Positions 1 through 64,000 of a DNA stretch of 64,000 nt are shown here, piece after piece. The notes below the pieces were generated by a model that saw nothing but the letters and a program-made list of their open reading frames with translations, had not been told where the DNA came from and did no database searches. Every line of letters starts with the position of its first letter. Position 1 is the first letter of the stretch. Both the position numbers and the translations under genes were made by a program. Origin of the DNA: Candidatus Zixiibacteriota bacterium. Lineage in GTDB: Bacteria > Zixibacteria > MSB-5A5 > GN15 > FEB-12. The stretch covers positions 470,039-534,038 of the forward strand of contig JANQPI010000020.1 of assembly GCA_028289585.1 (NCBI GenBank), in the 5' to 3' direction.

Positions 1-43
1 ACGACATCTCGTATAAACGTACGAAACGTACGCACTCCTTGGT

Positions 44-88
44 AATAGGGGGTAAGTGACTAACGCCAAGTCACTTACCCCTATTTTT
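44..88 (+). terminator. Rho-independent terminator of a gene left of the window
   Basis: A 17-bp stem with one bulged G (left arm about 44-61, right arm 69-85) closes a 7-nt loop and runs into a T tract at 84-88. It ends a plus-strand unit that lies outside the window, so the BMC genes that follow probably start their own transcript. Just before it (15-32) a 9-bp word, AAACGTACG, is repeated twice in tandem. Confidence 0.75.
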
Positions 89-411
89 CTGTTCCCCACA
101 TCGTATCCCCGTACGACTCACACGTGAGCACGTTGCAGCCGCGATCCGGTGCTAATCCCCTAAGTATCTGTCCTGTAATAGTTTGAATGCGGGATCACAC
201 AGTCGAATGCGGACTTGGCATCGCGGTTGTTTCCTATAACAGTGTCATTTCTACTCCCTGGCGTGATTCCCCATCACGTCTGGTAGGTCCTCTTTTCTTT
301 GGTGTATGGCCGTCCGCATTCGAGGGGAGTGCGGGCGGCTATTTCTGTCGGTGTGAACAGGTAAATCGAAAACGTGCTCCCACTCACACATTAGGCTTGT
401 CTTTGGCGTTG
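89..411 (+). other. Non-coding leader before the BMC shell operon
   Basis: I see no convincing gene here. It holds two short hairpins: CGTGAT/ATCACG at 262-278, and GCCGTCCGCA/TGCGGGCGGC at 309-339 (one wobble pair). No known riboswitch core could be matched; in particular I do not find the conserved cobalamin-riboswitch box. A TTGGCA at 215 and TATAAC at 235 resemble promoter boxes, but the 14-nt spacer is too short to call. Length and structure suggest a transcribed leader, which is inference. Confidence 0.4.
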
Positions 412-441
412 AACTCATGCTCCGTTGTGGGAGCATGAGTT
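412..441 (+). promoter_or_regulatory. Perfect 12-bp hairpin over the BMC-H start codon
   Basis: Bases 412-423 (AACTCATGCTCC) are the exact reverse complement of 430-441, with a 6-nt loop (GTTGTG). The right arm contains the GGAG Shine-Dalgarno-like bases and the ATG at 435; the left arm contains the alternative ATG at 417. Folded in mRNA this would hide both starts, so it could hold down or gate translation of the first shell gene. The regulatory role is inferred. Confidence 0.55.
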
Positions 442-1103
442 ACCACGCCCTCGGACTGATTGAAACGAATGGTCTTGTCGCCGCAATCGAAGCGTGCGAC
501 GCTGCTGCCAAAGCGGCCGGTGTCGTTGTTGCCGCTGCTGAGCTGACCGATGCTGCGTACATGACGATCAAAGTCGAGGGAGAACTCGGCGCGGTCCAGG
601 CCGCGGTCGAGGCGGGAGCGGCCGCCGCACAACGGGTTGGCGAATTGGTTGCGATCCACGTGATCCCTCGCCCCGACGACGGTCTCGGACCGATCATGCC
701 GCCGCGACGGTACGTGAGTAAGTATCACCCCGACGATACCCGCCCGCCGCTCGATCCCGACGATGCCGATTCGGATCTTCCGTTCGGCAGCCCACCCCCG
801 CCGCGGCGACCGTCGGGCGGAAGAGCCCCGGCAAAACCGCCCGCGAGGCGGGAGGTCACTCCGGAGAAACCGACAAAGTCGGAAGCACAGCCTCGTTCTG
901 CGACTTCGACCCCTCAGCAACCCCGCCAAGAGAAAGGGGCTATAGCCCCGCCAGATTGGGAGGCGGTGGAGAAGATGCCCGTCGTCAAACTGCGACGGTT
1001 CGCCCGGACCATCCCCGATCTGCCGATTCAGGGACGGGAGATTTCGATGGCCAACAAGACCCAGTTGCTCGAGGCGATTCGCTCGGTCTGGAAGGAGAAG
1101 TAA
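435..1103 (+). CDS. BMC-H shell protein with Pro-rich linker and Rho_N-like C-terminal domain
   Basis: Hexameric microcompartment shell subunit. Residues 1-85 are one BMC domain of the PduA/CcmK type (opening ALGLIETNGLVAAIEACDAA, closing VAIHVIPRPDD). A Pro/Arg-rich linker of about 80 residues follows, then a C-terminal domain (about 175-222) resembling Rho_N/SAP nucleic-acid-binding folds. The loop that normally carries the GSG pore motif reads LTDAAYM here. I start at 435 because family members begin a few residues before ALG; an ATG at 417 would add six residues, and both starts sit in the hairpin 412-441. The BMC-P gene follows after 3 nt. What the tail binds is unknown. Confidence 0.9.
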   Translation: MSYHALGLIETNGLVAAIEACDAAAKAAGVVVAAAELTDAAYMTIKVEGELGAVQAAVEAGAAAAQRVGELVAIHVIPRPDDGLGPIMPPRRYVSKYHPDDTRPPLDPDDADSDLPFGSPPPPRRPSGGRAPAKPPARREVTPEKPTKSEAQPRSATSTPQQPRQEKGAIAPPDWEAVEKMPVVKLRRFARTIPDLPIQGREISMANKTQLLEAIRSVWKEK

Positions 1104-1106
1104 GCG

Positions 1107-1433
1107 ATGTTTATCGGCCGTGTTGTTGGCTCACTCTGGGCGACCCGCAAGACCGAGAATACCCGCGGCGTCAAATTCCTCATTATCCAGCCGTACAATC
1201 TCAACAAGGCGCCGAACACCGACACGATTGTTGCCGCCGATATCCTGGGGGCCGGGGAGGGGGAACTCGTGATGGTCGCCTATGGCCGGGCGGCGCGCAT
1301 CGCGGTTGGTCACGAGGATATGTCGATTGAGGCGGCAGTGATTGGCATTATCGACGAGTACGAAGTCGATCCGTCGACCTACAGCGGCGATCTGGATCCT
1401 GCTAAAATAAAGTTCAAAAAAGAGACCGCCTGA
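1107..1433 (+). CDS. BMC-P vertex protein (EutN/CcmL/PduN family)
   Basis: A 108-residue pentamer-forming protein that caps the vertices of a microcompartment shell. The N-terminus carries the family signature GRVVGSLWATRKTE, then a KFLIIQPYNL strand and a DILGAGEGELVMVAYGRAAR loop, all typical of EutN/CcmL. Length matches the family (about 85-110). It lies 3 nt after the BMC-H gene and is clearly co-transcribed with it. A 14-bp palindrome (GAGCCGATCGGCTC, 1436-1449) directly follows the stop codon. Confidence 0.93.
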   Translation: MFIGRVVGSLWATRKTENTRGVKFLIIQPYNLNKAPNTDTIVAADILGAGEGELVMVAYGRAARIAVGHEDMSIEAAVIGIIDEYEVDPSTYSGDLDPAKIKFKKETA

Positions 1434-1592
1434 TTGAGCCGATCGGCTCGCTCCCCGTTATATTAGACAATGCTGTGTTGCGACGCGGCGACAGCCCACG
1501 ACGTCCTGCCGAGCAGTCTCATACGGCAGTGCGCCACCGTACGTACCGGCCGCCCCCGGGGCGACCCAACCTGCAAATCGAGTTACGCCACG

Positions 1593-1895
1593 ATGCACCC
1601 GCTGCTGCTCATCGTTTCGCTCGGCGCCACCGGCGCGCTGGCGGTCGCGTTCGGTTGGATTACCGCCGATCTCGCGGTGCGGTCGGGGCGGAATCGTTGG
1701 CGCTGGTTCGCCTATGGTACGGCGCTGGGTCCGCTGGGGTTGTTTCTGATTCTTTACCGATCGCAACGACCGGTCTGCCGGAGTTGTGGCAAGCCAGTTC
1801 GCCCGCTGGTTGGGTTATGTCCTCATTGCCTGACCGAATTGGACCCGCCACAACGCGTCAGTATTCGTCCCCTCCCCCGCCGCCGTAAACGCTAG
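1593..1895 (+). CDS. Small membrane protein with C-terminal zinc ribbon
   Basis: About 100 residues from the ATG at 1593. Two hydrophobic segments (about residues 3-25 and 37-54) are followed by a CxxC-x11-CxxC zinc-ribbon-like motif (CRSCGKPVRP, then GLCPHC) and a basic tail ending RRRKR. A longer frame opens at 1470, but its extra 41 residues do not look like protein and contain no signal, so I prefer the internal ATG; no clear Shine-Dalgarno supports either. It lies 160 bp after the BMC-P gene on the same strand. I do not recognise the family and its link to the shell is unproven. Confidence 0.6.
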   Translation: MHPLLLIVSLGATGALAVAFGWITADLAVRSGRNRWRWFAYGTALGPLGLFLILYRSQRPVCRSCGKPVRPLVGLCPHCLTELDPPQRVSIRPLPRRRKR

Positions 1896-1984
1896 GGGCA
1901 TTGCTGGACTGGTGCTTGCACACCGATGAGCGCTAGTGTTCCTTCGTAGTATAGCTCACCACCAAAAAACACGAGGGGGAGAAC

Positions 1985-2797
1985 TTGGACCCAATTGCGT
2001 CAGCTATCGCAATCTTCGCAGCGTTTCAGCCGTGGCTCATTAAGGCATATAATCGATACATCGTTCGGCCGGAGGCCGGTTTCTTACCCGCACATAGTGC
2101 ATCCGTCTCATTTCTGGATTCAGGCCCCATGTTGGGCCTCGTAGCAACATTGAATGCCAAGAACAAAGACGTTTTGGTCGAGAAGATCGAGGCGACTGTT
2201 GTGCGGGCGAGTGACAATGCGAAGCACGACTTCGAGTGGTCCGCGTTGATTGACCCGCAGGTGTCGCTCTCAGGGTTACAAGACACAAAACTTGAGCAGG
2301 CAAGTCCGCTAGTCATTCGACCCGGATTTCCGATCAAGAAGAATATCCTCTTTTGGGATCCGAACCAAATGGAAGAGATTCGGAGTCTAGTTAGCGATTA
2401 CAACTCTGCGTTCTGGCAGGACGTCGGTAAGCCTTGGTATGACGAGCACGGTAGTCTTCCCGAAAATCCTGATACAATAGCTACAAGTCCGCGCATACTA
2501 GAAAAGTGGAAAGCATTCCTGCATGGAACGGTTAGATCCGACACTTATGCTAGATTGAATGATCTGTTTTTCTGGCGGGAGGGAGAGTACGAAGTTCGAG
2601 TTTCTATCGTCTCGGAAGACAGGGCGCTGCGTTTCGTAGGAAATTTCCATTTCAAACTATCTGAAGGAGACTCCAAGACTCTACGACTAAACATAGTGAC
2701 GATTCTCGACCAAGCTCTCTCCAGCTTCTCGGGGATGCAGAGTTACCCATGGAATTGGAACTACCCCAGAATCAAACGACTGAACGATGCGTCATAG
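1985..2797 (+). CDS. Uncharacterised 270-residue protein
   Basis: Starts at TTG with a strong ribosome site (GAGGGGGAG at 1973-1981). The N-terminus (MDPIASAIAIFAAFQPWLIK) is hydrophobic and may be a membrane anchor; the rest looks like a soluble beta-rich domain with no motif I can name. Base and codon use is visibly more AT-rich than in neighbouring genes (AGA, ATA, CTA, TTA codons), suggesting recent acquisition. It lies between the first BMC genes and a repeat cluster. Function unknown. Confidence 0.7.
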   Translation: MDPIASAIAIFAAFQPWLIKAYNRYIVRPEAGFLPAHSASVSFLDSGPMLGLVATLNAKNKDVLVEKIEATVVRASDNAKHDFEWSALIDPQVSLSGLQDTKLEQASPLVIRPGFPIKKNILFWDPNQMEEIRSLVSDYNSAFWQDVGKPWYDEHGSLPENPDTIATSPRILEKWKAFLHGTVRSDTYARLNDLFFWREGEYEVRVSIVSEDRALRFVGNFHFKLSEGDSKTLRLNIVTILDQALSSFSGMQSYPWNWNYPRIKRLNDAS

Positions 2798-3272
2798 TGA
2801 CGCTTTAAAGACCTACGTCTAAAATGTCATGTCGTGCAAGGTTGAGACATGACAGAGGCAGGCTAGGCAATTGCCGTTGCATCTCGACAAGCTCGATGTG
2901 ACGGCGGAGACTCACTTCTTGGCGCACACGGAACCACTCGGCGAAAGCCGGGATCCAGCTATCTGTCATCTCCGCGAAGGCGGGGATCCAGTCTTGTCGC
3001 GGACAAAGAGAAGACTGGATTCCGTCTTTCGACGGAATGACAGATTGTTGTGCCCGGCAGTCGCCCCCGGCTGCCGGGAGGCGCTTTGGCGTGTCGCCCC
3101 TCGACTTCGCTCGGGGTGACGTGGGGCAGGTCGGGGCCTGCCGCCCACGAGAAACACACAGGGGAAGCCCTAACAGGTGTCATCCCCGCGCAGGCGGGGA
3201 TCCAGAAACGGCGGTGGGTCAGAGAGCCCGCCGCCGTTTTATGTCAGTAAGATATCACGACCAGTCCTGAGA
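2798..3272. repeat. REP/BIME-like repeat cluster 1
   Basis: No gene. A partial REP end lies at 2939-2958. A full REP at 2965-2991 (GTCAT, stem-loop, GGGGATCCAG) faces an inverted partner of the second subtype at 3015-3041 (CTGGATTCC, stem-loop, GGAATGAC), making a BIME-like pair. A CCCGGCAG/CTGCCGGG hairpin (3053-3078), a GGGGCAGGT/CCTGCCGCCC module (about 3122-3150) and another REP (about 3180-3207) follow. The same modules recur at 5.36-5.77 kb and 24.08-24.44 kb. They may act as transcription stops for rtcB, whose 3' end is at 3273. Confidence 0.8.
2880..2902 (+). repeat. Direct repeat, left copy
   Basis: A 23-bp word (inner part CGACAAGCTCGATGTGAC) recurs identically and in the same orientation at 5746-5768. 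The two copies bracket a 2.9-kb stretch with rtcB and the methyltransferase gene. Because relatives of this word occur in other repeat clusters, it may be only a repeat module and not an insertion footprint. Confidence 0.7.
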
Positions 3273-4445
3273 CTAGTCTTTGTACGGATCGAAGATGTCC
3301 GGACCGGCCATCGCGACACCAATCGGACGGAGCGTGTGCACAATCCGAATTGTACCGTCGTGAAACGCCAGCACCTCATCAAGCCGTTTGTAGCAGTGTG
3401 GTGATTCATCGAGATCGGCACCCCGAAGTTCCACACCGGCTTTGTCGACCCAGGCCATCATCGCATCGCGCGTGACTTTGCCGGGCTTGATGACCTCGCC
3501 GGTTTTCCGACGGATCTTCCCCCGCGCCTCGGTCCGCGACATCGCCCGTCCGGCTCCGTGCACGGTCGAATAGAGGGCGGTCCGGCTCGCATCGGAGTCG
3601 ACCCCCTCAAGAATCACCGAGTTTTCACCCATTGATCCTCCGACAAAGCCGCGCTGGCCCGGAAACGCCGGCGTCGCACCTTTCCGAACGACCCACATGT
3701 CGTGACCGTCGTGCGTCTCCCGCCACGCGTAGTTGTGATGGTTATGCACCGACTCAATTTCTCGAGCGCCGAGAATATCGAGTACCGTGTCGCACACCCA
3801 GTCACGTCCGGCGTAGGCGTACCGACCGGCCAGTTCCATGCAGGCGATGTAGTCGCTACCGAGTGCGGAATCGGCGGAGATCACACACGGATCGACATCC
3901 ATACCGTCCTTGGCCCCGGCGGCATCCAGGAAGAACGTCGCCGTTTTGTGGCCGAGCCCCCGTGAACCGAAGTGCACGCCGATCCAGACCCGATCGCTTT
4001 CGTCGAGGAAGAGATCGACATAGTGGTTACCTGCACCGACGGTTCCGAGCTGATTGACCGCGAGCTGTTTGAGCGATTTCATCGGCTTCACATGCCACGT
4101 GTCGTCATCGAAGAGTTCGTGATCGACTCGTGTCTTGTTCTTTCGCCCCATTCCAAAGGAGATACGCTCGACGATCGCGTCCATGATGCTCGCGATGTCG
4201 CGTGTAACGTCTTGTGCATTGGCATCGGTAAGCATGGCTTTGTTGCCGCAGCCGATATCGAAGCCGACGCCCAACGGCGAAATCTCGTTCGCATAGGCGA
4301 GAACACCTCCGATAGGTACTGCATACCCCTTGTGATGGTCCGCCATCATGGCGGCCTTGTCAGCAGTCTTACGGCAGTTGACGATCTGCGCCAATGAGGC
4401 CTCGTCAATCTCCCCCCAGATCGGAATGTCGTCTACAAGCTTCAT
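3273..4445 (-). CDS. rtcB: RtcB-family RNA ligase
   Basis: GTP- and Mn-dependent RNA ligase joining 2',3'-cyclic phosphate (3'-P) and 5'-OH ends, used in RNA repair or tRNA healing. From the ATG at 4445 it is 390 residues. Metal and active-site landmarks are present: GFDIGCGNKA (Cys66), the VGAGNHYVDL region, GVHFGSRGLGHK, HNHHNYAWRE, and TVHGAGRAMSR carrying the guanylylated His. The longer frame to 4586 would add 47 non-conserved residues. It is transcribed divergently from the methyltransferase (70-bp gap) and not linked to rtcA or archease here. It sits between two repeat clusters that split the BMC genes. Confidence 0.93.
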   Translation of the reverse strand: MKLVDDIPIWGEIDEASLAQIVNCRKTADKAAMMADHHKGYAVPIGGVLAYANEISPLGVGFDIGCGNKAMLTDANAQDVTRDIASIMDAIVERISFGMGRKNKTRVDHELFDDDTWHVKPMKSLKQLAVNQLGTVGAGNHYVDLFLDESDRVWIGVHFGSRGLGHKTATFFLDAAGAKDGMDVDPCVISADSALGSDYIACMELAGRYAYAGRDWVCDTVLDILGAREIESVHNHHNYAWRETHDGHDMWVVRKGATPAFPGQRGFVGGSMGENSVILEGVDSDASRTALYSTVHGAGRAMSRTEARGKIRRKTGEVIKPGKVTRDAMMAWVDKAGVELRGADLDESPHCYKRLDEVLAFHDGTIRIVHTLRPIGVAMAGPDIFDPYKD

Positions 4446-4515
4446 GTCATTCGTTGGTACCGTCCTTTCGCGGCAGTGCTTGTGTTTGCGGTTTCGGCGA
4501 GTGATAGTAGACGCC

Positions 4516-5334
4516 ATGCCTAGCGACAAGTTCCAAAAAAACGATGCCGATCGCGCACATTTGTGGATTCGGCGCATGTGGAACAACGCGGCCGACTCGT
4601 ATCGCGAAACGGCCGAACTGATGTTCTCGCAGCTTGTCGATGATCAGATCGCGTTGGCCGCTGTCCAACCGGGTGATCGGTTGCTCGATGTCGGGTGCGG
4701 GACCGGCCTGCTCGCGGAACGCGTCGCAACGAGACATGCCGACACAACGGTGTTGGCCGTCGACCCGAGTGAGCGGATGATTGAGCACGCGCAGTCGCGA
4801 CTGGAAAGCTACCCACACGCCGAAGCGCGTGTCGCACGTGCGGAGGAACTGCCGGTCGAGGATGCGTCGGTCGACATCCTGACTGCGTCGCTCTCACTCA
4901 TGTTCATGATCGACAAGACAGCCGGCGCTGCCGAACTCGCGCGAGTGCTCAAATCGGGTGGTCGGATCGTTGCCTCGGTCTGGACTGGCGAAGAAACGTC
5001 GGACCTGGTGCGCTTTCGCGCGATTCTTCGTTCGTTTGTCCCACCCCCGCCGATGGACGGGCTTGGTGCCGGGGCGCTGGCGGATCCATCGCTGCTCCTC
5101 GCCCCCCTTGCTGATCACGGTGTAACGACCGAGACGACGACACGCGACTACTCGTATCGTTTCCCCAATCTCGACACGATGTGGGATGCGTTGGTGACGC
5201 CGACCTCGGGGCATCTTGAACCTGAAACGATCGCGGCGATGCATCGGGCGGTTGTCGAGCAGATGTGGCCCGAGCCAGATCAACCCCGAGACTTCCGCAA
5301 TCGCGCGATTCTGATTACGGGCCGCAAGCGTTAG
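4516..5334 (+). CDS. SAM-dependent class I methyltransferase
   Basis: A 272-residue methyltransferase of the UbiE/Methyltransf_11 type. Motif I is LLDVGCGTGLLAE (about residues 55-67), with an acidic residue after strand 2 (VLAVDPSERM) and the ELPVEDASVDILTASLSLMF region matching motifs II-III. The ATG at 4516 is chosen because the upstream frame runs through the rtcB promoter region. The substrate cannot be read from sequence. The stop is followed at once by a tandem repeat array. Confidence 0.85.
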   Translation: MPSDKFQKNDADRAHLWIRRMWNNAADSYRETAELMFSQLVDDQIALAAVQPGDRLLDVGCGTGLLAERVATRHADTTVLAVDPSERMIEHAQSRLESYPHAEARVARAEELPVEDASVDILTASLSLMFMIDKTAGAAELARVLKSGGRIVASVWTGEETSDLVRFRAILRSFVPPPPMDGLGAGALADPSLLLAPLADHGVTTETTTRDYSYRFPNLDTMWDALVTPTSGHLEPETIAAMHRAVVEQMWPEPDQPRDFRNRAILITGRKR

Positions 5335-5360
5335 CGTCGTCGTCGGGCGCGCTTCCCATC

Positions 5361-5694
5361 GTCGTCATCCCCGCGTAGGCGGGGATCCAGTCTTACGCTC
5401 GTAATGCGGGGCAGGTGAGGACACCTGCCGCCCACACACTTCGTGTGTCCCCACTCACCGTCGTCATCCCCGCGTAGGCGGGGATCCAGTCTTACGCTCG
5501 TAATGCGGGGCAGGTGAGGACACCTGCCGCCCACACACTTCGTTTGTCCCCACCCATCGTCGTCATCCCCGCGCAGGCGGGGATCCAGTCTTACGCTCGT
5601 AATGCGGGGCAGGTGAGGACACCTGCCGCCACACACTTCGTGTGTCCCCACCCACCGTCGTCATCCCCGCGTAGGCGGGGATCCAGCCTTACGT
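5361..5694. repeat. Four-copy tandem array of a 98-99 bp REP-containing unit
   Basis: Units start at 5361, 5460, 5559 and 5657 (periods 99, 99, 98). Each has a REP hairpin (GTCATCCCCGCG, AGGCGGGGATCCAG), a GGGGCAGGTGAGGACACC-TGCCGCCC hairpin module and a CACACACTTCGTGTGTCCCC hairpin. Copies differ by only a few bases; copy 3 lost one C and copy 4 stops after its REP. Unit length divisible by three leaves a false open frame on the minus strand. Near identity indicates recent expansion. This is not CRISPR: there are no unique spacers. Confidence 0.92.
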
Positions 5695-5745
5695 CATGTC
5701 GAGCCTGGCCGAGACATAATCTCGGGGGGTTGGCCGAACTCGTCC

Positions 5746-5768
5746 CATCTCGACAAGCTCGATGTGAC
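5746..5768 (+). repeat. Direct repeat, right copy
   Basis: Identical, same-orientation partner of 2880-2902. It sits between the tandem array and the PduS-type gene. The rest of 5769-5891 has no gene. Confidence 0.7.
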
Positions 5769-5891
5769 ATGGAGAAGTCCACTCTGCGAGTGCTAGAAAC
5801 GACTTCACCGCCGGTCTGATATTGATGCCAAGAAGCCAGCGGCGCTGGATTTTACTGGTATTGGAAGGGGGATTGTGGCAGCATAGGTGCG

Positions 5892-7220
5892 ATGCATCCC
5901 CTGATCGAGAAGGTTCGTGAGGCGGGGGTCGTTGGTGCCGGCGGCGCCGGATTTCCCTCGCATATCAAATTCAACGCCCAGGTCGACACGCTGTTGGCGA
6001 ACGGTGCCGAGTGCGAACCGCTCCTCTACAAAGACAAAGAGACGATGCGGGTTTTCCCCGAGGAGATCGCCAAAGGGATGGAACTCGTTGCCCAGGCAAC
6101 CGGTGCGAACCGTCAGATTCTCGGTCTCAAGTCGAAGAACCACGAGGTGATCGGGGTCTTTCATCGGATGTTCGGTCACGACGATACGAAAGTTGTCCAC
6201 GAAATGGGCGACTACTATCCCGCCGGCGATGAGTATGTCCTCGTGTTCGAGGCGACGGGGCGACTGATTCCGTATGGTGGCTACCCGGTCGATATCGGCT
6301 GTGTTGTCACCAACGTCGAAACGCTGGTTAACGTCGCGCTTGCCAATCTGGGAATTCCGGTAACCGATGCGATCATTACGGTCGCAGGAGCGGTGCGCAA
6401 TCCGGTAACGATTCGCGTGCCGATCGGCACGTCAATGCAGACCGTTCTCGACTGGACCGGTGGTATCTCGACCGGTGGTCAGAAACCGTACGCACTCGAT
6501 GGTGGTGCGATGATGGGTGAGTTGGTCGAGGATTTCTCCAAACCGATTACCAAGACCTCAGCCGGGTTTATCGTCGTCCCCGAAGATCATATTTTGGTGC
6601 GACGTCGGAATGCGTCAGTATCGGAATTCAAACGCATCGGACAGTCGGCGTGCGATCAATGCTCGTATTGCACCGAGTTCTGTCCGCGCTATCTGCTTGG
6701 GTACCAGATTGAACCGCACAAGGTGATGCGTTCACTCGGTTTCAAAGGGGAGCAGGATACGTTCTGGGGATCGTACGCGATCAACTGCTGTGAATGTAAT
6801 TTGTGCACGTACTACGCCTGCCCGGAAGACCTCGACCCCAAACAGGCGTGCACTCGGTCAAAAGTGAATATCAGGCTCCAGGATATTCCGTATACGCCGC
6901 CGGAGCAGCCGCTCACGGCGCATCCGATGCAGGCGCATCGCAAGGTTTCGACAACCAAACTGACGCGCAAGCTCGGCCTGACGCCGTTTGATGTCCATGC
7001 CGACTGGGCAGAGTGTGATCTTCAACCGTCGGAAGTCGTCATTCCGCTCAAGCAGCATATCGGCGTACCGTCTGAGCCCATCGTTTCAGTTGGTGACACG
7101 GTTACGCGTGGGCAGAAGATCGGTGCTATTCCGACTGGCCAGATGGGCGCCAACGTGCACGCATCGATCAACGGCCGGGTTACTGAGGTCGGCGACGCAA
7201 TTCGAATCGAGGCGGCATAG
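5892..7220 (+). CDS. PduS/RnfC-type flavin and Fe-S electron-transfer protein of a microcompartment
   Basis: 442 residues, matching PduS (about 450), the BMC NADH-linked (cobalamin) reductase. An N-terminal Gly-rich nucleotide loop (GAGGAGFPSHIK, 15-26), a Complex I 51-kDa/RnfC core, and an SLBB segment (about 162-215) precede two 4Fe-4S motifs: C254/257/260/264, and C299/302/305 with C310. A barrel-sandwich RnfC domain ends the protein (about 365-442). It should pass electrons from NADH towards the Fe-S shell protein encoded 5 nt downstream, as PduS does with PduT. It starts the second BMC block. Whether it reduces cobalamin or only recycles NAD is open, since no B12 enzyme is visible here. 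Confidence 0.92.
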   Translation: MHPLIEKVREAGVVGAGGAGFPSHIKFNAQVDTLLANGAECEPLLYKDKETMRVFPEEIAKGMELVAQATGANRQILGLKSKNHEVIGVFHRMFGHDDTKVVHEMGDYYPAGDEYVLVFEATGRLIPYGGYPVDIGCVVTNVETLVNVALANLGIPVTDAIITVAGAVRNPVTIRVPIGTSMQTVLDWTGGISTGGQKPYALDGGAMMGELVEDFSKPITKTSAGFIVVPEDHILVRRRNASVSEFKRIGQSACDQCSYCTEFCPRYLLGYQIEPHKVMRSLGFKGEQDTFWGSYAINCCECNLCTYYACPEDLDPKQACTRSKVNIRLQDIPYTPPEQPLTAHPMQAHRKVSTTKLTRKLGLTPFDVHADWAECDLQPSEVVIPLKQHIGVPSEPIVSVGDTVTRGQKIGAIPTGQMGANVHASINGRVTEVGDAIRIEAA

Positions 7221-7225
7221 AACCC

Positions 7226-7777
7226 ATGGAATATAACGCGATAGGACTGCTGGAATACTCATCGATCGCCAAGGGGATCGGTTCGGCCGACGCGATGGTC
7301 AAGGCGGCGGCCGTTGATCTCGTCATTTCGCGAACGATCTGTTCCGGCAAATTCATGAATCTGATTGCGGGAGATGTCGATGCTGTGCGCAACGCCCTTG
7401 GTGCTGGCGAGGACTACGGTCAGGAGACGGTCATCGATTCGTTCCTGATTCCGAACGTTCACCCCGATGTCTTTCCTGCCATGTCTGGTTCGACCAATGT
7501 AACCGCCCTTGATGCGTTGGGTATTATCGAATCGTTTTCGGTCGCATCGCTGATCGAAGGTGCCGATCAGGCGGCGAAGGCGGCCGAGGTCAAACTGATT
7601 GAGATACGTTTAGCGATGGCGCTGGGTGGCAAGGCATTTGTGACGCTGACCGGCGAGGTCGGTGCGGTCGAATCGGCGGTGGCGGCCGGAGAGGATGTCG
7701 TTTCTCGAAATGGGATGCTGGTGCACACGATTGTCATTCCCTCACCGCGGCCCGAACTGTTGCGAGATATCTTGTAA
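7226..7777 (+). CDS. PduT-type tandem BMC-T shell protein with Fe-S cysteine
   Basis: 183 residues made of two BMC domains (about 1-90 and 95-183) that form trimers replacing a hexamer in the shell. The sequence follows PduT throughout. The VISRTICSGKF segment keeps the Cys (C39 here, C38 in PduT) that holds a [4Fe-4S] cluster at the trimer axis. Together with the upstream PduS-type protein this gives an electron path across the shell. The stop codon overlaps the next start by one base. Confidence 0.93.
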   Translation: MEYNAIGLLEYSSIAKGIGSADAMVKAAAVDLVISRTICSGKFMNLIAGDVDAVRNALGAGEDYGQETVIDSFLIPNVHPDVFPAMSGSTNVTALDALGIIESFSVASLIEGADQAAKAAEVKLIEIRLAMALGGKAFVTLTGEVGAVESAVAAGEDVVSRNGMLVHTIVIPSPRPELLRDIL

Positions 7778-8349
7778 TGGCCCTTACCGATTTCGAAATC
7801 AAACAGCTTACCCGAATGGTCGCCGATCGCATGGGGAAATCAGTCTCCGATGCGGATCTCTCAACGGTCGTTGCGCAGGTGACCGAATCGTTGCAGGCGA
7901 AGCCGAACAATCCGGAGATTACCGGCGCGACGTGCGAGGTGTCCCCGCCTCGGCAATCGTCCCAACCAAGTCATATGGCAACCGTGCATGATGTGCAGAC
8001 GCCACCGACGGCAACACCGACCCACGCGGTCAACAGTGAACAGTTAGGACTCTATCAGCAGATCGAGCAAACCGATGCATCGCGCGTAATCGTAGCTGCT
8101 TTCGGCCAGAATCGACCGGGTATTGTTGCCGCAGTTACACGGGCCCTCTCAGAGACGGCCTGCAACATTGAGGATATGTCGCAGACGATCATGCAGGATG
8201 TTTTCACACTTATCATGCTCGTCGACATTTCCGGTGCCAACACCGATTTCCCGACAGTCCGTGATCGCCTGACTGCAATCGAATCTGAACTCGGAATGAA
8301 AGTCTTCGTTATGCACGAGGATATCTTCCGTTACATGCATCGGATCTGA
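7777..8349 (+). CDS. ACT-domain (UPF0237-type) protein with encapsulation-peptide-like N-terminus
   Basis: 190 residues. Residues 101-190 are one ACT domain of the UPF0237 type (VIVAAFGQNRPGIVAAVTRA; end HEDIFRYMHRI). The stand-alone family is only about 90 residues; here 100 extra come first. Residues 3-19 (LTDFEIKQLTRMVADRM) form an amphipathic helix with hydrophobics at i, i+3/4, i+7, followed by a Pro/Thr/Ser-rich linker (about 41-85). That is the layout of BMC encapsulation peptides. UPF0237 genes usually sit next to UPF0210, as here (9009). I infer a regulatory or ligand-binding partner brought into the microcompartment. Confidence 0.85.
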   Translation: MALTDFEIKQLTRMVADRMGKSVSDADLSTVVAQVTESLQAKPNNPEITGATCEVSPPRQSSQPSHMATVHDVQTPPTATPTHAVNSEQLGLYQQIEQTDASRVIVAAFGQNRPGIVAAVTRALSETACNIEDMSQTIMQDVFTLIMLVDISGANTDFPTVRDRLTAIESELGMKVFVMHEDIFRYMHRI

Positions 8350-8350
8350 T

Positions 8351-9001
8351 GTGGCCGATCTTGCCACGCGATATACCGAACTGAAAGTCGACCTGGTCGC
8401 CCGGTACGAGCGGGATGAGTTATCGGCGACTGACAAGCTTGATCTCGCCGCAATCTACCTTGTGCAGAAAGAGAACAGCGACGCAATCGCACTCTATACC
8501 GACCTGGCCGAAGCAACCGAATCGCTTGAGTCTGGCCGTCGCGCCAAACTGTGGCTTGCCTATTGTTACACCGTTATCGATTACGATCAGTCGCGATTGG
8601 ACGCAATCGAGGAGCTGACTTCGTCGCTGATGGATGTCGATGACGATAACTCCGCGGGCGCGCTGATTGTCGCGTCACACGCGATGATGGGTGTCGATGG
8701 TGACATGTCGATGGCACGCATCAATGCCCTGGAGGAATGTATCCGGCGGCGTCCCGATTGGGTGCTGCCCTATTTCTATCTCGCCAAGATCTATGAGGAG
8801 ATGCGAGCACCACAGGCGGCGCTCGATGCGTATCTTGGTGCACAGGGAAAGACACACGATCCGGCCGATGATCTCTCTCCGGACGAACGAAACTTCGAGG
8901 TTTGGATAACCGGACGGACCGCGACCCAGTGGGTTGGCAGCCACATCGAAGAATCGATCAAAGAATTGCAGGACGGCCTCGCCCGGCTGCGTCAATCGTG
9001 A
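8351..9001 (+). CDS. TPR-like helical repeat protein in the BMC operon
   Basis: 216 residues from a GTG one base after the ACT stop. The protein is almost wholly helical, with TPR-like pairs (for example [20 protein letters not shown] and [20 protein letters not shown]). No signal peptide, membrane segment or catalytic motif. Tight spacing places it in the same operon as the PduT-type and UPF0210 genes. A scaffold or assembly role is plausible but unproven; it is not a known BMC component that I recognise. Confidence 0.75.
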
Positions 9002-9008
9002 GCTTACC

Positions 9009-10367
9009 ATGCTGACCTACCGTCCCGACGAAATTCTCGAAACGATTCACATGACCGAGGTCGAGCATCTCGACATCCGCACGGTCACAATGGGCATTTC
9101 ACTCCGGGATTGCAGCGATCCGAATCCGGCGACCCTTCTCGAAAAGATCCGGACTAAACTGCTGCGTACGGCGGAACATCATGTACGCACCGTCGAAGAC
9201 ATCTCTTCGGAGTTTGGTATCCCGATCGCCAACAAACGAATCTCGGTTACGCCGATTGCGATTGTCGCTGATGGTCATGACATCGGAACGCTCATCGATG
9301 TTGCCCGTACCCTCGACAATGCCGCCGGCGAACTTGGGATCGACTATCTGGGTGGTTTCGGTGCGCTCGTGCAGAAAGGGACAACGCGCGGCGATCAGGC
9401 ACTGATTGACGCGATCCCCGACGCATTGGCGGCGACACAGCGCATCTGTTCGTCGGTCAACGTCGCCTCGACCAAAGCTGGTATCAACATGGATGCCGTG
9501 GCGCGCATGGGCGAGGTCATCAAAGAGCTCGCTGAGAAGACCGATCAAGCAGTCGGGTGCGCGCGCCTGGTTACATTCGCCAACTGTGTCGAGGACAACC
9601 CGTTCATCGCCGGAGCGTTTCATGGTGTCTCGGAACCAGATGTTGTCATCAATGTCGGTATCTCCGGTCCGGGAGTGGTTCTCAACGCTGTCCGTGCCGC
9701 CGGGGACTGTGAGTTCGGGATTCTCGCTGAGGTAATCAAGCGAACTGCATTCAAGGTTACCCGCATGGGCGAGATGGTCGGTCGAAAGGTGTCGTCTCGC
9801 CTCGGTATTCCGTTCGGTATCGTTGATCTGTCACTGGCCCCAACGCCGGCCGAGGGTGACTCGGTTGCCGCCATCCTTGAGGCGATCGGTGTCGAGCGCG
9901 TTGGTTGTCACGGGACTACTGCGGCACTGATGCTGTTGAATGATGCCGTCAAAAAAGGTGGCCTGATGGCATCATCGTATGTCGGTGGTCTTTCGGGAGC
10001 GTTCATCCCCGTCTCTGAGGATGCCGGCATGATCGCCGCTGTCGAGGCAGGGGCGTTGTCGCTCGACAAACTTGAGGCGATGACGTCGGTCTGCTCGGTT
10101 GGTCTCGATATGGTTGCTGTACCGGGCAATACTCCACCGAGTACGATTGCGGCGATTCTTGCCGACGAGTGCGCGATTGGGGTGGCGAACAATAAGACGA
10201 CCGCCGTGCGGATCATTCCAGTCACGGGCAAGATGGTCGGCCAGTCGGCCGAATACGGGGGCTTGCTGGGTACCGCACCAGTCATGCCGATAAGTCGTTT
10301 TTCGTCGTCGACATTCATTGCCCGCGGGGGACGAATCCCCGCGCCAACGGGTGGCATCAATAACTAG
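9009..10367 (+). CDS. UPF0210/DUF711 protein (PFL-like superfamily)
   Basis: 452 residues, the usual length of UPF0210. It opens with the family block ILETI-x6[11 protein letters not shown] and keeps the [21 protein letters not shown] and [14 protein letters not shown] blocks and the terminal GGINN. Conserved-domain collections place DUF711 in the ribonucleotide-reductase/pyruvate-formate-lyase superfamily, but I see no glycyl-radical motif at the C-terminus and no activase gene nearby. The function of the family is unknown. ATG 9009 is used because the longer frame from 8934 overlaps the previous gene and adds non-conserved residues. Its placement makes it a candidate compartment enzyme. Confidence 0.9.
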
Positions 10368-10379
10368 GGTACATCGGTA

Positions 10380-11108
10380 ATGGTCTCTCTAGAGGGACAG
10401 GTCGTTGTCGTCACCGGTGCCTCCGACGGCATCGGACGCGAAGCGGTGCGTTTGTTCGCCGAGCATGGCTGTCGGGTCGTGCTGCACGGACGACGTGTCG
10501 ATGCCTTGGAGGAATCGCGTCGACTAGCCAGCCTTAACGAGACTTCATCGCTCGTCGTTACTGCTGATCTACTCGAACACCAGGCGGTGACAACGGTTAT
10601 TACGGCTGCCGAATCGGCGTTCGGCGCGATCGATATCTGGGTCAATAATGCCGCGATCGGCTACCGAGCTGCGCTCGACGATATGACCTACGACGAATTT
10701 GATCGCATCATGACGACCAATGCCCGGGCGGTGCTCGTTTCGTTCAAAGAGCTTGTTCCCAAAATGCGGGCCCGTCGATCGGGTCGGATTATCTCGGTCT
10801 CATCGATGCTAACGACGACCAATGGCCCGGAGCTCACCGCCTATGCCGCCTCGAAAGCGGCAATGGAGGCGATGTGCGAGTGTGTGGCTGCCGAGGTGAG
10901 ACGCGACGGTGTTCAGGTCTCGATTGTCCAACCCGCGTCGGTCGACACCGAGTTCATGCTCAAAATGCGGGAGCTCGATGCGTCGGAAAAGACAGCCAAG
11001 AGTCGGCTGACATCAACTGAGGTCGCGGAACAGATCATCTGGGTCGCTCGGCAGGATCCGAACAGTTGGGTCTCTCGTGTGCAAATTCGACCACTCGGAT
11101 TACAATAG
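10380..11108 (+). CDS. Short-chain dehydrogenase/reductase (SDR)
   Basis: 242-residue classical SDR using NAD(P)H. TGASDGIG (12-19) is the nucleotide loop, NNAA lies at 89-92, and the catalytic Ser (141/142) and Y155-x3-K159 are present. It starts 12 nt after the UPF0210 gene and ends the run of closely spaced BMC genes, so it may reduce or oxidise a carbonyl/alcohol intermediate, which is inference. The basic R37-R39 after strand 2 would suit NADPH. Substrate unknown. Confidence 0.87.
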   Translation: MVSLEGQVVVVTGASDGIGREAVRLFAEHGCRVVLHGRRVDALEESRRLASLNETSSLVVTADLLEHQAVTTVITAAESAFGAIDIWVNNAAIGYRAALDDMTYDEFDRIMTTNARAVLVSFKELVPKMRARRSGRIISVSSMLTTTNGPELTAYAASKAAMEAMCECVAAEVRRDGVQVSIVQPASVDTEFMLKMRELDASEKTAKSRLTSTEVAEQIIWVARQDPNSWVSRVQIRPLGLQ

Positions 11109-11211
11109 TCCTCGTTCCCCAGCGCGGTTTTGGAAACGGTGGTTGCGCCTCGTTGCGGAACGGCCTAGACTGGCCGCCGTAACGAATCTTCAGCGCGCTT
11201 GAGGCGAGGTC

Positions 11212-12222
11212 ATGGGGCACAAAGTTACTCTTATTCCCGGTGATGGTATTGGACCCGAGGTGACCGCATCGGCGGTCCGTGTTATCGACGCTACCGGTGT
11301 CGAAATCGATTGGGAATACCAGATGGCCGGTCGCGATGCCGAGGAGCAGTTCGGGACGCCGCTCCCCGATGAGGTACTCAAATCGATTCGACGCAACAAA
11401 GTTGCTCTCAAGGGGCCGCTGCGAACACCAATCGGCAAGGGCTACCGTTCGGCCAACGTCACGTTGCGACAGGAGTTGGCGCTCTTTGCCAACCTTCGAC
11501 CGATCCTGACAATTCCGGGTGTCAATACGCGCTATGCCGATGTCGATCTGATCATCGTCCGCGAGAATTCGGAAGACCTCTATATCGGTAAGGAAGAGGA
11601 AATTGCACCGGGGGTTGTCCACGCGATCAAGGTCGTGACCGAGGATGCCTGTCGGCGCATTTCCGAATGGGCGTTTCAACACGCACTGGCCCAGCAGCGC
11701 AAGCGGATCACGCTCGTTCATAAAGCGAACATTATGAAGAAGTCCGACGGGCTTTTTCTGCGCGTGTTCAACGAGGTTGCCCAGAATTTTGACGAGATCG
11801 AAGCGGATCACCGAATTGTCGATGCCCTCTGTATGGATCTCGTTCTCGATCCGACCCGGTACGATGTGCTGCTGCTCGGCAATCTGTACGGCGACATCGT
11901 GAGTGACCTGGCCTCGGGTCTCGTTGGCGGTCTTGGTCTCGTTCCGGGAGCGAACATCGGATCCGATATTGCAGTCTTCGAAGCTGTCCACGGAACCGCA
12001 CCGGATATCGCTCGCCGCAATCTCGCTAACCCGTCGGCAATCATTCTCACGGCCGCGATGATGCTCGAATATCTTGGCGAACAGGCAGCCGCGGAAAAGA
12101 TCCGCAAATCGATTCGCTATCTGTTGGCCGTTGAAAAGAGCCGAACCCGCGATCTCGGCGGTGATCTCGGTACCGATCAGTTTACGAACTTGCTGGTCCA
12201 GGAAGTCAGTGCTCGACTCTAA
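11212..12222 (+). CDS. NAD-type isocitrate dehydrogenase family protein
   Basis: 336-residue beta-decarboxylating dehydrogenase. It has PGDGIGPEV (9-17), the substrate loop SANVTLRQELALFANLRP, RENSEDLYIG, the catalytic Lys in LVHKANIMK, and GTAPDIARRNLANP. Asp-Ile at the coenzyme-selectivity positions (Lys-Tyr in NADP enzymes) predicts NAD. The substrate loop fits isocitrate better than 3-isopropylmalate, but homoisocitrate or a related acid cannot be excluded. A 103-bp gap separates it from the SDR, so it may belong to central metabolism and not to the BMC operon. Confidence 0.85.
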   Translation: MGHKVTLIPGDGIGPEVTASAVRVIDATGVEIDWEYQMAGRDAEEQFGTPLPDEVLKSIRRNKVALKGPLRTPIGKGYRSANVTLRQELALFANLRPILTIPGVNTRYADVDLIIVRENSEDLYIGKEEEIAPGVVHAIKVVTEDACRRISEWAFQHALAQQRKRITLVHKANIMKKSDGLFLRVFNEVAQNFDEIEADHRIVDALCMDLVLDPTRYDVLLLGNLYGDIVSDLASGLVGGLGLVPGANIGSDIAVFEAVHGTAPDIARRNLANPSAIILTAAMMLEYLGEQAAAEKIRKSIRYLLAVEKSRTRDLGGDLGTDQFTNLLVQEVSARL

Positions 12223-12266
12223 CGCGGTGACTTGCGAGAGTTCTGTTTCCGGCGTTAGATTGTGTT

Positions 12267-12578
12267 ATGGCATCCGAGGGATTAATCTGCTGGCAGTGCG
12301 GTAAACCGACCGGCTTTGACAAGGTCGCGCGTTCATCTCAGTGCCCCCATTGTCTGTCCGACCTCCGCTGTTGCCATGGGTGTCGGCATTACGATCCGTC
12401 GAAACGGTGGCAGTGTCGCGAAACGATTGATTCTCCCGTCCAACCGAAAGACCGTTCGAACTTCTGCGATTTCTTTCAGACAAGACTGGCGGTGAAAGGC
12501 GCCGGAACGATGCGGACCGGCAGGATGGATACGAAGGACGACCGCAAGAAACGGTTCGATGATCTCTTCGACGACTGA
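12267..12578 (+). CDS. Small Cys-rich zinc-binding protein
   Basis: 103 residues. An N-terminal CxxC (CWQCGK) pairs with CPHC, then a second cluster C-x2-C (CHGCRHYD) with RWQC and NFCDFF; the C-terminus is charged (DDRKKRFDDLFDD). This layout matches a small conserved protein of unknown function found in several Gram-negative lineages. It may bind one or two zinc ions. It converges on the lptC gene, whose end is 3 nt away. Confidence 0.75.
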   Translation: MASEGLICWQCGKPTGFDKVARSSQCPHCLSDLRCCHGCRHYDPSKRWQCRETIDSPVQPKDRSNFCDFFQTRLAVKGAGTMRTGRMDTKDDRKKRFDDLFDD

Positions 12579-12580
12579 TG

Positions 12581-13168
12581 CTACTCCGTCGTCTGATTTA
12601 ACTCCCGATCGATCTCCTCACTGTTTTCAAGCGAGCCCCGTACGTTGGAGAGAATCTTTAGGCGCGACAGGTCGCGATTCGCCTCCATGCCGTATCCGGT
12701 CAGCGTATCACCATGGCGAACGATTTCAACAAATGCCTCGGTTTGAATCTTCTCAGTGACCGGATTCCAGTAGAGATAGTCGGACGCGAGTGTGGTTGTG
12801 TCGCCGACGTTGACGAGCACATCGCCGAACATCTGCACCTGATTCGATGTCTCGCGAATAATCCCTGAGTCGCTGACGATCGTACTCGCAACCTGGCCAA
12901 CAGAATCGAGAATCTTGATGTTGAGGTTGTAAGCCATCGTCGAATCGATCTTCTCAAATCGAGAGAGGAATGCCGAATGGATTATCAACGTCTTCCGGGC
13001 GCCCTCGTAAAGATTGATCTCGGCATCGGAGACGCGGGTGTCCGGGCGCAGGCCGACCACCGTCGATGGTCCATCGGAATCGACCGGTTCGGAACTCCGA
13101 TCACAGCCCGCGGACAGCAGGACGACAAGCAGGATGAGTGTGGTCTTGTAGATAACGTGACTCCACAT
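12581..13168 (-). CDS. lptC: LPS export protein LptC, lipoprotein form
   Basis: About 195 residues from ATG 13168; a GTG at 13192 is the alternative. A 17-residue hydrophobic signal ends in the lipobox LSAGC, so the protein should be lipid-anchored, unlike the transmembrane LptC of E. coli. The mature part has the LptC beta-jellyroll pattern (VRDSDGIIRETSNQ-like strands, SDYLYWNPVTEKIQT, MEANRDLSRLKI). It passes LPS from the LptBFG transporter to LptA. It is last in the Kdo/lipid A operon, just after the acyltransferase. No lptA or lptB is seen in the window. Confidence 0.85.
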   Translation of the reverse strand: MWSHVIYKTTLILLVVLLSAGCDRSSEPVDSDGPSTVVGLRPDTRVSDAEINLYEGARKTLIIHSAFLSRFEKIDSTMAYNLNIKILDSVGQVASTIVSDSGIIRETSNQVQMFGDVLVNVGDTTTLASDYLYWNPVTEKIQTEAFVEIVRHGDTLTGYGMEANRDLSRLKILSNVRGSLENSEEIDRELNQTTE

Positions 13169-13195
13169 CGTAGTTCTGTTATCGGCTCTCACCGG

Positions 13196-14155
13196 TCATT
13201 GGTCAAGCCTGCTCTCCCAGCCCCGTTCCTGTTTCGCTCGTTCTGGTAGAACGCCCCGCTCGGGCGGCGTGTGCCAGCGATCGTGAATCCAGGCCCATTG
13301 ATCCTTATACTCGCGGATCAGCGTTTCCAGCGCCGCTGTGCAGTGGGCAGTCAGCCTCCAGATGTCATAGTCCGTGTCATCGGTGCGCTCCACCGGAATC
13401 GGTGGCTGAATGATAAGCCGATAGCGGTTCCCGGTGATACGAACGCATGCCATGGGCAGCACGACACAGTCGAGCTTGATCGCGAGCACCGACTGCCCCA
13501 CCGGCGTATTCGCCAATCGTCCGAAGAACGGAACCATCATCGACCGCACGCGATGCGAATCGTTGTCGATAAGCACACCGAGCGCGTTGCCGGTTCGCAG
13601 CCAGCTGATCAATCGCTTTGGGGAATCCGTCGTTGCAAAGTTCTCCAGGCCCATCGTTGATCGATTGGCGATCAAGAGGTCGTCGAGCCGTTTCTGATAG
13701 AGCTCACGACCGATAACGCCAATCGGGTGGCCGAACGTACGGACGTGAGCGGCGAGGAGCTCCCAGTTTCCGAGATGTCCGGTGATACCGATAACCCCCC
13801 GCCCGGTCGCACAGGCTCTGTCCCAATGTTCCCGGCCATCGACCTCAATCCGTTGCGCGAGGTCACGCTGATAGTGTCGCGGCAGACGAACGACATCGAT
13901 CAGGCTTGCACCGGCGTTAGCGAAGAACCGTCGGCCGATCGCGCTGGACTCATGCTCGCCCAAAGAATCTCCGAAAGCGATCGTGAGGTTGTGGCGAATC
14001 ATCTGTCGTTGTTTGGGAAGAGCGGCATAGAGCAGGCGACCGAGCCCTTCGCCGAGCCAGATCACCATGCCACGCGGGAGAACGTTTACGATTCCGATGA
14101 GGAATCGGAGACCATAGTAGACAGTCGCGCGGCGCAGTCGTTTGGCGACCGACAC
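13196..14155 (-). CDS. Lipid A late acyltransferase (LpxL/HtrB family)
   Basis: 319-residue membrane-bound acyltransferase adding a secondary acyl chain to Kdo-lipid IVA. The HX4E catalytic motif is GHLGNWE, with a hydrophobic N-terminus (YYGLRFLIGIVNVLPRGM), PFFGRLANTPVG and the C-terminal WAWIHDRWHTPP typical of the family. GTG start overlapping the kdsD stop, hence translational coupling. LpxL and LpxM types cannot be separated by eye, so no symbol is given. Confidence 0.9.
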   Translation of the reverse strand: MSVAKRLRRATVYYGLRFLIGIVNVLPRGMVIWLGEGLGRLLYAALPKQRQMIRHNLTIAFGDSLGEHESSAIGRRFFANAGASLIDVVRLPRHYQRDLAQRIEVDGREHWDRACATGRGVIGITGHLGNWELLAAHVRTFGHPIGVIGRELYQKRLDDLLIANRSTMGLENFATTDSPKRLISWLRTGNALGVLIDNDSHRVRSMMVPFFGRLANTPVGQSVLAIKLDCVVLPMACVRITGNRYRLIIQPPIPVERTDDTDYDIWRLTAHCTAALETLIREYKDQWAWIHDRWHTPPERGVLPERAKQERGWESRLDQ

Positions 14156-15123
14156 TACACTAGTTTAGACTGCAGGATATCGTGCAGATGCAGCACGCCA
14201 ACGAGTCGACCGGATTCGTCGACCGTAGCAAGTTGAGTGATCTTGTGCGTTTCCATGACATTCAGCGCGGCATCGAGCAGAGCGTCGGCGGGTACCGACT
14301 TCGGTTCGGCATGCATGATCTCGCGTGCGGTTAACAACATCAGGTTGTCCGGTTTTGTCTCAAGCAGGCGACGAAGGTCACCGTCGGTAAAGACACCGAC
14401 GGGACGATGGTTGGTATCGACGGTAAAGACAGCCCCGAGTCGCCCGGCCGACATCGCCACCATCATTTCCGGTAGCGCCGTGTCGGGTGACACGATTGGA
14501 ATTGTATCGCCGGAGTGGTGGACTTCAGACACGCGCAGTAGGAGCCGTCGACCAAGCGTTCCTCCCGGATGTAATTCCGCAAAGTCGGCCGCCGAGAACG
14601 AGCGGGAATCGAGCAATGCCATTGCGATCGCATCCCCCATCGCGAGGGCTGCCGCCGTAGAGGCGGTCGGGACAAGATTATTGGGGCATGCCTCAGTGGC
14701 TACTGAGCAGTCGAGCACGAGATCCGCCCGAGTGGCCAGGGGGGAGTCCGGCGTTCCGCAGAGCGCAATCATACGGACGCCAAAGCGACGGGCGACCGCG
14801 ATCACCGGGGCCAGCTCCTCGATGCGACCCGATTTCGATACGAGAATGAGAATGTCGTTGGGTTGGAGAACGCCGATGTCACCATGGGCGGCTTCGGCAG
14901 GATGCAAAAAGAATGAGGCCCGTCCGGTCGAAGTCAGGGTCGCCGCGATCTTGCGGCCGACCAGCCCCGATTTCCCCATACCGGCGACGATGATTCGTCC
15001 CTCGCAGGCATCGATCGCTGTGATCACTTCGTCGAACGTTTCATCAAGACGATCGATCAGATCACCGATTGCTGCTGATTCGGTGCTAAGTACCTCGGCG
15101 GCGATATCCCGGGCGCGGCTCAT
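14155..15123 (-). CDS. kdsD: D-arabinose 5-phosphate isomerase
   Basis: Converts ribulose 5-phosphate to arabinose 5-phosphate, the first Kdo precursor. 322 residues: SIS domain (about 35-175; GMGKSGLVGRKIAATLTSTG, HPAEAAHGDIG) followed by two CBS domains (about 205-322). Starts at ATG 15123, overlapping the kdsC stop as ATGA; the longer frame to 15165 is not conserved. With kdsA and kdsC on the same strand it completes the Kdo-8-P branch. Confidence 0.93.
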   Translation of the reverse strand: MSRARDIAAEVLSTESAAIGDLIDRLDETFDEVITAIDACEGRIIVAGMGKSGLVGRKIAATLTSTGRASFFLHPAEAAHGDIGVLQPNDILILVSKSGRIEELAPVIAVARRFGVRMIALCGTPDSPLATRADLVLDCSVATEACPNNLVPTASTAAALAMGDAIAMALLDSRSFSAADFAELHPGGTLGRRLLLRVSEVHHSGDTIPIVSPDTALPEMMVAMSAGRLGAVFTVDTNHRPVGVFTDGDLRRLLETKPDNLMLLTAREIMHAEPKSVPADALLDAALNVMETHKITQLATVDESGRLVGVLHLHDILQSKLV

Positions 15124-15662
15124 GTAATGTAGTCTCGCGGATCCTTGTCGACGGCGCGAAACCACGCTTCGAGTAGTTCACGAACAGCGCCCTGGCCGCC
15201 GGGTCGTTGCGTAATGTGTCGTGTGACCTGTTTCAGAGAAGCAGCTGCATCGGCGACGGCAACCGGCAGGCCAACCCGTTCGGCAAGAGAGATATCGAGA
15301 ATCTCGTTGCCGATGAAGGCGACATCGGTAAACGATATGCCGAGCTCGGTGAGCAGTGGTTCGGTCATCGCAACTTTGTCTTTTTTTCCCTGAAGGACAT
15401 GGCGGATACCAAGATCACGCATACGGGACGTTGTCGCCTCAGAGTGCCGACCCGACACGATTGCAATCTCCAAACCGGCGCGCATCGCCAGTGTCATGAA
15501 GAACCCGTCGGAGATGTTAAACCGCTTTAGCTCCAATCCATCGGGACCAAAATAGAGCGTATCATCGGTCAGCACGCCGTCGACATCGATCGCGACCAAT
15601 CGAATGTCACGAAGAGCAGCCATCAGCTCTGCATCGGTCATTCCTCGTTCATTCGATGTCAT
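15120..15662 (-). CDS. kdsC: Kdo-8-phosphate phosphatase
   Basis: 180-residue HAD-family C0 phosphatase that removes phosphate from Kdo-8-P. Motif I is AIDVDGVLTDDTLYF, motif II IVSGRHSEAT, the Lys motif GKKDK and motif IV FIGNEILDISL. Normally the block reads NDxxD; here GNEILD has Glu in one acidic position. The start is ATG 15662, overlapping the kdsA stop as ATGA; a second ATG at 15641 is possible. Confidence 0.92.
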   Translation of the reverse strand: MTSNERGMTDAELMAALRDIRLVAIDVDGVLTDDTLYFGPDGLELKRFNISDGFFMTLAMRAGLEIAIVSGRHSEATTSRMRDLGIRHVLQGKKDKVAMTEPLLTELGISFTDVAFIGNEILDISLAERVGLPVAVADAAASLKQVTRHITQRPGGQGAVRELLEAWFRAVDKDPRDYIT

Positions 15663-16462
15663 ATGGTCGCGACCTCACGGGCAGCAAGGACGGAATCGAG
15701 CAGGCGCTCCATCTTATCAAGGGAGAGCATTGCTCCTGCATCGGAGAGCGCCTCGTCTGGACGGGGATGCGTTTCGACAAAGAGACCATCAATACCGACT
15801 GCGGCAGCGGCGCGAGCCATCGGTATGACAAACTGTGGTTGCCCGGTCGTTACTCCGTCGCCAGCTCCCGGTTGCTGGAGGGAGTGGGTTGCATCGTAGA
15901 TGACCGGCACACCAATCTCTCGAAGAATGAGCAGTGATCGAAAGTCGACAACGAGATTACGATAGCCGAATGACGTTCCCCGCTCGGTCACCATGACGCG
16001 GTCGCTGTGTGCTTTGGCAACGAGTTTCTCCATATCCTCTGGTGCCAGAAACTGACCTTTCTTGATGTTGACCCACTTGCCCGACGCGGCCGCAGTCTGG
16101 ACCAGAGCTGTTTGGCGCGAGAGGAAAGCCGGTATCTGGAGGATATCCGCGATGCGTGCTGCGGGAGCGACTTCGTGACTCTCGTGGACGTCGGTGATGA
16201 TGGGCAGGTCAAATTCTGCTTTGATCCGCGCGAGGGCATCGAGTCCCGACTCAATACCTGGTCCGTGGTACGACGTTCCGGCCAGACGGTTCGCTTTCGT
16301 ATACGATGCTTTGAACACGAGCGGTAGCGAGCGGGCGCGGGTGAGTTGACCAACTCGCTCGGCGATTTCTGCGCACAGGTCATACGACTCGACCACACAG
16401 GGACCGGCAATGATGAAGAAGTCACGACGAGCGATGCGATCGAGAGCCTCGTCGTGGGTCAT
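15659..16462 (-). CDS. kdsA: 3-deoxy-8-phosphooctulonate synthase, metal-dependent type
   Basis: Condenses PEP with arabinose 5-phosphate to Kdo-8-phosphate. 267 residues. IAGPCVVES carries the Cys that ligates metal in the metal-dependent class (Asn in the E. coli type). WVNIKKGQFLAPEDM, TERGTSFGY and FVETHPRPDEALSDA are active-site blocks. The arabinose-phosphate loop reads KASYTKANR in place of the usual KASFDKANR. ATGA overlaps at both ends join it to the upstream lipoprotein gene and kdsC. Confidence 0.94.
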   Translation of the reverse strand: MTHDEALDRIARRDFFIIAGPCVVESYDLCAEIAERVGQLTRARSLPLVFKASYTKANRLAGTSYHGPGIESGLDALARIKAEFDLPIITDVHESHEVAPAARIADILQIPAFLSRQTALVQTAAASGKWVNIKKGQFLAPEDMEKLVAKAHSDRVMVTERGTSFGYRNLVVDFRSLLILREIGVPVIYDATHSLQQPGAGDGVTTGQPQFVIPMARAAAAVGIDGLFVETHPRPDEALSDAGAMLSLDKMERLLDSVLAAREVATI

Positions 16463-16839
16463 TGCTCGTTGGCTACCTTGAACATCCAGCGGACCGTATC
16501 GCCCGGGCCAATCTCGTAGCGGTCAGACGCTTTCGGGATCATCTCGCCGTTAACCGAATAGAGCCAATAGGCGCCGTCGGAATTGGCAACGGAGTCGATC
16601 TCGGAAACGAAGACCCCCATTGCGGAGGTCTGGGCCGTTACATTGTGATTCGACTCGAGCAATGCGAACGGGGTCGTGGAGTCGGAAGCGACGAGCATTA
16701 TGACGACCGAGTCGCGTACGGTCGGCGCTACGGCCGTGCTGTCAGCCAGCTCGGCATCGGGGAGCGGGTCGCTTCCCCCGCAGCCGACCAGCAGCGTGAC
16801 AGCGAACAGATAGAGTGCGATTTTCCTCATATCCTTCAT
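16459..16839 (-). CDS. DUF4430-type lipoprotein
   Basis: 126 residues. The signal peptide ends in a lipobox (LLVGC, Cys20). The mature part, with SVVIMLVASD, SDGAYWLYSVNGEMIPKASD and PGDTVRWMF, fits DUF4430, a small beta-grasp domain related to the C-terminal domain of transcobalamin/intrinsic factor. Its stop overlaps the kdsA start by 4 nt, so it leads the Kdo operon, an unusual position for this family. Ligand and role unknown. Confidence 0.75.
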   Translation of the reverse strand: MKDMRKIALYLFAVTLLVGCGGSDPLPDAELADSTAVAPTVRDSVVIMLVASDSTTPFALLESNHNVTAQTSAMGVFVSEIDSVANSDGAYWLYSVNGEMIPKASDRYEIGPGDTVRWMFKVANEQ

Positions 16840-16923
16840 GGGTAGCGCCGGGGCGGTCGAGGAGCAAGCGAGAGTTTGGTCCGGTCGGGTTGCCCGGATG
16901 TCGCGGCTCGCCTATGTTAGAGT

Positions 16924-17931
16924 ATGGCAGGGGATGGTGTGGCGGGACCGTCGACGGGTGGCGGCACAAGCATCGCACGCACGATCGAGATTGCGCTGCG
17001 GCTAACGTTTCGGCAGCCCCGATTCTGGTGGTTTGCCGGGCTCAGCTGCCTGACGTTCTTCATCTACGTTCCGTTTTACATATTCGTTTTCGATCAGATG
17101 TTCCAGCATGTTCCCCAGCCATCGCCGCCACACGGGATGCCACTGCCGTACGACAGCTTCGGACCTGTATTCAACTTTGGTCTGTGGGCGATGAGCGCTG
17201 TCGCGGTAGCCTCGTTCATTGTCGTGGTATGGTGCTGGGCGACGCTGGCTGCGCGGATGGAAGCGGCGGCCAACGGCGAGCGATATAGCGTTCTCCAGGC
17301 GGCCAGCGACGGGACGACGCGATTCCCTCGCTCGTTCGTGGCCCTCCTGATCGGTTTGGGTCTGCCGTCCGTCGGCGGGGTGATCTACTTGTTGTCAATG
17401 CCCGGATTCATGTTCGGAACGCTCCCCGAACCACCTGACCCAGTGAAGATTATGCCAGTCTTTCTGGCCTTCATGGGACTTAATCTGATCACCTTGATTG
17501 GTGGCGGATGGTTAGTCGCCTGGCTCCTGCCGGCGTCGGTCATCTCGCAACGCTCCGGTCTCGGCTTTATCTCCGACGCTTTCGGGCTATCGGTGCGTCG
17601 CTGGCTCGCCACGCTTCTGTTGATCATCGGATGGCAGGGGGCAGCCGGCACGCTTGCCTACACACTCGCCTGGATAGTCATGCTGATTCTCGTTGGTCCG
17701 TTTGTCGCATTGGCGATCGCAACGCAGAGCATTGTTCTGGGTATTGTAGCGGGGATTCTGGCTATCGTTCTTGGCTACATGATTGTTGGTATTTACACGG
17801 TCGCGTTCATCAACGTTTACTCGCTGCTGTATATCGAATTCACCGGTGCGGGCAGTGCTGAGGTGGCGTATGCTACGCTGGCGCCACCGACCATCGAAAC
17901 CCCGCCGACAACATCGGCGACCGAAGGATAG
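16924..17931 (+). CDS. Multi-pass membrane protein, unknown (gene 1 of 4)
   Basis: 335 residues with about seven or eight hydrophobic segments (first about 35-56, then about 81-105, 138-158, 178-206 and a dense run from 235 to 310). No transporter or enzyme motif recognised. General layout (short cytosolic start, RQP/RYKALW-like entry, long loop after TM1) resembles the next gene, suggesting paralogy. It ends 3 nt before that gene. The divergent gap to the DUF4430 gene (84 bp) probably holds its promoter. Confidence 0.7.
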   Translation: MAGDGVAGPSTGGGTSIARTIEIALRLTFRQPRFWWFAGLSCLTFFIYVPFYIFVFDQMFQHVPQPSPPHGMPLPYDSFGPVFNFGLWAMSAVAVASFIVVVWCWATLAARMEAAANGERYSVLQAASDGTTRFPRSFVALLIGLGLPSVGGVIYLLSMPGFMFGTLPEPPDPVKIMPVFLAFMGLNLITLIGGGWLVAWLLPASVISQRSGLGFISDAFGLSVRRWLATLLLIIGWQGAAGTLAYTLAWIVMLILVGPFVALAIATQSIVLGIVAGILAIVLGYMIVGIYTVAFINVYSLLYIEFTGAGSAEVAYATLAPPTIETPPTTSATEG

Positions 17932-17934
17932 ACC

Positions 17935-18912
17935 ATGGATTACGGGCACCTTATTAATCGAGCACTCTCTCTAGCAGGACGCTATAAGGCGCTCTGGATC
18001 TTCGGCATGTTTGCGCTTACCGGACTGTCGAACAATGTCGATTTCTCGACTCCCATCGTCTTCGGAGAGGGCAATTTCATGGATCCGGAGACGATCGAGC
18101 AATTTGATCCAGAGATGCTCACTGCAATGTTCGAGGGGTTTTGGCCCGCGTTGGTAGCCCTGCTCCTGTTGAATCTGATTATGCAGCTGATTTCGCGACC
18201 CGCCTTGATCGATGCTGCCAATCGCATTCTGCGGGGTGGTACGTACTCGTTCGCGACGACCTGGTCGAGTGGGTTGAACTTCTTCTTCCGCTACCTTGGC
18301 CTGGCGCTGCTGATTCTGCTCATCATGATTGGTACGTTGATTGTAACAATCGCATTGTTTACTCTGATAGCCGCTGGTCTCGGCGCCGGTTTTGGGGGCG
18401 GTGGTGATAGTGCACCCGGCTTCATGCAGGGCTTGGGGGTCGTCATCGTCATCTTCTTCATCCTCATTGTCTTTCCACTCTTTCTGCTCCTCAGTTGGGC
18501 AGCATACACGATTCATGCCCTGGCTGCCCGCTCATTGGTTGTTCGTGACTCGGGGGTGTTTGATGCTTTGACCGAAGGCTGGCAACTGTTCTGGGGTAAT
18601 CTCGGCAAGTCGTTCCTGGTTGGGTTGATCTGGTTCCTGCTGATGATCGGAATGAGCATTCTGCTGGGGATAATCGGGCTTCTCCTCTATACACCGATCA
18701 ATATGGCGTTGGCAAATATGTTCGGTATGGGCGCAATGTATGTGATAGTAATGCTGCTGATTGGAATTCCCGTGACGTTTCTTGTCGGTGGATTCTTCGG
18801 CTGCTTCAGCGAGCACTATTACACGATCTTCTACCTGGAGCTCGTCGAGCCGGGGTCGACTGTCGAGCGTCTCGAATCGGAGATGACACCGCCTGCGCCG
18901 CCGACTGCTTGA
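17935..18912 (+). CDS. Multi-pass membrane protein, unknown (gene 2 of 4)
   Basis: 325 residues with about six membrane segments. The segment after TM3 is Gly-rich (GAGFGGGGDS). The region ARSLVVRDSGVFDALTEGW followed by a TM resembles the 'glycerophosphoryl diester phosphodiesterase membrane domain'/DUF975-like group of integral proteins, but the assignment is tentative. It follows gene 1 after 3 nt and is probably its paralogue. No catalytic residues recognised. Confidence 0.72.
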   Translation: MDYGHLINRALSLAGRYKALWIFGMFALTGLSNNVDFSTPIVFGEGNFMDPETIEQFDPEMLTAMFEGFWPALVALLLLNLIMQLISRPALIDAANRILRGGTYSFATTWSSGLNFFFRYLGLALLILLIMIGTLIVTIALFTLIAAGLGAGFGGGGDSAPGFMQGLGVVIVIFFILIVFPLFLLLSWAAYTIHALAARSLVVRDSGVFDALTEGWQLFWGNLGKSFLVGLIWFLLMIGMSILLGIIGLLLYTPINMALANMFGMGAMYVIVMLLIGIPVTFLVGGFFGCFSEHYYTIFYLELVEPGSTVERLESEMTPPAPPTA

Positions 18913-18988
18913 AGAGAGTAAGTACGGAGACTGGATCCGCGACGGAGTCATCTTTAGTCTCCTCCGGCCTCACCTCTGGCTGGCAGGG

Positions 18989-19669
18989 TTGCTTTCCGAC
19001 GGCAAACTGCCGCTGGTGCTGCTGTTCATTTTTCCAGGCCACTACCTGATTACCGGTGATCAACAGTTTCTGGAGTTGATTCGCATGCTCCCTCCGAACG
19101 GATGGGAATGGCTCGTTGTGGCCCTTGCCTTTCTCGCAACGCATGTCCTGGCATTGCCGCCGTTGATTTCCGCCGGTCGCATCTCGACGATTACATCGTA
19201 CCGTCGTCTGCCACGACTACTGCTCCCCTATCTGATCGTTGCGCTCGCGGTAGCCGGGTTCGCGTCGTTCGCCTGGCTGCTGCTGCGTATCGTCGAGCCA
19301 CCCTTCGACCGACTTGCCCTTGGCCTCTGGTTGGTGTTTGGTCTTGCCCTTACGCCGGCCCTTCTGGCACGACTGATTATCATCGAACGAACACTGATTC
19401 TCGAGCCCGCTCCCAGCCTTATGCTTCTGAGCCGACTTAGCCAGGCGTTAACCGGAATGCGTCGACCACTTTTCGTCTTCGCCATATTCTCAACGGCGGC
19501 GTTCGGCCTGATGATCGTTCTCCTGGGCGTGATCGGTGAGCTTTTCAGCTCTCTGTTTGGAAGCGGTTGGACCTTGCTGGCGATGCTGATCCCTCTTGGC
19601 ATTGTCGGGGTGGCGTTCAACGCCATGGCAACGACCGTCTATCGCTCGGTCTGGCCGGATCGGGATTGA
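18989..19669 (+). CDS. Multi-pass membrane protein, unknown (gene 3 of 4)
   Basis: 226 residues as drawn from a TTG at 18989. The open frame continues upstream to a CTG at 18905 overlapping the previous stop; those extra residues (IRDGVIFSLLRPHLWLAG) look protein-like, so the true start is uncertain. About five hydrophobic segments. The second half (RLIIIERTLILEPAPSLMLL) resembles the corresponding region of genes 1-2. Function unknown. Confidence 0.6.
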   Translation: MLSDGKLPLVLLFIFPGHYLITGDQQFLELIRMLPPNGWEWLVVALAFLATHVLALPPLISAGRISTITSYRRLPRLLLPYLIVALAVAGFASFAWLLLRIVEPPFDRLALGLWLVFGLALTPALLARLIIIERTLILEPAPSLMLLSRLSQALTGMRRPLFVFAIFSTAAFGLMIVLLGVIGELFSSLFGSGWTLLAMLIPLGIVGVAFNAMATTVYRSVWPDRD

Positions 19670-19708
19670 GACTTGTGCGTCTCGCGGGTGAGGCCAATCT
19701 TTGGCGAC

Positions 19709-20914
19709 ATGGTGCCTTTGCGACGTAGACTTGCACTCGCGCTGGGGAGTCTTATGCTCCTCGCGATAGCGGCTTCTGCCCAACCTGACCCAACGACCGA
19801 TCCTGATGATCCGATTGGCCCGGCCGTTCCGTTTGGGCCGGTTGCCCCAATGCCATTGCCGGTTGGCCCGGTGGTGGAACTCGACCTCACGAGTGCGTCT
19901 CTGCAGGCGTCACTCTACCCCGACTATTATCGGACCCGTCTTGCCGCATCCGATTTGAGCTGGCTTCGCCGCAACGATACGGCCTGGCAAACGTGGTGGT
20001 ACGCGCAGCGCGACACGATTGTCGGAACACTGATTAAGCTCGCCGGCATGAGTTGGTCGGCCGACACGCTCCGTGTGCAAGTGCTCCGGTATTATCCGTC
20101 GCCGGGCTCACACGATCCGCTGATTCTCCCGCGCGGTGGTGTCAAGAGAGGACCGGTGATTGAGGTGGTTCCAGGTGGCGTCGGTGCGATGTTCCACGTC
20201 ACCTATCTGCTCGCGCGTCGACTGTTGACCGATGTCGTTCGGTATGGGTCGGCGTCGATCGACGATGGTGTTCGCCTCCATCCTCTCCTGCGGGCATCCC
20301 CGTTCCGCCGTGACAATCTCGCGATGCTGCTCACCATGGCGGTTTGCGATTCTCTGGTGGGTGTCGATTCGACGCGCGCGATTTATCGTTCGTCGTTCTG
20401 GCGGAAGTACCATCCGGGACGTGCCCAGTTCGAGGGGCTATTGCTCGATCAATGGCAGCTGACACCAGGTGGAACACTGGCCGGTTGGCTCTCGATTGAA
20501 CCGTATGCCTCCGAGTTGGTACGAGCAACCAACCCACCTCGTCGGCCGACAACGGATGAGCAGACGATCGGAGCTGATTTCGCGGAGATTCCGGTCGATG
20601 GCGTCCTCGGTATCGCAGTTCGGCAGGAAGGTAATGGTGGGCTGGTTGTCTCAGCGGTCGATCCTGCCCGGGTTGGTGGGGCGGCCGGTTTGGCACCGGG
20701 GGATCGCTTCGTGTTTGTCGACGGTCAACGTCCGCGAACCCACCGTCAGCTGATCGACTATCTGTTGACCGGTTACGACAATGGCGCGGCGCGCGTGACA
20801 ATCGAGCGGGAGGGTGAACGCCAGACGCTCTATCTCTTCCCGCAATTCATCGGCCCCCAACCGCCGGTACCGGCCGGGCCGGCGGCACCGTTCTTCCCCA
20901 ATCTCGACCAATAA
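19709..20914 (+). CDS. Secreted PDZ-domain protein (gene 4 of 4)
   Basis: 401 residues from ATG 19709, giving a clean signal peptide (RRRLALALGSLMLLAIAASA). A Pro/Asp-rich stretch follows, then a domain of about 220 residues that I do not recognise, and a PDZ domain near the C-terminus (about 285-375; VSAVDPARVGGAAGLAPGDR, VFVDGQRP). No protease triad. A periplasmic partner of the three membrane proteins upstream is plausible from synteny. The frame from 19673 would put extra residues before the signal. Confidence 0.72.
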   Translation: MVPLRRRLALALGSLMLLAIAASAQPDPTTDPDDPIGPAVPFGPVAPMPLPVGPVVELDLTSASLQASLYPDYYRTRLAASDLSWLRRNDTAWQTWWYAQRDTIVGTLIKLAGMSWSADTLRVQVLRYYPSPGSHDPLILPRGGVKRGPVIEVVPGGVGAMFHVTYLLARRLLTDVVRYGSASIDDGVRLHPLLRASPFRRDNLAMLLTMAVCDSLVGVDSTRAIYRSSFWRKYHPGRAQFEGLLLDQWQLTPGGTLAGWLSIEPYASELVRATNPPRRPTTDEQTIGADFAEIPVDGVLGIAVRQEGNGGLVVSAVDPARVGGAAGLAPGDRFVFVDGQRPRTHRQLIDYLLTGYDNGAARVTIEREGERQTLYLFPQFIGPQPPVPAGPAAPFFPNLDQ

Positions 20915-20915
20915 A

Positions 20916-20945
20916 ATAGCCCGCTCATCATGACAAGCGGGCTAT
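20916..20945 (-). terminator. Terminator of the basic Myb-like gene
   Basis: A perfect 10-bp stem (ATAGCCCGCT/AGCGGGCTAT, loop of 10) followed on the minus strand by TTTTAT. It lies 30 bp beyond the minus-strand gene and 2 bp after the PDZ gene stop, so it separates convergent genes. Confidence 0.75.
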
Positions 20946-20975
20946 GAGTGAACGTCTCTGTCCGTGAGACGGTTC

Positions 20976-21449
20976 TTAGCGGCTGCGACGACGCGGCGCG
21001 TTACGACGACCCATCGAGCGCTTCTTCGGCGAGGCAAAGCGGGCGCGGGTGGTCGAACGACGAACGCCACTCCGGCGGTTGGCCGGCTTCGGAGCGTTCT
21101 TCGGGCTGTTGGCGCGCCAGACGGACGGCTTCGCCTTCTTAACATTCAGATCGCTCGCTTTGTAGCGAACCGAGTAGACCGTACGACCGAGCTGACGAGC
21201 AACCCAAGCGGTCGGCTGCGTGCGGTAGTGCTTGCGCAGGAACGCGATGTCCTGACGGGTCCAGACATTACCACCATTGGCGCCGCGACGCGGGCTCTTG
21301 GCGTTGGCCGAACGACGGGTGGTCGGGCGGGAGACCGCACGACGGGTCGTGGCACGACGGGTGGTGGCGCGGCGCGGGAAAGCGCTGCGGCCGGCAGCAC
21401 GACGCGTGGTCGCTTTGCGAGTCCGGGTACGAGTTTTCCGAATAGCCAT
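20976..21449 (-). CDS. Histone-like basic protein with Myb/SANT-like core
   Basis: 157 residues from ATG 21449, with a good ribosome site (AAGGAG). The first 60 residues are almost only Arg, Thr, Ala and Ser (repeats such as RRATTRRATTRRA). A single folded core (about 63-105: WTRQDIAFLRKHYRTQ, VARQLGRTVYSVRYKAS) resembles Myb/SANT helix-turn-helix units. The tail (about 115-157) is again Arg/Lys/Pro-rich. Basic tails on a DNA-binding core suggest a nucleoid-associated protein acting like bacterial H1-type proteins. It is monocistronic with its own terminator. The role is inferred from composition. Confidence 0.78.
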   Translation of the reverse strand: MAIRKTRTRTRKATTRRAAGRSAFPRRATTRRATTRRAVSRPTTRRSANAKSPRRGANGGNVWTRQDIAFLRKHYRTQPTAWVARQLGRTVYSVRYKASDLNVKKAKPSVWRANSPKNAPKPANRRSGVRRSTTRARFASPKKRSMGRRNAPRRRSR

Positions 21450-21776
21450 TGTCAACTCCTTGAGTTGGGTTCCTGAGTGCGGCCGAGATCTGGCTGAGTC
21501 TCATCCCGCGCTTAACTAGCGTTTTCGCTATCGATTCTATCGGCGGGTCGATAAGATTCTTAACCCCAAGACCTTACCTTTCTGGGCCACACACTCGGAG
21601 CGTCACGCCCCGTCACCCACCCCGGCAACGATCCCTGTCACCACTGCAATCTGCACGATTGCGGTTACGTCAGATGCCGGGGGAACCCAATACTGCCGCA
21701 TGTAAGTTGTTGTTGTACAATGATATGGTAGCGTACTGCCGTTTTTAGATGGTATCCGACAGCGGCGCGTGATACC
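21450..21776. other. Intergenic region between divergent genes
   Basis: No gene supported. It must hold the promoters of the basic Myb-like gene (minus) and the AI-2E-type permease (plus). A TACAATGATATGG run near 21715-21728 is AT-rich enough to be a -10 region for the plus gene, but I cannot pair it with a convincing -35. Confidence 0.4.
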
Positions 21777-22895
21777 ATGGCGACGGAGGCTGTTGTGAAG
21801 CGCGACTTTCTGTATACGATCGTTTTTCTGGTTATCGCCGCGGCGGTCTTCTATGGTTTTTTTGCCCTCCTTGCCCCGTTTTTTGTCCCGCTCGCCTGGG
21901 CGACGGTCTTTGCAATTCTCTTTTATCCGATGTACGTGCGACTCAAACGCCGCTTCCGGTCGGGTAACATCGCCTCCGGAGTCTCCGTTCTCATCGTCGC
22001 ACTGCTGATCCTCGGACCGTTCGGGTGGCTCGGTACCATGGTCGTCATACAGGCGACCGAGGCGATTCAACGCGTCAATGAACTCTATCGATCGGGCGAG
22101 CTCGCCGAACTCTTGTCGCCTAACGTCTCGTGGCTGGAGGGCATCTGGAATCAAATCGGTCAGTGGGTCGATCTGCAGCAATTGAATCTCGAAGAGCTGG
22201 CGCGACAGGGCATCGATCGCATTGGCTCGATCATCGTCGAGCAATCGGGCTGGGTTGTCTCCAACGCCGTGACGTCGGTCTTCTACTTCGCGATCATCCT
22301 CTTTACGCTGTTCTATTTCTTCCGCGACGGTCGCGTTCTGGTCAACCGGGTCAAGCGGCTCATTCCACTCGCGCCGGAGCAGGTGGCAACAACGTTTCGC
22401 AAACTACAGGACGTTATCAACGCGACGATGTACGGCGGTGTCTTGATCGCGCTGTTTCAGGGGTTCCTGGGTGGGCTTATGTTCTGGATCGTTGGGCTGC
22501 CGTCGCCGATTTTCTGGGGCGCGGTGATGGCGATCCTGTCAATCATTCCGTTCATCGGCGCCTTCCTGGTTTATGTCCCGGCCGGAATCATTCTGATTAT
22601 CACCGGTTCGGTCTGGCAGGGAATTCTGGTGATTGCGATCGGGACGGTCGTCATTTCCCAGTCGGATAATGTCCTTCGGCCGTATCTCGTTTCCGGTCGC
22701 ACGCAGATGCACCCGGGATTGCTCTTCTTCGCGATCATGGGTGGCATTGGCCTTTTCGGTCTGCTCGGCCTAGTCGTTGGTCCGCTGATCGCGGCGGTGA
22801 CCCTCACGATGGTCAACGTGATCGAACTGAAGCTCAACGAGGAGCGCGGGTTCCCGGCGATCATCGATGATCCCCACGCCCCAACCGAATCCTAA
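21777..22895 (+). CDS. AI-2E/YdiK family permease
   Basis: 372-residue membrane protein of the AI-2E transporter family. Two N-terminal TM segments (about 10-50), a TM pair about 68-90, a large soluble loop (about 95-160), then TMs to residue 350. Family blocks are present: FVPLAWATVFAILFYPMY, FFRDGRVLVNRV, NATMYGGVLIALFQGFLGGL and VGPLIAAVTLTM. Members export varied substrates or act as Na+/H+ antiporters; the actual substrate cannot be predicted. A strong terminator follows. Confidence 0.9.
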   Translation: MATEAVVKRDFLYTIVFLVIAAAVFYGFFALLAPFFVPLAWATVFAILFYPMYVRLKRRFRSGNIASGVSVLIVALLILGPFGWLGTMVVIQATEAIQRVNELYRSGELAELLSPNVSWLEGIWNQIGQWVDLQQLNLEELARQGIDRIGSIIVEQSGWVVSNAVTSVFYFAIILFTLFYFFRDGRVLVNRVKRLIPLAPEQVATTFRKLQDVINATMYGGVLIALFQGFLGGLMFWIVGLPSPIFWGAVMAILSIIPFIGAFLVYVPAGIILIITGSVWQGILVIAIGTVVISQSDNVLRPYLVSGRTQMHPGLLFFAIMGGIGLFGLLGLVVGPLIAAVTLTMVNVIELKLNEERGFPAIIDDPHAPTES

Positions 22896-22941
22896 CCTCC
22901 GCGCTGCTTGTCTTTCGACGACAATGACGTATCTTACATTA

Positions 22942-22975
22942 GCGATAGGGGCACTGCCCCCTGTCGGTTTTTTTT
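22942..22975 (+). terminator. Rho-independent terminator after the AI-2E-type gene
   Basis: The stem CGATAGGGG/CCCCCTGTCG (one wobble) around a short loop is followed by eight T residues (22968-22975). It lies about 45 bp after the permease stop and 30 bp before the next start. Confidence 0.82.
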
Positions 22976-23005
22976 GTGACCTGAAACGGGATTACCTGAC
23001 CTGAT

Positions 23006-24064
23006 ATGACCGGCAAACGAGTTCTGATCACCGGCGGCGCCGGTTTCCTCGGCTACCATACCGCGAATAATCTCGCCCATCGCGGGGTGCCGTTTATCGC
23101 GTGCAATGATATCGCGGATTTCTTCTCGGATGAATACCCCGATGGTACGCTGTTGACCAAAGTCGACGTTCGGGATCGCGACGCGATGGCGAAACTGATT
23201 CGCGACAACAAGATCGACATCATCATTCACTGCGCCGCTGCGCTCCCGCTCTGGCCGCGCGAGGAGATCATGTCGACCAACATCGACGGTCTCCGGATTA
23301 CGCTCGAGGAGGCGCGCAAGGCGAACGTCGAACGCGTGATCTTCATCAGCTCCACCGCGGTCTACGGAGTCCCCGAAAAGCATCCGCTCGTCGAGACTGA
23401 TCCGGTCGAGGGTGTCGGTGCGTACGGTGAATCAAAAATCGCTGGCGAGCAGGTCTGCGTTGAGTTTCGCGAAGCGGGGATGTGTATTCCCGTCATTCGC
23501 CCGAAGACGTTCATCGGTACCGCGCGATTAGGCGTGTTTCAGATTCTGTACGACTGGGTCGATTCCGGCAAACGGATTCCGATTATCGGCAAAGGTGACA
23601 ATCTTTATCAGTTGCTCGAAGTGTCGGATCTGATCGAGGCGATCTGGCTGGCGGGAATTGCTCCCGCCGATGTTGCCAATGATGTCTTCAACGTCGGCGC
23701 CCAAACGTTCCAGCAGGTGCGCCAGGATGTCGGCGCGCTGTGCGACTACGCCGGGTCGGGATCGACTGTGCTTCCGACACCAGCTCCTCTGGTAAAAGGT
23801 GCTTTAGCAGTCTTCGAGTTCATGAAACTGTCGCCGCTCTACAAGTGGGTCTACGGCACGGCCGACAAAGACTCGTTTGTTTCGACCGAAAAGATCGAAC
23901 AGAAACTCGGCTGGAAGTCAAAGTACTCGAACGAGGACGCCCTTAAGACATCGCACCAGTGGTATCTGGAGCACAAAGATGAGCTCGAACACGCCTCGTC
24001 AGGGGTGACTCATCGCGTCGGCTGGGATCAGGGGATCCTGAAGTTTTTCAAGCGCTTTATGTAG
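23006..24064 (+). CDS. NAD-dependent epimerase/dehydratase (extended SDR)
   Basis: 352 residues. The N-terminal Rossmann motif is LITGGAGFLGYH (7-18). ISSTAVYGVPE supplies the catalytic Ser/Thr region and AYGESKIAGE the YxxxK pair (Tyr-x3-Lys). The second half fits a nucleotide-sugar or sterol-type extended SDR. Probable substrates are UDP- or dTDP-sugars, but none is indicated. Monocistronic: a terminator precedes it and a repeat cluster follows it. Confidence 0.85.
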   Translation: MTGKRVLITGGAGFLGYHTANNLAHRGVPFIACNDIADFFSDEYPDGTLLTKVDVRDRDAMAKLIRDNKIDIIIHCAAALPLWPREEIMSTNIDGLRITLEEARKANVERVIFISSTAVYGVPEKHPLVETDPVEGVGAYGESKIAGEQVCVEFREAGMCIPVIRPKTFIGTARLGVFQILYDWVDSGKRIPIIGKGDNLYQLLEVSDLIEAIWLAGIAPADVANDVFNVGAQTFQQVRQDVGALCDYAGSGSTVLPTPAPLVKGALAVFEFMKLSPLYKWVYGTADKDSFVSTEKIEQKLGWKSKYSNEDALKTSHQWYLEHKDELEHASSGVTHRVGWDQGILKFFKRFM

Positions 24065-24083
24065 GTAGCACAGCTAACTTTCG

Positions 24084-24440
24084 TTGGGTCATTCCGTCGA
24101 AAGACGGAATCCAGAGTTCTCTTTTTCCGACGCAAGACTGGATCCCCGCCTGCGCGGGGATGACACTCGCTGGGTGCTCTTTGTGGGCGGCAGGTGTCCC
24201 CACCTGCCCCTCTGGGCGACGGCACACAAGACCGTCATTCCGTCGAAAGACGGAATCCAGGTGTTCGTTAGTCCAAATGCAAGACTGAATCCCCGCCTGC
24301 GTCCCTCGTCAAGCTCGGGACAGGCTAATGATGACAGTCGAGGACGGGGCAGGTGAGGCTTGTCCTGAGCTTGCCGAAAGGACACCTGCCGCCCGCGGAA
24401 AGATCGACCCGGCAGCCGAGGGCGACTGCCGGGCACAGTA
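24084..24440. repeat. REP/BIME-like repeat cluster 2
   Basis: Occupies the gene-free gap 24065-24445. A GTCATTCCGTCG/ACGGAATCCAG hairpin (about 24089-24115) faces CTGGATCCCC/GGGGATGAC (about 24138-24164) as an inverted pair. A GGGCGGCAGGTGTCCCC module (about 24184), a second GTCATTCC REP (about 24234-24260), a truncated REP (about 24287-24303), a GGGGCAGGTGAGG...CACCTGCCGCCC module with an inserted segment (about 24346-24396) and a CCCGGCAG/CTGCCGGG hairpin (about 24412-24437) follow. The last may end the enolase transcript. The same modules occur at 2.9-3.2 and 5.36-5.77 kb. Confidence 0.8.
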
Positions 24441-24445
24441 AGCGG

Positions 24446-26103
<1,658 letters not shown>

Positions 26104-26403
26104 ATGAAGAATCTGTACGTTGGCAACCTCTCCTACACCCTGTCGGAGGATGAACTGCGGAGCGCGTTTGAGCAATTTGGCGAAATCGCTTCCTGCCGGA
26201 TCATTCGGGACCGTCAGACTGGTGACTCGCGCGGTTTCGGCTTTGTCGAAATGGCGACCGATGAGGCTGCCCAGGCAGCGATGGACAATCTGAACGGCGC
26301 CGAAGTCGGCGGCCGTCGGCTGCGCATCAACGAAGCTCAGCCGAAAGAGGATTTCCGTGGTGGTGGTGGCCGTGGTCCCCGTCCGCCGCGCGACGGCGAG
26401 TAA
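26104..26403 (+). CDS. RRM-domain RNA-binding protein
   Basis: 99 residues. One RNA-recognition motif: RNP2 LYVGNL (4-9) and RNP1 RGFGFVEM (41-48), followed by a Gly/Arg/Pro-rich tail (GGGGRGPRPPRDGE). This is the Rbp/cold-inducible RRM type found in cyanobacteria and many other bacteria. Acts on RNA in the cytoplasm, probably as a chaperone. It has its own terminator. Confidence 0.93.
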   Translation: MKNLYVGNLSYTLSEDELRSAFEQFGEIASCRIIRDRQTGDSRGFGFVEMATDEAAQAAMDNLNGAEVGGRRLRINEAQPKEDFRGGGGRGPRPPRDGE

Positions 26404-26430
26404 GCCGCCCGTTCCATCCGCACAAATGCC

Positions 26431-26458
26431 AGCCGGGGTCTTCTGACCCCGGCTTTTT
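26431..26458 (+). terminator. Rho-independent terminator of the RRM gene
   Basis: A perfect 10-bp stem AGCCGGGGTC/GACCCCGGCT with a TTCT loop, running into TTTTT. Confidence 0.9.
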
Positions 26459-26520
26459 CTGTGCCGCGACGCTGCCGTTTGAGCCTTGATCGGCACGCAT
26501 CCGGCCCCTTGTATGCGGGT

Positions 26521-26718
26521 ATGGATCGCGACGAGTCGAGCTTTCTGTGTGCCTGCTGTGGCGAGGCGAACGACCTCTTTATCGATCAGTCGGGCGGCGA
26601 TCGCCAGACACTCATTGAGGACTGTGCGGTCTGCTGCCGGCCGAATGTCGTCTCGATTTCGTTCAACCCGTTTGCCGATCGCTATGATATCGAGGTAACG
26701 CTCGAGGGGCGGGATTAG
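26521..26718 (+). CDS. CPXCG-type Cys-rich small protein
   Basis: 65 residues from ATG 26521. CACCGE and, 29 residues later, CAVCCRP form the paired Cys motifs of the CPXCG family, with the conserved IDQSGGDRQTLIEDC between them; the usual first Pro-x is Ala-Cys here. Probably binds zinc; cellular role unknown. The next gene starts at the base after its stop. Confidence 0.85.
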   Translation: MDRDESSFLCACCGEANDLFIDQSGGDRQTLIEDCAVCCRPNVVSISFNPFADRYDIEVTLEGRD

Positions 26719-28164
26719 GTGCGCAAGTTCACCCGTCGTGACCTGATCACCGGTCTCTTCTTCCTCCTGGCAATCGGCTGTCGGCTGTTGTTCCACGCCG
26801 CGACAGAGTTCATTGCCGACGATGCCTATATCACATTCCGCTACGCCGAGAATTTAGCGTCTGGGTTGGGCTTCGTTTACAACGCGGGCGAACGGATTCT
26901 CGGGACAACGACACCGCTCTTCACGTTTCTCATCGCTATCGGCAAGCTCTTCGGCCTGTCGTCGGTGACCACAGCGCTGATTGTTTCACTAGTGGCGTCG
27001 GGATTCACGGCAGCGATGCTCTACCGGTTAGCCTGCCAGCTGCGATTTCGGTGGCTAGCGTTCCTTCCCCCGCTCGTCTATGCACTCTGGCCGCGGTCGT
27101 TACCGGCCGAGATATCGGGGATGGAGACCGCGCTCTTCACGGCGTTCATCACGGCGGCGTTCTACTATCAGCGTCAACGGTATGATGTGTATGCGATCGG
27201 GATGGCGACGCTGGCGGCGGTAACGCGCCCGGAAGGGCTACTGCTCTTGGGTATCCTGGGTCTGCACAATCTCTGGCGCCAGCGGGACCGATTCGGATCG
27301 TACGTTGTGGTTGTCGGAATGATCCTGCTTCCGTGGCTGGTCTTCGCGATTCTCTACTTCGGTTCGCCGATCCCGAATTCGATTCCGGCTAAACTGGCGC
27401 TCTATTCACAGTTTGGGAAGATGGAGCTCGTCGGTCAGTTCCTGTACACCACGGGACTTCATTCGCCGTTCGGCTGGGGGTTGGTCCTGCTTTCAATGTT
27501 AGGTGCCTGGTGGCTGTGGAAGACGCAGCGGTTCGGACGGCTCGAGATACTCTGGCTGCTTGGCATGATCGTCTTCTATACGTTCTCCGATTCCCGAATC
27601 TTCTTCTGGTATCTCGCGCCGATGTATCCTGCCTGGTTGCTGCTGGCAATGGCCGCGCCGGTCTGGATAGTCCTCGATCTCTTGAAAGTCCCGGCGCCGC
27701 GGGCGCTACCGTATCAACTCGCCTGTGCCGCGGTCGTTCTCCTGGCGTTGTCGATCGGCGTTCGGAAGGCGGTCCAGCACTACGCCGACTACCAGGACGC
27801 ACTCGAAGCTCAGCATGAGCAGGTTGGGTTCTGGTTGCTGGCTAACACCCGCGAAGATGCGATCGTTGCCGCCGAGGATATCGGCTACATGGGGTATGTT
27901 TCTCAGCGCCGAATCCTCGATCGTGATGGGCTCATCTCACCAGTCTTCCATGACTTCAATCGTGAGGGGCGTTACCGCGACGCTCTTCTTGAACTTCGAC
28001 CAGACTACGCCGTTGTTGCCACACCAGGGCCACTGGGTGGATTCGTCAACGATTCGCTCTGGCTGGCAAGCTATGAGCAGGTCGCCGGATTCGGACGCGG
28101 TGAGATCGAATACTCGATCTTTGAACGCAGGGATCCGCGTCCCGGCCAGCCGCTTGCGCGTTGA
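26719..28164 (+). CDS. GT-C-fold membrane glycosyltransferase (PMT/ArnT-like)
   Basis: 481 residues from GTG directly after the previous stop. About ten TM segments. The first periplasmic loop has the Asp pair FIADDAYITFRYAENL, as in GT-C enzymes that use polyprenyl-phosphate sugars, then LGTTTPLFTFL and ATLAAVTRPEGLLL. The C-terminal 100 residues are soluble. Likely transfers a sugar at the outer face of the inner membrane; acceptor unknown. A sugar-nucleotide epimerase follows 106 bp downstream. Confidence 0.8.
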   Translation: MRKFTRRDLITGLFFLLAIGCRLLFHAATEFIADDAYITFRYAENLASGLGFVYNAGERILGTTTPLFTFLIAIGKLFGLSSVTTALIVSLVASGFTAAMLYRLACQLRFRWLAFLPPLVYALWPRSLPAEISGMETALFTAFITAAFYYQRQRYDVYAIGMATLAAVTRPEGLLLLGILGLHNLWRQRDRFGSYVVVVGMILLPWLVFAILYFGSPIPNSIPAKLALYSQFGKMELVGQFLYTTGLHSPFGWGLVLLSMLGAWWLWKTQRFGRLEILWLLGMIVFYTFSDSRIFFWYLAPMYPAWLLLAMAAPVWIVLDLLKVPAPRALPYQLACAAVVLLALSIGVRKAVQHYADYQDALEAQHEQVGFWLLANTREDAIVAAEDIGYMGYVSQRRILDRDGLISPVFHDFNREGRYRDALLELRPDYAVVATPGPLGGFVNDSLWLASYEQVAGFGRGEIEYSIFERRDPRPGQPLAR

Positions 28165-28270
28165 CAAATGACTACGACGCTGCATCTTGCAGCGGCGTCC
28201 TGAGTCAAGGTTGGGCGTGAACTAGCCGATTGACGGTCCTACGACTACCGGATTAATGAAGGCGAACTGA

Positions 28271-29230
28271 ATGCATGTATTGGTAACCGGCGGAGCCGGC
28301 TTCATCGGCTCCTCGATCGTTCGAGCGCTCCTGGCCGAGGGCGCGCGCGTGCGCGTGCTCGACAATTTCTCCAGCGGCAAGATGGCAAATCTCGATGAGG
28401 TGGCTCATCGTATCGAGATCATCAATGGTGATATCCGTGACTACTGGACAGTTCAGCGGGCCACCGACGGTATCGATGCCGTGCTTCACCAGGCCGCTCT
28501 CGCTTCGGTTCCTGCTTCCGTAGCGAATCCGATGACCGCACATGAGATCAACGTGACCGGAACGTGTCATGTGCTCGAAGCGGCTCGACTGGCGGGAGCA
28601 AAGCGAATGGTGATTGCATCATCGGCGGCGATCTACGGTGATACAACCGCCCTTCCGATTAACGAGGGTACCGATCCGAATCCGCTCTCGCCCTACGCGG
28701 TGCACAAATATACCAATGAACAGTATTGCCGCGTCTACACTTCGCTCTACGGCTTTCCAACCGTCTGTCTTCGGTACTTCAACATCTTTGGCCCCCGACA
28801 GGACCCCCAGTCAGATTACGCGCCGGTGATCCCCAAGTTTATCAATCGCTTTCTTGCCGGTCAGGCACCGACGGTGTTTGGCGACGGTCTCCAGTCTCGT
28901 GATTTCGCGTATGTTGACAACGCCGTCGCGGCGAACCTGATGGCTTTGACGCGTGATGACATGGTTGGTGGTGTTTTTAATGTCGCCTGTGGAGAACGCT
29001 ACACGCTTAACGACCTGCTCGAGACGCTGCGCGAGATCATGGATATCGATATTAACGCTGACTATACCGATCCTCGTCCCGGCGACATTGTCCATTCGTA
29101 TGCCTCGATCGATAAGATTCGTACGGTTGGCTATTCGCCGGCGGTCGGCTGGCGCGATGGGCTCACGCACACGGTAGCGTTTTTCCGCGCTGAGTTTGAG
29201 CGGTCGGTAACGCGCTCGGCTCCAGCTTAA
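28271..29230 (+). CDS. UDP-glucose/UDP-GlcNAc 4-epimerase family protein
   Basis: 319-residue extended SDR. VTGGAGFIGSSIVRAL is the NAD loop; ASSAAIYGDT and PYAVHKYTNE hold the catalytic Ser and Tyr-x3-Lys; RYFNIFGPRQDP is typical of WbpP/GalE-type epimerases. Probably makes a sugar nucleotide for surface polysaccharide. Its last four bases overlap the convergent hydrolase gene. Confidence 0.88.
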   Translation: MHVLVTGGAGFIGSSIVRALLAEGARVRVLDNFSSGKMANLDEVAHRIEIINGDIRDYWTVQRATDGIDAVLHQAALASVPASVANPMTAHEINVTGTCHVLEAARLAGAKRMVIASSAAIYGDTTALPINEGTDPNPLSPYAVHKYTNEQYCRVYTSLYGFPTVCLRYFNIFGPRQDPQSDYAPVIPKFINRFLAGQAPTVFGDGLQSRDFAYVDNAVAANLMALTRDDMVGGVFNVACGERYTLNDLLETLREIMDIDINADYTDPRPGDIVHSYASIDKIRTVGYSPAVGWRDGLTHTVAFFRAEFERSVTRSAPA

Positions 29231-30192
29231 CGGTCGACCGTTTCCAGCAGTACGAGCCAATCGTCAACCGCTCTATCCCACGCCTCCGGATTGCCCTTAC
29301 GGATACACTCGTGGCCCGATCCTAGGATCGTCGTAGCTGTTGTTGGTCCGGCAAGTTGGCTGACAAGGGCGTCGGTATCCGCCTGCGTGACGTTGCGATC
29401 CTCGGCGCCGTGGATGACCAGCGTTGGTTGTGTGACGGCTGTGGCAAAGTCGATCGGTCGGAGTGCATGGGCATCGAAGTTGCGCAGACGACTCCCAAAG
29501 TGCAGCAGCAGTGGAGCGACCGGCCAGGCCGGTAGTCCGAGCCGCTGACAGCGGCGGCGCGCCGTCGTTTCCAATGTCGTGTACACCGCCTCCAGAATGA
29601 GCCCGTTGACCGGTAGTGGCTCGCGCGACTGGGCGTGAAGGATTGCCGCTCCCCCCATCGACTGACCATACACGACAAGCGGGCGAGGAGGTACAGTATC
29701 GATTACGTATGCGACCGAAGCTGCTACGTCCTGCCACTCGTGCCAACCGATTGTCGTGATAAGTCCGTCGGAGTCACCCGATCCCCGGAAATCGACCAAC
29801 CAGACGTGGTAGCCGAGGCGGTGGATAGCCTGTGCCTCATCAAGAACGAAACTCTTCGCCACCGTATAGCCGTGGTAGAGAATGACCGTGCCACGCGGTG
29901 ATTCATGGGGAAGTTCCCACATCGCGATGGAGGTACCATCCTGAGTTGTCGTTCGATGCTCATGATAGGCGAAGCCCAGATCAGTCGGTAGCCGATCGAG
30001 TGGCGGTTTGGGGATTGTCACGCCGTTGATCAGTACACCGAGACGTTGCCACGGTGTCATGTCATGAGGCCGCGGTGTTCTCACACCGTTCTCAGTGAAC
30101 GTCGTCATGCTGTAAGCAAATCGGTAGGCCGCGAGGACAAAGAAACCGACAGTCAGAACAAGGATCGAGATTCCGACCAGGACAAATGTCAC
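29227..30192 (-). CDS. Membrane-anchored alpha/beta hydrolase
   Basis: 321 residues from a GTG overlapping the tsaD stop. One N-terminal TM segment (about 3-26), then an alpha/beta hydrolase fold: oxyanion region YHGYTVAKS, nucleophile GQSMGGAA (Ser about 181), acid in HGAEDRNV and His in GSGHECI. Resembles BEM46/YqkD-type esterases. Last gene of a six-gene minus-strand run. Substrate unknown. Confidence 0.85.
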   Translation of the reverse strand: MTFVLVGISILVLTVGFFVLAAYRFAYSMTTFTENGVRTPRPHDMTPWQRLGVLINGVTIPKPPLDRLPTDLGFAYHEHRTTTQDGTSIAMWELPHESPRGTVILYHGYTVAKSFVLDEAQAIHRLGYHVWLVDFRGSGDSDGLITTIGWHEWQDVAASVAYVIDTVPPRPLVVYGQSMGGAAILHAQSREPLPVNGLILEAVYTTLETTARRRCQRLGLPAWPVAPLLLHFGSRLRNFDAHALRPIDFATAVTQPTLVIHGAEDRNVTQADTDALVSQLAGPTTATTILGSGHECIRKGNPEAWDRAVDDWLVLLETVDR

Positions 30193-31199
30193 TGATCGTC
30201 AACCACCAACGGCAGGTTGGGAATCGCATTAGCGATAAGTTCGCCGGGTCCGAAAAGTTCGTGACGCAGGAATCCGGCGGCCGCGATCATCGCGGCGTTG
30301 TCACCACACAGTGAGAGCGGAGGTACGAAGACTCGCCGATTCTCCACCGCGGCAGCTTCGCTCATCTTCGTTCGCAACCGTGAATTCGCGGCAACGCCTC
30401 CGGTAACGGAAATGTGACGAAACCCATGCTCTTGCGCGGCGTTAATCGTCTTCTCCACCAAACTGTCTACCACGGCCTCCTGAAATGACGCTGCGACATC
30501 GGCACGTTGTGCCTCGCGCTGATCATCATTCAGTCGATCAAGGTAGAGGGAGACGGCGGTTTTGACTCCGGAGAATGAAAACGCATACGGCTCTTTCCGC
30601 ATGGCGCGAGGAAACGCTATTGCTTCCGGGTTGCCGGTAGCGGCGAGTTTGTCGAGAGCAGCACCCCCGGGGTACCCGAGACCCATGATCTTGGCGACTT
30701 TGTCGAATGCTTCACCGGCAGCGTCATCCCGCGTTTGACCGAGGACGGTGTACTCTGCGAATCGCTCCACGGCGACCAGGAGCGTGTGGCCACCCGAGAC
30801 GATCAGGCAGAGGTGACGGGCATCCAAATCCGGATGTGCGAGGAGATTTGCGGCCAGGTGACCTTCCAAGTGATTCACCGGGACAAACGGTTTGCCGGTG
30901 GCGAAGGCGAGACCCTTGGCAAAACTCAGGCCGACCAGCAACGGACCAACCAATCCGGGGCCATGAGTCGCCGCAATCAGATCGATATCGCCGAGGGTGG
31001 AATCGGCATCACGCAGCGCTTGTTCGTAGAGGGGGACGATGGTTCGGACGTGTTCACGACTCGCGACCTCGGGGATGACTCCCCCGAAGGCAGTATGGGC
31101 CGCCTGGGAGAGAACAGCGTTACTCAGGATTTCCCGGGCGGAGTCGACAATCGCGACCGACGTTTCGTCGCACGATGATTCAATTGCCAGTACGCGCAT
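30189..31199 (-). CDS. tsaD: tRNA threonylcarbamoyladenosine synthase subunit TsaD
   Basis: 336 residues. Kae1/TsaD transfers the threonylcarbamoyl group to A37 of ANN-decoding tRNAs. It begins VLAIESSCDETSVA; the metal-binding HLEGHLAAN, SGGHTLL, GYPGGAALDKLA and GGVAANSRLR blocks are intact. It overlaps YbbR upstream by 20 nt and the hydrolase downstream by 4 nt. Partner genes tsaB, tsaC and tsaE are not in the window. Confidence 0.96.
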   Translation of the reverse strand: MRVLAIESSCDETSVAIVDSAREILSNAVLSQAAHTAFGGVIPEVASREHVRTIVPLYEQALRDADSTLGDIDLIAATHGPGLVGPLLVGLSFAKGLAFATGKPFVPVNHLEGHLAANLLAHPDLDARHLCLIVSGGHTLLVAVERFAEYTVLGQTRDDAAGEAFDKVAKIMGLGYPGGAALDKLAATGNPEAIAFPRAMRKEPYAFSFSGVKTAVSLYLDRLNDDQREAQRADVAASFQEAVVDSLVEKTINAAQEHGFRHISVTGGVAANSRLRTKMSEAAAVENRRVFVPPLSLCGDNAAMIAAAGFLRHELFGPGELIANAIPNLPLVVDDQ

Positions 31200-32115
31200 G
31201 CGGAGGAGGATAGACCGAAACCGAGTCCTGCGAAAGTGAGATTAGCCGTAAGCGATTTGGAAAGTCCAGTCGGACGACGGCAGTACCATCGCCGGAAGCA
31301 AAGCGATAATCGACAGATGCTGTCAATTGTGACGCAGTTAGCGTCTCCAGCTGATCCGGTGGACCGGAGAGTGTGACGTCGATTACGCCGGGGCGGGTCA
31401 AGACGGTCTGGTCGGGTGGTGAGTTGAAGACGACAATCGGAAGATTGCGGAACGTCCGTTCGGTCTCGGCAACGACCGTGAAGCGGACCGTGACCGAGTC
31501 TGGGCGCAGTCGAAAGCCGACGCTATCGGGTGGCGCCACAGCCGCACGCAACGTTACTTCGCCGCGCAGGCCGGAGAGACGAATCGGCACCGTGGTGATA
31601 CTTGGGATCCGTTCGACGAGGCGGCTCGGTCCATAGACAGTGACGACGGCGGGCTCGACCATCTGCACCTCTCCGATCGCCAGGCCATCATCACTCCCCT
31701 CGGCAACGACCTCGACCGGCAAGACGCTCGAGCCTTCCCGATCGATATCGAGGTTGAGCGTCACGGGTGCCAGTACCGACGTCAGCACCAGTCCGTCGAG
31801 AGGATCGACGAAGAGCGTATTGCTCGGGTCGAGAACGATACGCTGCCGTCCGGTACTAATCGACGTCGGACGAATGACCATCCCGGCGTTCCGCCAGCCG
31901 CTGCGCAGGAGCATCTTGCCGGTCCCCCGCACGGTCACCAACAACGTATCGGGGATTGCCGTGGTGGCGGTCAGACTGTCGCCAAGATCGACGCCTGCGA
32001 CCGGGAGTGAGATGGTGTGGTCATACTCCCGCTCCGTAGCGACATGGAGCCAGACCAGTACGCCGAGTACGAGGGCGAGTAGTTTCAGCCAGAAATGTTG
32101 GAAGATACCGCTCAT
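31180..32115 (-). CDS. YbbR-domain protein (CdaR-like)
   Basis: 311 residues. An N-terminal TM anchor (WLKLLALVLGVLVWLHVA, about 9-26) is followed by three or so YbbR repeats (for example LPVEVVAEGSDDGLAIGEVQ, TVYGPSRLVERI) facing the periplasm. In many bacteria YbbR follows cdaA and modulates its c-di-AMP synthesis. No cdaA lies next to it here, which is unusual. It overlaps tsaD by 20 nt. Confidence 0.85.
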   Translation of the reverse strand: MSGIFQHFWLKLLALVLGVLVWLHVATEREYDHTISLPVAGVDLGDSLTATTAIPDTLLVTVRGTGKMLLRSGWRNAGMVIRPTSISTGRQRIVLDPSNTLFVDPLDGLVLTSVLAPVTLNLDIDREGSSVLPVEVVAEGSDDGLAIGEVQMVEPAVVTVYGPSRLVERIPSITTVPIRLSGLRGEVTLRAAVAPPDSVGFRLRPDSVTVRFTVVAETERTFRNLPIVVFNSPPDQTVLTRPGVIDVTLSGPPDQLETLTASQLTASVDYRFASGDGTAVVRLDFPNRLRLISLSQDSVSVYPPPHARTGN

Positions 32116-32181
32116 AACGTCCTGTCCCTTTCGAGACTAGGGCCGCACAACACGATTCGCAACTGAGAACCCGGAGATAAC

Positions 32182-33675
32182 CTAGTCGAGCCGCTCGGGG
32201 TTGTTCCAGAGGAACCGAGTCAGTCCGCGGTCAGAGCCAATCCAGAGGTAATCGCCGTCAACATGCAAGGCGAAGATGAGATCGCTGGGTAGGCCTTCGA
32301 GCACCGTGATTTCGCGTTCGACAAGGCGCCGATCTTCGCGATTCGTATCCTCGTAGCGGATCGTGACACCCCGGGAGGAGCTGAGCGCGACTACGTCATC
32401 CGATGCCGCGAGCACGCGTATCTCTCGGCTGGCGAGAATATCTGAGAATCGATTGACCTGACCACGCTCGGTGTCAATGCGAATCATCCCCTGATCACTT
32501 GCAATCCACAGAAACGGGTCGGCAAAGGCGATTGCATCGGCTCGGGAGAAGATCGTGCCGGTCGGATCGGCGAATTCAGCGAGTTCGCCATTGATGCGAT
32601 CAAGGCGATACACGCCGATGTCGGTGGCCATCCAGATCGCATCATCGAGAATCTCCACGTCCCACACCGCAACGTCTCGAAAGCGGGACGGTGATATCAC
32701 TGTAACCGAATCAAAGGCGGCGTGAAAAAGCGTGACGCCAGCGGTAGTTCCGACCACAACGGTATCCTCTGTCGCCGCCACCGAAACTGCCTCGCGGTTG
32801 CCGAGACCGGACCGCTCGTCGAGCCGACGCTCGACCTGCCCGGTCTGACTATCGAAGATGTACAGTCCATCGTCGGTAGCCAGATACCGCCAGCGTTTGA
32901 ATCCGGCGATATCGTAGATCGATGCATCCGGGAAGCCGAGTGAGACGCCTGATTCCCAATGCCGCACAGTGTTGCGTTCGCGATCGAATTCGGTCATGCC
33001 GGTCCGTGATTGACCGATATTGGCACCACCAATCCAGAAGCGATCACCTGTCGGTTCCGGCCAGATCGCATCGACGCGCGACTGCACCAGGCCGACCGGC
33101 AGCAACTCCAGCTCGGGGCCACCGGTGTATGCCGTCCCCGGACCGTATCCCCACGAGCCAAACCAGAGCTGACCACCGAGGTCGTCGATAACGGAGGAGA
33201 TCGTCCATTGTCGACCGGCGAGGTCGGAGAATCGGCCACGACCAAGATAATCCGATCCAGGGGGTGGGATCAGATTGTCGGGTACGTCGACGCGACGGTA
33301 CGCGATATCGACTTCGGGAAGATCAGCGATCGGATACCACTGACGAAAGAAGGGATTGTATTCATAGTATCCGAGATCGGTCCGCACGTAGACCTTTTGA
33401 CCAAAGCGGTCGATCCAGATTTGACTGGGCACTTCGGTGAGAGGTAGCCCCGGTTGACCGACGATCGGATCGTCCCACGTTTCGCGGAGCTTATCGTAGG
33501 CGACAACACCATTGGTCGTCGCGAAGTACACTTTCTCGTTACTGGCCGCCACGGAATTGACATAACTGAAGTCAGCCCAGGTGATTGCCTGATCCGGTAA
33601 GACCTGACCGTGGGCTGTGTCGGTAACGAGCACTACGGCCACCAATCCGCTCAGCAACAGTCGGACGCCTCTCAC
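32182..33675 (-). CDS. Secreted beta-propeller protein (two-component-regulator propeller type)
   Basis: 497 residues. Signal peptide (LLLSGLVAVVLVTDTAHG), then recurring propeller blades with the pattern 'LW.GS..GL..F' (GQLWFGSWGYG, RYLATDDGLYIF, AIWMATDIGVYRL, LWIASDQGMIRI, YLWIGSDRGLTRF). Such propellers also occur in the T9SS component PorZ. No C-terminal sorting domain is seen, so it may be periplasmic. It overlaps the M20 peptidase gene upstream by 4 nt. Specific role unknown. Confidence 0.75.
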   Translation of the reverse strand: MRGVRLLLSGLVAVVLVTDTAHGQVLPDQAITWADFSYVNSVAASNEKVYFATTNGVVAYDKLRETWDDPIVGQPGLPLTEVPSQIWIDRFGQKVYVRTDLGYYEYNPFFRQWYPIADLPEVDIAYRRVDVPDNLIPPPGSDYLGRGRFSDLAGRQWTISSVIDDLGGQLWFGSWGYGPGTAYTGGPELELLPVGLVQSRVDAIWPEPTGDRFWIGGANIGQSRTGMTEFDRERNTVRHWESGVSLGFPDASIYDIAGFKRWRYLATDDGLYIFDSQTGQVERRLDERSGLGNREAVSVAATEDTVVVGTTAGVTLFHAAFDSVTVISPSRFRDVAVWDVEILDDAIWMATDIGVYRLDRINGELAEFADPTGTIFSRADAIAFADPFLWIASDQGMIRIDTERGQVNRFSDILASREIRVLAASDDVVALSSSRGVTIRYEDTNREDRRLVEREITVLEGLPSDLIFALHVDGDYLWIGSDRGLTRFLWNNPERLD

Positions 33676-34880
33676 GTGCGCGCCTCGTCAAGTGCGGTCA
33701 GAGCCGCGTTCACAAACACTTCGGTTCCAACCACCAGGGCATCCTCATCAGCGATGAACATCGGTGAATGCCAGGATTTGTCGGCACCGATCGCCTCGTT
33801 ACGAATGCCGAGACGGAACATGGCTCCCGGTACGCGCTCAAGGTAGCAGGCAAAGTCCTCCCCACCCAGCATTGGTCGGGTATCGCGGACGGCATCGGAT
33901 CCAAAGGCGGTGGTCGTGCAACGCTCCAAGAGGCGGTTGACGGCGGCGTCGTTACTGAGGACGGGGTAGCGTGCAACCTCGTTCAATTCATAGTTTGCTC
34001 CGCGCGACGCCGTGACGCCTGAGACGACGCGGTCAATGAGCTCAGGGAGTTGAGTCGCCGATTCCGGAGACAGCGTCCGGGCGGTACCGACCAGCGAGAC
34101 GCGTTCCGCGATAACATTGCGGGCCGTGCCTCCGGAGATTTCTCCAAAAGTGATGACGATTGGCTCGGTCGGATCAATGTCCCGCGCAACGATCGTTTGC
34201 AGTGCGGTTATGACTTCTGCCGCCGTCACGAGTGCGTCGGTAGCGTTGTGGGGGCGGGCGGCGTGTCCGGCCTGGCCAATAATAGTCAAATCAAAATCGT
34301 ACACCGACGCCATCGTGGGACCGTCGTGCAAGCCGATCGTTCCGGTAGGCAGATCGGGATCGACATGGAGACCGAAAATCATGCGGACGCCATCAAGCGC
34401 CCCCGCTGCCATCAGCGGGCGGGCCCCACCGGGCGGCTTCTCCTCCGCCGGTTGAAAAAGAAAGCGGATCGTGCCAGCTAACTGCGAGCGGAGATCATTC
34501 AAGACGTGGGCCGCTCCGAGCACGGTTGCCATATGCATATCGTGACCGCACGCGTGCATTTTGCCCGGATATTTTGAGGCGAACGGCAGGCCGGTTTCTT
34601 CATGGATCGGGAGGGCATCGATATCGGTGCGGATGGCAATCAGTGGACCGGGCTGGTCGCCGACTAAGTCAGCGAAGAAACCGGTCGCCAGGTTGTGACT
34701 CGGTTCTACTAGACCCAGCCGCTCAGTGTGCTGTCGAAGCCACGCGGTTGTTGCGACCTCTTCGTTCGCAACTTCCGGATGCTGATGCAGGTGACGACGC
34801 CAGGCGATCTGTTCGTCGCGATAGCGCCGGACGCGGTCACGAATCATGCCGGCCGACTCGGTTCGGTTCGAAAGGTGCAT
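33672..34880 (-). CDS. M20D amidohydrolase (hippurate/IAA-amino acid hydrolase type)
   Basis: 402 residues from ATG 34880 (a second ATG at 34847 is possible). Dinuclear metal residues of the family: IAIRTDIDALPI (Asp) and MHACGHDMHMATVLGA; FLFQPAEEKPPGGA holds the catalytic Glu pair; GLHVDPDLPTGTIG and GGEDFACYLERVPG follow. Removes acyl or amino-acid groups from amides in the cytosol. It begins 16 nt after the endonuclease V-like gene. Confidence 0.92.
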   Translation of the reverse strand: MHLSNRTESAGMIRDRVRRYRDEQIAWRRHLHQHPEVANEEVATTAWLRQHTERLGLVEPSHNLATGFFADLVGDQPGPLIAIRTDIDALPIHEETGLPFASKYPGKMHACGHDMHMATVLGAAHVLNDLRSQLAGTIRFLFQPAEEKPPGGARPLMAAGALDGVRMIFGLHVDPDLPTGTIGLHDGPTMASVYDFDLTIIGQAGHAARPHNATDALVTAAEVITALQTIVARDIDPTEPIVITFGEISGGTARNVIAERVSLVGTARTLSPESATQLPELIDRVVSGVTASRGANYELNEVARYPVLSNDAAVNRLLERCTTTAFGSDAVRDTRPMLGGEDFACYLERVPGAMFRLGIRNEAIGADKSWHSPMFIADEDALVVGTEVFVNAALTALDEART

Positions 34881-34896
34881 ACGTGATGTTGTACGT

Positions 34897-35613
34897 CTAG
34901 ATGGAGGTTCTGCCGAAACTGCGATCGTACTCTCGTTGATAGTTGGTAACACAGGAATGGGCACGACGCAACGGTTCGGGCCAGCGAAAACCGCGCAGGT
35001 GGCGCAGCGCGAGAGAAATCGAGTCCTCAAGGGTAATGCCGTGGCCGGGCGAAACGATCAGGGGTTTTACCCCCTCGCGAGTTCGGATCATGCGACCGAC
35101 TTCCCGCCCGTGCGACCAGATGGCGGCGCTGCTACCAGCGGGTTCAGCCAGACGGGGAGGGCTGCGCCAGCCGAGTCGACGGGCGATCCCGACGGACGGA
35201 CGATCCAGCCGCACGCCGAGCTCGCACGCAATACCGCACTCAAATGGGTGGCACCGGCCGGCACCGTTGATCAGTAGGAGGTCGCCGGGGGCGGCGACGG
35301 CCGAAATGGCGTCGATCCAGACGTGCCCCTCGCGATAGAACTCAAGGCCGCGAACGTACGACATGCTGTATCGGCCGGTAACAATGCGCGACGCGGTCGG
35401 GATGTACGACTCCGGTTCGAAGCGGAGCGCCGCAACAAACAGATGCTCACCACCGCTGCCTACCGTAGCGGCGGCGGCCACGATCGGACGGGTCTCGTGG
35501 CGCAGAGGAGTGAAGACGGCGGAAGCACGAGCCTGTCGTTGGGCAGCAATCGCCCCGGCCCGATCGGTCGGGAGCGCTAACCCCAAGTCTAGAACTGTTG
35601 CCGGCGGCTGCAT
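34897..35613 (-). CDS. Endonuclease V-like protein lacking catalytic residues
   Basis: 238 residues from ATG 35613 (TTG 35622 would add three). It aligns along the full length of endonuclease V (Nfi, inosine-specific nuclease): the IAGADVGF block reads VAAAATVGS, YIPGFLSFRE reads YVRGLEFYRE, VDGHG reads INGAG, TIGVAKK reads SVGIARR, and GH near the end remains in SPGHGIT. Thus the D35 and D110 metal ligands are Thr50 and Asn116, K139 is Arg145, and only E89 (Glu95) is kept (numbers: E. coli versus here). Activity as a metal nuclease is unlikely; nucleic-acid binding could persist. The frame is intact. Confidence 0.82.
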   Translation of the reverse strand: MQPPATVLDLGLALPTDRAGAIAAQRQARASAVFTPLRHETRPIVAAAATVGSGGEHLFVAALRFEPESYIPTASRIVTGRYSMSYVRGLEFYREGHVWIDAISAVAAPGDLLLINGAGRCHPFECGIACELGVRLDRPSVGIARRLGWRSPPRLAEPAGSSAAIWSHGREVGRMIRTREGVKPLIVSPGHGITLEDSISLALRHLRGFRWPEPLRRAHSCVTNYQREYDRSFGRTSI

Positions 35614-35746
35614 AAACGCCAATCCGTAGCTTCATACACGGCTCAACAGAATAGTCATCCGATCGCCCATCGGACCCTCGCGGAGGCTGAGGGAGCTTAG
35701 CGTATGTTGCCGAACGTATCGGTGGCTCTTAGCCGAAGTCAAGATT

Positions 35747-35766
35747 GAACAGGGTATACCCTGTTC
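35747..35766. promoter_or_regulatory. Perfect 20-bp palindrome
   Basis: GAACAGGGTA is followed directly by its reverse complement, with no loop. It lies 130 bp upstream of the endonuclease V-like gene and 27 bp past the end of the DsrE-like gene, both on the minus strand. It could be an operator for a dimeric repressor or a short hairpin; no T-run follows on either strand. Confidence 0.55.
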
Positions 35767-35793
35767 TCCGATGGCTCCGAGCGTGTTCCAACC

Positions 35794-36240
35794 TCAGTAA
35801 TCGATAACTTTGTCAGCCGCGACCACGAGTTTGGCGAGTTCACCCTCGGCGGCGATGCGAGCACCGTCGCGTAGGTTGTCACTCGTCAGGCCGGTATGAT
35901 GGGCACAGTGTGGACAGACCAGAACCGTACCGCCGGCAGCGATAAACGCATCGTAGAGCTCACCGACCGACTTCCCACCGCCCCACGTCTTGTCCAGTGA
36001 TTGCCGATTATCGACGAGGCGTGGACCCTCCAGATCGAGCATAAGCGTAACTGTTGCACCCTCGTTGGCCATACCGGCGGCAAGGCCGAGGGACATCGTG
36101 ACGGCATGCAAGTCATCGGCGAAGTGCGAAAGGTGGACAACAATCTGATCGGCATTCGATTCGGAATCAGCGAGGGCCGACGACATCGGGAGAGCAACCG
36201 CAAGCAACAGCCAGTAGACGGGGAGATAGCGCGTGCGCAT
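35794..36240 (-). CDS. Exported DsrE/DsrF-like protein
   Basis: 148 residues. A signal peptide (LLLAVALPMSSALA) precedes a DsrE-type fold: VVHLSHFADDLHAVTMSLGL, ATVTLMLDLEGPRLVD, and the Cys-bearing GTVLVCPHCAHHTGL. The cysteines match the sulfur-handling position of DsrE-like proteins. The family is often cytosolic; this one should be periplasmic. Function unknown. It diverges from the DtxR-type regulator. Confidence 0.8.
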   Translation of the reverse strand: MRTRYLPVYWLLLAVALPMSSALADSESNADQIVVHLSHFADDLHAVTMSLGLAAGMANEGATVTLMLDLEGPRLVDNRQSLDKTWGGGKSVGELYDAFIAAGGTVLVCPHCAHHTGLTSDNLRDGARIAAEGELAKLVVAADKVIDY

Positions 36241-36393
36241 CGTAGTACTCCTATAGCGAAAGAGATCCTCAACCCGATGCTAATCCATCGGGCGAACACA
36301 TAGTGTGAACTGTCGATCCGGGGGTTCAAGCGGATTCGGAAGCTGAGCCGCCGATTGTGTCAAACTTCACGGAAACCTATTGCCCAATCAGGA

Positions 36394-36415
36394 GTAATAA
36401 CTTACCCTAGAGTAA
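36394..36415 (+). promoter_or_regulatory. Candidate DtxR/MntR operator
   Basis: Two overlapping dyads in an AT-rich patch: GTAATAACTTAC (36394-36405) and TTACCCTAGAGTAA (36402-36415). They lie 35-56 bp before the DtxR-type gene, where autoregulation would act. A separate GCGGAGC/GCTCCGC stem (36419-36439) precedes the ribosome site GGAGG. The match to DtxR-family boxes is by shape only. Confidence 0.4.
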
Positions 36416-36449
36416 TTAGCGGAGCTGAGGAGGCTCCGCGGAGGAAACT

Positions 36450-36938
36450 ATGGCAGCATCGTTGACACCTGTGATGGAAGATTATCTGGAAACGGTTCTT
36501 CGGCTGCAGGAAGCGACCGGATCGTGTCGCGTGTCCGACATTGCGGCTGAGTTAGGTACCCGGCTGCCCACCGTTACACGGACTGTCGCTAAACTCACCG
36601 AGCTCGGCTTCCTCCACCACGAAGACCGCAAGGCTGTTTCACTGACCGCGCGTGGGCGGAAGCTGGCGCTTGATGTACTCCACCGGCACACCGACCTGGT
36701 GACACTGTTCACCCGGGTACTCGGATTGCCACCCGACCTGGCCGAAACCGACACCTGTCAGATCGAACATGGGCTATCCGCACCGACTGCCCAGCGGTTG
36801 CATGAATTCTTGCTATGGTACGAAACGTTGCCGCGGGAGCTACGGGACGCGTTTGCCGCCTTTCGGGATAGTGCGTCGACGGGACGCGCTGACTTTCGCA
36901 ACCTTCCGGAATCAAAAGCTTCGGGCTGGCGAAGCTGA
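36450..36938 (+). CDS. DtxR/MntR-family metal-dependent repressor
   Basis: 162 residues. N-terminal winged helix (VSDIAAELGTRLPTVTRTVAKL, about 28-49), then the dimerisation domain with metal ligands H80, C103, E106 and H107 (TDTCQIEHGLS), the same spacing as H79, C102, E105 and H106 of DtxR. Cys at that position is typical of iron-sensing DtxR and of several MntR relatives. No SH3 domain. It heads the importer genes (25-nt gap) and probably represses them when metal is sufficient. Confidence 0.92.
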   Translation: MAASLTPVMEDYLETVLRLQEATGSCRVSDIAAELGTRLPTVTRTVAKLTELGFLHHEDRKAVSLTARGRKLALDVLHRHTDLVTLFTRVLGLPPDLAETDTCQIEHGLSAPTAQRLHEFLLWYETLPRELRDAFAAFRDSASTGRADFRNLPESKASGWRS

Positions 36939-36962
36939 GTAAGAAACGAGGATAAGACACGA

Positions 36963-37886
36963 ATGAAGCGAGGACTCCTGATATCGGCTATTACTCTTCT
37001 GGCCTTTGGCGCGTGTGAACAATCCGTCGAGCGCGTAAGTGACGACGATGGCCATTTCGTTATCGTAACGACGACTGGTATGATCAGCGACGCGGTTCGC
37101 ATGATTGTTGGTGATTCTGCAACGGTTGAAACGCTGATGGGTCCGGGTGTTGATCCCCACCTGTACAAAGCCACCAAGGGTGATGTGGAACGTCTCGATA
37201 ACGCGGATTTGATACTCTATAATGGCCTGCATCTGGAAGGCAAGATGCAGGATGTATTCACGCAGATGAATGCTGTGACGCCTGTAGTTGCTGTTGGTGA
37301 TGCGGTCCCCGAGGAACGGCGACTTGCCTCGGCAACGTACGCCGGCAAATACGATCCGCATATCTGGTTCGATCTCTCACGCTGGCGATTGGCGGTCGTT
37401 GCGATGTCAGAGGCAATCGCCACGGCTGATCCCCAACGTTCGACCTACTACTACGAGAACACGAATCGCTACCTTGACTCTCTTGATGCCCTCCACGAAT
37501 GGGTGCGTGGCGAAATCGCGACGATCCCCGAAGCACAACGCGTACTGGTCACGGCGCATGACGCGTTTGGCTATTTTGGTGATGCCTACGATATCGAAGT
37601 CCGAGGTCTGCAGGGAATCTCGACCGTTGCCGAGGTCGGTTTGCAGGATGTTACCAACATGGTTGATTTTCTCGTCGAACGTGGAGTCAAAGCGGTCTTC
37701 GTGGAAACATCAATTTCGCCCAAGGCGGTCGAAGCGGTCGTTACCGACGCTCGTGACAAAGGGCATGAGGTAACCGTTGGTGGTGAACTCTATTCGGATG
37801 CCCTCGGTGCGCCTGGTACGTCGACCGGTTCTTTGCTCGGCGCCATGCGGGCTAATGTCACCGCGATCGTCACCGCATTACGCTAA
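36963..37886 (+). CDS. Metal ABC transporter substrate-binding lipoprotein (TroA/ZnuA family)
   Basis: 307 residues. Lipobox LAFGAC (Cys18). Metal ligands fall at H66 (VDPHLYK), H133 (YDPHIWFD), H199 (TAHDAFGYFG) and D279 (ELYSDALG), nearly the same numbers as TroA H68/H133/H199/D279. That set binds Zn or Mn. It captures metal outside the inner membrane and feeds the ABC importer encoded next. Confidence 0.93.
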   Translation: MKRGLLISAITLLAFGACEQSVERVSDDDGHFVIVTTTGMISDAVRMIVGDSATVETLMGPGVDPHLYKATKGDVERLDNADLILYNGLHLEGKMQDVFTQMNAVTPVVAVGDAVPEERRLASATYAGKYDPHIWFDLSRWRLAVVAMSEAIATADPQRSTYYYENTNRYLDSLDALHEWVRGEIATIPEAQRVLVTAHDAFGYFGDAYDIEVRGLQGISTVAEVGLQDVTNMVDFLVERGVKAVFVETSISPKAVEAVVTDARDKGHEVTVGGELYSDALGAPGTSTGSLLGAMRANVTAIVTALR

Positions 37887-37898
37887 AGGCTCGAACGA

Positions 37899-38666
37899 AT
37901 GGCAAGCAGTCCACCGATTGAAGTGCACGATCTGACCGTGGCCTACCGGCAGAAGCCGGTGCTCTGGAATGTTGATTTTTCACTCCCCGAAGGAGAGTTG
38001 ATCGGCCTGGTTGGTCCGAATGGTGCCGGTAAGTCAACACTGCTCAAAGCGATCATGGGTTTCTTGCCGCTGCTATCGGGGTACGTTCGTGTCTACGGCA
38101 AACCGTTCGAGCAGCAGCGGCAGTTCATTGGTTATGTCCCGCAACGGGAATCGGTTGACTGGGATTTTCCCGTCTCGGTTCTCGATGTGGTGAACATGGG
38201 ACGTTTCGGTCACCTTCCGCTCATTGGGGGACTGAAACGCACGGATAAAGAACGAGCCCGAGCCGCACTCGATCAGGTTGGCTTGGCCGATTTGGCCGGA
38301 CGCCAAATCTCTCAGTTATCGGGTGGCCAGCAGCAACGGGTCTTTCTTGCCCGGGCACTGGCCCAGGACGCAACGATCTATCTCATGGATGAACCGTTTG
38401 CGGGCGTTGACGCGCGAACCGAACGGGCGATTGTTGATCTGCTCAAACAGCTGAAAGCCGACGGCAAGACCGTTCTCGCGGTACATCATGACCTCCACAC
38501 TGTTCAGGAATACTTTGACTGGGTTATGCTGCTCAACCTCCGGTTGGTGCGGCTCGGACCGACGACTGAGATCTTCACCGAAGAAAACTTGCGGGTAACC
38601 TACGGCGGCAAGCTCGCCATCCTCGCCGAGGCGGCCGAAAGTTTGACGCGACGCACCGAGGTTTAG
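37899..38666 (+). CDS. Metal ABC transporter ATPase
   Basis: 255 residues. Walker A GPNGAGKST, Q-loop PQRESVDWDFPVS, signature LSGGQQQRVFLARAL, Walker B IYLMDEPF and the switch His in LAVHHDL. Closest in kind to MntB/TroB/ZnuC ATPases. Thirteen nt after the binding protein and 3 nt before the permease fusion. Confidence 0.95.
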   Translation: MASSPPIEVHDLTVAYRQKPVLWNVDFSLPEGELIGLVGPNGAGKSTLLKAIMGFLPLLSGYVRVYGKPFEQQRQFIGYVPQRESVDWDFPVSVLDVVNMGRFGHLPLIGGLKRTDKERARAALDQVGLADLAGRQISQLSGGQQQRVFLARALAQDATIYLMDEPFAGVDARTERAIVDLLKQLKADGKTVLAVHHDLHTVQEYFDWVMLLNLRLVRLGPTTEIFTEENLRVTYGGKLAILAEAAESLTRRTEV

Positions 38667-38669
38667 GTC

Positions 38670-40004
38670 ATGGTCGAGTGGTGGGATCTCACCTATCGCT
38701 TCTTCTCATTCTCCGACGCTGCGGTGCGTTTGGTAGTCGCAGGAACGATGCTTCTCGGTGCCGCTGCCGGGGGGTTGGGTACGTTCGTGTATCTCCAGAA
38801 ACGGTCGCTGGTGGGTGATGCGTTGGCCCACGCCGCGCTTCCCGGAGTTGGCCTCGCGTTTCTCATCCTCGGCGAAAAACAGTTCCTGCCCCTGGTTGTC
38901 GGCGCAGCCGTAACCGCATGGTTGGGTGGGCTCGCGGTTGACGCCGTCACGCGCTACACACGACTGAAACTCGACGCCGCCCTGGGGATGGTGCTGTCCG
39001 TTTTCTTCGGCTTCGGTATCCTTATTCTCACGCACATCCAGAAAGGCGGATACGCTGATCAATCGGGACTAGCACACTTTATCTTTGGCAAAGCGGCGGC
39101 GATGTCGCCCGGGGACGTTACCGCCATTGGTGTGATCACCCTCTTGCTCGCCGTGACACTGATGGTCGGATTCCGTCACTTCAAACTGGTCGTCTTTGAT
39201 CCCGGTTTCGCCGCGTCGCTCGGACTACCGATCCGCATCTGGCAATTCGCTCTGACAACGTTGGTTGTCATGGCGGTGACAATCGGTCTTCAGGCTGTCG
39301 GCGTTGTCCTGATTGCGGCGCTCCTGATCACCCCCGCCGCCGCCGCTCGTCAGTGGACCGATCGCCTCGCGCCTATGATCGGACTGGCAACCGCCTTCGG
39401 TTCACTTTCCGGACTACTTGGCGCGTACATATCGTTCCTCGCACCGGCGTTACCAACAGGGCCATGGGTTGTCGTGGTCGTTTCCAGTATCTTTGCCGTC
39501 TCGCTGCTCCTGGCGCCCAATCGCGGCATTGTCTGGCGCTTGCTCGAATTCTGGGGACACCGCCGCAAAGTCTCCCGGGATCACATTCTCAAGGCGCTCT
39601 ATCGTCACGGTATGGACCGTGGCAATTGGACAGACTATTACCCCCGGCGGGCGATTGCGGAGCTCTGGTCGTTTCGTCCGGGGGAGCTTCGCAGTGCCCT
39701 CGGTCAATTGGTCGCCAACGGTTCGCTGGAACGTTCCGGTGATATGTTCCGCTTAACGTCCGCTGGCATCGCATCCGGTGAACGGATAACGCGGCTGCAC
39801 CGTCTCTGGGAGGTCTACCTCTCGCGATATCTCGATCTGCCGTCCGACCACTTGCATCGCGATGCCGAGGCGATGGAGCACGTTATCTCACCGGAACTCG
39901 AGGCGCAGCTCACCGATCTCCTTGAGCATCCCACTCATGATCCCCATGCTCAGCCTATTCCATATGAACGCGCAAAGGGCGAGGCAAAGGACCAAGCCTC
40001 ATGA
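38670..40004 (+). CDS. Metal ABC permease fused to a DtxR-like C-terminal region
   Basis: 444 residues. Residues 1-285 are an ABC-3 permease (LQKRSLVGDALAHAALPGVG; VLIAALLITPAAAARQW). Residues 300-430 form a winged-helix plus DtxR dimerisation-like region (ELRSALGQLVANGSLERSGD; LHRLWEVYLSRYLDLP; HRDAEAMEHVISPELEAQL). His/Glu residues there could sense cytosolic metal, giving feedback on transport. Similar fusions occur in other FCB-type importers. Its end overlaps the second permease by 4 nt. Confidence 0.9.
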   Translation: MVEWWDLTYRFFSFSDAAVRLVVAGTMLLGAAAGGLGTFVYLQKRSLVGDALAHAALPGVGLAFLILGEKQFLPLVVGAAVTAWLGGLAVDAVTRYTRLKLDAALGMVLSVFFGFGILILTHIQKGGYADQSGLAHFIFGKAAAMSPGDVTAIGVITLLLAVTLMVGFRHFKLVVFDPGFAASLGLPIRIWQFALTTLVVMAVTIGLQAVGVVLIAALLITPAAAARQWTDRLAPMIGLATAFGSLSGLLGAYISFLAPALPTGPWVVVVVSSIFAVSLLLAPNRGIVWRLLEFWGHRRKVSRDHILKALYRHGMDRGNWTDYYPRRAIAELWSFRPGELRSALGQLVANGSLERSGDMFRLTSAGIASGERITRLHRLWEVYLSRYLDLPSDHLHRDAEAMEHVISPELEAQLTDLLEHPTHDPHAQPIPYERAKGEAKDQAS

Positions 40005-40924
40005 ATTTGTCCCCGGACACGTGGATCATGCTCGTGGCAATCATCGCTGCGGTGTCGTGCGGTTTGGTCGGGACGTGGCTGGTGTTGCGACAGAATGCGA
40101 TGCTTGGTGATGCCATTTCACACTCAGTTCTGCCCGGACTGGTATTGGCGTTTCTGATCAGCCAGTCGCGTGACGTTCTCCCCATGGTTATTGGTGCCGG
40201 TGTGATGGGATTAGGGACCGCCTGGCTGACCGAGATGCTGGGACGCACTGGCCGACTCTACCGTGATGCGGCTCTGGGCATCGTCTTCACGCTTCTCTTT
40301 GCGATCGGTGTCATTCTCGTCTCGATTTACACCGGACAGATTGATCTCGATCAGGATTGTGTGCTCTACGGTGAGATCGCCTACGCGCCGTGGGATCGAA
40401 TCGCCGTTGGTTCGACCGATCTTGGTCCGCGCTCGTTCTGGATTCTCAGTGGCGCTCTGCTCGTTGTCGTGTTGTTTAGTGCCCTCTTCTACCACCAGCT
40501 CATGGTGACATCGTTTGATCCCGCACTGGCGCGAGCTGTGGGAGTCAATGAACGGTTCTGGCATTACGCGTTGATGACGGTTGTCTCGCTTGTCATTGTT
40601 GCGGCGTTCGAATCGGTTGGTGCGATTCTCGTGGTGGCGATGCTGATACTTCCGTCGGCGACCGGAAAGCTGATCTCCCATCGTATGCGACCGCTGGTCG
40701 TTACGGCTATCGTAGTCGCGATCGTTACGGCAATCGGTGGGGTCGAATTAGCCGATCGGGTCGACGGTTCGATTGCGGGCGCGATGACCGTGGTGGGTGG
40801 TGTTATCTTTGTTCTGGTGGCGATCACCTCGCGCCTGATTCAACGCCACCGCCAGCGTCATGAGTACGAAGCGGCGACAACAACACAGCTGCAAGCTCCG
40901 GGGGATTCCGCCATCCGCGGCTAA
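40001..40924 (+). CDS. Second metal ABC permease
   Basis: 307-residue ABC-3 permease with about eight TM segments (VLRQNAMLGDAISHSVLPGL; AFESVGAILVVAMLILPSAT). It has no DtxR tail, so the importer probably uses a heterodimeric membrane pore. Starts ATGA-overlapped with the fused permease gene. Confidence 0.93.
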   Translation: MNLSPDTWIMLVAIIAAVSCGLVGTWLVLRQNAMLGDAISHSVLPGLVLAFLISQSRDVLPMVIGAGVMGLGTAWLTEMLGRTGRLYRDAALGIVFTLLFAIGVILVSIYTGQIDLDQDCVLYGEIAYAPWDRIAVGSTDLGPRSFWILSGALLVVVLFSALFYHQLMVTSFDPALARAVGVNERFWHYALMTVVSLVIVAAFESVGAILVVAMLILPSATGKLISHRMRPLVVTAIVVAIVTAIGGVELADRVDGSIAGAMTVVGGVIFVLVAITSRLIQRHRQRHEYEAATTTQLQAPGDSAIRG

Positions 40925-40939
40925 CGACTATATTACGGC

Positions 40940-42043
40940 ATGGGGAGGCGTATCCTGCTGGTTTCACAGCAGTCACTGTATCCATGTCGAACGACAGCAT
41001 GGGTCGATCGCGTGCTGACAGCGTTGCGTGACCTGCCTCGTTCTCATGGTGACTCGATCGTTAGTTCGCTTGGCATGACGACCTGGGATCTGATCTCAGT
41101 TGCGGCCAATGACCTCGGCTGGTCGCTCGACCTTGTCGTTCCGGCCTTTCTGACAGAACAGCAGCGTTCCGCATTGGTACTGGAGTACGGCCTCGGCACC
41201 ACAGTTACCTGGCGGCCTGTTACGGTCGAATCACCTCGCGCGTTTCAGCGGCAAGTTGACGTCGCGGCGGTTGGAATTGCCGATGAGCTCGTACCGATTT
41301 CGATTCGGCCCACTGGCAAGCTACAGGAGATTATTGAGCAAAGCGAAGAACACGGTCAGCCGATCAATCGTATCTTTGAAACGAGGTATCGTACCAGCAA
41401 CGAACCGATCAGCTACACAGTGAAGCGGAGCCAATTGACCTTGGCTGCGTCCGCCTTCGAAGAGCCGTTTCTCTGGCATTGGACCCGTACACACCACGGA
41501 CCATTCCCCGGAGAGTCCCGAGGAGCGTATTGCCGTGCCCTACTATCGACCGCGCGATATCCGCGTACCGCATACGACATTCTCCTCCACATCGTAACAG
41601 AACGTCGGCTGCGAGCGAGTCATCGACATATGCCCATGGGGACTGAAACGGTATCATTCACGCAATTGCTGCCGCGTGAGGCGGTCGACCTCATGCGTTG
41701 GCGTTCCCGGTATCGTGAAATGACCGCCGAACCGTATGGCGTTGGTATTCGCATCAGCGCCGCGAAGCGAATCGACATTCGTCCGGTCCATTACTTCGAT
41801 GCAGTACCGCATCCCGACCTGCCTCGTTGGCAGCAACAGTCTACGGGGCGTTCTGGCGATTGGCGAGCGGAACGAGAGTGGCGATCACCGCGTGATGTTG
41901 ATCTTACCAGGATCGATTCGTCAGATCTGCTGATTGCCACGCGACGAGAACAGGAAGCTACCGAATTGCAGCCGTTTGGAAATCGTGTGTTGGTGATGCA
42001 GAAGGCCGACACAGAACAAGCCGGGCGGCAAAGCCCGGCCTGA
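40940..42043 (+). CDS. Uncharacterised 367-residue protein
   Basis: No signal peptide or membrane segment. The N-terminal half (about 1-175) looks like a Rossmann-type alpha/beta domain (RRILLVSQQSLYP; SHGDSIVSSLGMTTWDLIS; a late VAAVGIADELVPISIRPTGK). The middle holds an EPFLWHWTRTHHGPFPGE stretch rich in Trp and His that could be a site. The C-terminal part is charged. I do not recognise the family. It lies 15 bp after the permease but has its own AT-rich patch (TATATTA), so operon membership is uncertain. A GCCGGGC/GCCCGGC hairpin covers its last codons. Confidence 0.7.
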   Translation: MGRRILLVSQQSLYPCRTTAWVDRVLTALRDLPRSHGDSIVSSLGMTTWDLISVAANDLGWSLDLVVPAFLTEQQRSALVLEYGLGTTVTWRPVTVESPRAFQRQVDVAAVGIADELVPISIRPTGKLQEIIEQSEEHGQPINRIFETRYRTSNEPISYTVKRSQLTLAASAFEEPFLWHWTRTHHGPFPGESRGAYCRALLSTARYPRTAYDILLHIVTERRLRASHRHMPMGTETVSFTQLLPREAVDLMRWRSRYREMTAEPYGVGIRISAAKRIDIRPVHYFDAVPHPDLPRWQQQSTGRSGDWRAEREWRSPRDVDLTRIDSSDLLIATRREQEATELQPFGNRVLVMQKADTEQAGRQSPA

Positions 42044-42069
42044 CTTCTCTTTTTTGAAACGAGCGCTGT

Positions 42070-43269
42070 TCAGTGTCGACGACTGTGTGAGCGCGAAACT
42101 CCCTGTAGGGATTCCAGCGTTCGGTCGAGGGCGCGACGCAACGTCCATGCCGCTTCCGTGCGATCAGAATCGCGCTCGGCATTACGCAGGGCACGGGTCA
42201 GATCGCGGCGATTGTCCACGGTCAGACCATCGTCTGCAAGCAGGAGCCCCTCAATCGCCGTAGCATAGACTGCAGCACAGGCGGCCGGCTGGCCGCTGTT
42301 GAAGAGCGGCACGCCCCGATCAATGGCGGCGATGATTAAGTCAGCCGAGTTGCCGACGGCCGATCGCATCGTTGTCGGCGGCAGAAGGACCTGGTCGATA
42401 ACATGAATGACACCGTTTGCCGCATCGAGATCTGTAGCGACAAAGGTGACACCGTTGACCTCCAGGCGACCGTCATTAACACCAAACCGTAACGTCTGAT
42501 TGTTGAGTGCGTCAGCCGAACCGTTGGCCAGCACATCACGCGCGAACACCCGACCGGCGACAACATGATAGGTAAGGATATTGACGAGTTGATCTCGGTT
42601 TTCGGGACGCAGGAGATCCTCGACGGTACCGTCAGGGAGCGCTGCAAACGCCTCATCGGTCGGAGCAAAGACCGTAAATGGACCGTCACCATCAAGCACA
42701 TCGACCAGATCGGCCGCCTTGAGAGCCGCTACCAGGGTCGAGAACTGATCGGCATTGCTGGCGATTTCGGGAATCGTTTCTTCGACCGGCAGCAGCACCC
42801 GATCGATTACATGGATGATCCCGTTCCGGGCGTCAATGTCGGCCTGGACAACGGTTGCCTCATCAACGTTGAGCTGTCCGTTTGAAGCAGTAATCGTGAG
42901 CTGCTGACCGTTCAGTGTTCCCGCCACGCGAAGGTTCTGCACTTGGGCGGCAGGAACCCGGCCGGGGATGACATGATAGGTGAGAATGGCAACCAAGCGG
43001 TCTCGGTTACGGGGACGGAGAAGTTCGTTGATCGTTCGTTCGCCGAGCTGGGCAAACGCTGCATCAGTTGGCGCAAGAACGGTTACCGGCTCGTTCCCCG
43101 AGAGCGCGTCGACCAGTCCCGCGGCTTCCGCCGCCGCCAGGAGCGTTTCGAAATTGCCCGCCGCCTGGGCGGTCTCAACAATGTTGGCGCGGCTTCCCTG
43201 GGCCGCGGCCGATCCCGCAACGACTCCCATCGCCAGCACCAGGGTTAGCATTCGGAGCGACGTACGCAT
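42070..43269 (-). CDS. Secreted protein with two FAS1 (fasciclin) domains
   Basis: 399 residues. Signal peptide ([19 protein letters not shown]). Two FAS1 domains at about 27-155 and 165-290, each with [26 protein letters not shown] and the [18 protein letters not shown] strand. A helical, charged region of about 100 residues ([20 protein letters not shown]) follows. FAS1 proteins mediate adhesion outside the cell. Monocistronic. Confidence 0.9.
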
Positions 43270-43373
43270 CGCTACCTCCTTGGTGAATAGGGTAATGGGT
43301 GCGTTGTTGCGTAAGCTAACGAGCCGCCTCAGTGGATGTTGCGCTCTTTATTTGGGTTTATTTTGCCGGCAGA

Positions 43374-43399
43374 GGGAACCGATCCGCAAATCGGTTCCC
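43374..43399 (-). terminator. Hairpin after the subtilase gene
   Basis: A perfect 10-bp stem GGGAACCGAT/ATCGGTTCCC with a 6-nt loop, 11 bp beyond the stop of the minus-strand gene. The following bases lack a strong T-run, so this is a probable but weak terminator or a 3' stabiliser. Confidence 0.55.
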
Positions 43400-43409
43400 C
43401 GCCGTAAGA

Positions 43410-46403
43410 CTACTTTAGCAGCAACATCTTTCTCGTTGCGACATTCTCGCCGGCTGTTAGCCGATAGAGGTAGACACCACTCGCGCGATCGCGAGCATCC
43501 CACGTGATCGTTGTTGATCCCGCGGCGGCGCGACCCGCAAACGCGTCGACTCGCTGTCCAAGCAGATTGAAAATCTCCAGGCGATACTCCGAAGCGGTGG
43601 GTAACGTGAATGCGATGGTTGTGTTGGGATTGAACGGGTTCGGGTAATTCTGCGCCAACGCGAACGTTTGCGGCAGCAGCGGGGTGTCTGGGTCGTCGGG
43701 CACGTCCGTTGCAATTGCGGTAGCGCGCGCCACCGCATCACGCAATCCGGTCAGGTTATTGCCGATCGCGATAACAAAACGAACCGGCACACTTTCCCCG
43801 GGAGCGAGAGTATACGGTCCACCGGACAGCAATTGCACGAGATCGGCTCGTCCCGTGGCATATTGTGATGCCGTCGCCAGTCCGTCGGTAAGTGCATCCC
43901 ACTTCTCGGCATCGGTGAAACCGTCGTTCGCGGTATCGACCGTTTCACCGGGATTGTAAACAGTCGTACCCGGATTGGTCCAGGCTGATGCCGGGGACGC
44001 GTTAATGAGCGCCATGCCCCGGAAAGAAGTCGGCGTAGACCCGCCATTGTCGGCAGTCCATAGAACGTTGCCGGTGGCATCCCAACCACCACTGCTGACC
44101 AGGAATCGGGTGTCGGAGCCGCCCGCATCCCAGTCAGTAAACAGGCCGACATGCAGATCGGTAACTGTCAGCGATGACGTATTGCGAACGACGAACTCCA
44201 GCAGAATGAAATCGCGGTCTTCGCCCGAGGGACCGTCGAACGGCCGAACGAGCGTCCGCTGTGTGATCTCGACACCGATCGGGTCGGTCGCTTTGCTGTC
44301 GTTGAATATGCTGAACGTCTGCTGTTCGGCATCGGGGCCCGGTTCCTGGAAGAACAGGTTGCCGCCCGGGGCGATGGCGAAATCAAGCTCCGGCTCAAAG
44401 ATGACCGAGTGCACGCCGCTTGAAATGCGGTCGGCCCCGGTACCAATAACCAGTCCCATCTCCCAGACTTCGTTCGGTCCGTTGTCGACGCGGAAGCCGA
44501 CACCTCCTGCAGGAGTCCGGGATTCCGGTCCGGCGCCGTAGGCACCAAAGTTGGTGACCGACCACTGGATTCGCCCGCTGTTGTGTGTCACCAGGGAACG
44601 TTCTCCCCGTGGTTCGACGATGATTGATAACTCGGCCGGCTTGGTGAAACCGTCGCCGGTAATTTCAATCGGCAGCATGAGCATTGTACCACCCGGTGTC
44701 GACGGGTCGATCTGGAGTGACCAATTTTGACTGCCGCCCGAAGTGTCGCCAGTTGACAGCGTACCGTAGGTGGCCGCGCCGCTGATCACGGAAATCCAGG
44801 GATTGCTGCCGGTGACGGTCGCCGTTACGGTCGTTGCTGTGCCACCGAGATTCTGCAGAATGAGCGGGGAGGTGACCAAGTCACCCGGGTTGATTGGTTC
44901 GGTAGCAAAGGAGTAGACGCGGACATTGGGCGGACCGGCGTTTGGTGACAGCGCATTGAGGGCGGCGTTGACGTCGAGCGCCCCCCAGCCATACTCATTG
45001 TTGGGGAATGTTCCCGGGCCATTGCCAATACCCGTTATCTGCACCCCAGCGAGGAGCGCTTCTTTGATTTCGCGTACGGTGGCATTTGGATTTTTCTGGC
45101 GGAGCAAGGCAACCGCTCCGGCAACCAGAGGGGTTGCCATCGACGTTCCGCTCAAGACTGCCGTGCTGTCGGGGCGAAGGTCAAGTGGCCAAGCGGAACG
45201 AACGTTTTGCCCGGGGGCTGAGATATTCGGTTTCGTACCACCGTTGCATTGCGACGGACCCACCGACGAAAAGCCGGCGCGCTGTCCGGCATTCATGCCC
45301 GATCCTAGCGCCCCCACGGCGAACATATCAAGCGTGTCACGGTCGCCATTAGCCGGATTGCGAATCGCGTTGGTTACCGCCCCCTCATTTCCGGCCGCGA
45401 AGATGTTCACGATGCCGAGCGCCTCGACGTTGTCGACAATGTCGTAGAAGATATCGGCGCAGTCGAGCGTGGCGAAGCCCCAGCTATGCGAAATGACATC
45501 GGGGAGATCACTCACCGTGTTGGGGTTGCCGTCAGGATCAGCGGCCCACTCGAACGAGCCGAGAATCGATGCGCCGGGGATATCAATTGTCGCGGCGGCA
45601 ATCCATTCGGCCCCGGGTGCAACGCCAATTGTATCGCTGCCCGACTTACCGACCATCAACCCGAGGGTGTGTGTTCCGTGGTAGGGTGTTATGCCCGGGA
45701 AGCCGAGATACGTGTGCGGGAACGGTTCACGATCGACCGGATCAAACCAGGCGGCGGCCGAGTCATTCGTGGTGAGACCCCGCCAACTGGAAGCCAAATA
45801 GGGGTGAAACCCCTCGACGCCGGTATCGAATGAACAGACAATGCGACCGGCGCCGGTATATCCCTGAGCCCAGGCAAGGGGCGCGTTGATAAACTGCAAG
45901 TGTACTGCTGAAGTCGCGGCTGTTTGGGTGCGATCTCGTGGTGCCGGTAGTGGGTCGACCGGTGCGATTGATGTTACGACGGGGGCGATCACGATCTCCG
46001 CGACATCGCGTCGGGAGGCCAGCCGGGCGAGCTCACTCACTGCGACCTCGGCCTCGATGAGTGATGCGATCCAGCGCCCGGTCACTCGATCGGCATGGCC
46101 GGCGGCCACGACGCCATTGAGATGGGCAAGGATACCTGCTTGCGCCTGGGCGGCCTGCGATTCCAGCATCGACCGACCCTCGCGATAGCGAACCTCGCGG
46201 TCGTTTGGCAGGGATCGCAAAGCGGCACTCAACGCAAAATGTGCTTCAATCGGCTGGGGTCGAATCCAGACCGAAACCAGCGAATCGGCGGGGGCTGTCG
46301 CCACAACCGCCGCGAGGCCGTCGGAAAGCGCCGCCCGGGCGGGAAACGCTAGCGAGGCGAGAACAAGAATTCCGGAGAGCCGGAGAATTTGGGCACGAAA
46401 CAT
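43410..46403 (-). CDS. S8 subtilisin-like protease with T9SS type A C-terminal domain
   Basis: 997 residues. Signal peptide to about 24, an N-terminal propeptide-like region (about 40-145), and the catalytic domain with D193 (SFDTGVEG), H242 (YHGTHTLGLM), N339 (AAGNE) and S421 (SGTSMATP). A large beta-rich region follows (about 480-900). The last 85 residues are a type A sorting domain (LAQNYPNPFNPNTTIAF; WDARDRASGVYLYRL; KMLLLK end), predicting export through the type IX system and surface attachment or release. No T9SS core genes are visible here. Confidence 0.95.
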   Translation of the reverse strand: MFRAQILRLSGILVLASLAFPARAALSDGLAAVVATAPADSLVSVWIRPQPIEAHFALSAALRSLPNDREVRYREGRSMLESQAAQAQAGILAHLNGVVAAGHADRVTGRWIASLIEAEVAVSELARLASRRDVAEIVIAPVVTSIAPVDPLPAPRDRTQTAATSAVHLQFINAPLAWAQGYTGAGRIVCSFDTGVEGFHPYLASSWRGLTTNDSAAAWFDPVDREPFPHTYLGFPGITPYHGTHTLGLMVGKSGSDTIGVAPGAEWIAAATIDIPGASILGSFEWAADPDGNPNTVSDLPDVISHSWGFATLDCADIFYDIVDNVEALGIVNIFAAGNEGAVTNAIRNPANGDRDTLDMFAVGALGSGMNAGQRAGFSSVGPSQCNGGTKPNISAPGQNVRSAWPLDLRPDSTAVLSGTSMATPLVAGAVALLRQKNPNATVREIKEALLAGVQITGIGNGPGTFPNNEYGWGALDVNAALNALSPNAGPPNVRVYSFATEPINPGDLVTSPLILQNLGGTATTVTATVTGSNPWISVISGAATYGTLSTGDTSGGSQNWSLQIDPSTPGGTMLMLPIEITGDGFTKPAELSIIVEPRGERSLVTHNSGRIQWSVTNFGAYGAGPESRTPAGGVGFRVDNGPNEVWEMGLVIGTGADRISSGVHSVIFEPELDFAIAPGGNLFFQEPGPDAEQQTFSIFNDSKATDPIGVEITQRTLVRPFDGPSGEDRDFILLEFVVRNTSSLTVTDLHVGLFTDWDAGGSDTRFLVSSGGWDATGNVLWTADNGGSTPTSFRGMALINASPASAWTNPGTTVYNPGETVDTANDGFTDAEKWDALTDGLATASQYATGRADLVQLLSGGPYTLAPGESVPVRFVIAIGNNLTGLRDAVARATAIATDVPDDPDTPLLPQTFALAQNYPNPFNPNTTIAFTLPTASEYRLEIFNLLGQRVDAFAGRAAAGSTTITWDARDRASGVYLYRLTAGENVATRKMLLLK

Positions 46404-46728
46404 TCAGGCGCGTCCTTTATGGCAAGACGTCATAATCACGTATCTATCCAGCGAATTCAATGCCGTAATTGGTGGTGAGGAAGGTCGGGCAAGCGATTGC
46501 CCGACTGGCGGTTACTGATTTAAACCGGCATCGGAGCGATCCGGTTCACGAAAAGGTCTGCAGCGAGCTGCATCTGGTTGCTCCGGAGAATCAGGGCGAA
46601 ACCCAGCTCCGCGGAGCCTCGAGCCGCAAATCAGGTTTGCCTAACATTCGCTTAACGTATATCCTCGTGTGGCAGTACGGGATTCGAACAGGAACGGAGA
46701 CTAAGGTCTCCGAGTTAGCGCAGCAACT
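46404..46728. other. Divergent intergenic region
   Basis: No gene supported. A perfect 9-bp stem GTCGGGCAA/TTGCCCGAC with a GCGA tetraloop lies at 46484-46505, about 80 bp before the minus-strand subtilase, and a GGAGAC/GTCTCC dyad lies at about 46695-46711. The plus-strand gene begins at TTG 46729 with no clear ribosome site. A tRNA T-loop-like word on the minus strand was examined and rejected. Confidence 0.45.
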
Positions 46729-49200
46729 TTGACCACGCTTTCTTCTCAGTTGGAACGGGAGTTTTTTCCGTTTGTCATCAAGCCGGGTCGGTATGCCGGC
46801 GGCGAATTGCACTCGCGTGCCGATCGACCCACCACGGCGGTTCGGTTTTGCCATGCCTGGCCCGACCGGTACGAAATCGGTCAGTCTTCCGCGACGATCT
46901 CCACCCTCTACCGGTTAGTTAATCAGGAAGCCGACTGTGTCGGTGAGCGTGTCTTTGCGGTTGATCGCGATGCCGAGAAGCGGTTGCGCGAACTCGACTT
47001 GCCGCTCTTCACGATCGATAGCCACACCCCCGTGCGAGACTTTGATCTCGTCGGCTTCACTGTCACCAATCCCGGCACCTATGCGAACATCCCGGCGATG
47101 CTTGACCTGGCGCGGATCCCCATTCGCGCTGCCGATCGTTCGGATAGCGACCCGATTGTCATACTTGGCGGCCCTGCCGTTGCGGCTGCAGAAGCGATTC
47201 TCCCTTGGTTCGATGCGGTCATCCTGGGCGATGCCGAGCCGGTCCTTGTGAACGCCCTTCGGGCCGCCAGCCAGCAGCAGGGAACTCGGGCGGAACGACT
47301 GTCCCGTGTGGGCGCTCTCGAAGGTGTTTGGCTTCCGACAGACAAGGGACACCAATCTCACCCGGTCTGGCTCGACGATTTCGCTGCGGCCCCGGTCAGC
47401 GTTCCACTCGTGCCGCTCGTTGAGGTTTTCTCATCGGCGGTTCCAGTTGAGGCTGTCCGAGGGGCTCAGAATGGGTGCGGTTGCGCCGACGCGGCGGCGC
47501 CGATGCTGCAGCGACCATCGGTATTCCGCTCAGCGTTTGACCTCGGCCAACAGGTTGGTCAGGTTGCGATTGAGTCTGGCTGCGATGCTGTCGCGGTAGT
47601 GACTGTCCCCGACGGAGATGTCGATACGTTAGAACGCCAGATCCTGTCATTAGTGCGCAATCTCACAGCACCGCATACCGCCGTCTACCTCCCCCCGCTT
47701 GATCCGATGCTCATCACCAACCGTATTCTCGATGCCCTCGGGCGACTCCGCCGTACCGGCCTTACCCTTGCCGTTGCGGCCGCATCGGAGGAACGACGGG
47801 CGGCGATCGGCAGTTCGTTGCCGGATCGAGCGATTCTTGAAGCGTGCCGGATGATCTTCGCAGCCGGTTGGCGCAGCCTCACCATTCGTGTGACGATTGG
47901 CTGGCCCGGTGAGAACGATCGTGATCTGGAAGCGCTTGCGATGTTGATGACTGAATGTGTTAAGACGGCTAAGAGTGCGGTCAGCGGTGCTCATCTGACG
48001 ATTGGTCTCGTACCGTTCAGTCCCCAACCGGCCTCCCCGTGGCAGTGGGACGAATGTCCGCGTTTCGATGTTCTCCAGCAGCGCGCGGCTCGGCTTCGCA
48101 AGCGACTCCGCGGTACCAATGCTCACGTCAATCTGCACGCCGACGAACGCCACGACTACCTCGCCCCCCTGCTCCGTGGCACTCGCGAGACAGCGGCGGT
48201 AATTGAGGCGGCGGCGCGACGAGGTGCCCGTTTCGATAATGAGCTATCGGACTTTGACCCGGCTCGCTGGGATGGAGCATGGTTGGAAACCGGCCGTGAT
48301 CGGGATGCCGAGTTTGCGGCTCGACCGTTTTCGGAGCCAATCGCTCCGGCGCCACTGGCGACTCCCGAAGCGCTCGTCGCCTGGCAGGCAGCGCGGCGAC
48401 AGACCGCGGAGATCGCTGCGGATTATCGACCGCCATCGATTGAGACCAAGCCGTCGGTGGAAGCAACGGTTCAGTACGGGCGCTCGAAGCGCAAGGTGTC
48501 TGACAAGAATACTGCCGCTCCAACTCGGAATCGGATTCGCCTGCGCTTGGCGCGTGGGCCTCGATTTAGATTCATGTCTCATCTTGACATGGCCCGCTTG
48601 ATTGAGCGGTTGATACGAGCTGGCCGGTTACCGATTGCCTGGAGCCAGGGGAAAACACCGACGATGAAAGTTGCGCTCGGCCCGCCACTGCCGCTCGGTT
48701 TCACATCGGCGGCCGAGTATGTCGACCTAACGCTCGCGGAAAATGCCGGACCCACGCTCCTGGATGACCTGACGGCGGTGCTACCGGACGACCTGTCACT
48801 CGTCGATTCCGCAATCGTCCTGGGTGCCTCGGTATCGCTTAGCGCGCTGATCAACCGGGCCCGCTACACGATGCCGGTGGCCAACTACTGTGCGGACACC
48901 GCTGGCATCGCCGGGATGATCGAACAGTTGCTGAGCAGCCGCGAACTGGTCATCAGCCGTGACACGAAATCGGGAACGCGGGAAGTCGATGTTCGTCCGT
49001 TCATCCACGCTCTCGCAATTGATGCCGGTACCGTCACGATGACACTTGGTCTGGGCGAGGGGGGGTATGTTCGACCAATTGAGGTACTGACATTTCTTGA
49101 AGCTCACCTTGATCGACCGGCTGTGGCAATCGCACTCCATCGTACCGACCTCTGGCAAGAAACGCCTGATGGCTATCGTCGGGAGCCAATGACATTATGA
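46729..49200 (+). CDS. B12-binding/radical-SAM-like + DUF2344 protein with ruined Fe-S motif
   Basis: 823 residues from TTG (an upstream stop at 46702 limits the choice). Layout as in fused TIGR03960-TIGR03936 proteins: N-terminal B12-binding-like part (RYEIGQSSATISTLYRLVN, AERVFAVD-type), a radical-SAM-like barrel (about 235-500), and the DUF2344 domain (about 605-800; FRFMSHLDMARLIERLIRAG). The family has RGCxxGCxxC for its [4Fe-4S] cluster; here the site reads RGAQNGCGCA, so C246 is Ala, C250 stays and C253 is Ala. Radical SAM chemistry is therefore unlikely. The frame is intact. It overlaps rsmB by 4 nt. Confidence 0.85.
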   Translation: MTTLSSQLEREFFPFVIKPGRYAGGELHSRADRPTTAVRFCHAWPDRYEIGQSSATISTLYRLVNQEADCVGERVFAVDRDAEKRLRELDLPLFTIDSHTPVRDFDLVGFTVTNPGTYANIPAMLDLARIPIRAADRSDSDPIVILGGPAVAAAEAILPWFDAVILGDAEPVLVNALRAASQQQGTRAERLSRVGALEGVWLPTDKGHQSHPVWLDDFAAAPVSVPLVPLVEVFSSAVPVEAVRGAQNGCGCADAAAPMLQRPSVFRSAFDLGQQVGQVAIESGCDAVAVVTVPDGDVDTLERQILSLVRNLTAPHTAVYLPPLDPMLITNRILDALGRLRRTGLTLAVAAASEERRAAIGSSLPDRAILEACRMIFAAGWRSLTIRVTIGWPGENDRDLEALAMLMTECVKTAKSAVSGAHLTIGLVPFSPQPASPWQWDECPRFDVLQQRAARLRKRLRGTNAHVNLHADERHDYLAPLLRGTRETAAVIEAAARRGARFDNELSDFDPARWDGAWLETGRDRDAEFAARPFSEPIAPAPLATPEALVAWQAARRQTAEIAADYRPPSIETKPSVEATVQYGRSKRKVSDKNTAAPTRNRIRLRLARGPRFRFMSHLDMARLIERLIRAGRLPIAWSQGKTPTMKVALGPPLPLGFTSAAEYVDLTLAENAGPTLLDDLTAVLPDDLSLVDSAIVLGASVSLSALINRARYTMPVANYCADTAGIAGMIEQLLSSRELVISRDTKSGTREVDVRPFIHALAIDAGTVTMTLGLGEGGYVRPIEVLTFLEAHLDRPAVAIALHRTDLWQETPDGYRREPMTL

Positions 49201-50591
49201 ATCAGCGACCCGACCGATCCCGCCGTTTCGATCCCGTCCGGGCGGCCGCCGTAGAAGCGCTGGTCGCCATTGAGCAGGGTGATCAGATCGATGCTGTGAT
49301 TAACAGTCATTTGCAGACCCAGCGATTTCGACCGATCGACACGCGGTTCTTCCTTCAGTTAGTCAACGGCGCCACCAAGATGCGACGGCGACTCGACTAC
49401 GAGATCAAGTTCTATTTGACCCGTCCCTCGGTAGCACTACCGATCAAGCTCCAGAATATCCTTCGTCTTGGGTTCTATCAGATCCTGTTCACCGATCGCG
49501 TTCCCGATGCCGCGGCGGTATCGGAATCGGTAAATCTGGCCCGCCGCTTCCTCGATCCCTCACAGGCTAAGCTGGTAAACGCCGTGCTGCGATCGAAACT
49601 GCGAGAGCCGGAAAAGGTCGTCTTTGTCGCCACGGAAACCGATCCGCTGGCGTCATTGGGTAACCGCTACAGTTATCCCGACTATTTCGTGAAATACTGC
49701 CTTGAGGAGTTTGGCCCGGAGCGCGCCGAAGCCTTATTGGCGACATACAACGAATCACCACGGCAGACGTATCGTGTCAATCGCCTCAAGTATCGGGCGG
49801 ACGACATCACCCGAGCGTTGGCCGATGCCAACATCCCGTACCACCCCGGGGAATACCTTGAAGACTTCTTCCACCTTGAGGTCGGTGGCTTGCCGCTGGA
49901 AGGAGATCTCATTCAAACGGGTAAGGTCTTTGTTCAGGATGAATCAGCCGGCCTGGCGGTGCGGCTGCTTAACCCGAAACCGGGTATGCAGGTGATCGAC
50001 CTGACGGCGGCCCCGGGCGGGAAAGCGACATATGCCGCGATTCGGATGCGCAATGAAGGGCATGTTCTCGCGCTCGACAAGTCAGCCAAGCGGCTTGCGG
50101 TCGTCGAGCAGAACGCGCGCCGTCAGGGGATCACAATTCTCGCGCCTGTCGTCGCAGACATGCTCGATTTTGACGGTGGCCAGTTCGATCGCGTGCTTCT
50201 CGATCCTCCCTGCTCCGGTTGGGGAACGGCGGGTAAAAATGCTGATTTGCGGTGGGCCAAAACGCAGCAGGATCTCGATAACCTTGCCCGCATCCAGACG
50301 CGGATGATCGACAAAGCTGCTCGACTGGTCAAACCGGGTGGCGTCCTCGTGTATTCGACCTGCACAATTATCCGGCAGGAGAACGATCAGATTGTCGAAG
50401 AATTCCTGCTGCGCAATAAGCAGTTCGAGATCGATCCGGCTGATCAGTTCTTCGACAAGCGTCTTGTCTCGGAGCGGGGCTATGTCAAAACGTACCCTGA
50501 TCACCCCTCGCTCCACGGCGCCTTTGCGGCTCGATTACGGCGGCGACAACGATCCGGCCCGCCCGGACGCAAGACTGCTCGTCCTCAATAG
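49197..50591 (+). CDS. rsmB: 16S rRNA (cytosine-967) C5-methyltransferase
   Basis: 464 residues. NusB-like N-terminal domain (about 8-140; LQNILRLGFYQILF), then a NOL1/NOP2/Sun methyltransferase domain (about 180-450): DLTAAPGGKATYAA (SAM), DPPCSGWGT (catalytic Cys) and VYSTCTI (second Cys). Matches RsmB in length and layout. It starts inside the preceding stop (ATGA overlap). Confidence 0.93.
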   Translation: MNQRPDRSRRFDPVRAAAVEALVAIEQGDQIDAVINSHLQTQRFRPIDTRFFLQLVNGATKMRRRLDYEIKFYLTRPSVALPIKLQNILRLGFYQILFTDRVPDAAAVSESVNLARRFLDPSQAKLVNAVLRSKLREPEKVVFVATETDPLASLGNRYSYPDYFVKYCLEEFGPERAEALLATYNESPRQTYRVNRLKYRADDITRALADANIPYHPGEYLEDFFHLEVGGLPLEGDLIQTGKVFVQDESAGLAVRLLNPKPGMQVIDLTAAPGGKATYAAIRMRNEGHVLALDKSAKRLAVVEQNARRQGITILAPVVADMLDFDGGQFDRVLLDPPCSGWGTAGKNADLRWAKTQQDLDNLARIQTRMIDKAARLVKPGGVLVYSTCTIIRQENDQIVEEFLLRNKQFEIDPADQFFDKRLVSERGYVKTYPDHPSLHGAFAARLRRRQRSGPPGRKTARPQ

Positions 50592-50675
50592 CGTCAAAGC
50601 TCTTGTTGCCCTGAGACCATTTGCAGGTCATGTAAACGGTCAGTCCGGATAACGGCGAGGGAGTATAAGACGACG

Positions 50676-51503
50676 ATGCCGCAACCGAGAGCTTCACGTT
50701 TAGCCCAGCAAGCCGCCGGGGGGAAACCGCCCTGGCTGGCCGACTACCTGCCCGTGGGAAGCTGGCAGCGCCGCATCGTCTTTTGGGCTGCGATTCCGCT
50801 TCTTCTTATCCTGATCGTCATACTCCTGGTCGACAACGTTGTCATGCCCACCGTCACTCGGCAGGGAGCCGCCTTCGAGCTCCCCGATCTGACTCAGATG
50901 TCAGTCGACGATGCCGAGATTGAACTCGAAGAACTTGGTCTCACCTATGAAATCACGGCTCGCGAGTTTTCCCCGGGCGAACCGGAGGGAATTGTCCTGG
51001 CTCAGAATCCGATTCCGGGCACCGCGGTCAAACCGGACCGCATTATCCGGTTTGTGGTGTCGCTCGGTCAGAAGCTGATCGCTATTCCGGATGTTAGTGG
51101 TCGTTCGGTTCGACAGGCGATTCTTGATCTGGAAACCGAGGGTTTGGAACTGGGAGAGATCGCCTGGGCATTTTCGGACACGATCCCCGAGCGTGTGGTT
51201 GTCTTCTCGTACCCTGAGGCCGGACGTGAGATTCCACTCGGCTCACCGGTCAATCTCATGGTTAACCGTGGTCGGGCGTCCAGCTTCACGTTTGTCCCCG
51301 ATCTGGTTGGCCTAACGCTCGGGCGGGCGGAGATGAAGCTTGCCGAAAAGTCGTTGCGTGTCGGGGTTGTGACGCGTCGGCTCGACGAGAACTACCTCCC
51401 CGAAACAATTCTCGAACAGTCCGAGCCGGTCGGTGCCGAAGTCGATATCAACGCAGAAATCGATCTGGTCGTATCGACATCGGAACCGAACACCATCCCC
51501 TGA
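50676..51503 (+). CDS. Membrane-anchored PASTA protein
   Basis: 275 residues: a short cytosolic start, a single TM (FWAAIPLLLILIVILLVD, about 31-48), then three PASTA domains (about 62-130, 131-200, 203-273), each ending in an IVLAQNPIPG- or VVFSYPEAG-like turn. No kinase or transpeptidase domain. PASTA repeats bind muropeptides or peptidoglycan in other proteins. It lies downstream of rsmB. A periplasmic cell-wall role is inferred. Confidence 0.9.
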   Translation: MPQPRASRLAQQAAGGKPPWLADYLPVGSWQRRIVFWAAIPLLLILIVILLVDNVVMPTVTRQGAAFELPDLTQMSVDDAEIELEELGLTYEITAREFSPGEPEGIVLAQNPIPGTAVKPDRIIRFVVSLGQKLIAIPDVSGRSVRQAILDLETEGLELGEIAWAFSDTIPERVVVFSYPEAGREIPLGSPVNLMVNRGRASSFTFVPDLVGLTLGRAEMKLAEKSLRVGVVTRRLDENYLPETILEQSEPVGAEVDINAEIDLVVSTSEPNTIP

Positions 51504-51564
51504 CCGTTACCCGCGGCTTGAAAAGCCACTGTCGCATTGGCGCCCGATCAACTAGACTTGCGGC

Positions 51565-52749
51565 ATGACTACTCCTCCGAAAAACTGGAACCGCCGATCG
51601 CTGGCGACACGTGCGGTTCACGCCGGTCGCATTGAACCGCCGGTCGAGAACACCGTTGTCACGCCGATCTTTCAGTCGGCGACATATCAGGCCGCGGCCG
51701 AATACGATGCGGCATACAATGATATTCGCTACGTGCGAATGAACAACACCCCCAATCATGCGGTTCTCGCCGGCAAGATGGCAGCACTGGAAGAGACCGA
51801 AGCAGCCATCGTTTGCTCCTCGGGCATGGCGGCAATCACTACCACACTGATGACCCTCGTGTCGAGCGGTGAACACATCGTTGCTGCCGATACGCTCTAC
51901 GGCGGGACTCAGATGTGGCTCGATCACGATGCTCCGGATTTTGGCATTTCCTATTCCGCCATCGACCTGGCCAAGCCTGCGACGTGGGGAGCCGCGGTCA
52001 ACGGGAAAAGCCGCGTTCTGTATGTGGAGACGATCAGTAATCCCCTCATCGGCATCGCCGATCTCGCGGCCCTGGTGACCTTTGCCCGATCGCACAAACT
52101 AGTGACGGTAATCGACAATACATTTGCTTCCCCGGTTGTTTGTCAGCCAGCTACCGCCGGCTTTGATATCGTGTTGCATTCCGCTACCAAATACTTAAAC
52201 GGCCATTCCGACCTGGCCGCCGGGGTTATCTGCGGCCGTCAGAAGTGGCTGGATCCGATCCTCACACGCTTGAATCATCTCGGTGGAACGCTCGATCCAC
52301 ACAGCTGTTTTCTTCTCGAAAGGGGCTTGAAGACACTGACTCTTCGCGTCAATCGACAGTCAGAAACGGCATTGACTCTCGCCCGCTGGCTCGACCAGCA
52401 TGAGGGGGTTGCCGGCGTCAATTATGCTGGGCTCGATTCCCATCCTCGCCACGCCCTGGCCACCGAACAGTTCCGTGGGTTCGGGGGGATGATGAGTTTC
52501 TATCTCGCGGACAGCTACTCCCCAGCCGCCTTTCTCGGTAGTTTCGATGTCATCTTGCACGCCTGGTCCCTGGGCGGACCGGAGACGCTCTGTGTGCAGC
52601 CGTCGAAGTCCTCACATGTCGGCTTGACCGAACGAGAACTCGCGCGACTTGGGATAACCGAAAACCTGATCCGGGTTTCAGTTGGGCTGGAGGACGCCGA
52701 CGATCTCCTCGACGATTTTTCACAGGCACTCAAGGCTGCGTCACCATGA
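51565..52749 (+). CDS. Cys/Met-metabolism PLP enzyme
   Basis: 394 residues, fold-type I PLP enzyme (cystathionine gamma-synthase / gamma-lyase / methionine gamma-lyase family). PLP Lys in HSATKYLNGHSD, phosphate site SSGMAAITTTL, YVETISNPL and the Asp in VIDNTFASPV. The usual YSRxxNPT substrate segment reads YVRMNNTPNHAVL. Reaction (synthase or lyase) cannot be fixed from sequence. It overlaps the acetyltransferase gene by 4 nt. Confidence 0.9.
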   Translation: MTTPPKNWNRRSLATRAVHAGRIEPPVENTVVTPIFQSATYQAAAEYDAAYNDIRYVRMNNTPNHAVLAGKMAALEETEAAIVCSSGMAAITTTLMTLVSSGEHIVAADTLYGGTQMWLDHDAPDFGISYSAIDLAKPATWGAAVNGKSRVLYVETISNPLIGIADLAALVTFARSHKLVTVIDNTFASPVVCQPATAGFDIVLHSATKYLNGHSDLAAGVICGRQKWLDPILTRLNHLGGTLDPHSCFLLERGLKTLTLRVNRQSETALTLARWLDQHEGVAGVNYAGLDSHPRHALATEQFRGFGGMMSFYLADSYSPAAFLGSFDVILHAWSLGGPETLCVQPSKSSHVGLTERELARLGITENLIRVSVGLEDADDLLDDFSQALKAASP

Positions 52750-53999
52750 GCGTCACGATTCGTCCACTGGCCGAGGCCAACTTCCACGAGTATGTCACAA
52801 TCGTCGGCGAGGCGTTTCCCGGTATGGATGTTCTCGATCCCTCCGGGATCGCGTCATTTACGAACGGGATGCGGAAGCTTCTCAACGACAAAAGGTGTCA
52901 GCTTTTTGGTGCATACGAGGGAAGTCGACTCGTGGGTGGGATGAACAACATCGACTTCGAAATGACCGCTCTCGATCAGACGGTCGGGTGTGGTGGCCTT
53001 GGTTTTGTCGTCGTTTCTTTAGCCGACAAGAAGCGCGGAATTGCCAAAGCACTTGTCCAGTACCATCTCAAGCACTGGCATGACCGCGATTATGCGTTTT
53101 CGTCACTCTGGTCATTTCGCCCCGATTTCTACCGACAGATGGGCTACGGGTATGGTGCCAAGGGGTACTTGTACGAATTTCTGACATCGGCCTTTCCGGA
53201 TAGCGGCGATGCCTCGCACATTCGCAAGGTTGAGAGCGAAGATCTCGTCGCTCTTACTGAGTTCTACAACGGCATTGCGGCGCGAACGAACGGCATGTTT
53301 GCGTCCCGAGTAGAACACTGGCAGTTTTCCCGCGAGTGGTCACCCAAAGCCCGTACCTATGCCTATTTCGAGGACAACAACACGATTCGCGGCTTCTGTC
53401 GCTTTCGTTTTGAAAGTCTCGGTGAACAGATGTCGCACGATGCCCGCGTGCTGCAACTCCAGTATGATTCACCGGAAGTATTGGCGGCGTTCTGCACCTT
53501 CTTCCGTCGACAAGCGGACCAATTGCGGCGTATTCGGCTCACCTCGTATGATCCCAATCTGGAATACCTGGTCGGTGATCCGCGAGATGCTACCGGTGAG
53601 GTCTTCCCCATGGTCTTTCATCGTGCTGGTATTCATGGCGTGGGGATCATGTATCGGATTCTTGATACGGAGAAGATCTGGACCCACCTGGCCGGTCACA
53701 ATTTCAATGATGAAACGGTGACACTCGCCATTACAACGACCGACACGCTGACCGCATGGAACAACCGCGCAGTTGTGGTCCGGTTCGAGAGCGGAACGCC
53801 TCAGGTCGTCAGAAACGTCGACATCGACTGCGAGCTTCGGATCGATCTCGGCGATCTCGCCTCACTCCTGCTGGGGAGCGTTGATATCGAGACACTGCAC
53901 CGCTACAGTCGCATCCGTGTATCGGATCCCACCCGACTCGACCAGCTGAATCGACTGTTCGCCGTGCCTCAGCCGCCGGTAAACGATATCGGATTCTAG
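52746..53999 (+). CDS. Eis-like GNAT acetyltransferase
   Basis: 417 residues. N-terminal GNAT with the acetyl-CoA loop KKRGIAKALV (about 97-106), a second GNAT-like region (about 155-300) and an SCP2-like C-terminal domain (about 305-405), the Eis layout. Eis uses its C-terminal carboxylate in catalysis; here the chain ends DIGF. Family members acetylate amines, including some aminoglycosides, but the natural substrate here is unknown. Confidence 0.85.
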   Translation: MSVTIRPLAEANFHEYVTIVGEAFPGMDVLDPSGIASFTNGMRKLLNDKRCQLFGAYEGSRLVGGMNNIDFEMTALDQTVGCGGLGFVVVSLADKKRGIAKALVQYHLKHWHDRDYAFSSLWSFRPDFYRQMGYGYGAKGYLYEFLTSAFPDSGDASHIRKVESEDLVALTEFYNGIAARTNGMFASRVEHWQFSREWSPKARTYAYFEDNNTIRGFCRFRFESLGEQMSHDARVLQLQYDSPEVLAAFCTFFRRQADQLRRIRLTSYDPNLEYLVGDPRDATGEVFPMVFHRAGIHGVGIMYRILDTEKIWTHLAGHNFNDETVTLAITTTDTLTAWNNRAVVVRFESGTPQVVRNVDIDCELRIDLGDLASLLLGSVDIETLHRYSRIRVSDPTRLDQLNRLFAVPQPPVNDIGF

Positions 54000-54042
54000 C
54001 TGCTTTCCTGGCTGCGAACGTATAACTCTCGATCAGCAGCCT

Positions 54043-55275
54043 ATGTCATTTGAACGCTTCATCGCCAATCGCTATTTTGCGTCGGGTCGCATGTTTGTCG
54101 CGGTCTCGACGTGGATCACGATCATTGGTGTTACCCTTGGTGTCGGCACGGTCTGTTTTGTGATGTCGATGCACAACGGATTCGAACACGAAATCCGGTC
54201 GCGGCTTCTTGGCACCACGTCACACATCTCCGTATTCCCGCTCCAGCAGACATACATCACCGAATATCAAGAGTTGGTTGATACGCTGGCGACATTCGAC
54301 GGTGTCCGGGCGGCATCGCCGTTCATTTACTTCAAGGCCGGGATATCGTCAATCAATGCAGGCGACGGAATCGTTATCCGCGGTATTGACCCGGAGCTCG
54401 AGAGTCGCACGGCCGAAATCGATGACAAGATGATTGCGGGTTCCTACTCGTTCGACCCCCAGATTGACGCACGAGGTGATACCCTCCCGGGCATACTGGT
54501 CGGAACGGGGTTGGCCGATCGAATGTCGGTGTTTGTCGGTGACGCGGTTGTCCTCTACGCGTTTCTGTCAGCGGAGGAGCTTCGCTCGAATCGTCGTCCC
54601 CGTATCGCAAAGTTTGCTGTCACCGGAATCTTCGAAACCGGAATGCACGAGTGGGACGGGCAACTGGCGTACATTGATCTACCTGCTGCGATGGATCTCT
54701 TCAAGACGGGAGGTGGTGTTACCGCCGCCCATCTCAAGTTAGACAACATTTACGAGGCCGATGACATTGCGAGGGTGATCGATTCCAATCTTGGGTATCG
54801 GTACGATGTGGTACCATGGAACGTACTCCACCGTAATCTCTTTGCCTGGATCGAAATGGAGAAACTGGTGCTGTTTCTTGGCTTCACGCTCATTGTCATT
54901 GTCGCAGCGTTTTCGATCATCTCAACGCTCGTGATGCTGACGATGGACAAGCGTTCTGAAATTGGCATTCTCAAAACGATCGGCTCAACGCCCGGGGCGA
55001 TTCTGCGCATTTTTCTTCTGAAAGGGCTGTTCATTGGCGTGAGTGGTGTGCTTCTCGGCTGGGGGCTGGCCGGGTTAGCAGCCTGGCTACAGAATGAGTT
55101 TGAATTGATTCGGCTGCCCGGTGACATCTATTTCGTCTCCTATCTCCCGATCGACATCCATCTGACCGATTTCCTGATCGCCGGAGGGCTGACCTTGGTC
55201 ATCTGTCTGATCGCGGCCTGGTTCCCAGCCCGTCAGGCAGCCCGAGTTTCGGTGATCGAGGTGCTCCGCCGCTAA
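54043..55275 (+). CDS. Lipoprotein-releasing ABC permease (LolC/LolE family)
   Basis: 410 residues: TM1 (about 20-48; ITIIGVTLGVGTVCFVMSM), a periplasmic MacB-PCD domain (about 50-265), and three FtsX TM segments (about 275-400; MLTMDKRSEIGILKTIGS). Extracts lipoproteins from the inner membrane for the LolA route. Only one permease gene is present, so it likely works as a homodimer (LolF-like) with the ATPase downstream. Confidence 0.92.
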   Translation: MSFERFIANRYFASGRMFVAVSTWITIIGVTLGVGTVCFVMSMHNGFEHEIRSRLLGTTSHISVFPLQQTYITEYQELVDTLATFDGVRAASPFIYFKAGISSINAGDGIVIRGIDPELESRTAEIDDKMIAGSYSFDPQIDARGDTLPGILVGTGLADRMSVFVGDAVVLYAFLSAEELRSNRRPRIAKFAVTGIFETGMHEWDGQLAYIDLPAAMDLFKTGGGVTAAHLKLDNIYEADDIARVIDSNLGYRYDVVPWNVLHRNLFAWIEMEKLVLFLGFTLIVIVAAFSIISTLVMLTMDKRSEIGILKTIGSTPGAILRIFLLKGLFIGVSGVLLGWGLAGLAAWLQNEFELIRLPGDIYFVSYLPIDIHLTDFLIAGGLTLVICLIAAWFPARQAARVSVIEVLRR

Positions 55276-55338
55276 GCTAAATGTTTGGGAGATATGGGCG
55301 AAAATAAGACTACAGGCGATAGCCAACAGGATGATGGA

Positions 55339-56049
55339 ATGAGCAATCGACAGGGACGTGACAGCGTGGTGCTCGCCGCACAACGCGTGGCTCGAACATT
55401 CAGAACCGCTCGCGGTCCGCTGACGGTTCTGAACGGTGTCGACTTGACCCTCAGTCGGGGGGACTTCGCCTGTATCGTCGGCGCCTCGGGGGTCGGTAAA
55501 TCGACCCTGCTCCACATTTTGGGTGGTCTCGACCGGCCAACAGAGGGAACTGTTCAACTCGGCGCTGAATCACTTGTCGACCGTTCGGAGACCGATCTTG
55601 CCCGCTTACGAGTGGAGAAGCTCGGTTTTGTCTTTCAGTTTCACTACCTCCTGGAAGACTTTACGGCACGGGAAAACGTGATGGTTCCGCTGATCCTGGC
55701 CGGTCAGGACCGTCGCGAAGCCGGGGAGCGAGCCGAAGGGCTGCTTCAGGAAGTTGGTCTTGCCGAACGGATGACCCATCGTCCCCGCGAACTTTCCGGG
55801 GGGGAGCAACAGCGCGTGGCTGTCGCCCGGGCTCTGGCCAATGAACCAGAGCTGGTGCTGGCCGATGAGCCGACCGGCAATCTTGATACGGCGACGGCAG
55901 CGACCGTGCATGAACTCCTGGAAGGATTGGCCGAGAACGGACGGACGACATTTCTGGTGGCCACGCATAATCGTGACCTTGCTGATCGCTGCCAGCGGCG
56001 CTTGACGTTGTCTGAGGGTAAGCTTCACGAGGAGACAGCGACCAACTAA
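55339..56049 (+). CDS. lolD: Lipoprotein-releasing ABC ATPase LolD
   Basis: 236 residues from ATG 55339; in-frame starts at 55294 (ATG) and 55285 (TTG) would add 15-18 residues. Walker A GASGVGKST, Q-loop FVFQFHYLLEDFTARENV (typical of LolD/MacB ATPases), signature LSGGEQQRVAVARAL, Walker B LVLADEPTGNLD and ATHNRDLA. Pairs with the permease upstream. Confidence 0.93.
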   Translation: MSNRQGRDSVVLAAQRVARTFRTARGPLTVLNGVDLTLSRGDFACIVGASGVGKSTLLHILGGLDRPTEGTVQLGAESLVDRSETDLARLRVEKLGFVFQFHYLLEDFTARENVMVPLILAGQDRREAGERAEGLLQEVGLAERMTHRPRELSGGEQQRVAVARALANEPELVLADEPTGNLDTATAATVHELLEGLAENGRTTFLVATHNRDLADRCQRRLTLSEGKLHEETATN

Positions 56050-56075
56050 TACGACTCTTATATTCAGGGGGCTGA

Positions 56076-56264
56076 ATGAAAAGGTGTGATGACTGTGCGA
56101 CGCGGGAAGGAACGATTGGATACACGATTATGCGAATGGGGAGAACTCATTCGATTCGTATCTGTTCCTCATGTGCGCGTCGTCGTGGACTAAGCCGCGA
56201 GATGACCGCGGCGCACGACCGGTCGGTGGCCGAGGAGAAGAAACGACATGTCGCTGTGCAATGA
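56076..56264 (+). CDS. Small zinc-finger protein, paralogue of the McsA N-terminus
   Basis: 62 residues. Cysteines at 4, 7, 30 and 33 (MKRCDDCATREG; RICSSCARRRG) have exactly the spacing of the first zinc finger of McsA encoded next (C4, C7, C30, C33). It overlaps mcsA by 17 nt. It occupies the place where ctsR is usually found in Firmicutes. It may be a duplicated adaptor finger; function unknown. Confidence 0.78.
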   Translation: MKRCDDCATREGTIGYTIMRMGRTHSIRICSSCARRRGLSREMTAAHDRSVAEEKKRHVAVQ

Positions 56265-56820
56265 TTGCAAGAAGCGAGAGGCGACTGTGAAGATCACGCA
56301 GGTCGTCGGTGCCAAGAATGTCACCATGCATCTCTGCAACGAGTGTGCGGCGGCCCGTGGTTTCCATTCACCGCTCGACCAGGTCCCGTTTCCGCTCAAG
56401 GACATTCTTGCCAACATGGTCAAGTCGCCGACCCAGCCGATTTCGGCCAAGGCAAGCGGTGAACCGATCGCGTGCGAGAGCTGTGGGCTGGAGTTCGATG
56501 AATTTACGCGTCTGGGTCGATTCGGTTGCGGTGGGTGCTATCGTGCCTTTCGTCCGCGCATCGAATCGATCATGCGTAAGATTCACGGCGCGTCATTGCA
56601 TCGGGGTATGAATCCGATGTCAGCCCTTGGCTCAAGTGGGACTTCCGATGCCCTGCCGGTCCAGGAGGAGGCTCGCCTCCAGCAGGAATTGAAGAAGGCA
56701 ATTGCGACCGAAGATTTTGAACGCGCCGCCGAACTCCGTGACAAGATTCGCCTGCTCAAGGAGCAGATCGAGGCGAATGAAACGGAACCGTCAACCGCCG
56801 CGGTTGACAAGGCAGAATAG
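56248..56820 (+). CDS. mcsA: McsA, activator of the protein arginine kinase
   Basis: 190 residues. Two treble-clef-like zinc modules (C4/C7/C30/C33 and CESCGLEFDEF with GCGGCYRAF, about 75-110) and a C-terminal UVR motif (about 140-172; LQQELKKAIATEDFERAAEL). In the McsAB-ClpCP system it activates McsB and links to ClpC. Followed by mcsB after 11 nt. Confidence 0.93.
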   Translation: MSLCNDCKKREATVKITQVVGAKNVTMHLCNECAAARGFHSPLDQVPFPLKDILANMVKSPTQPISAKASGEPIACESCGLEFDEFTRLGRFGCGGCYRAFRPRIESIMRKIHGASLHRGMNPMSALGSSGTSDALPVQEEARLQQELKKAIATEDFERAAELRDKIRLLKEQIEANETEPSTAAVDKAE

Positions 56821-56831
56821 GACACGAATCC

Positions 56832-57914
56832 GTGAGCGACATCAAGTTTGAAGAGATGGCCAAGACTCCCGCACCGTGGCTTTCCGGTGCCGGTGAGGAG
56901 TCGCTCGTGGTGCTCTCCACCCGTGTCCGATTAGCGCGCAACGTGGCTGGATGCCAATATCCGACAGCTGCGGATGCGGAAACGCGGCAGCGAATCATGG
57001 GGTACGTTGACTCCGTTATGTCCCGCTCTGATCTGCTTGGCTCCGGTACGTTCTGCAAAGCAAATGAGCTTGAGATGCTCGATCGCGATTTTCTTGTCGA
57101 GCGACATATCATTTCGCCGGTCTTCCTGGGTCATGATGATACGGCCAAAGGGGTCTGGATGGGCTCCGACGAGCGCCTGTCGATTATGGTCAATGAGGAA
57201 GACCATTTCCGTGTACAGGGGCTATCCGCCGGCCTCGATGTCTCTGGCGCGTATCAGATGGCAGCCAACTACGAGCGAGAGATCGGCCAACATCTTGAAT
57301 TCGACTACGACGCTGACTTCGGTTATCTGACGGCCTGCCCGACCAATGCCGGCACGGGGATGCGAGCCTCGGTGCTCATTCACCTTCCCGGGCTCGTGCT
57401 GACCAAGGAGATTGAACGCGTTATCCAGCGCCTAACACAGTCCGGACTGATTGTGCGAGGGTACTACGGTGAGGGTTCGGACGTTGCCGGGAACCTGTTC
57501 CAAATTTCAAATCAGAACACACTCGGTATCACCGAGGCAGAAATTATGTCGCAAATCCTGCGGTCTGCGCAGGAAATAGTTTCCGAAGAGGCCGAAGCCC
57601 GCCAGCACCTGATGGATCAGGCGCAGGATATGATCGAGGACAAGATCTGGCGTGCGTACGGTATCTTAAAAACTGCGCGCATGCTAAGTGGCGATGAGGT
57701 CATGAACCTCCTTTCCGCAATTCGCCTCGGCCACGCACTGAAGATAATTGACTTCCTGACGGTATCGCTCATCAACGATCTGTTGTTGTTGTCGCAGCCT
57801 GCACATCTCCAGAAGTTCTTTGGCACCGACATGGATGCCGAGCGGCGGGACCACGCCCGTGCACAGCTGGTGCGGGAAAAACTACGGAACAGTATCTCTG
57901 ATGACGGGGTTTAA
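56832..57914 (+). CDS. mcsB: Protein-arginine kinase McsB
   Basis: 360 residues from GTG. Phosphagen-kinase fold that phosphorylates Arg on misfolded proteins, marking them for ClpCP. Family blocks: LSTRVRLARNVAGCQYP, the catalytic loop LTACPTNAGTGMRASV, and RGYYGEGSDVAGNLFQISN. The C-terminal RRDHARAQL retains Arg residues implicated in pArg sensing. Confidence 0.95.
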   Translation: MSDIKFEEMAKTPAPWLSGAGEESLVVLSTRVRLARNVAGCQYPTAADAETRQRIMGYVDSVMSRSDLLGSGTFCKANELEMLDRDFLVERHIISPVFLGHDDTAKGVWMGSDERLSIMVNEEDHFRVQGLSAGLDVSGAYQMAANYEREIGQHLEFDYDADFGYLTACPTNAGTGMRASVLIHLPGLVLTKEIERVIQRLTQSGLIVRGYYGEGSDVAGNLFQISNQNTLGITEAEIMSQILRSAQEIVSEEAEARQHLMDQAQDMIEDKIWRAYGILKTARMLSGDEVMNLLSAIRLGHALKIIDFLTVSLINDLLLLSQPAHLQKFFGTDMDAERRDHARAQLVREKLRNSISDDGV

Positions 57915-57979
57915 CCATTGCGCCACGACCGTGCGACCACATAGATTTTGACCTTCACGTAAGGTAAGGACGCGTAATC

Positions 57980-60436
57980 ATGAATGAGATGTTTACCGAA
58001 GCCGCCCGAAAGGCGATTGAGTATGCCCGCGATGAGGCGGCGCGCCTGCGGCACGACTACATCGGCACCGAACATCTCCTACTCGGTCTCATTCGACTGG
58101 GTGAGGGGCGCGCGGTTGAGGTGATTGGCAATCTGGGTCTGGACCTCGACGATCTCAAGGCATCGATCGAGGAAGTCGTGCAGCCGTCCGGTGGCACGAT
58201 GACCATGGGGCAACTGCCACTTACGGCCCGGGCGAAGAAGACCCTTGAGGTCTCGGGTCAGGAGGCACGAGCACTCAAGTCGAAGGATATCGACACCGAA
58301 CACATTCTCCTCGCTTTGCTCAAAGATGAGGAGGGTGTCGCCGCTCAAGTGCTCTCGACGTATGAAATCGACTACAAGGAAGCCTACGAAGAGCTCAAGA
58401 ACATCCAGAGCGGCAAGCCGTCGAATTACAAAAAGAAACGCAAGAAATCAAAGACGCCTGCGCTCGACCACTTTGGCCGGGATCTCACGGAACTCGCTCG
58501 GCGCAGCCGCCTCGATCCGATCATCGGTCGCGATAACGAAATCGAACGTGTCTGCCAGATTCTGTCTCGACGCAAGAAGAACAACCCCGTGCTCATCGGT
58601 GAACCGGGTGTTGGTAAGACAGCGATTGTCGAGGGATTGGCACAGCGCATTGTCGAAGGCAACGTTCCGCAGATTCTTGAAAACAAGCGCGTCGTTACAC
58701 TCGACATGGCGTCGCTCGTCGCCGGTACGAAGTATCGCGGCCAGTTCGAGGAGCGTCTCAAAGCGGTGATGAACGAGATCATCAATTCGTCCGATGTGAT
58801 TATCTTCATCGACGAGTTACACACGATCGTTGGAGCCGGTGGTGCCGAAGGCTCGCTTGATGCCTCGAACATCTTCAAGCCGTCACTCGCTCGTGGCGAG
58901 TTGCGCTGCATTGGTGCTACCACCTTAAACGAGTACCGCAAGTACATTGAGAAGGATGGTGCTCTTGAGCGTCGTTTCCAGACCGTGATGGTCGAACCAC
59001 CGTCCGAAGATGCGACGATTCAGATTCTCAAAGGCCTTCGCCCGAAGTACGAAGAGCATCACAAACTGATGATCTCCGATGAGGCGATTGAGTCCGCAGT
59101 CAAGCTGTCGAATCGATATGTGTCCGGCAAATACCAGCCGGATAAGTCGATCGATCTGATCGATGAAGCCGGGTCACGGGCGCATCTTTCGACGTATACG
59201 CGCCCTGATACGTTTGCCGAGTCGGAGCAGAAGATCGCTGATCTGCAGGAAAACAAGGACGAGGCGGTCCAAAACCAGGCGTTCGAGACAGCGGCCCAGC
59301 TCCGCGATCAGATCAAGGCCGAAAAAGAGCGCCTCGCGGATATGCAAAAGGAATGGGAAGAGCAGCGTGAAAAGGAACAGATCACTCTTAGTGGTGATGA
59401 TGTTGCCGCGGTGCTGGCCAAGATAACGGGAATTCCTCTCTACCGTCTTGAGGAAAAAGAATCGCAACGCCTCCTCCGGATGGAAGAAGAGTTGAAGAAC
59501 GTTATTGTCGGTCAGAATGAAGCGATTGAGGTGCTGGCGCGCTCGATTCGTCGTGCCCGTGCCGGCCTTGGCGATCCGCGCCGGCCGATCGGAGCGTTTA
59601 TCTTCCTTGGCCCAACAGGCGTCGGTAAGACAGAGCTGGCTCGCGAGTTGACAAAGTTCCTCTTCGATGACTACGACGCGCTGATCCGCATTGACATGTC
59701 TGAGTACATGGAGAAGTTTGCGGTCTCACGCTTGATCGGTGCGCCTCCAGGCTATGTCGGTTACGAAGAGGGCGGACAGCTGACCGAAAAAGTCCGTCGT
59801 CAGCCGTACTCTGTCGTATTGCTTGACGAAATCGAGAAAGCGCATCCGGATGTGTTTAACATCTTGCTGCAGTTGTTTGATGATGGCGCATTGACCGATT
59901 CCTTCGGTCGCAAGGTCGACTTCAAGAATACGGTTGTCATCATGACGTCGAACGTCGGAACGCGTCAACTTCGCGAAGAGAAGCAAGTTGGTTTCGATGC
60001 CGAGGAAGAGCTTTCGACCGAGACGATCCGGAAGCGTATTGATGCCGAGATGAAGAAGCTTTTCAGCCCGGAACTGCTCAACCGCGTCAACGAGACGATT
60101 ATCTTCCAGTCGCTGAATCGCGATCACATCAAGGAGATCATCGACATTCTCCTGGTCGATATCGCGAAGCGATTGGCTGAAAAGGGGATTTCATTCCAGC
60201 TCACCAAGGCGGCGAAGGCATTTCTCGCGGAGAAGGGGTACGATCCGCAGTACGGAGCTCGGCCGCTCAAGCGGGCACTCCAGAAGTACCTTGAGGATCC
60301 GCTCGCCGAAGAGATCCTGCGCGGCCAGTTTGCGGGGGATCTGGATCTCATGATCGACGTCGAGAACGACGACCGGTTGTCGTTCCAGTTCAACTCTGGT
60401 GCCGAAGCAGATCGTAAAGAAGAGCGTGTCACCTAA
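57980..60436 (+). CDS. clpC: AAA+ unfoldase ClpC
   Basis: 818 residues. N-terminal Clp repeats (about 2-145), AAA-1 with Walker [10 protein letters not shown] (about 210) and Walker B VIIFIDEL, a UVR-bearing middle domain (about 415-455; [20 protein letters not shown]), AAA-2 with GPTGVGKTE (about 545), and the ClpP-docking VGF loop ([10 protein letters not shown]). Unfolds substrates for ClpP with McsB as adaptor. ClpP is not in the window. The gap before it has a short ACCTT/AAGGT dyad but no CtsR box. Confidence 0.97.
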
Positions 60437-60465
60437 CCGGAGACCGCACCGACAATTCAGAACTC

Positions 60466-60499
60466 ACGACGGGTGCCCGAAGGGTTGGGTGCCCGTTGT
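60466..60499 (+). terminator. Stable hairpin after clpC
   Basis: Arms 60466-60478 and 60487-60499 pair over about 13 bp with three G-U wobbles, around an 8-nt loop. Only a weak T-rich run follows (TTGTCTT), so terminator strength is uncertain. It lies 30 bp after the clpC stop and before the rpmA promoter. Confidence 0.5.
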
Positions 60500-60543
60500 C
60501 TTAGAGTGTAAGATGTTGGTAGGCAGCGGATTAGAGAACGGGC

Positions 60544-60571
60544 TTGCGATTCGGCGAGTTTCGTCTATATT
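60544..60571 (+). promoter_or_regulatory. Probable sigma-70-type promoter of rpmA
   Basis: TTGCGA at 60544-60549 and TATATT at 60566-60571 are spaced by 16 bp, about 58 bp before the rpmA start. One mismatch in the -10 and two in the -35 relative to consensus. Confidence 0.5.
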
Positions 60572-60628
60572 CCCCGCTCGCCCAAACGGGCGATCTGACC
60601 AACGATTTGAGAGAACGAGGATACCGAT

Positions 60629-60886
60629 ATGGCACATAAAAAAGGCGTCGGCTCATCAAAGAACGGCCGCGACTCCAACGCTCAGCGACGCGGAACGAAA
60701 GTCTACTCCGGTGCGAGCGTAACGGCCGGATCGATCATTGTCCGGCAGCTCGGTACGCCGATTCGACCGGGTGTCAACGTGGGCATTGGCAAAGACAACA
60801 CGCTCTTTGCCAAGATCGACGGTACCGTCCGCTTTGAGCGCGTCGGTAAATCCCGCAAGCGTGTATCGGTCGTTGCTCCCGAATAG
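60629..60886 (+). CDS. rpmA: 50S ribosomal protein L27
   Basis: 85 residues of the large-subunit protein at the peptidyl-transferase centre. It begins [20 protein letters not shown], the mature-type N-terminus without the cleavable extension of Firmicutes, and keeps [16 protein letters not shown] and [10 protein letters not shown]. The usual upstream partner rplU (L21) is absent, and the gene has its own promoter and terminator. Confidence 0.97.
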
Positions 60887-60908
60887 TATCCTGACTGCAA
60901 TCATTTCA

Positions 60909-60944
60909 ACGCGTGGAGTTGCCGCTCCACGCGTTTCTTTTTTG
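60909..60944 (+). terminator. Rho-independent terminator of rpmA
   Basis: A perfect 11-bp stem AACGCGTGGAG/CTCCACGCGTT with a 6-nt loop, followed by TTTCTTTTTT. Confidence 0.92.
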
Positions 60945-61035
60945 TCCATTGTACAAAACGTTTTTGGCGACCGGGACAGTCTGCAACCCGATACTCTGTT
61001 CAGGCGTGTAACCTACGGGTAACAGGTTTCGGACT

Positions 61036-62238
61036 ATGGTTTCGGTAGTGATAGTGTCGACCTTGATGGCAATGGCCGTGGGATCTCCCGACCACGGGTT
61101 GATGGAGATGGCGGGCTATTCTGCTGAACGTATGGAGTTGGCTCGCTCCTATCATGCCGCCGTCGCTCCCACTAAGTGGGTTTTTGCCATCGCACCGATT
61201 GTCATCTATGCCTTCATCGCCGCCACCGGCTGGGGCGGTCGTCTTGGACGGCGCCTCGAGCGACGGTTGCCGTCTCCGCTCGCCGTCGTGCTTGTCTGGC
61301 TGCTGGTCGGCCTGGCTGCCTGGTTGGTGCTTCTTCCCATGCTTATCTACCGAGGCTTTCTGGTTGAGCACGTCTACGGCTTTTCATCGCTGACATTCGG
61401 AGAATGGGTGCTGCGCTCGTTTGGAGCGCGGCTTGTCTACATCGCAGTGGCGGCCATCCCTCTGCTGCTCTTCCATCTGACCTGGACGAGAATCAAGCGA
61501 TGGTGGCTGACCGCCTCATTAGCCTCTGGCCCGCTCATTGTCGGTGGTATCGTTCTCGCACCACTCCTGGTCGACCCGATTTTTAGTTCATTCTCCTCGC
61601 TTCGAGACGGACCAGTGCGGACCCAGGCGGAAACGATGGCCAACGCAGCCGGTATCCCCGACGCAACATTGCTTGAGATCGATGTTTCCGCACGATCAAC
61701 ACGGCTGAACGCGTACGTTACCGGACTCTGGGGGTCAAGCCGTATCGTCCTCTATGACAATCTCATCGAGCACCTCGCTCCCGGAGAGGTGGCATGGGTC
61801 CTGGCTCACGAGATCGGTCACTATACTCGCCACCACCTCTGGATCGGAGCGCTTTCGGCCTGGTTGATAACGGCTGGTGCCCTCAGTGTCTTTGTCCGCG
61901 TCGTGCCCGGCATTGCGTATCGCTGGCGGGAACGACTCAAGATCGATTCGATCCGTTCGGCAGGCGCGGTCCCGCTCATCATGACCTTTGTTGCCGCGTC
62001 GCTGTTCGTCACACAGCCGGTGGCAATGGCGATCAGTCGTGGAATCGAAGTCAATGCCGACCACTACGCTGCTATGTTTCCCGGGCTCGATCGCTCCGAT
62101 GGTATCGCTGCCGTTGGTCGTCTCGCCGATTTTAATCTGGGTGACCCCGATCCGCACCCGCTGACACATACCTGGTTCGGATCGCATCCCACGCTCCAGC
62201 AGCGCCTCTCTGTTCTCGCCACCGAGGTCGAACGATGA
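61036..62238 (+). CDS. M48 (Ste24/CAAX-protease-like) membrane metallopeptidase
   Basis: 400 residues with about six TM segments. Zinc site HExxH is H258-E259-x2-H262 (LAHEIGHY) and the third ligand E338 (IEVNADHYA). The layout of N-terminal TMs, a soluble SxRSTRLNAYVTGLWGSSRI block and TMs around the active site matches Ste24-type M48A enzymes. Cleaves membrane-associated peptides or takes part in envelope quality control. Its stop overlaps the next start. Confidence 0.9.
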   Translation: MVSVVIVSTLMAMAVGSPDHGLMEMAGYSAERMELARSYHAAVAPTKWVFAIAPIVIYAFIAATGWGGRLGRRLERRLPSPLAVVLVWLLVGLAAWLVLLPMLIYRGFLVEHVYGFSSLTFGEWVLRSFGARLVYIAVAAIPLLLFHLTWTRIKRWWLTASLASGPLIVGGIVLAPLLVDPIFSSFSSLRDGPVRTQAETMANAAGIPDATLLEIDVSARSTRLNAYVTGLWGSSRIVLYDNLIEHLAPGEVAWVLAHEIGHYTRHHLWIGALSAWLITAGALSVFVRVVPGIAYRWRERLKIDSIRSAGAVPLIMTFVAASLFVTQPVAMAISRGIEVNADHYAAMFPGLDRSDGIAAVGRLADFNLGDPDPHPLTHTWFGSHPTLQQRLSVLATEVER

Positions 62239-64000
62239 TTTGGCGCTGGCTGGTTCTCGTATGGCTCCTCAGCGTGGGAAGTGCGGTGGCTGATGACAGC
62301 CCGCACCACCTGGCTGATCTCGTGCGCACGTTGGAGCAGCCGAACCTTGATCAATGGCAACAATTGACAGTGTCGCGCGAACGGCTCACGCATCAAGACT
62401 TCTCAATCGTTCTCGACAGCGGAGCATTCCATGCTTTCTCGACCGTTTCTGTGGGCGAACAAGCACTGGTACCCGGGGCAATCTGGCGTGGTTCGGCGCG
62501 TGTTCGGTTTACGCCGGTGTTGTCGGTCGAACGGGATCAGCTGAGGCGATTCGTGGATTCCTCGGTTTTCGTAGGTGACGTTACCGAATTGGTGTTCTAC
62601 TTCGATGCGCGAATCTGGAGTCAGCTGGTCACGATGGGATCCTTACGTCGCACTCCTCCTCCGGCAACGTTGACGCGTCGGCTCGGTGACCACCTTCGTC
62701 ATTTGTCCGCAGCCAGTCCATACTTCGCCGGTGAGGCAGCCCAGGCGCTCGTGCAGCCAACGGCGGAACGATTTCTATTGGTCACGGGTCGCATCGAATC
62801 AGGACAGCGCTTCGTCTATCTCTTTGATCCTAGCGCGAATGAGGAAGTACAGTTCTACCTTTGGTCGTCGGTTCGTGACGGTCGTGCAGGCTGGGAGATT
62901 GTCTGCCGCTATTCGATGTTTGCCGCGCCGAACTACTTTTTGATCAATGGTGTGGATCGTCGCCAACTTCGCCCCCTCCATGTCGACCTCGATGCGCGTA
63001 TTGATGGTTCCGGTCGGTTAGTTGCCGAGACAACTATCAGGGCCGTTGTGGCGCTGGAAGGGGCACGCCTTCTACCGTTTCGGCTCGATCCGCGCTTTCG
63101 CATCGAAACAATCAGTCGACCCGATGCCACACCGGTAACCTGGGTTGATCGGACGCGAGATGACAATATCGACGGTCTCCGTCAGTTCTACATCGCTACC
63201 GAACCGCTTACCTACGGCGATACCGTCGCTTTTACCGTAGTCTATCGAGGCGACATTGGTCAGCGACGATTCGGTGCGCTCCGTGGTACAACCCCATCGG
63301 AATGGTTGCCGCGGTATGGCTACAACGATCCGATTACCTATGATCTGACCCTGACCCTTCCGATCAACCAGGCGGTTGTTGGCCCCAACCAGCCAGAGGT
63401 TGAATCGGTCTCGAACTCACGTAAGCGCGTGCGCTGGGCAGTTGACCGGCCGACCTCTCTCGTTGCTCTGATGTTCGGCAATTACGATCTCGATCAAACG
63501 CAGGTGAAGGGTTCGTCGATCGAGATGTACACCCAACCGGCGCTGCGACCAGACGAACTCGAGTCGGCGTGGCGGGTCGACGAGAAACTGGCGCTGGCCG
63601 ATTTCTCGGGAGCCTATGAATTTTTCTCTGCAACCTTTGGCTCGCTTCCGTTGCCGTCCCTGACGATCGCTGAGTTCCCCGGGTGGCACGGGGTCTCGTT
63701 ACCGGGATTGCTTCAGATCGGATCTCACTCGTTCTACGAAGTCGGCCCCCGTGGCTACGCACGTATCTTTCGGGCTCATGAAGTCGCGCATCAATGGTGG
63801 GGAACCACGGTTCGGCCGGCTGGATATCGTGACGAATGGCTTTCCGAGGGGATGGCGGAGTATGCGGCACTGCTGTATCTCCAAGCCAAGGAGGGGGACC
63901 AGATCTATTACGACTGGCTGACGACGTACAGCCGAGAATTACTATCGATGCGAGCGCGGTACAGTCGCGATGAAAACCCGATCCCCTCGGTTTCTCTGGG
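62235..64000 (+). CDS. M1-family metallopeptidase, 3' end beyond the window
   Basis: Open from ATG 62235 (ATGA overlap with the M48 gene) to the window edge, 588 codons without a stop. Signal peptide (WLVLVWLLSVGSAVA). A long N-terminal beta region (about 20-430) precedes the catalytic domain with H515-E516-x2-H519 and E538 (HEVAHQWWG, EWLSEGMAEY), the HExxH-x18-E pattern of M1. The usual GxMEN exopeptidase motif is not obvious; the equivalent region reads GWHGVSLPG. It may therefore not be a classical aminopeptidase. Confidence 0.88.
   Translation, partial: MIWRWLVLVWLLSVGSAVADDSPHHLADLVRTLEQPNLDQWQQLTVSRERLTHQDFSIVLDSGAFHAFSTVSVGEQALVPGAIWRGSARVRFTPVLSVERDQLRRFVDSSVFVGDVTELVFYFDARIWSQLVTMGSLRRTPPPATLTRRLGDHLRHLSAASPYFAGEAAQALVQPTAERFLLVTGRIESGQRFVYLFDPSANEEVQFYLWSSVRDGRAGWEIVCRYSMFAAPNYFLINGVDRRQLRPLHVDLDARIDGSGRLVAETTIRAVVALEGARLLPFRLDPRFRIETISRPDATPVTWVDRTRDDNIDGLRQFYIATEPLTYGDTVAFTVVYRGDIGQRRFGALRGTTPSEWLPRYGYNDPITYDLTLTLPINQAVVGPNQPEVESVSNSRKRVRWAVDRPTSLVALMFGNYDLDQTQVKGSSIEMYTQPALRPDELESAWRVDEKLALADFSGAYEFFSATFGSLPLPSLTIAEFPGWHGVSLPGLLQIGSHSFYEVGPRGYARIFRAHEVAHQWWGTTVRPAGYRDEWLSEGMAEYAALLYLQAKEGDQIYYDWLTTYSRELLSMRARYSRDENPIPSVSL

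Follow-up and report, generated by a model that had tools for sequence, protein, structure and literature searches.

A tandem encapsulation-peptide-like module precedes the ACT domain of a UPF0237-type protein in a putative Zixibacteria microcompartment operon

Within the window, that is, the whole stretch of 64,000 nucleotides from a FEB-12 genome that was analysed, profile matches reveal a set of bacterial microcompartment (BMC) genes on the plus strand: a BMC-H shell protein with a long C-terminal extension (417..1103), a EutN/CcmL pentamer (BMC-P; 1107..1433), a PduS/RnfC-like flavin/FeS electron-transfer protein (5892..7220) and a PduT-like BMC-T shell protein with two BMC domains (7226..7777). 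The ATG of the following gene (7777..8349), encoding a 190-aa UPF0237-type ACT protein with an N-terminal two-helix module, shares one base with the BMC-T stop codon. Further downstream on the same strand lie a TPR-like ORF called from weak matches (8351..9001) and the partner gene UPF0210/DUF711 (9009..10367), recognized through profile and structure matches and devoid of an N-terminal extension. Related genomes keep the gene order PduS, BMC-T, ACT, UPF0210, with the ACT gene behind BMC-T in most family loci; nothing corresponding to the TPR-like ORF turned up in the related loci of the order that were examined. The BMC-H extension spans ~130 residues and ends in a helix-pair-like LRRxAR...IxGRxI...LL pattern that recurs in two further loci (L081 and L091); it returned no Pfam match. 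A tandem array (99-bp unit, 3.4 copies, 95% matches) sits between the shell genes at 5355-5693, and promoters and terminators were predicted in the operon no more often than in shuffles.

The family signal in ORF 7777-8349 is confined to residues 102-190 (8080..8346, plus strand). This part matched ACT_6 (8e-15; 54.9 bits against a curated cut-off of 23) and PRK00194/UPF0237 (9e-29; 99.6 against 74), it ends in a conserved HEDIFRYMHRI stretch (residues 180-190), and its nearest solved structure, by sequence as well as by fold, is 1ZPV, an ACT protein from S. pneumoniae. AlphaFold, supplied with a 23-sequence alignment, placed the ACT fold—a domain that is typically oligomeric—at residues 103-190, with pLDDT mostly >90. 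No second ACT_6 protein was found in the same genome. By its domain, the protein belongs to UPF0237; with 190 aa as compared to the typical ~90 aa, it represents an extended variant. The initial annotation had likewise put the normal size of the family at ~90 residues and ascribed ~100 additional N-terminal residues to this member, and both statements hold: most sampled Bacillota UPF0237 homologues measure 87-98 aa from the first ATG, and residues 1-56, beyond the reach of the family profiles, are conserved across 12 full-length family homologues.

This conserved part comprises two helices resembling encapsulation peptides (EPs), both predicted at a pLDDT of about 75: helix 1 at residues 5-19 (7789..7833, plus strand, as are all features of this ORF), which also emerged from alignments and a motif test, and helix 2 at residues 25-41 (7849..7899), likewise picked up by the motif test. 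They are followed by a family-specific NPxxxGxTC segment defined by alignment (residues 45-53; 7909..7935) and a Pro/Ser/Thr linker (residues 57-90; 7945..8046), with the whole of residues 48-90 predicted to be disordered (pLDDT <50). Mean pairwise identity across the 12 homologues reached 69% in helix 1 (residues 1-20), 58% in helix 2 (25-41), 60% in the segment 42-56 and 71% in the ACT domain; the linker is 18% identical among family homologues and varies in length from 24 to 76 residues. I8 in helix 1 was invariant in a diverse set of 12 sequences, helix 1 with the pattern LSxxEIxxI formed the constant part of more divergent homologues, and helix 2 displays the hydrophobic pattern phi-x-x-phi-phi-x-x-phi-phi-x-x-phi from L28 on. 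The NPxxxGxTC motif, including its cysteine, was present downstream of helix 2 in 11/12 family homologues. Searching the extension against PDB and Pfam returned no credible domain. The amphipathic helix and linker proposed initially are borne out by helix 5-19 and the disordered stretch; the second helix and the segment at 45-53 had been missed, and with two EP-like helices and a conserved 15-residue segment the arrangement departs from the 'standard design' of BMC cargo tags that had been invoked.

EPs have been described as an amphipathic terminal helix of about 18 residues with a poorly conserved linker (PMC12339742 and PMC8217296), and modelling together with binding data placed the Pdu EPs in a luminal-side groove between shell tiles (PMC11157265). 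A strict EP-type motif matched ORF 7777-8349 at residues 8 and 28, the latter match being shared by 12/12 family homologues. EP-type motifs occurred in 2% of 249 background N-termini and in 26 of the 822 ORFs sampled from about a third of the protein's own genome; a single one of these 822, ORF 7777-8349 itself, carried two strict motifs within its first 45 residues, a comparison that is descriptive given that the motif expression was written with the ACT extensions and the aldehyde dehydrogenase tags described below in view. Some divergent homologues lack the strict motif (those at L050, L051 and L091).

At a second site in the genome, on contig C16 (locus L007), a EutM-like BMC-H gene adjoins an aldehyde dehydrogenase matching PRK15398 at 589 bits, a subfamily of the CoA-acylating EutE/PduP type. 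The N-terminus of this enzyme, MAELDAQSVTDIVRRVVAEIQ, looks like a typical tag, and aldehyde dehydrogenase tags of the same pattern were found in 11 genomes. The ACT extension and these tags are similar in form; their profile comparison by hhalign was not significant (probability 3%, E 0.013) and too weak for a claim of homology.

Among 80 genomes of the order, 15 encode a homologue of the ACT protein, 28 encode BMC domains, and 14 of the 15 have both (Fisher 3e-7, a value that overstates independence because the genomes are phylogenetically related). The exception, G008, is a 72% complete genome in which a contig end cuts the ACT gene and leaves the extension out of view. Elsewhere, the module accompanies BMC genes in other Zixibacteria families (G098, G117, G118, G125, G126 and G131) and in the Ignavibacteria genome G132, such that every genome with a visible extension—from Zixibacteria families and one Ignavibacterium—has BMC shell genes. 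Searching 132 Zixibacteria genomes with the 56-residue module returned the 12 known proteins and the BMC-linked protein of G117, with otherwise weak scores. Within individual loci, we noted an in-frame stop in one ACT gene (L030, 10067-10627) and a frame break in one UPF0210 gene (L026, 10734-12088), either of which may be an assembly error.

The initial annotation had called for a comparison of homologues near and far from BMC loci, and held that the same extension outside such loci would speak against a tag. The extension does occur away from shell genes, namely in Zixibacteria (L034 and L035) and in an Ignavibacteria locus with a similar two-helix start (L050). All of these genomes encode BMC shells (the last with four BMC domains), so these cases count against a tag in the letter only.

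Two genomes of family f16, G117 and G118, depart from the common pattern: the tag is retained, as is the position next to BMC-T, and the ACT domain is degenerate and without the HEDIFxxMH tail (the degenerate protein of this group is represented at L119, 1177-1629, and L092). UPF0210 was not found in G117 (96% complete) or G118 (69% complete).

Extensions of a different kind occur outside this lineage. Six Bacillota genomes without BMC domains all lacked the two-helix module: three encode ACT proteins of 87-90 aa, and three, from Clostridia (L053-L055), encode proteins of 152 aa whose N-terminal domain is of EutT/PDU_like type, presumably resembling that of EutT, and lacks an EP helix. A second group with BMC genes, drawn as one phylum around L056, has UPF0237 proteins of about 200-240 aa that consist of a EutT/PDU_like-type domain, a helical Pro-containing stretch (SEGDLASIIEQVVMEEL in L056), a linker and then ACT; relative to the proteins of the shell-less Clostridia, these carry an extra helix and linker after the N-terminal domain and ahead of ACT. 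BMC domains were present in 27/27 genomes of this group with a homologue versus 15/52 without (p 1e-10, Fisher, on related genomes). Most of the second-group ACT genes have between one and four EutN genes, and UPF0210, as neighbours, and in four loci (L193-L196) no EutN was found in the stretch read, with the genomes BMC-carrying. Four consecutive EutN (BMC-P) genes lie just upstream of ACT-UPF0210 in L056, L177, L178, L179, L181 and L186, and MeaB is encoded directly downstream in L056, L177 and L179.

The UPF0210 partner matched PRK05313 at 702.7 bits and structure 2HA9 at E=4e-165; one small ORF separates it from the ACT gene. It is collinear with non-BMC homologues and carries no tag. The fold of UPF0210 proteins is a ten-stranded barrel, as in glycyl radical enzymes and ribonucleotide reductases, and we know of no function assigned to the family. 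UPF0210 was present in 13/15 genomes of the order with an ACT homologue, and in Bacillota it pairs with ACT proteins without the two-helix module. In a UPF0210 tree, the Zixibacteria plus Ignavibacteria, the second group and the Bacillota formed separate supported groups, a topology compatible with two gains of the BMC link, or with one gain and one loss.

Judged from these sequence comparisons, the ACT protein is very probably part of a microcompartment, and a role of its extension in microcompartment targeting or assembly is well supported comparatively. The earlier reading of the extension as a BMC tag has good comparative backing: the two-helix module was seen in BMC-carrying genomes only, the second group has a helix-bearing version of its own, and the BMC aldehyde dehydrogenase in the same genomes bears a tag of like form. 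We propose that the N-terminal ~56 residues would act as a targeting or assembly module, with tandem EP-like helices on a flexible linker tethering the ACT-domain protein to the BMC's shell or core, and that the ACT domain, as the partner of the adjacent untagged UPF0210, probably brings the latter to the compartment and may also act as its regulator. To this explanation as a whole, we assign a probability of roughly two in three. Its parts differ in strength. Binding of the two helices to shell or core is likely. UPF0210 is untagged and, if encapsulated, would probably have to be carried, which makes ACT—its genomic partner also in Bacillota—the obvious carrier; recruitment by ACT is nonetheless a tentative suggestion, with somewhat less than an even chance. 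Control of UPF0210 or ACT by a small ligand is speculative and rather unlikely. The initial view of a sensor cargo controlling UPF0210 goes beyond the evidence, since in G117 and G118 the tag precedes a degenerate ACT domain and UPF0210 was not found; their loss of the tail and UPF0210 but not of the tag fits a tail that serves UPF0210 and a tag that serves the compartment. We consider doubtful the most far-reaching version, in which a tandem EP on an ACT sensor would form a ligand-responsive adaptor carrying UPF0210 into a FRAG-like BMC as its missing core enzyme.

The f16 pattern leaves room for a structural role, whereby two helices on an ACT domain would cross-link the shell with the core, or would nucleate assembly, in the manner of PduM or CcmN, with sensing and UPF0210 secondary or lost. 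Tandem helices would provide multivalency, for which serial EP repeats have been tested in vitro (PMC12339742), and G117 and G118 retained just the tag beside BMC-T. However, in the other lineages conservation of the ACT domain equals that of the tag (71% versus 69%) and UPF0210 accompanies it in nearly all of the order's genomes with a homologue (13/15), rendering a structural adaptor unlikely. Less probable still is an interaction domain in place of a tag, with the helices binding UPF0210, PduS or the outer face of BMC-T in the cytosol, or packing on their own protein. An EP-looking N-terminal extension can indeed fail to target, as that of PduE, which packs on its own protein (PMC12108088), and conservation of the present module, including the 15 residues after helix 2, exceeds what a generic EP would need. 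Yet UPF0210 in Bacillota does without the module, the module persists in genomes where UPF0210 was not found, and both helices show EP spacing ahead of a long disordered stretch. The extended proteins of the shell-less Clostridia demonstrate that UPF0237 extensions as such are not diagnostic, but these consist of another domain without the helices, and the two-helix module was seen in BMC genomes only; a lineage-specific addition unrelated to the microcompartment was already disfavoured and is highly improbable. Our preferred reading is that of a targeting or assembly module on an ACT partner of UPF0210.

FRAG-type and other BMCs without an obvious signature enzyme have been described by Sutter et al. 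(PMC8217296), who recorded FRAG BMCs in Ignavibacteriae, Planctomycetes and candidate phyla. Tagged ACT and UPF0210 recur alongside BMC genes in Zixibacteria, in an Ignavibacterium and in the second group, which makes them concrete candidates for the cargo of such BMCs and makes BMC loci a setting in which to look for the function of UPF0210. If correct, a small-molecule-sensor domain would here bear an EP-like tag. A partial survey of the literature returned no paper connecting microcompartments with DUF711 or with a protein that has an ACT domain, and an earlier catalogue listing of UPF0210/ACT in FRAG loci is possible.

In comparison with known systems, the BMC of the FEB-12 genome appears to resemble the FRAG type as described by Sutter et al. 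2021 (PMC8217296): its shell genes are scattered over separate sites, on contig C21 (BMC-H, EutN and BMC-T) and contig C16 (BMC-H with the aldehyde dehydrogenase), in agreement with the FRAG definition, and it has no known signature enzyme. The BMC-P triplet that also characterizes FRAG BMCs did not turn up in the 1.01 of 3.15 Mb that were read, which contained one EutN, whereas loci of the second group have up to four; a non-exhaustive search for PduL by a short motif in the same 1.01 Mb found none. The ACT domain itself (residues 102-190), its HEDIFxxMHxI C-terminus and the DUF711 gene close downstream are shared with the UPF0237/PRK00194 and UPF0210 families (1ZPV; SP0239 = 2HA9), whereas ordinary UPF0237 proteins of ~90 aa are not BMC-linked and lack the ~100-residue N-terminal module. 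With the EPs of PduP, PduD, PduL and the genome's own aldehyde dehydrogenase, the extension shares an N-terminal amphipathic helix of ~15-20 residues with alternating hydrophobic pairs, a flexible, disordered and poorly conserved linker before the cargo domain, and absence from the homologues in the six BMC-free genomes examined; it differs in its tandem helices, the conserved segment behind them and a regulatory-type domain in place of an enzyme. The 'new kind of cargo' announced by the initial annotation is less new than supposed in that PduM and PduB already exemplify tagged BMC proteins without a catalytic role (PMC12108088). The present case stands out by its EP-like tag, seemingly in tandem, which a non-enzyme carries in a FRAG-like BMC, and by the domain that bears it: no homologues of PduM are known beyond Pdu BMCs, and PduB forms part of the shell, whereas the tagged part here belongs to a widespread ACT family.
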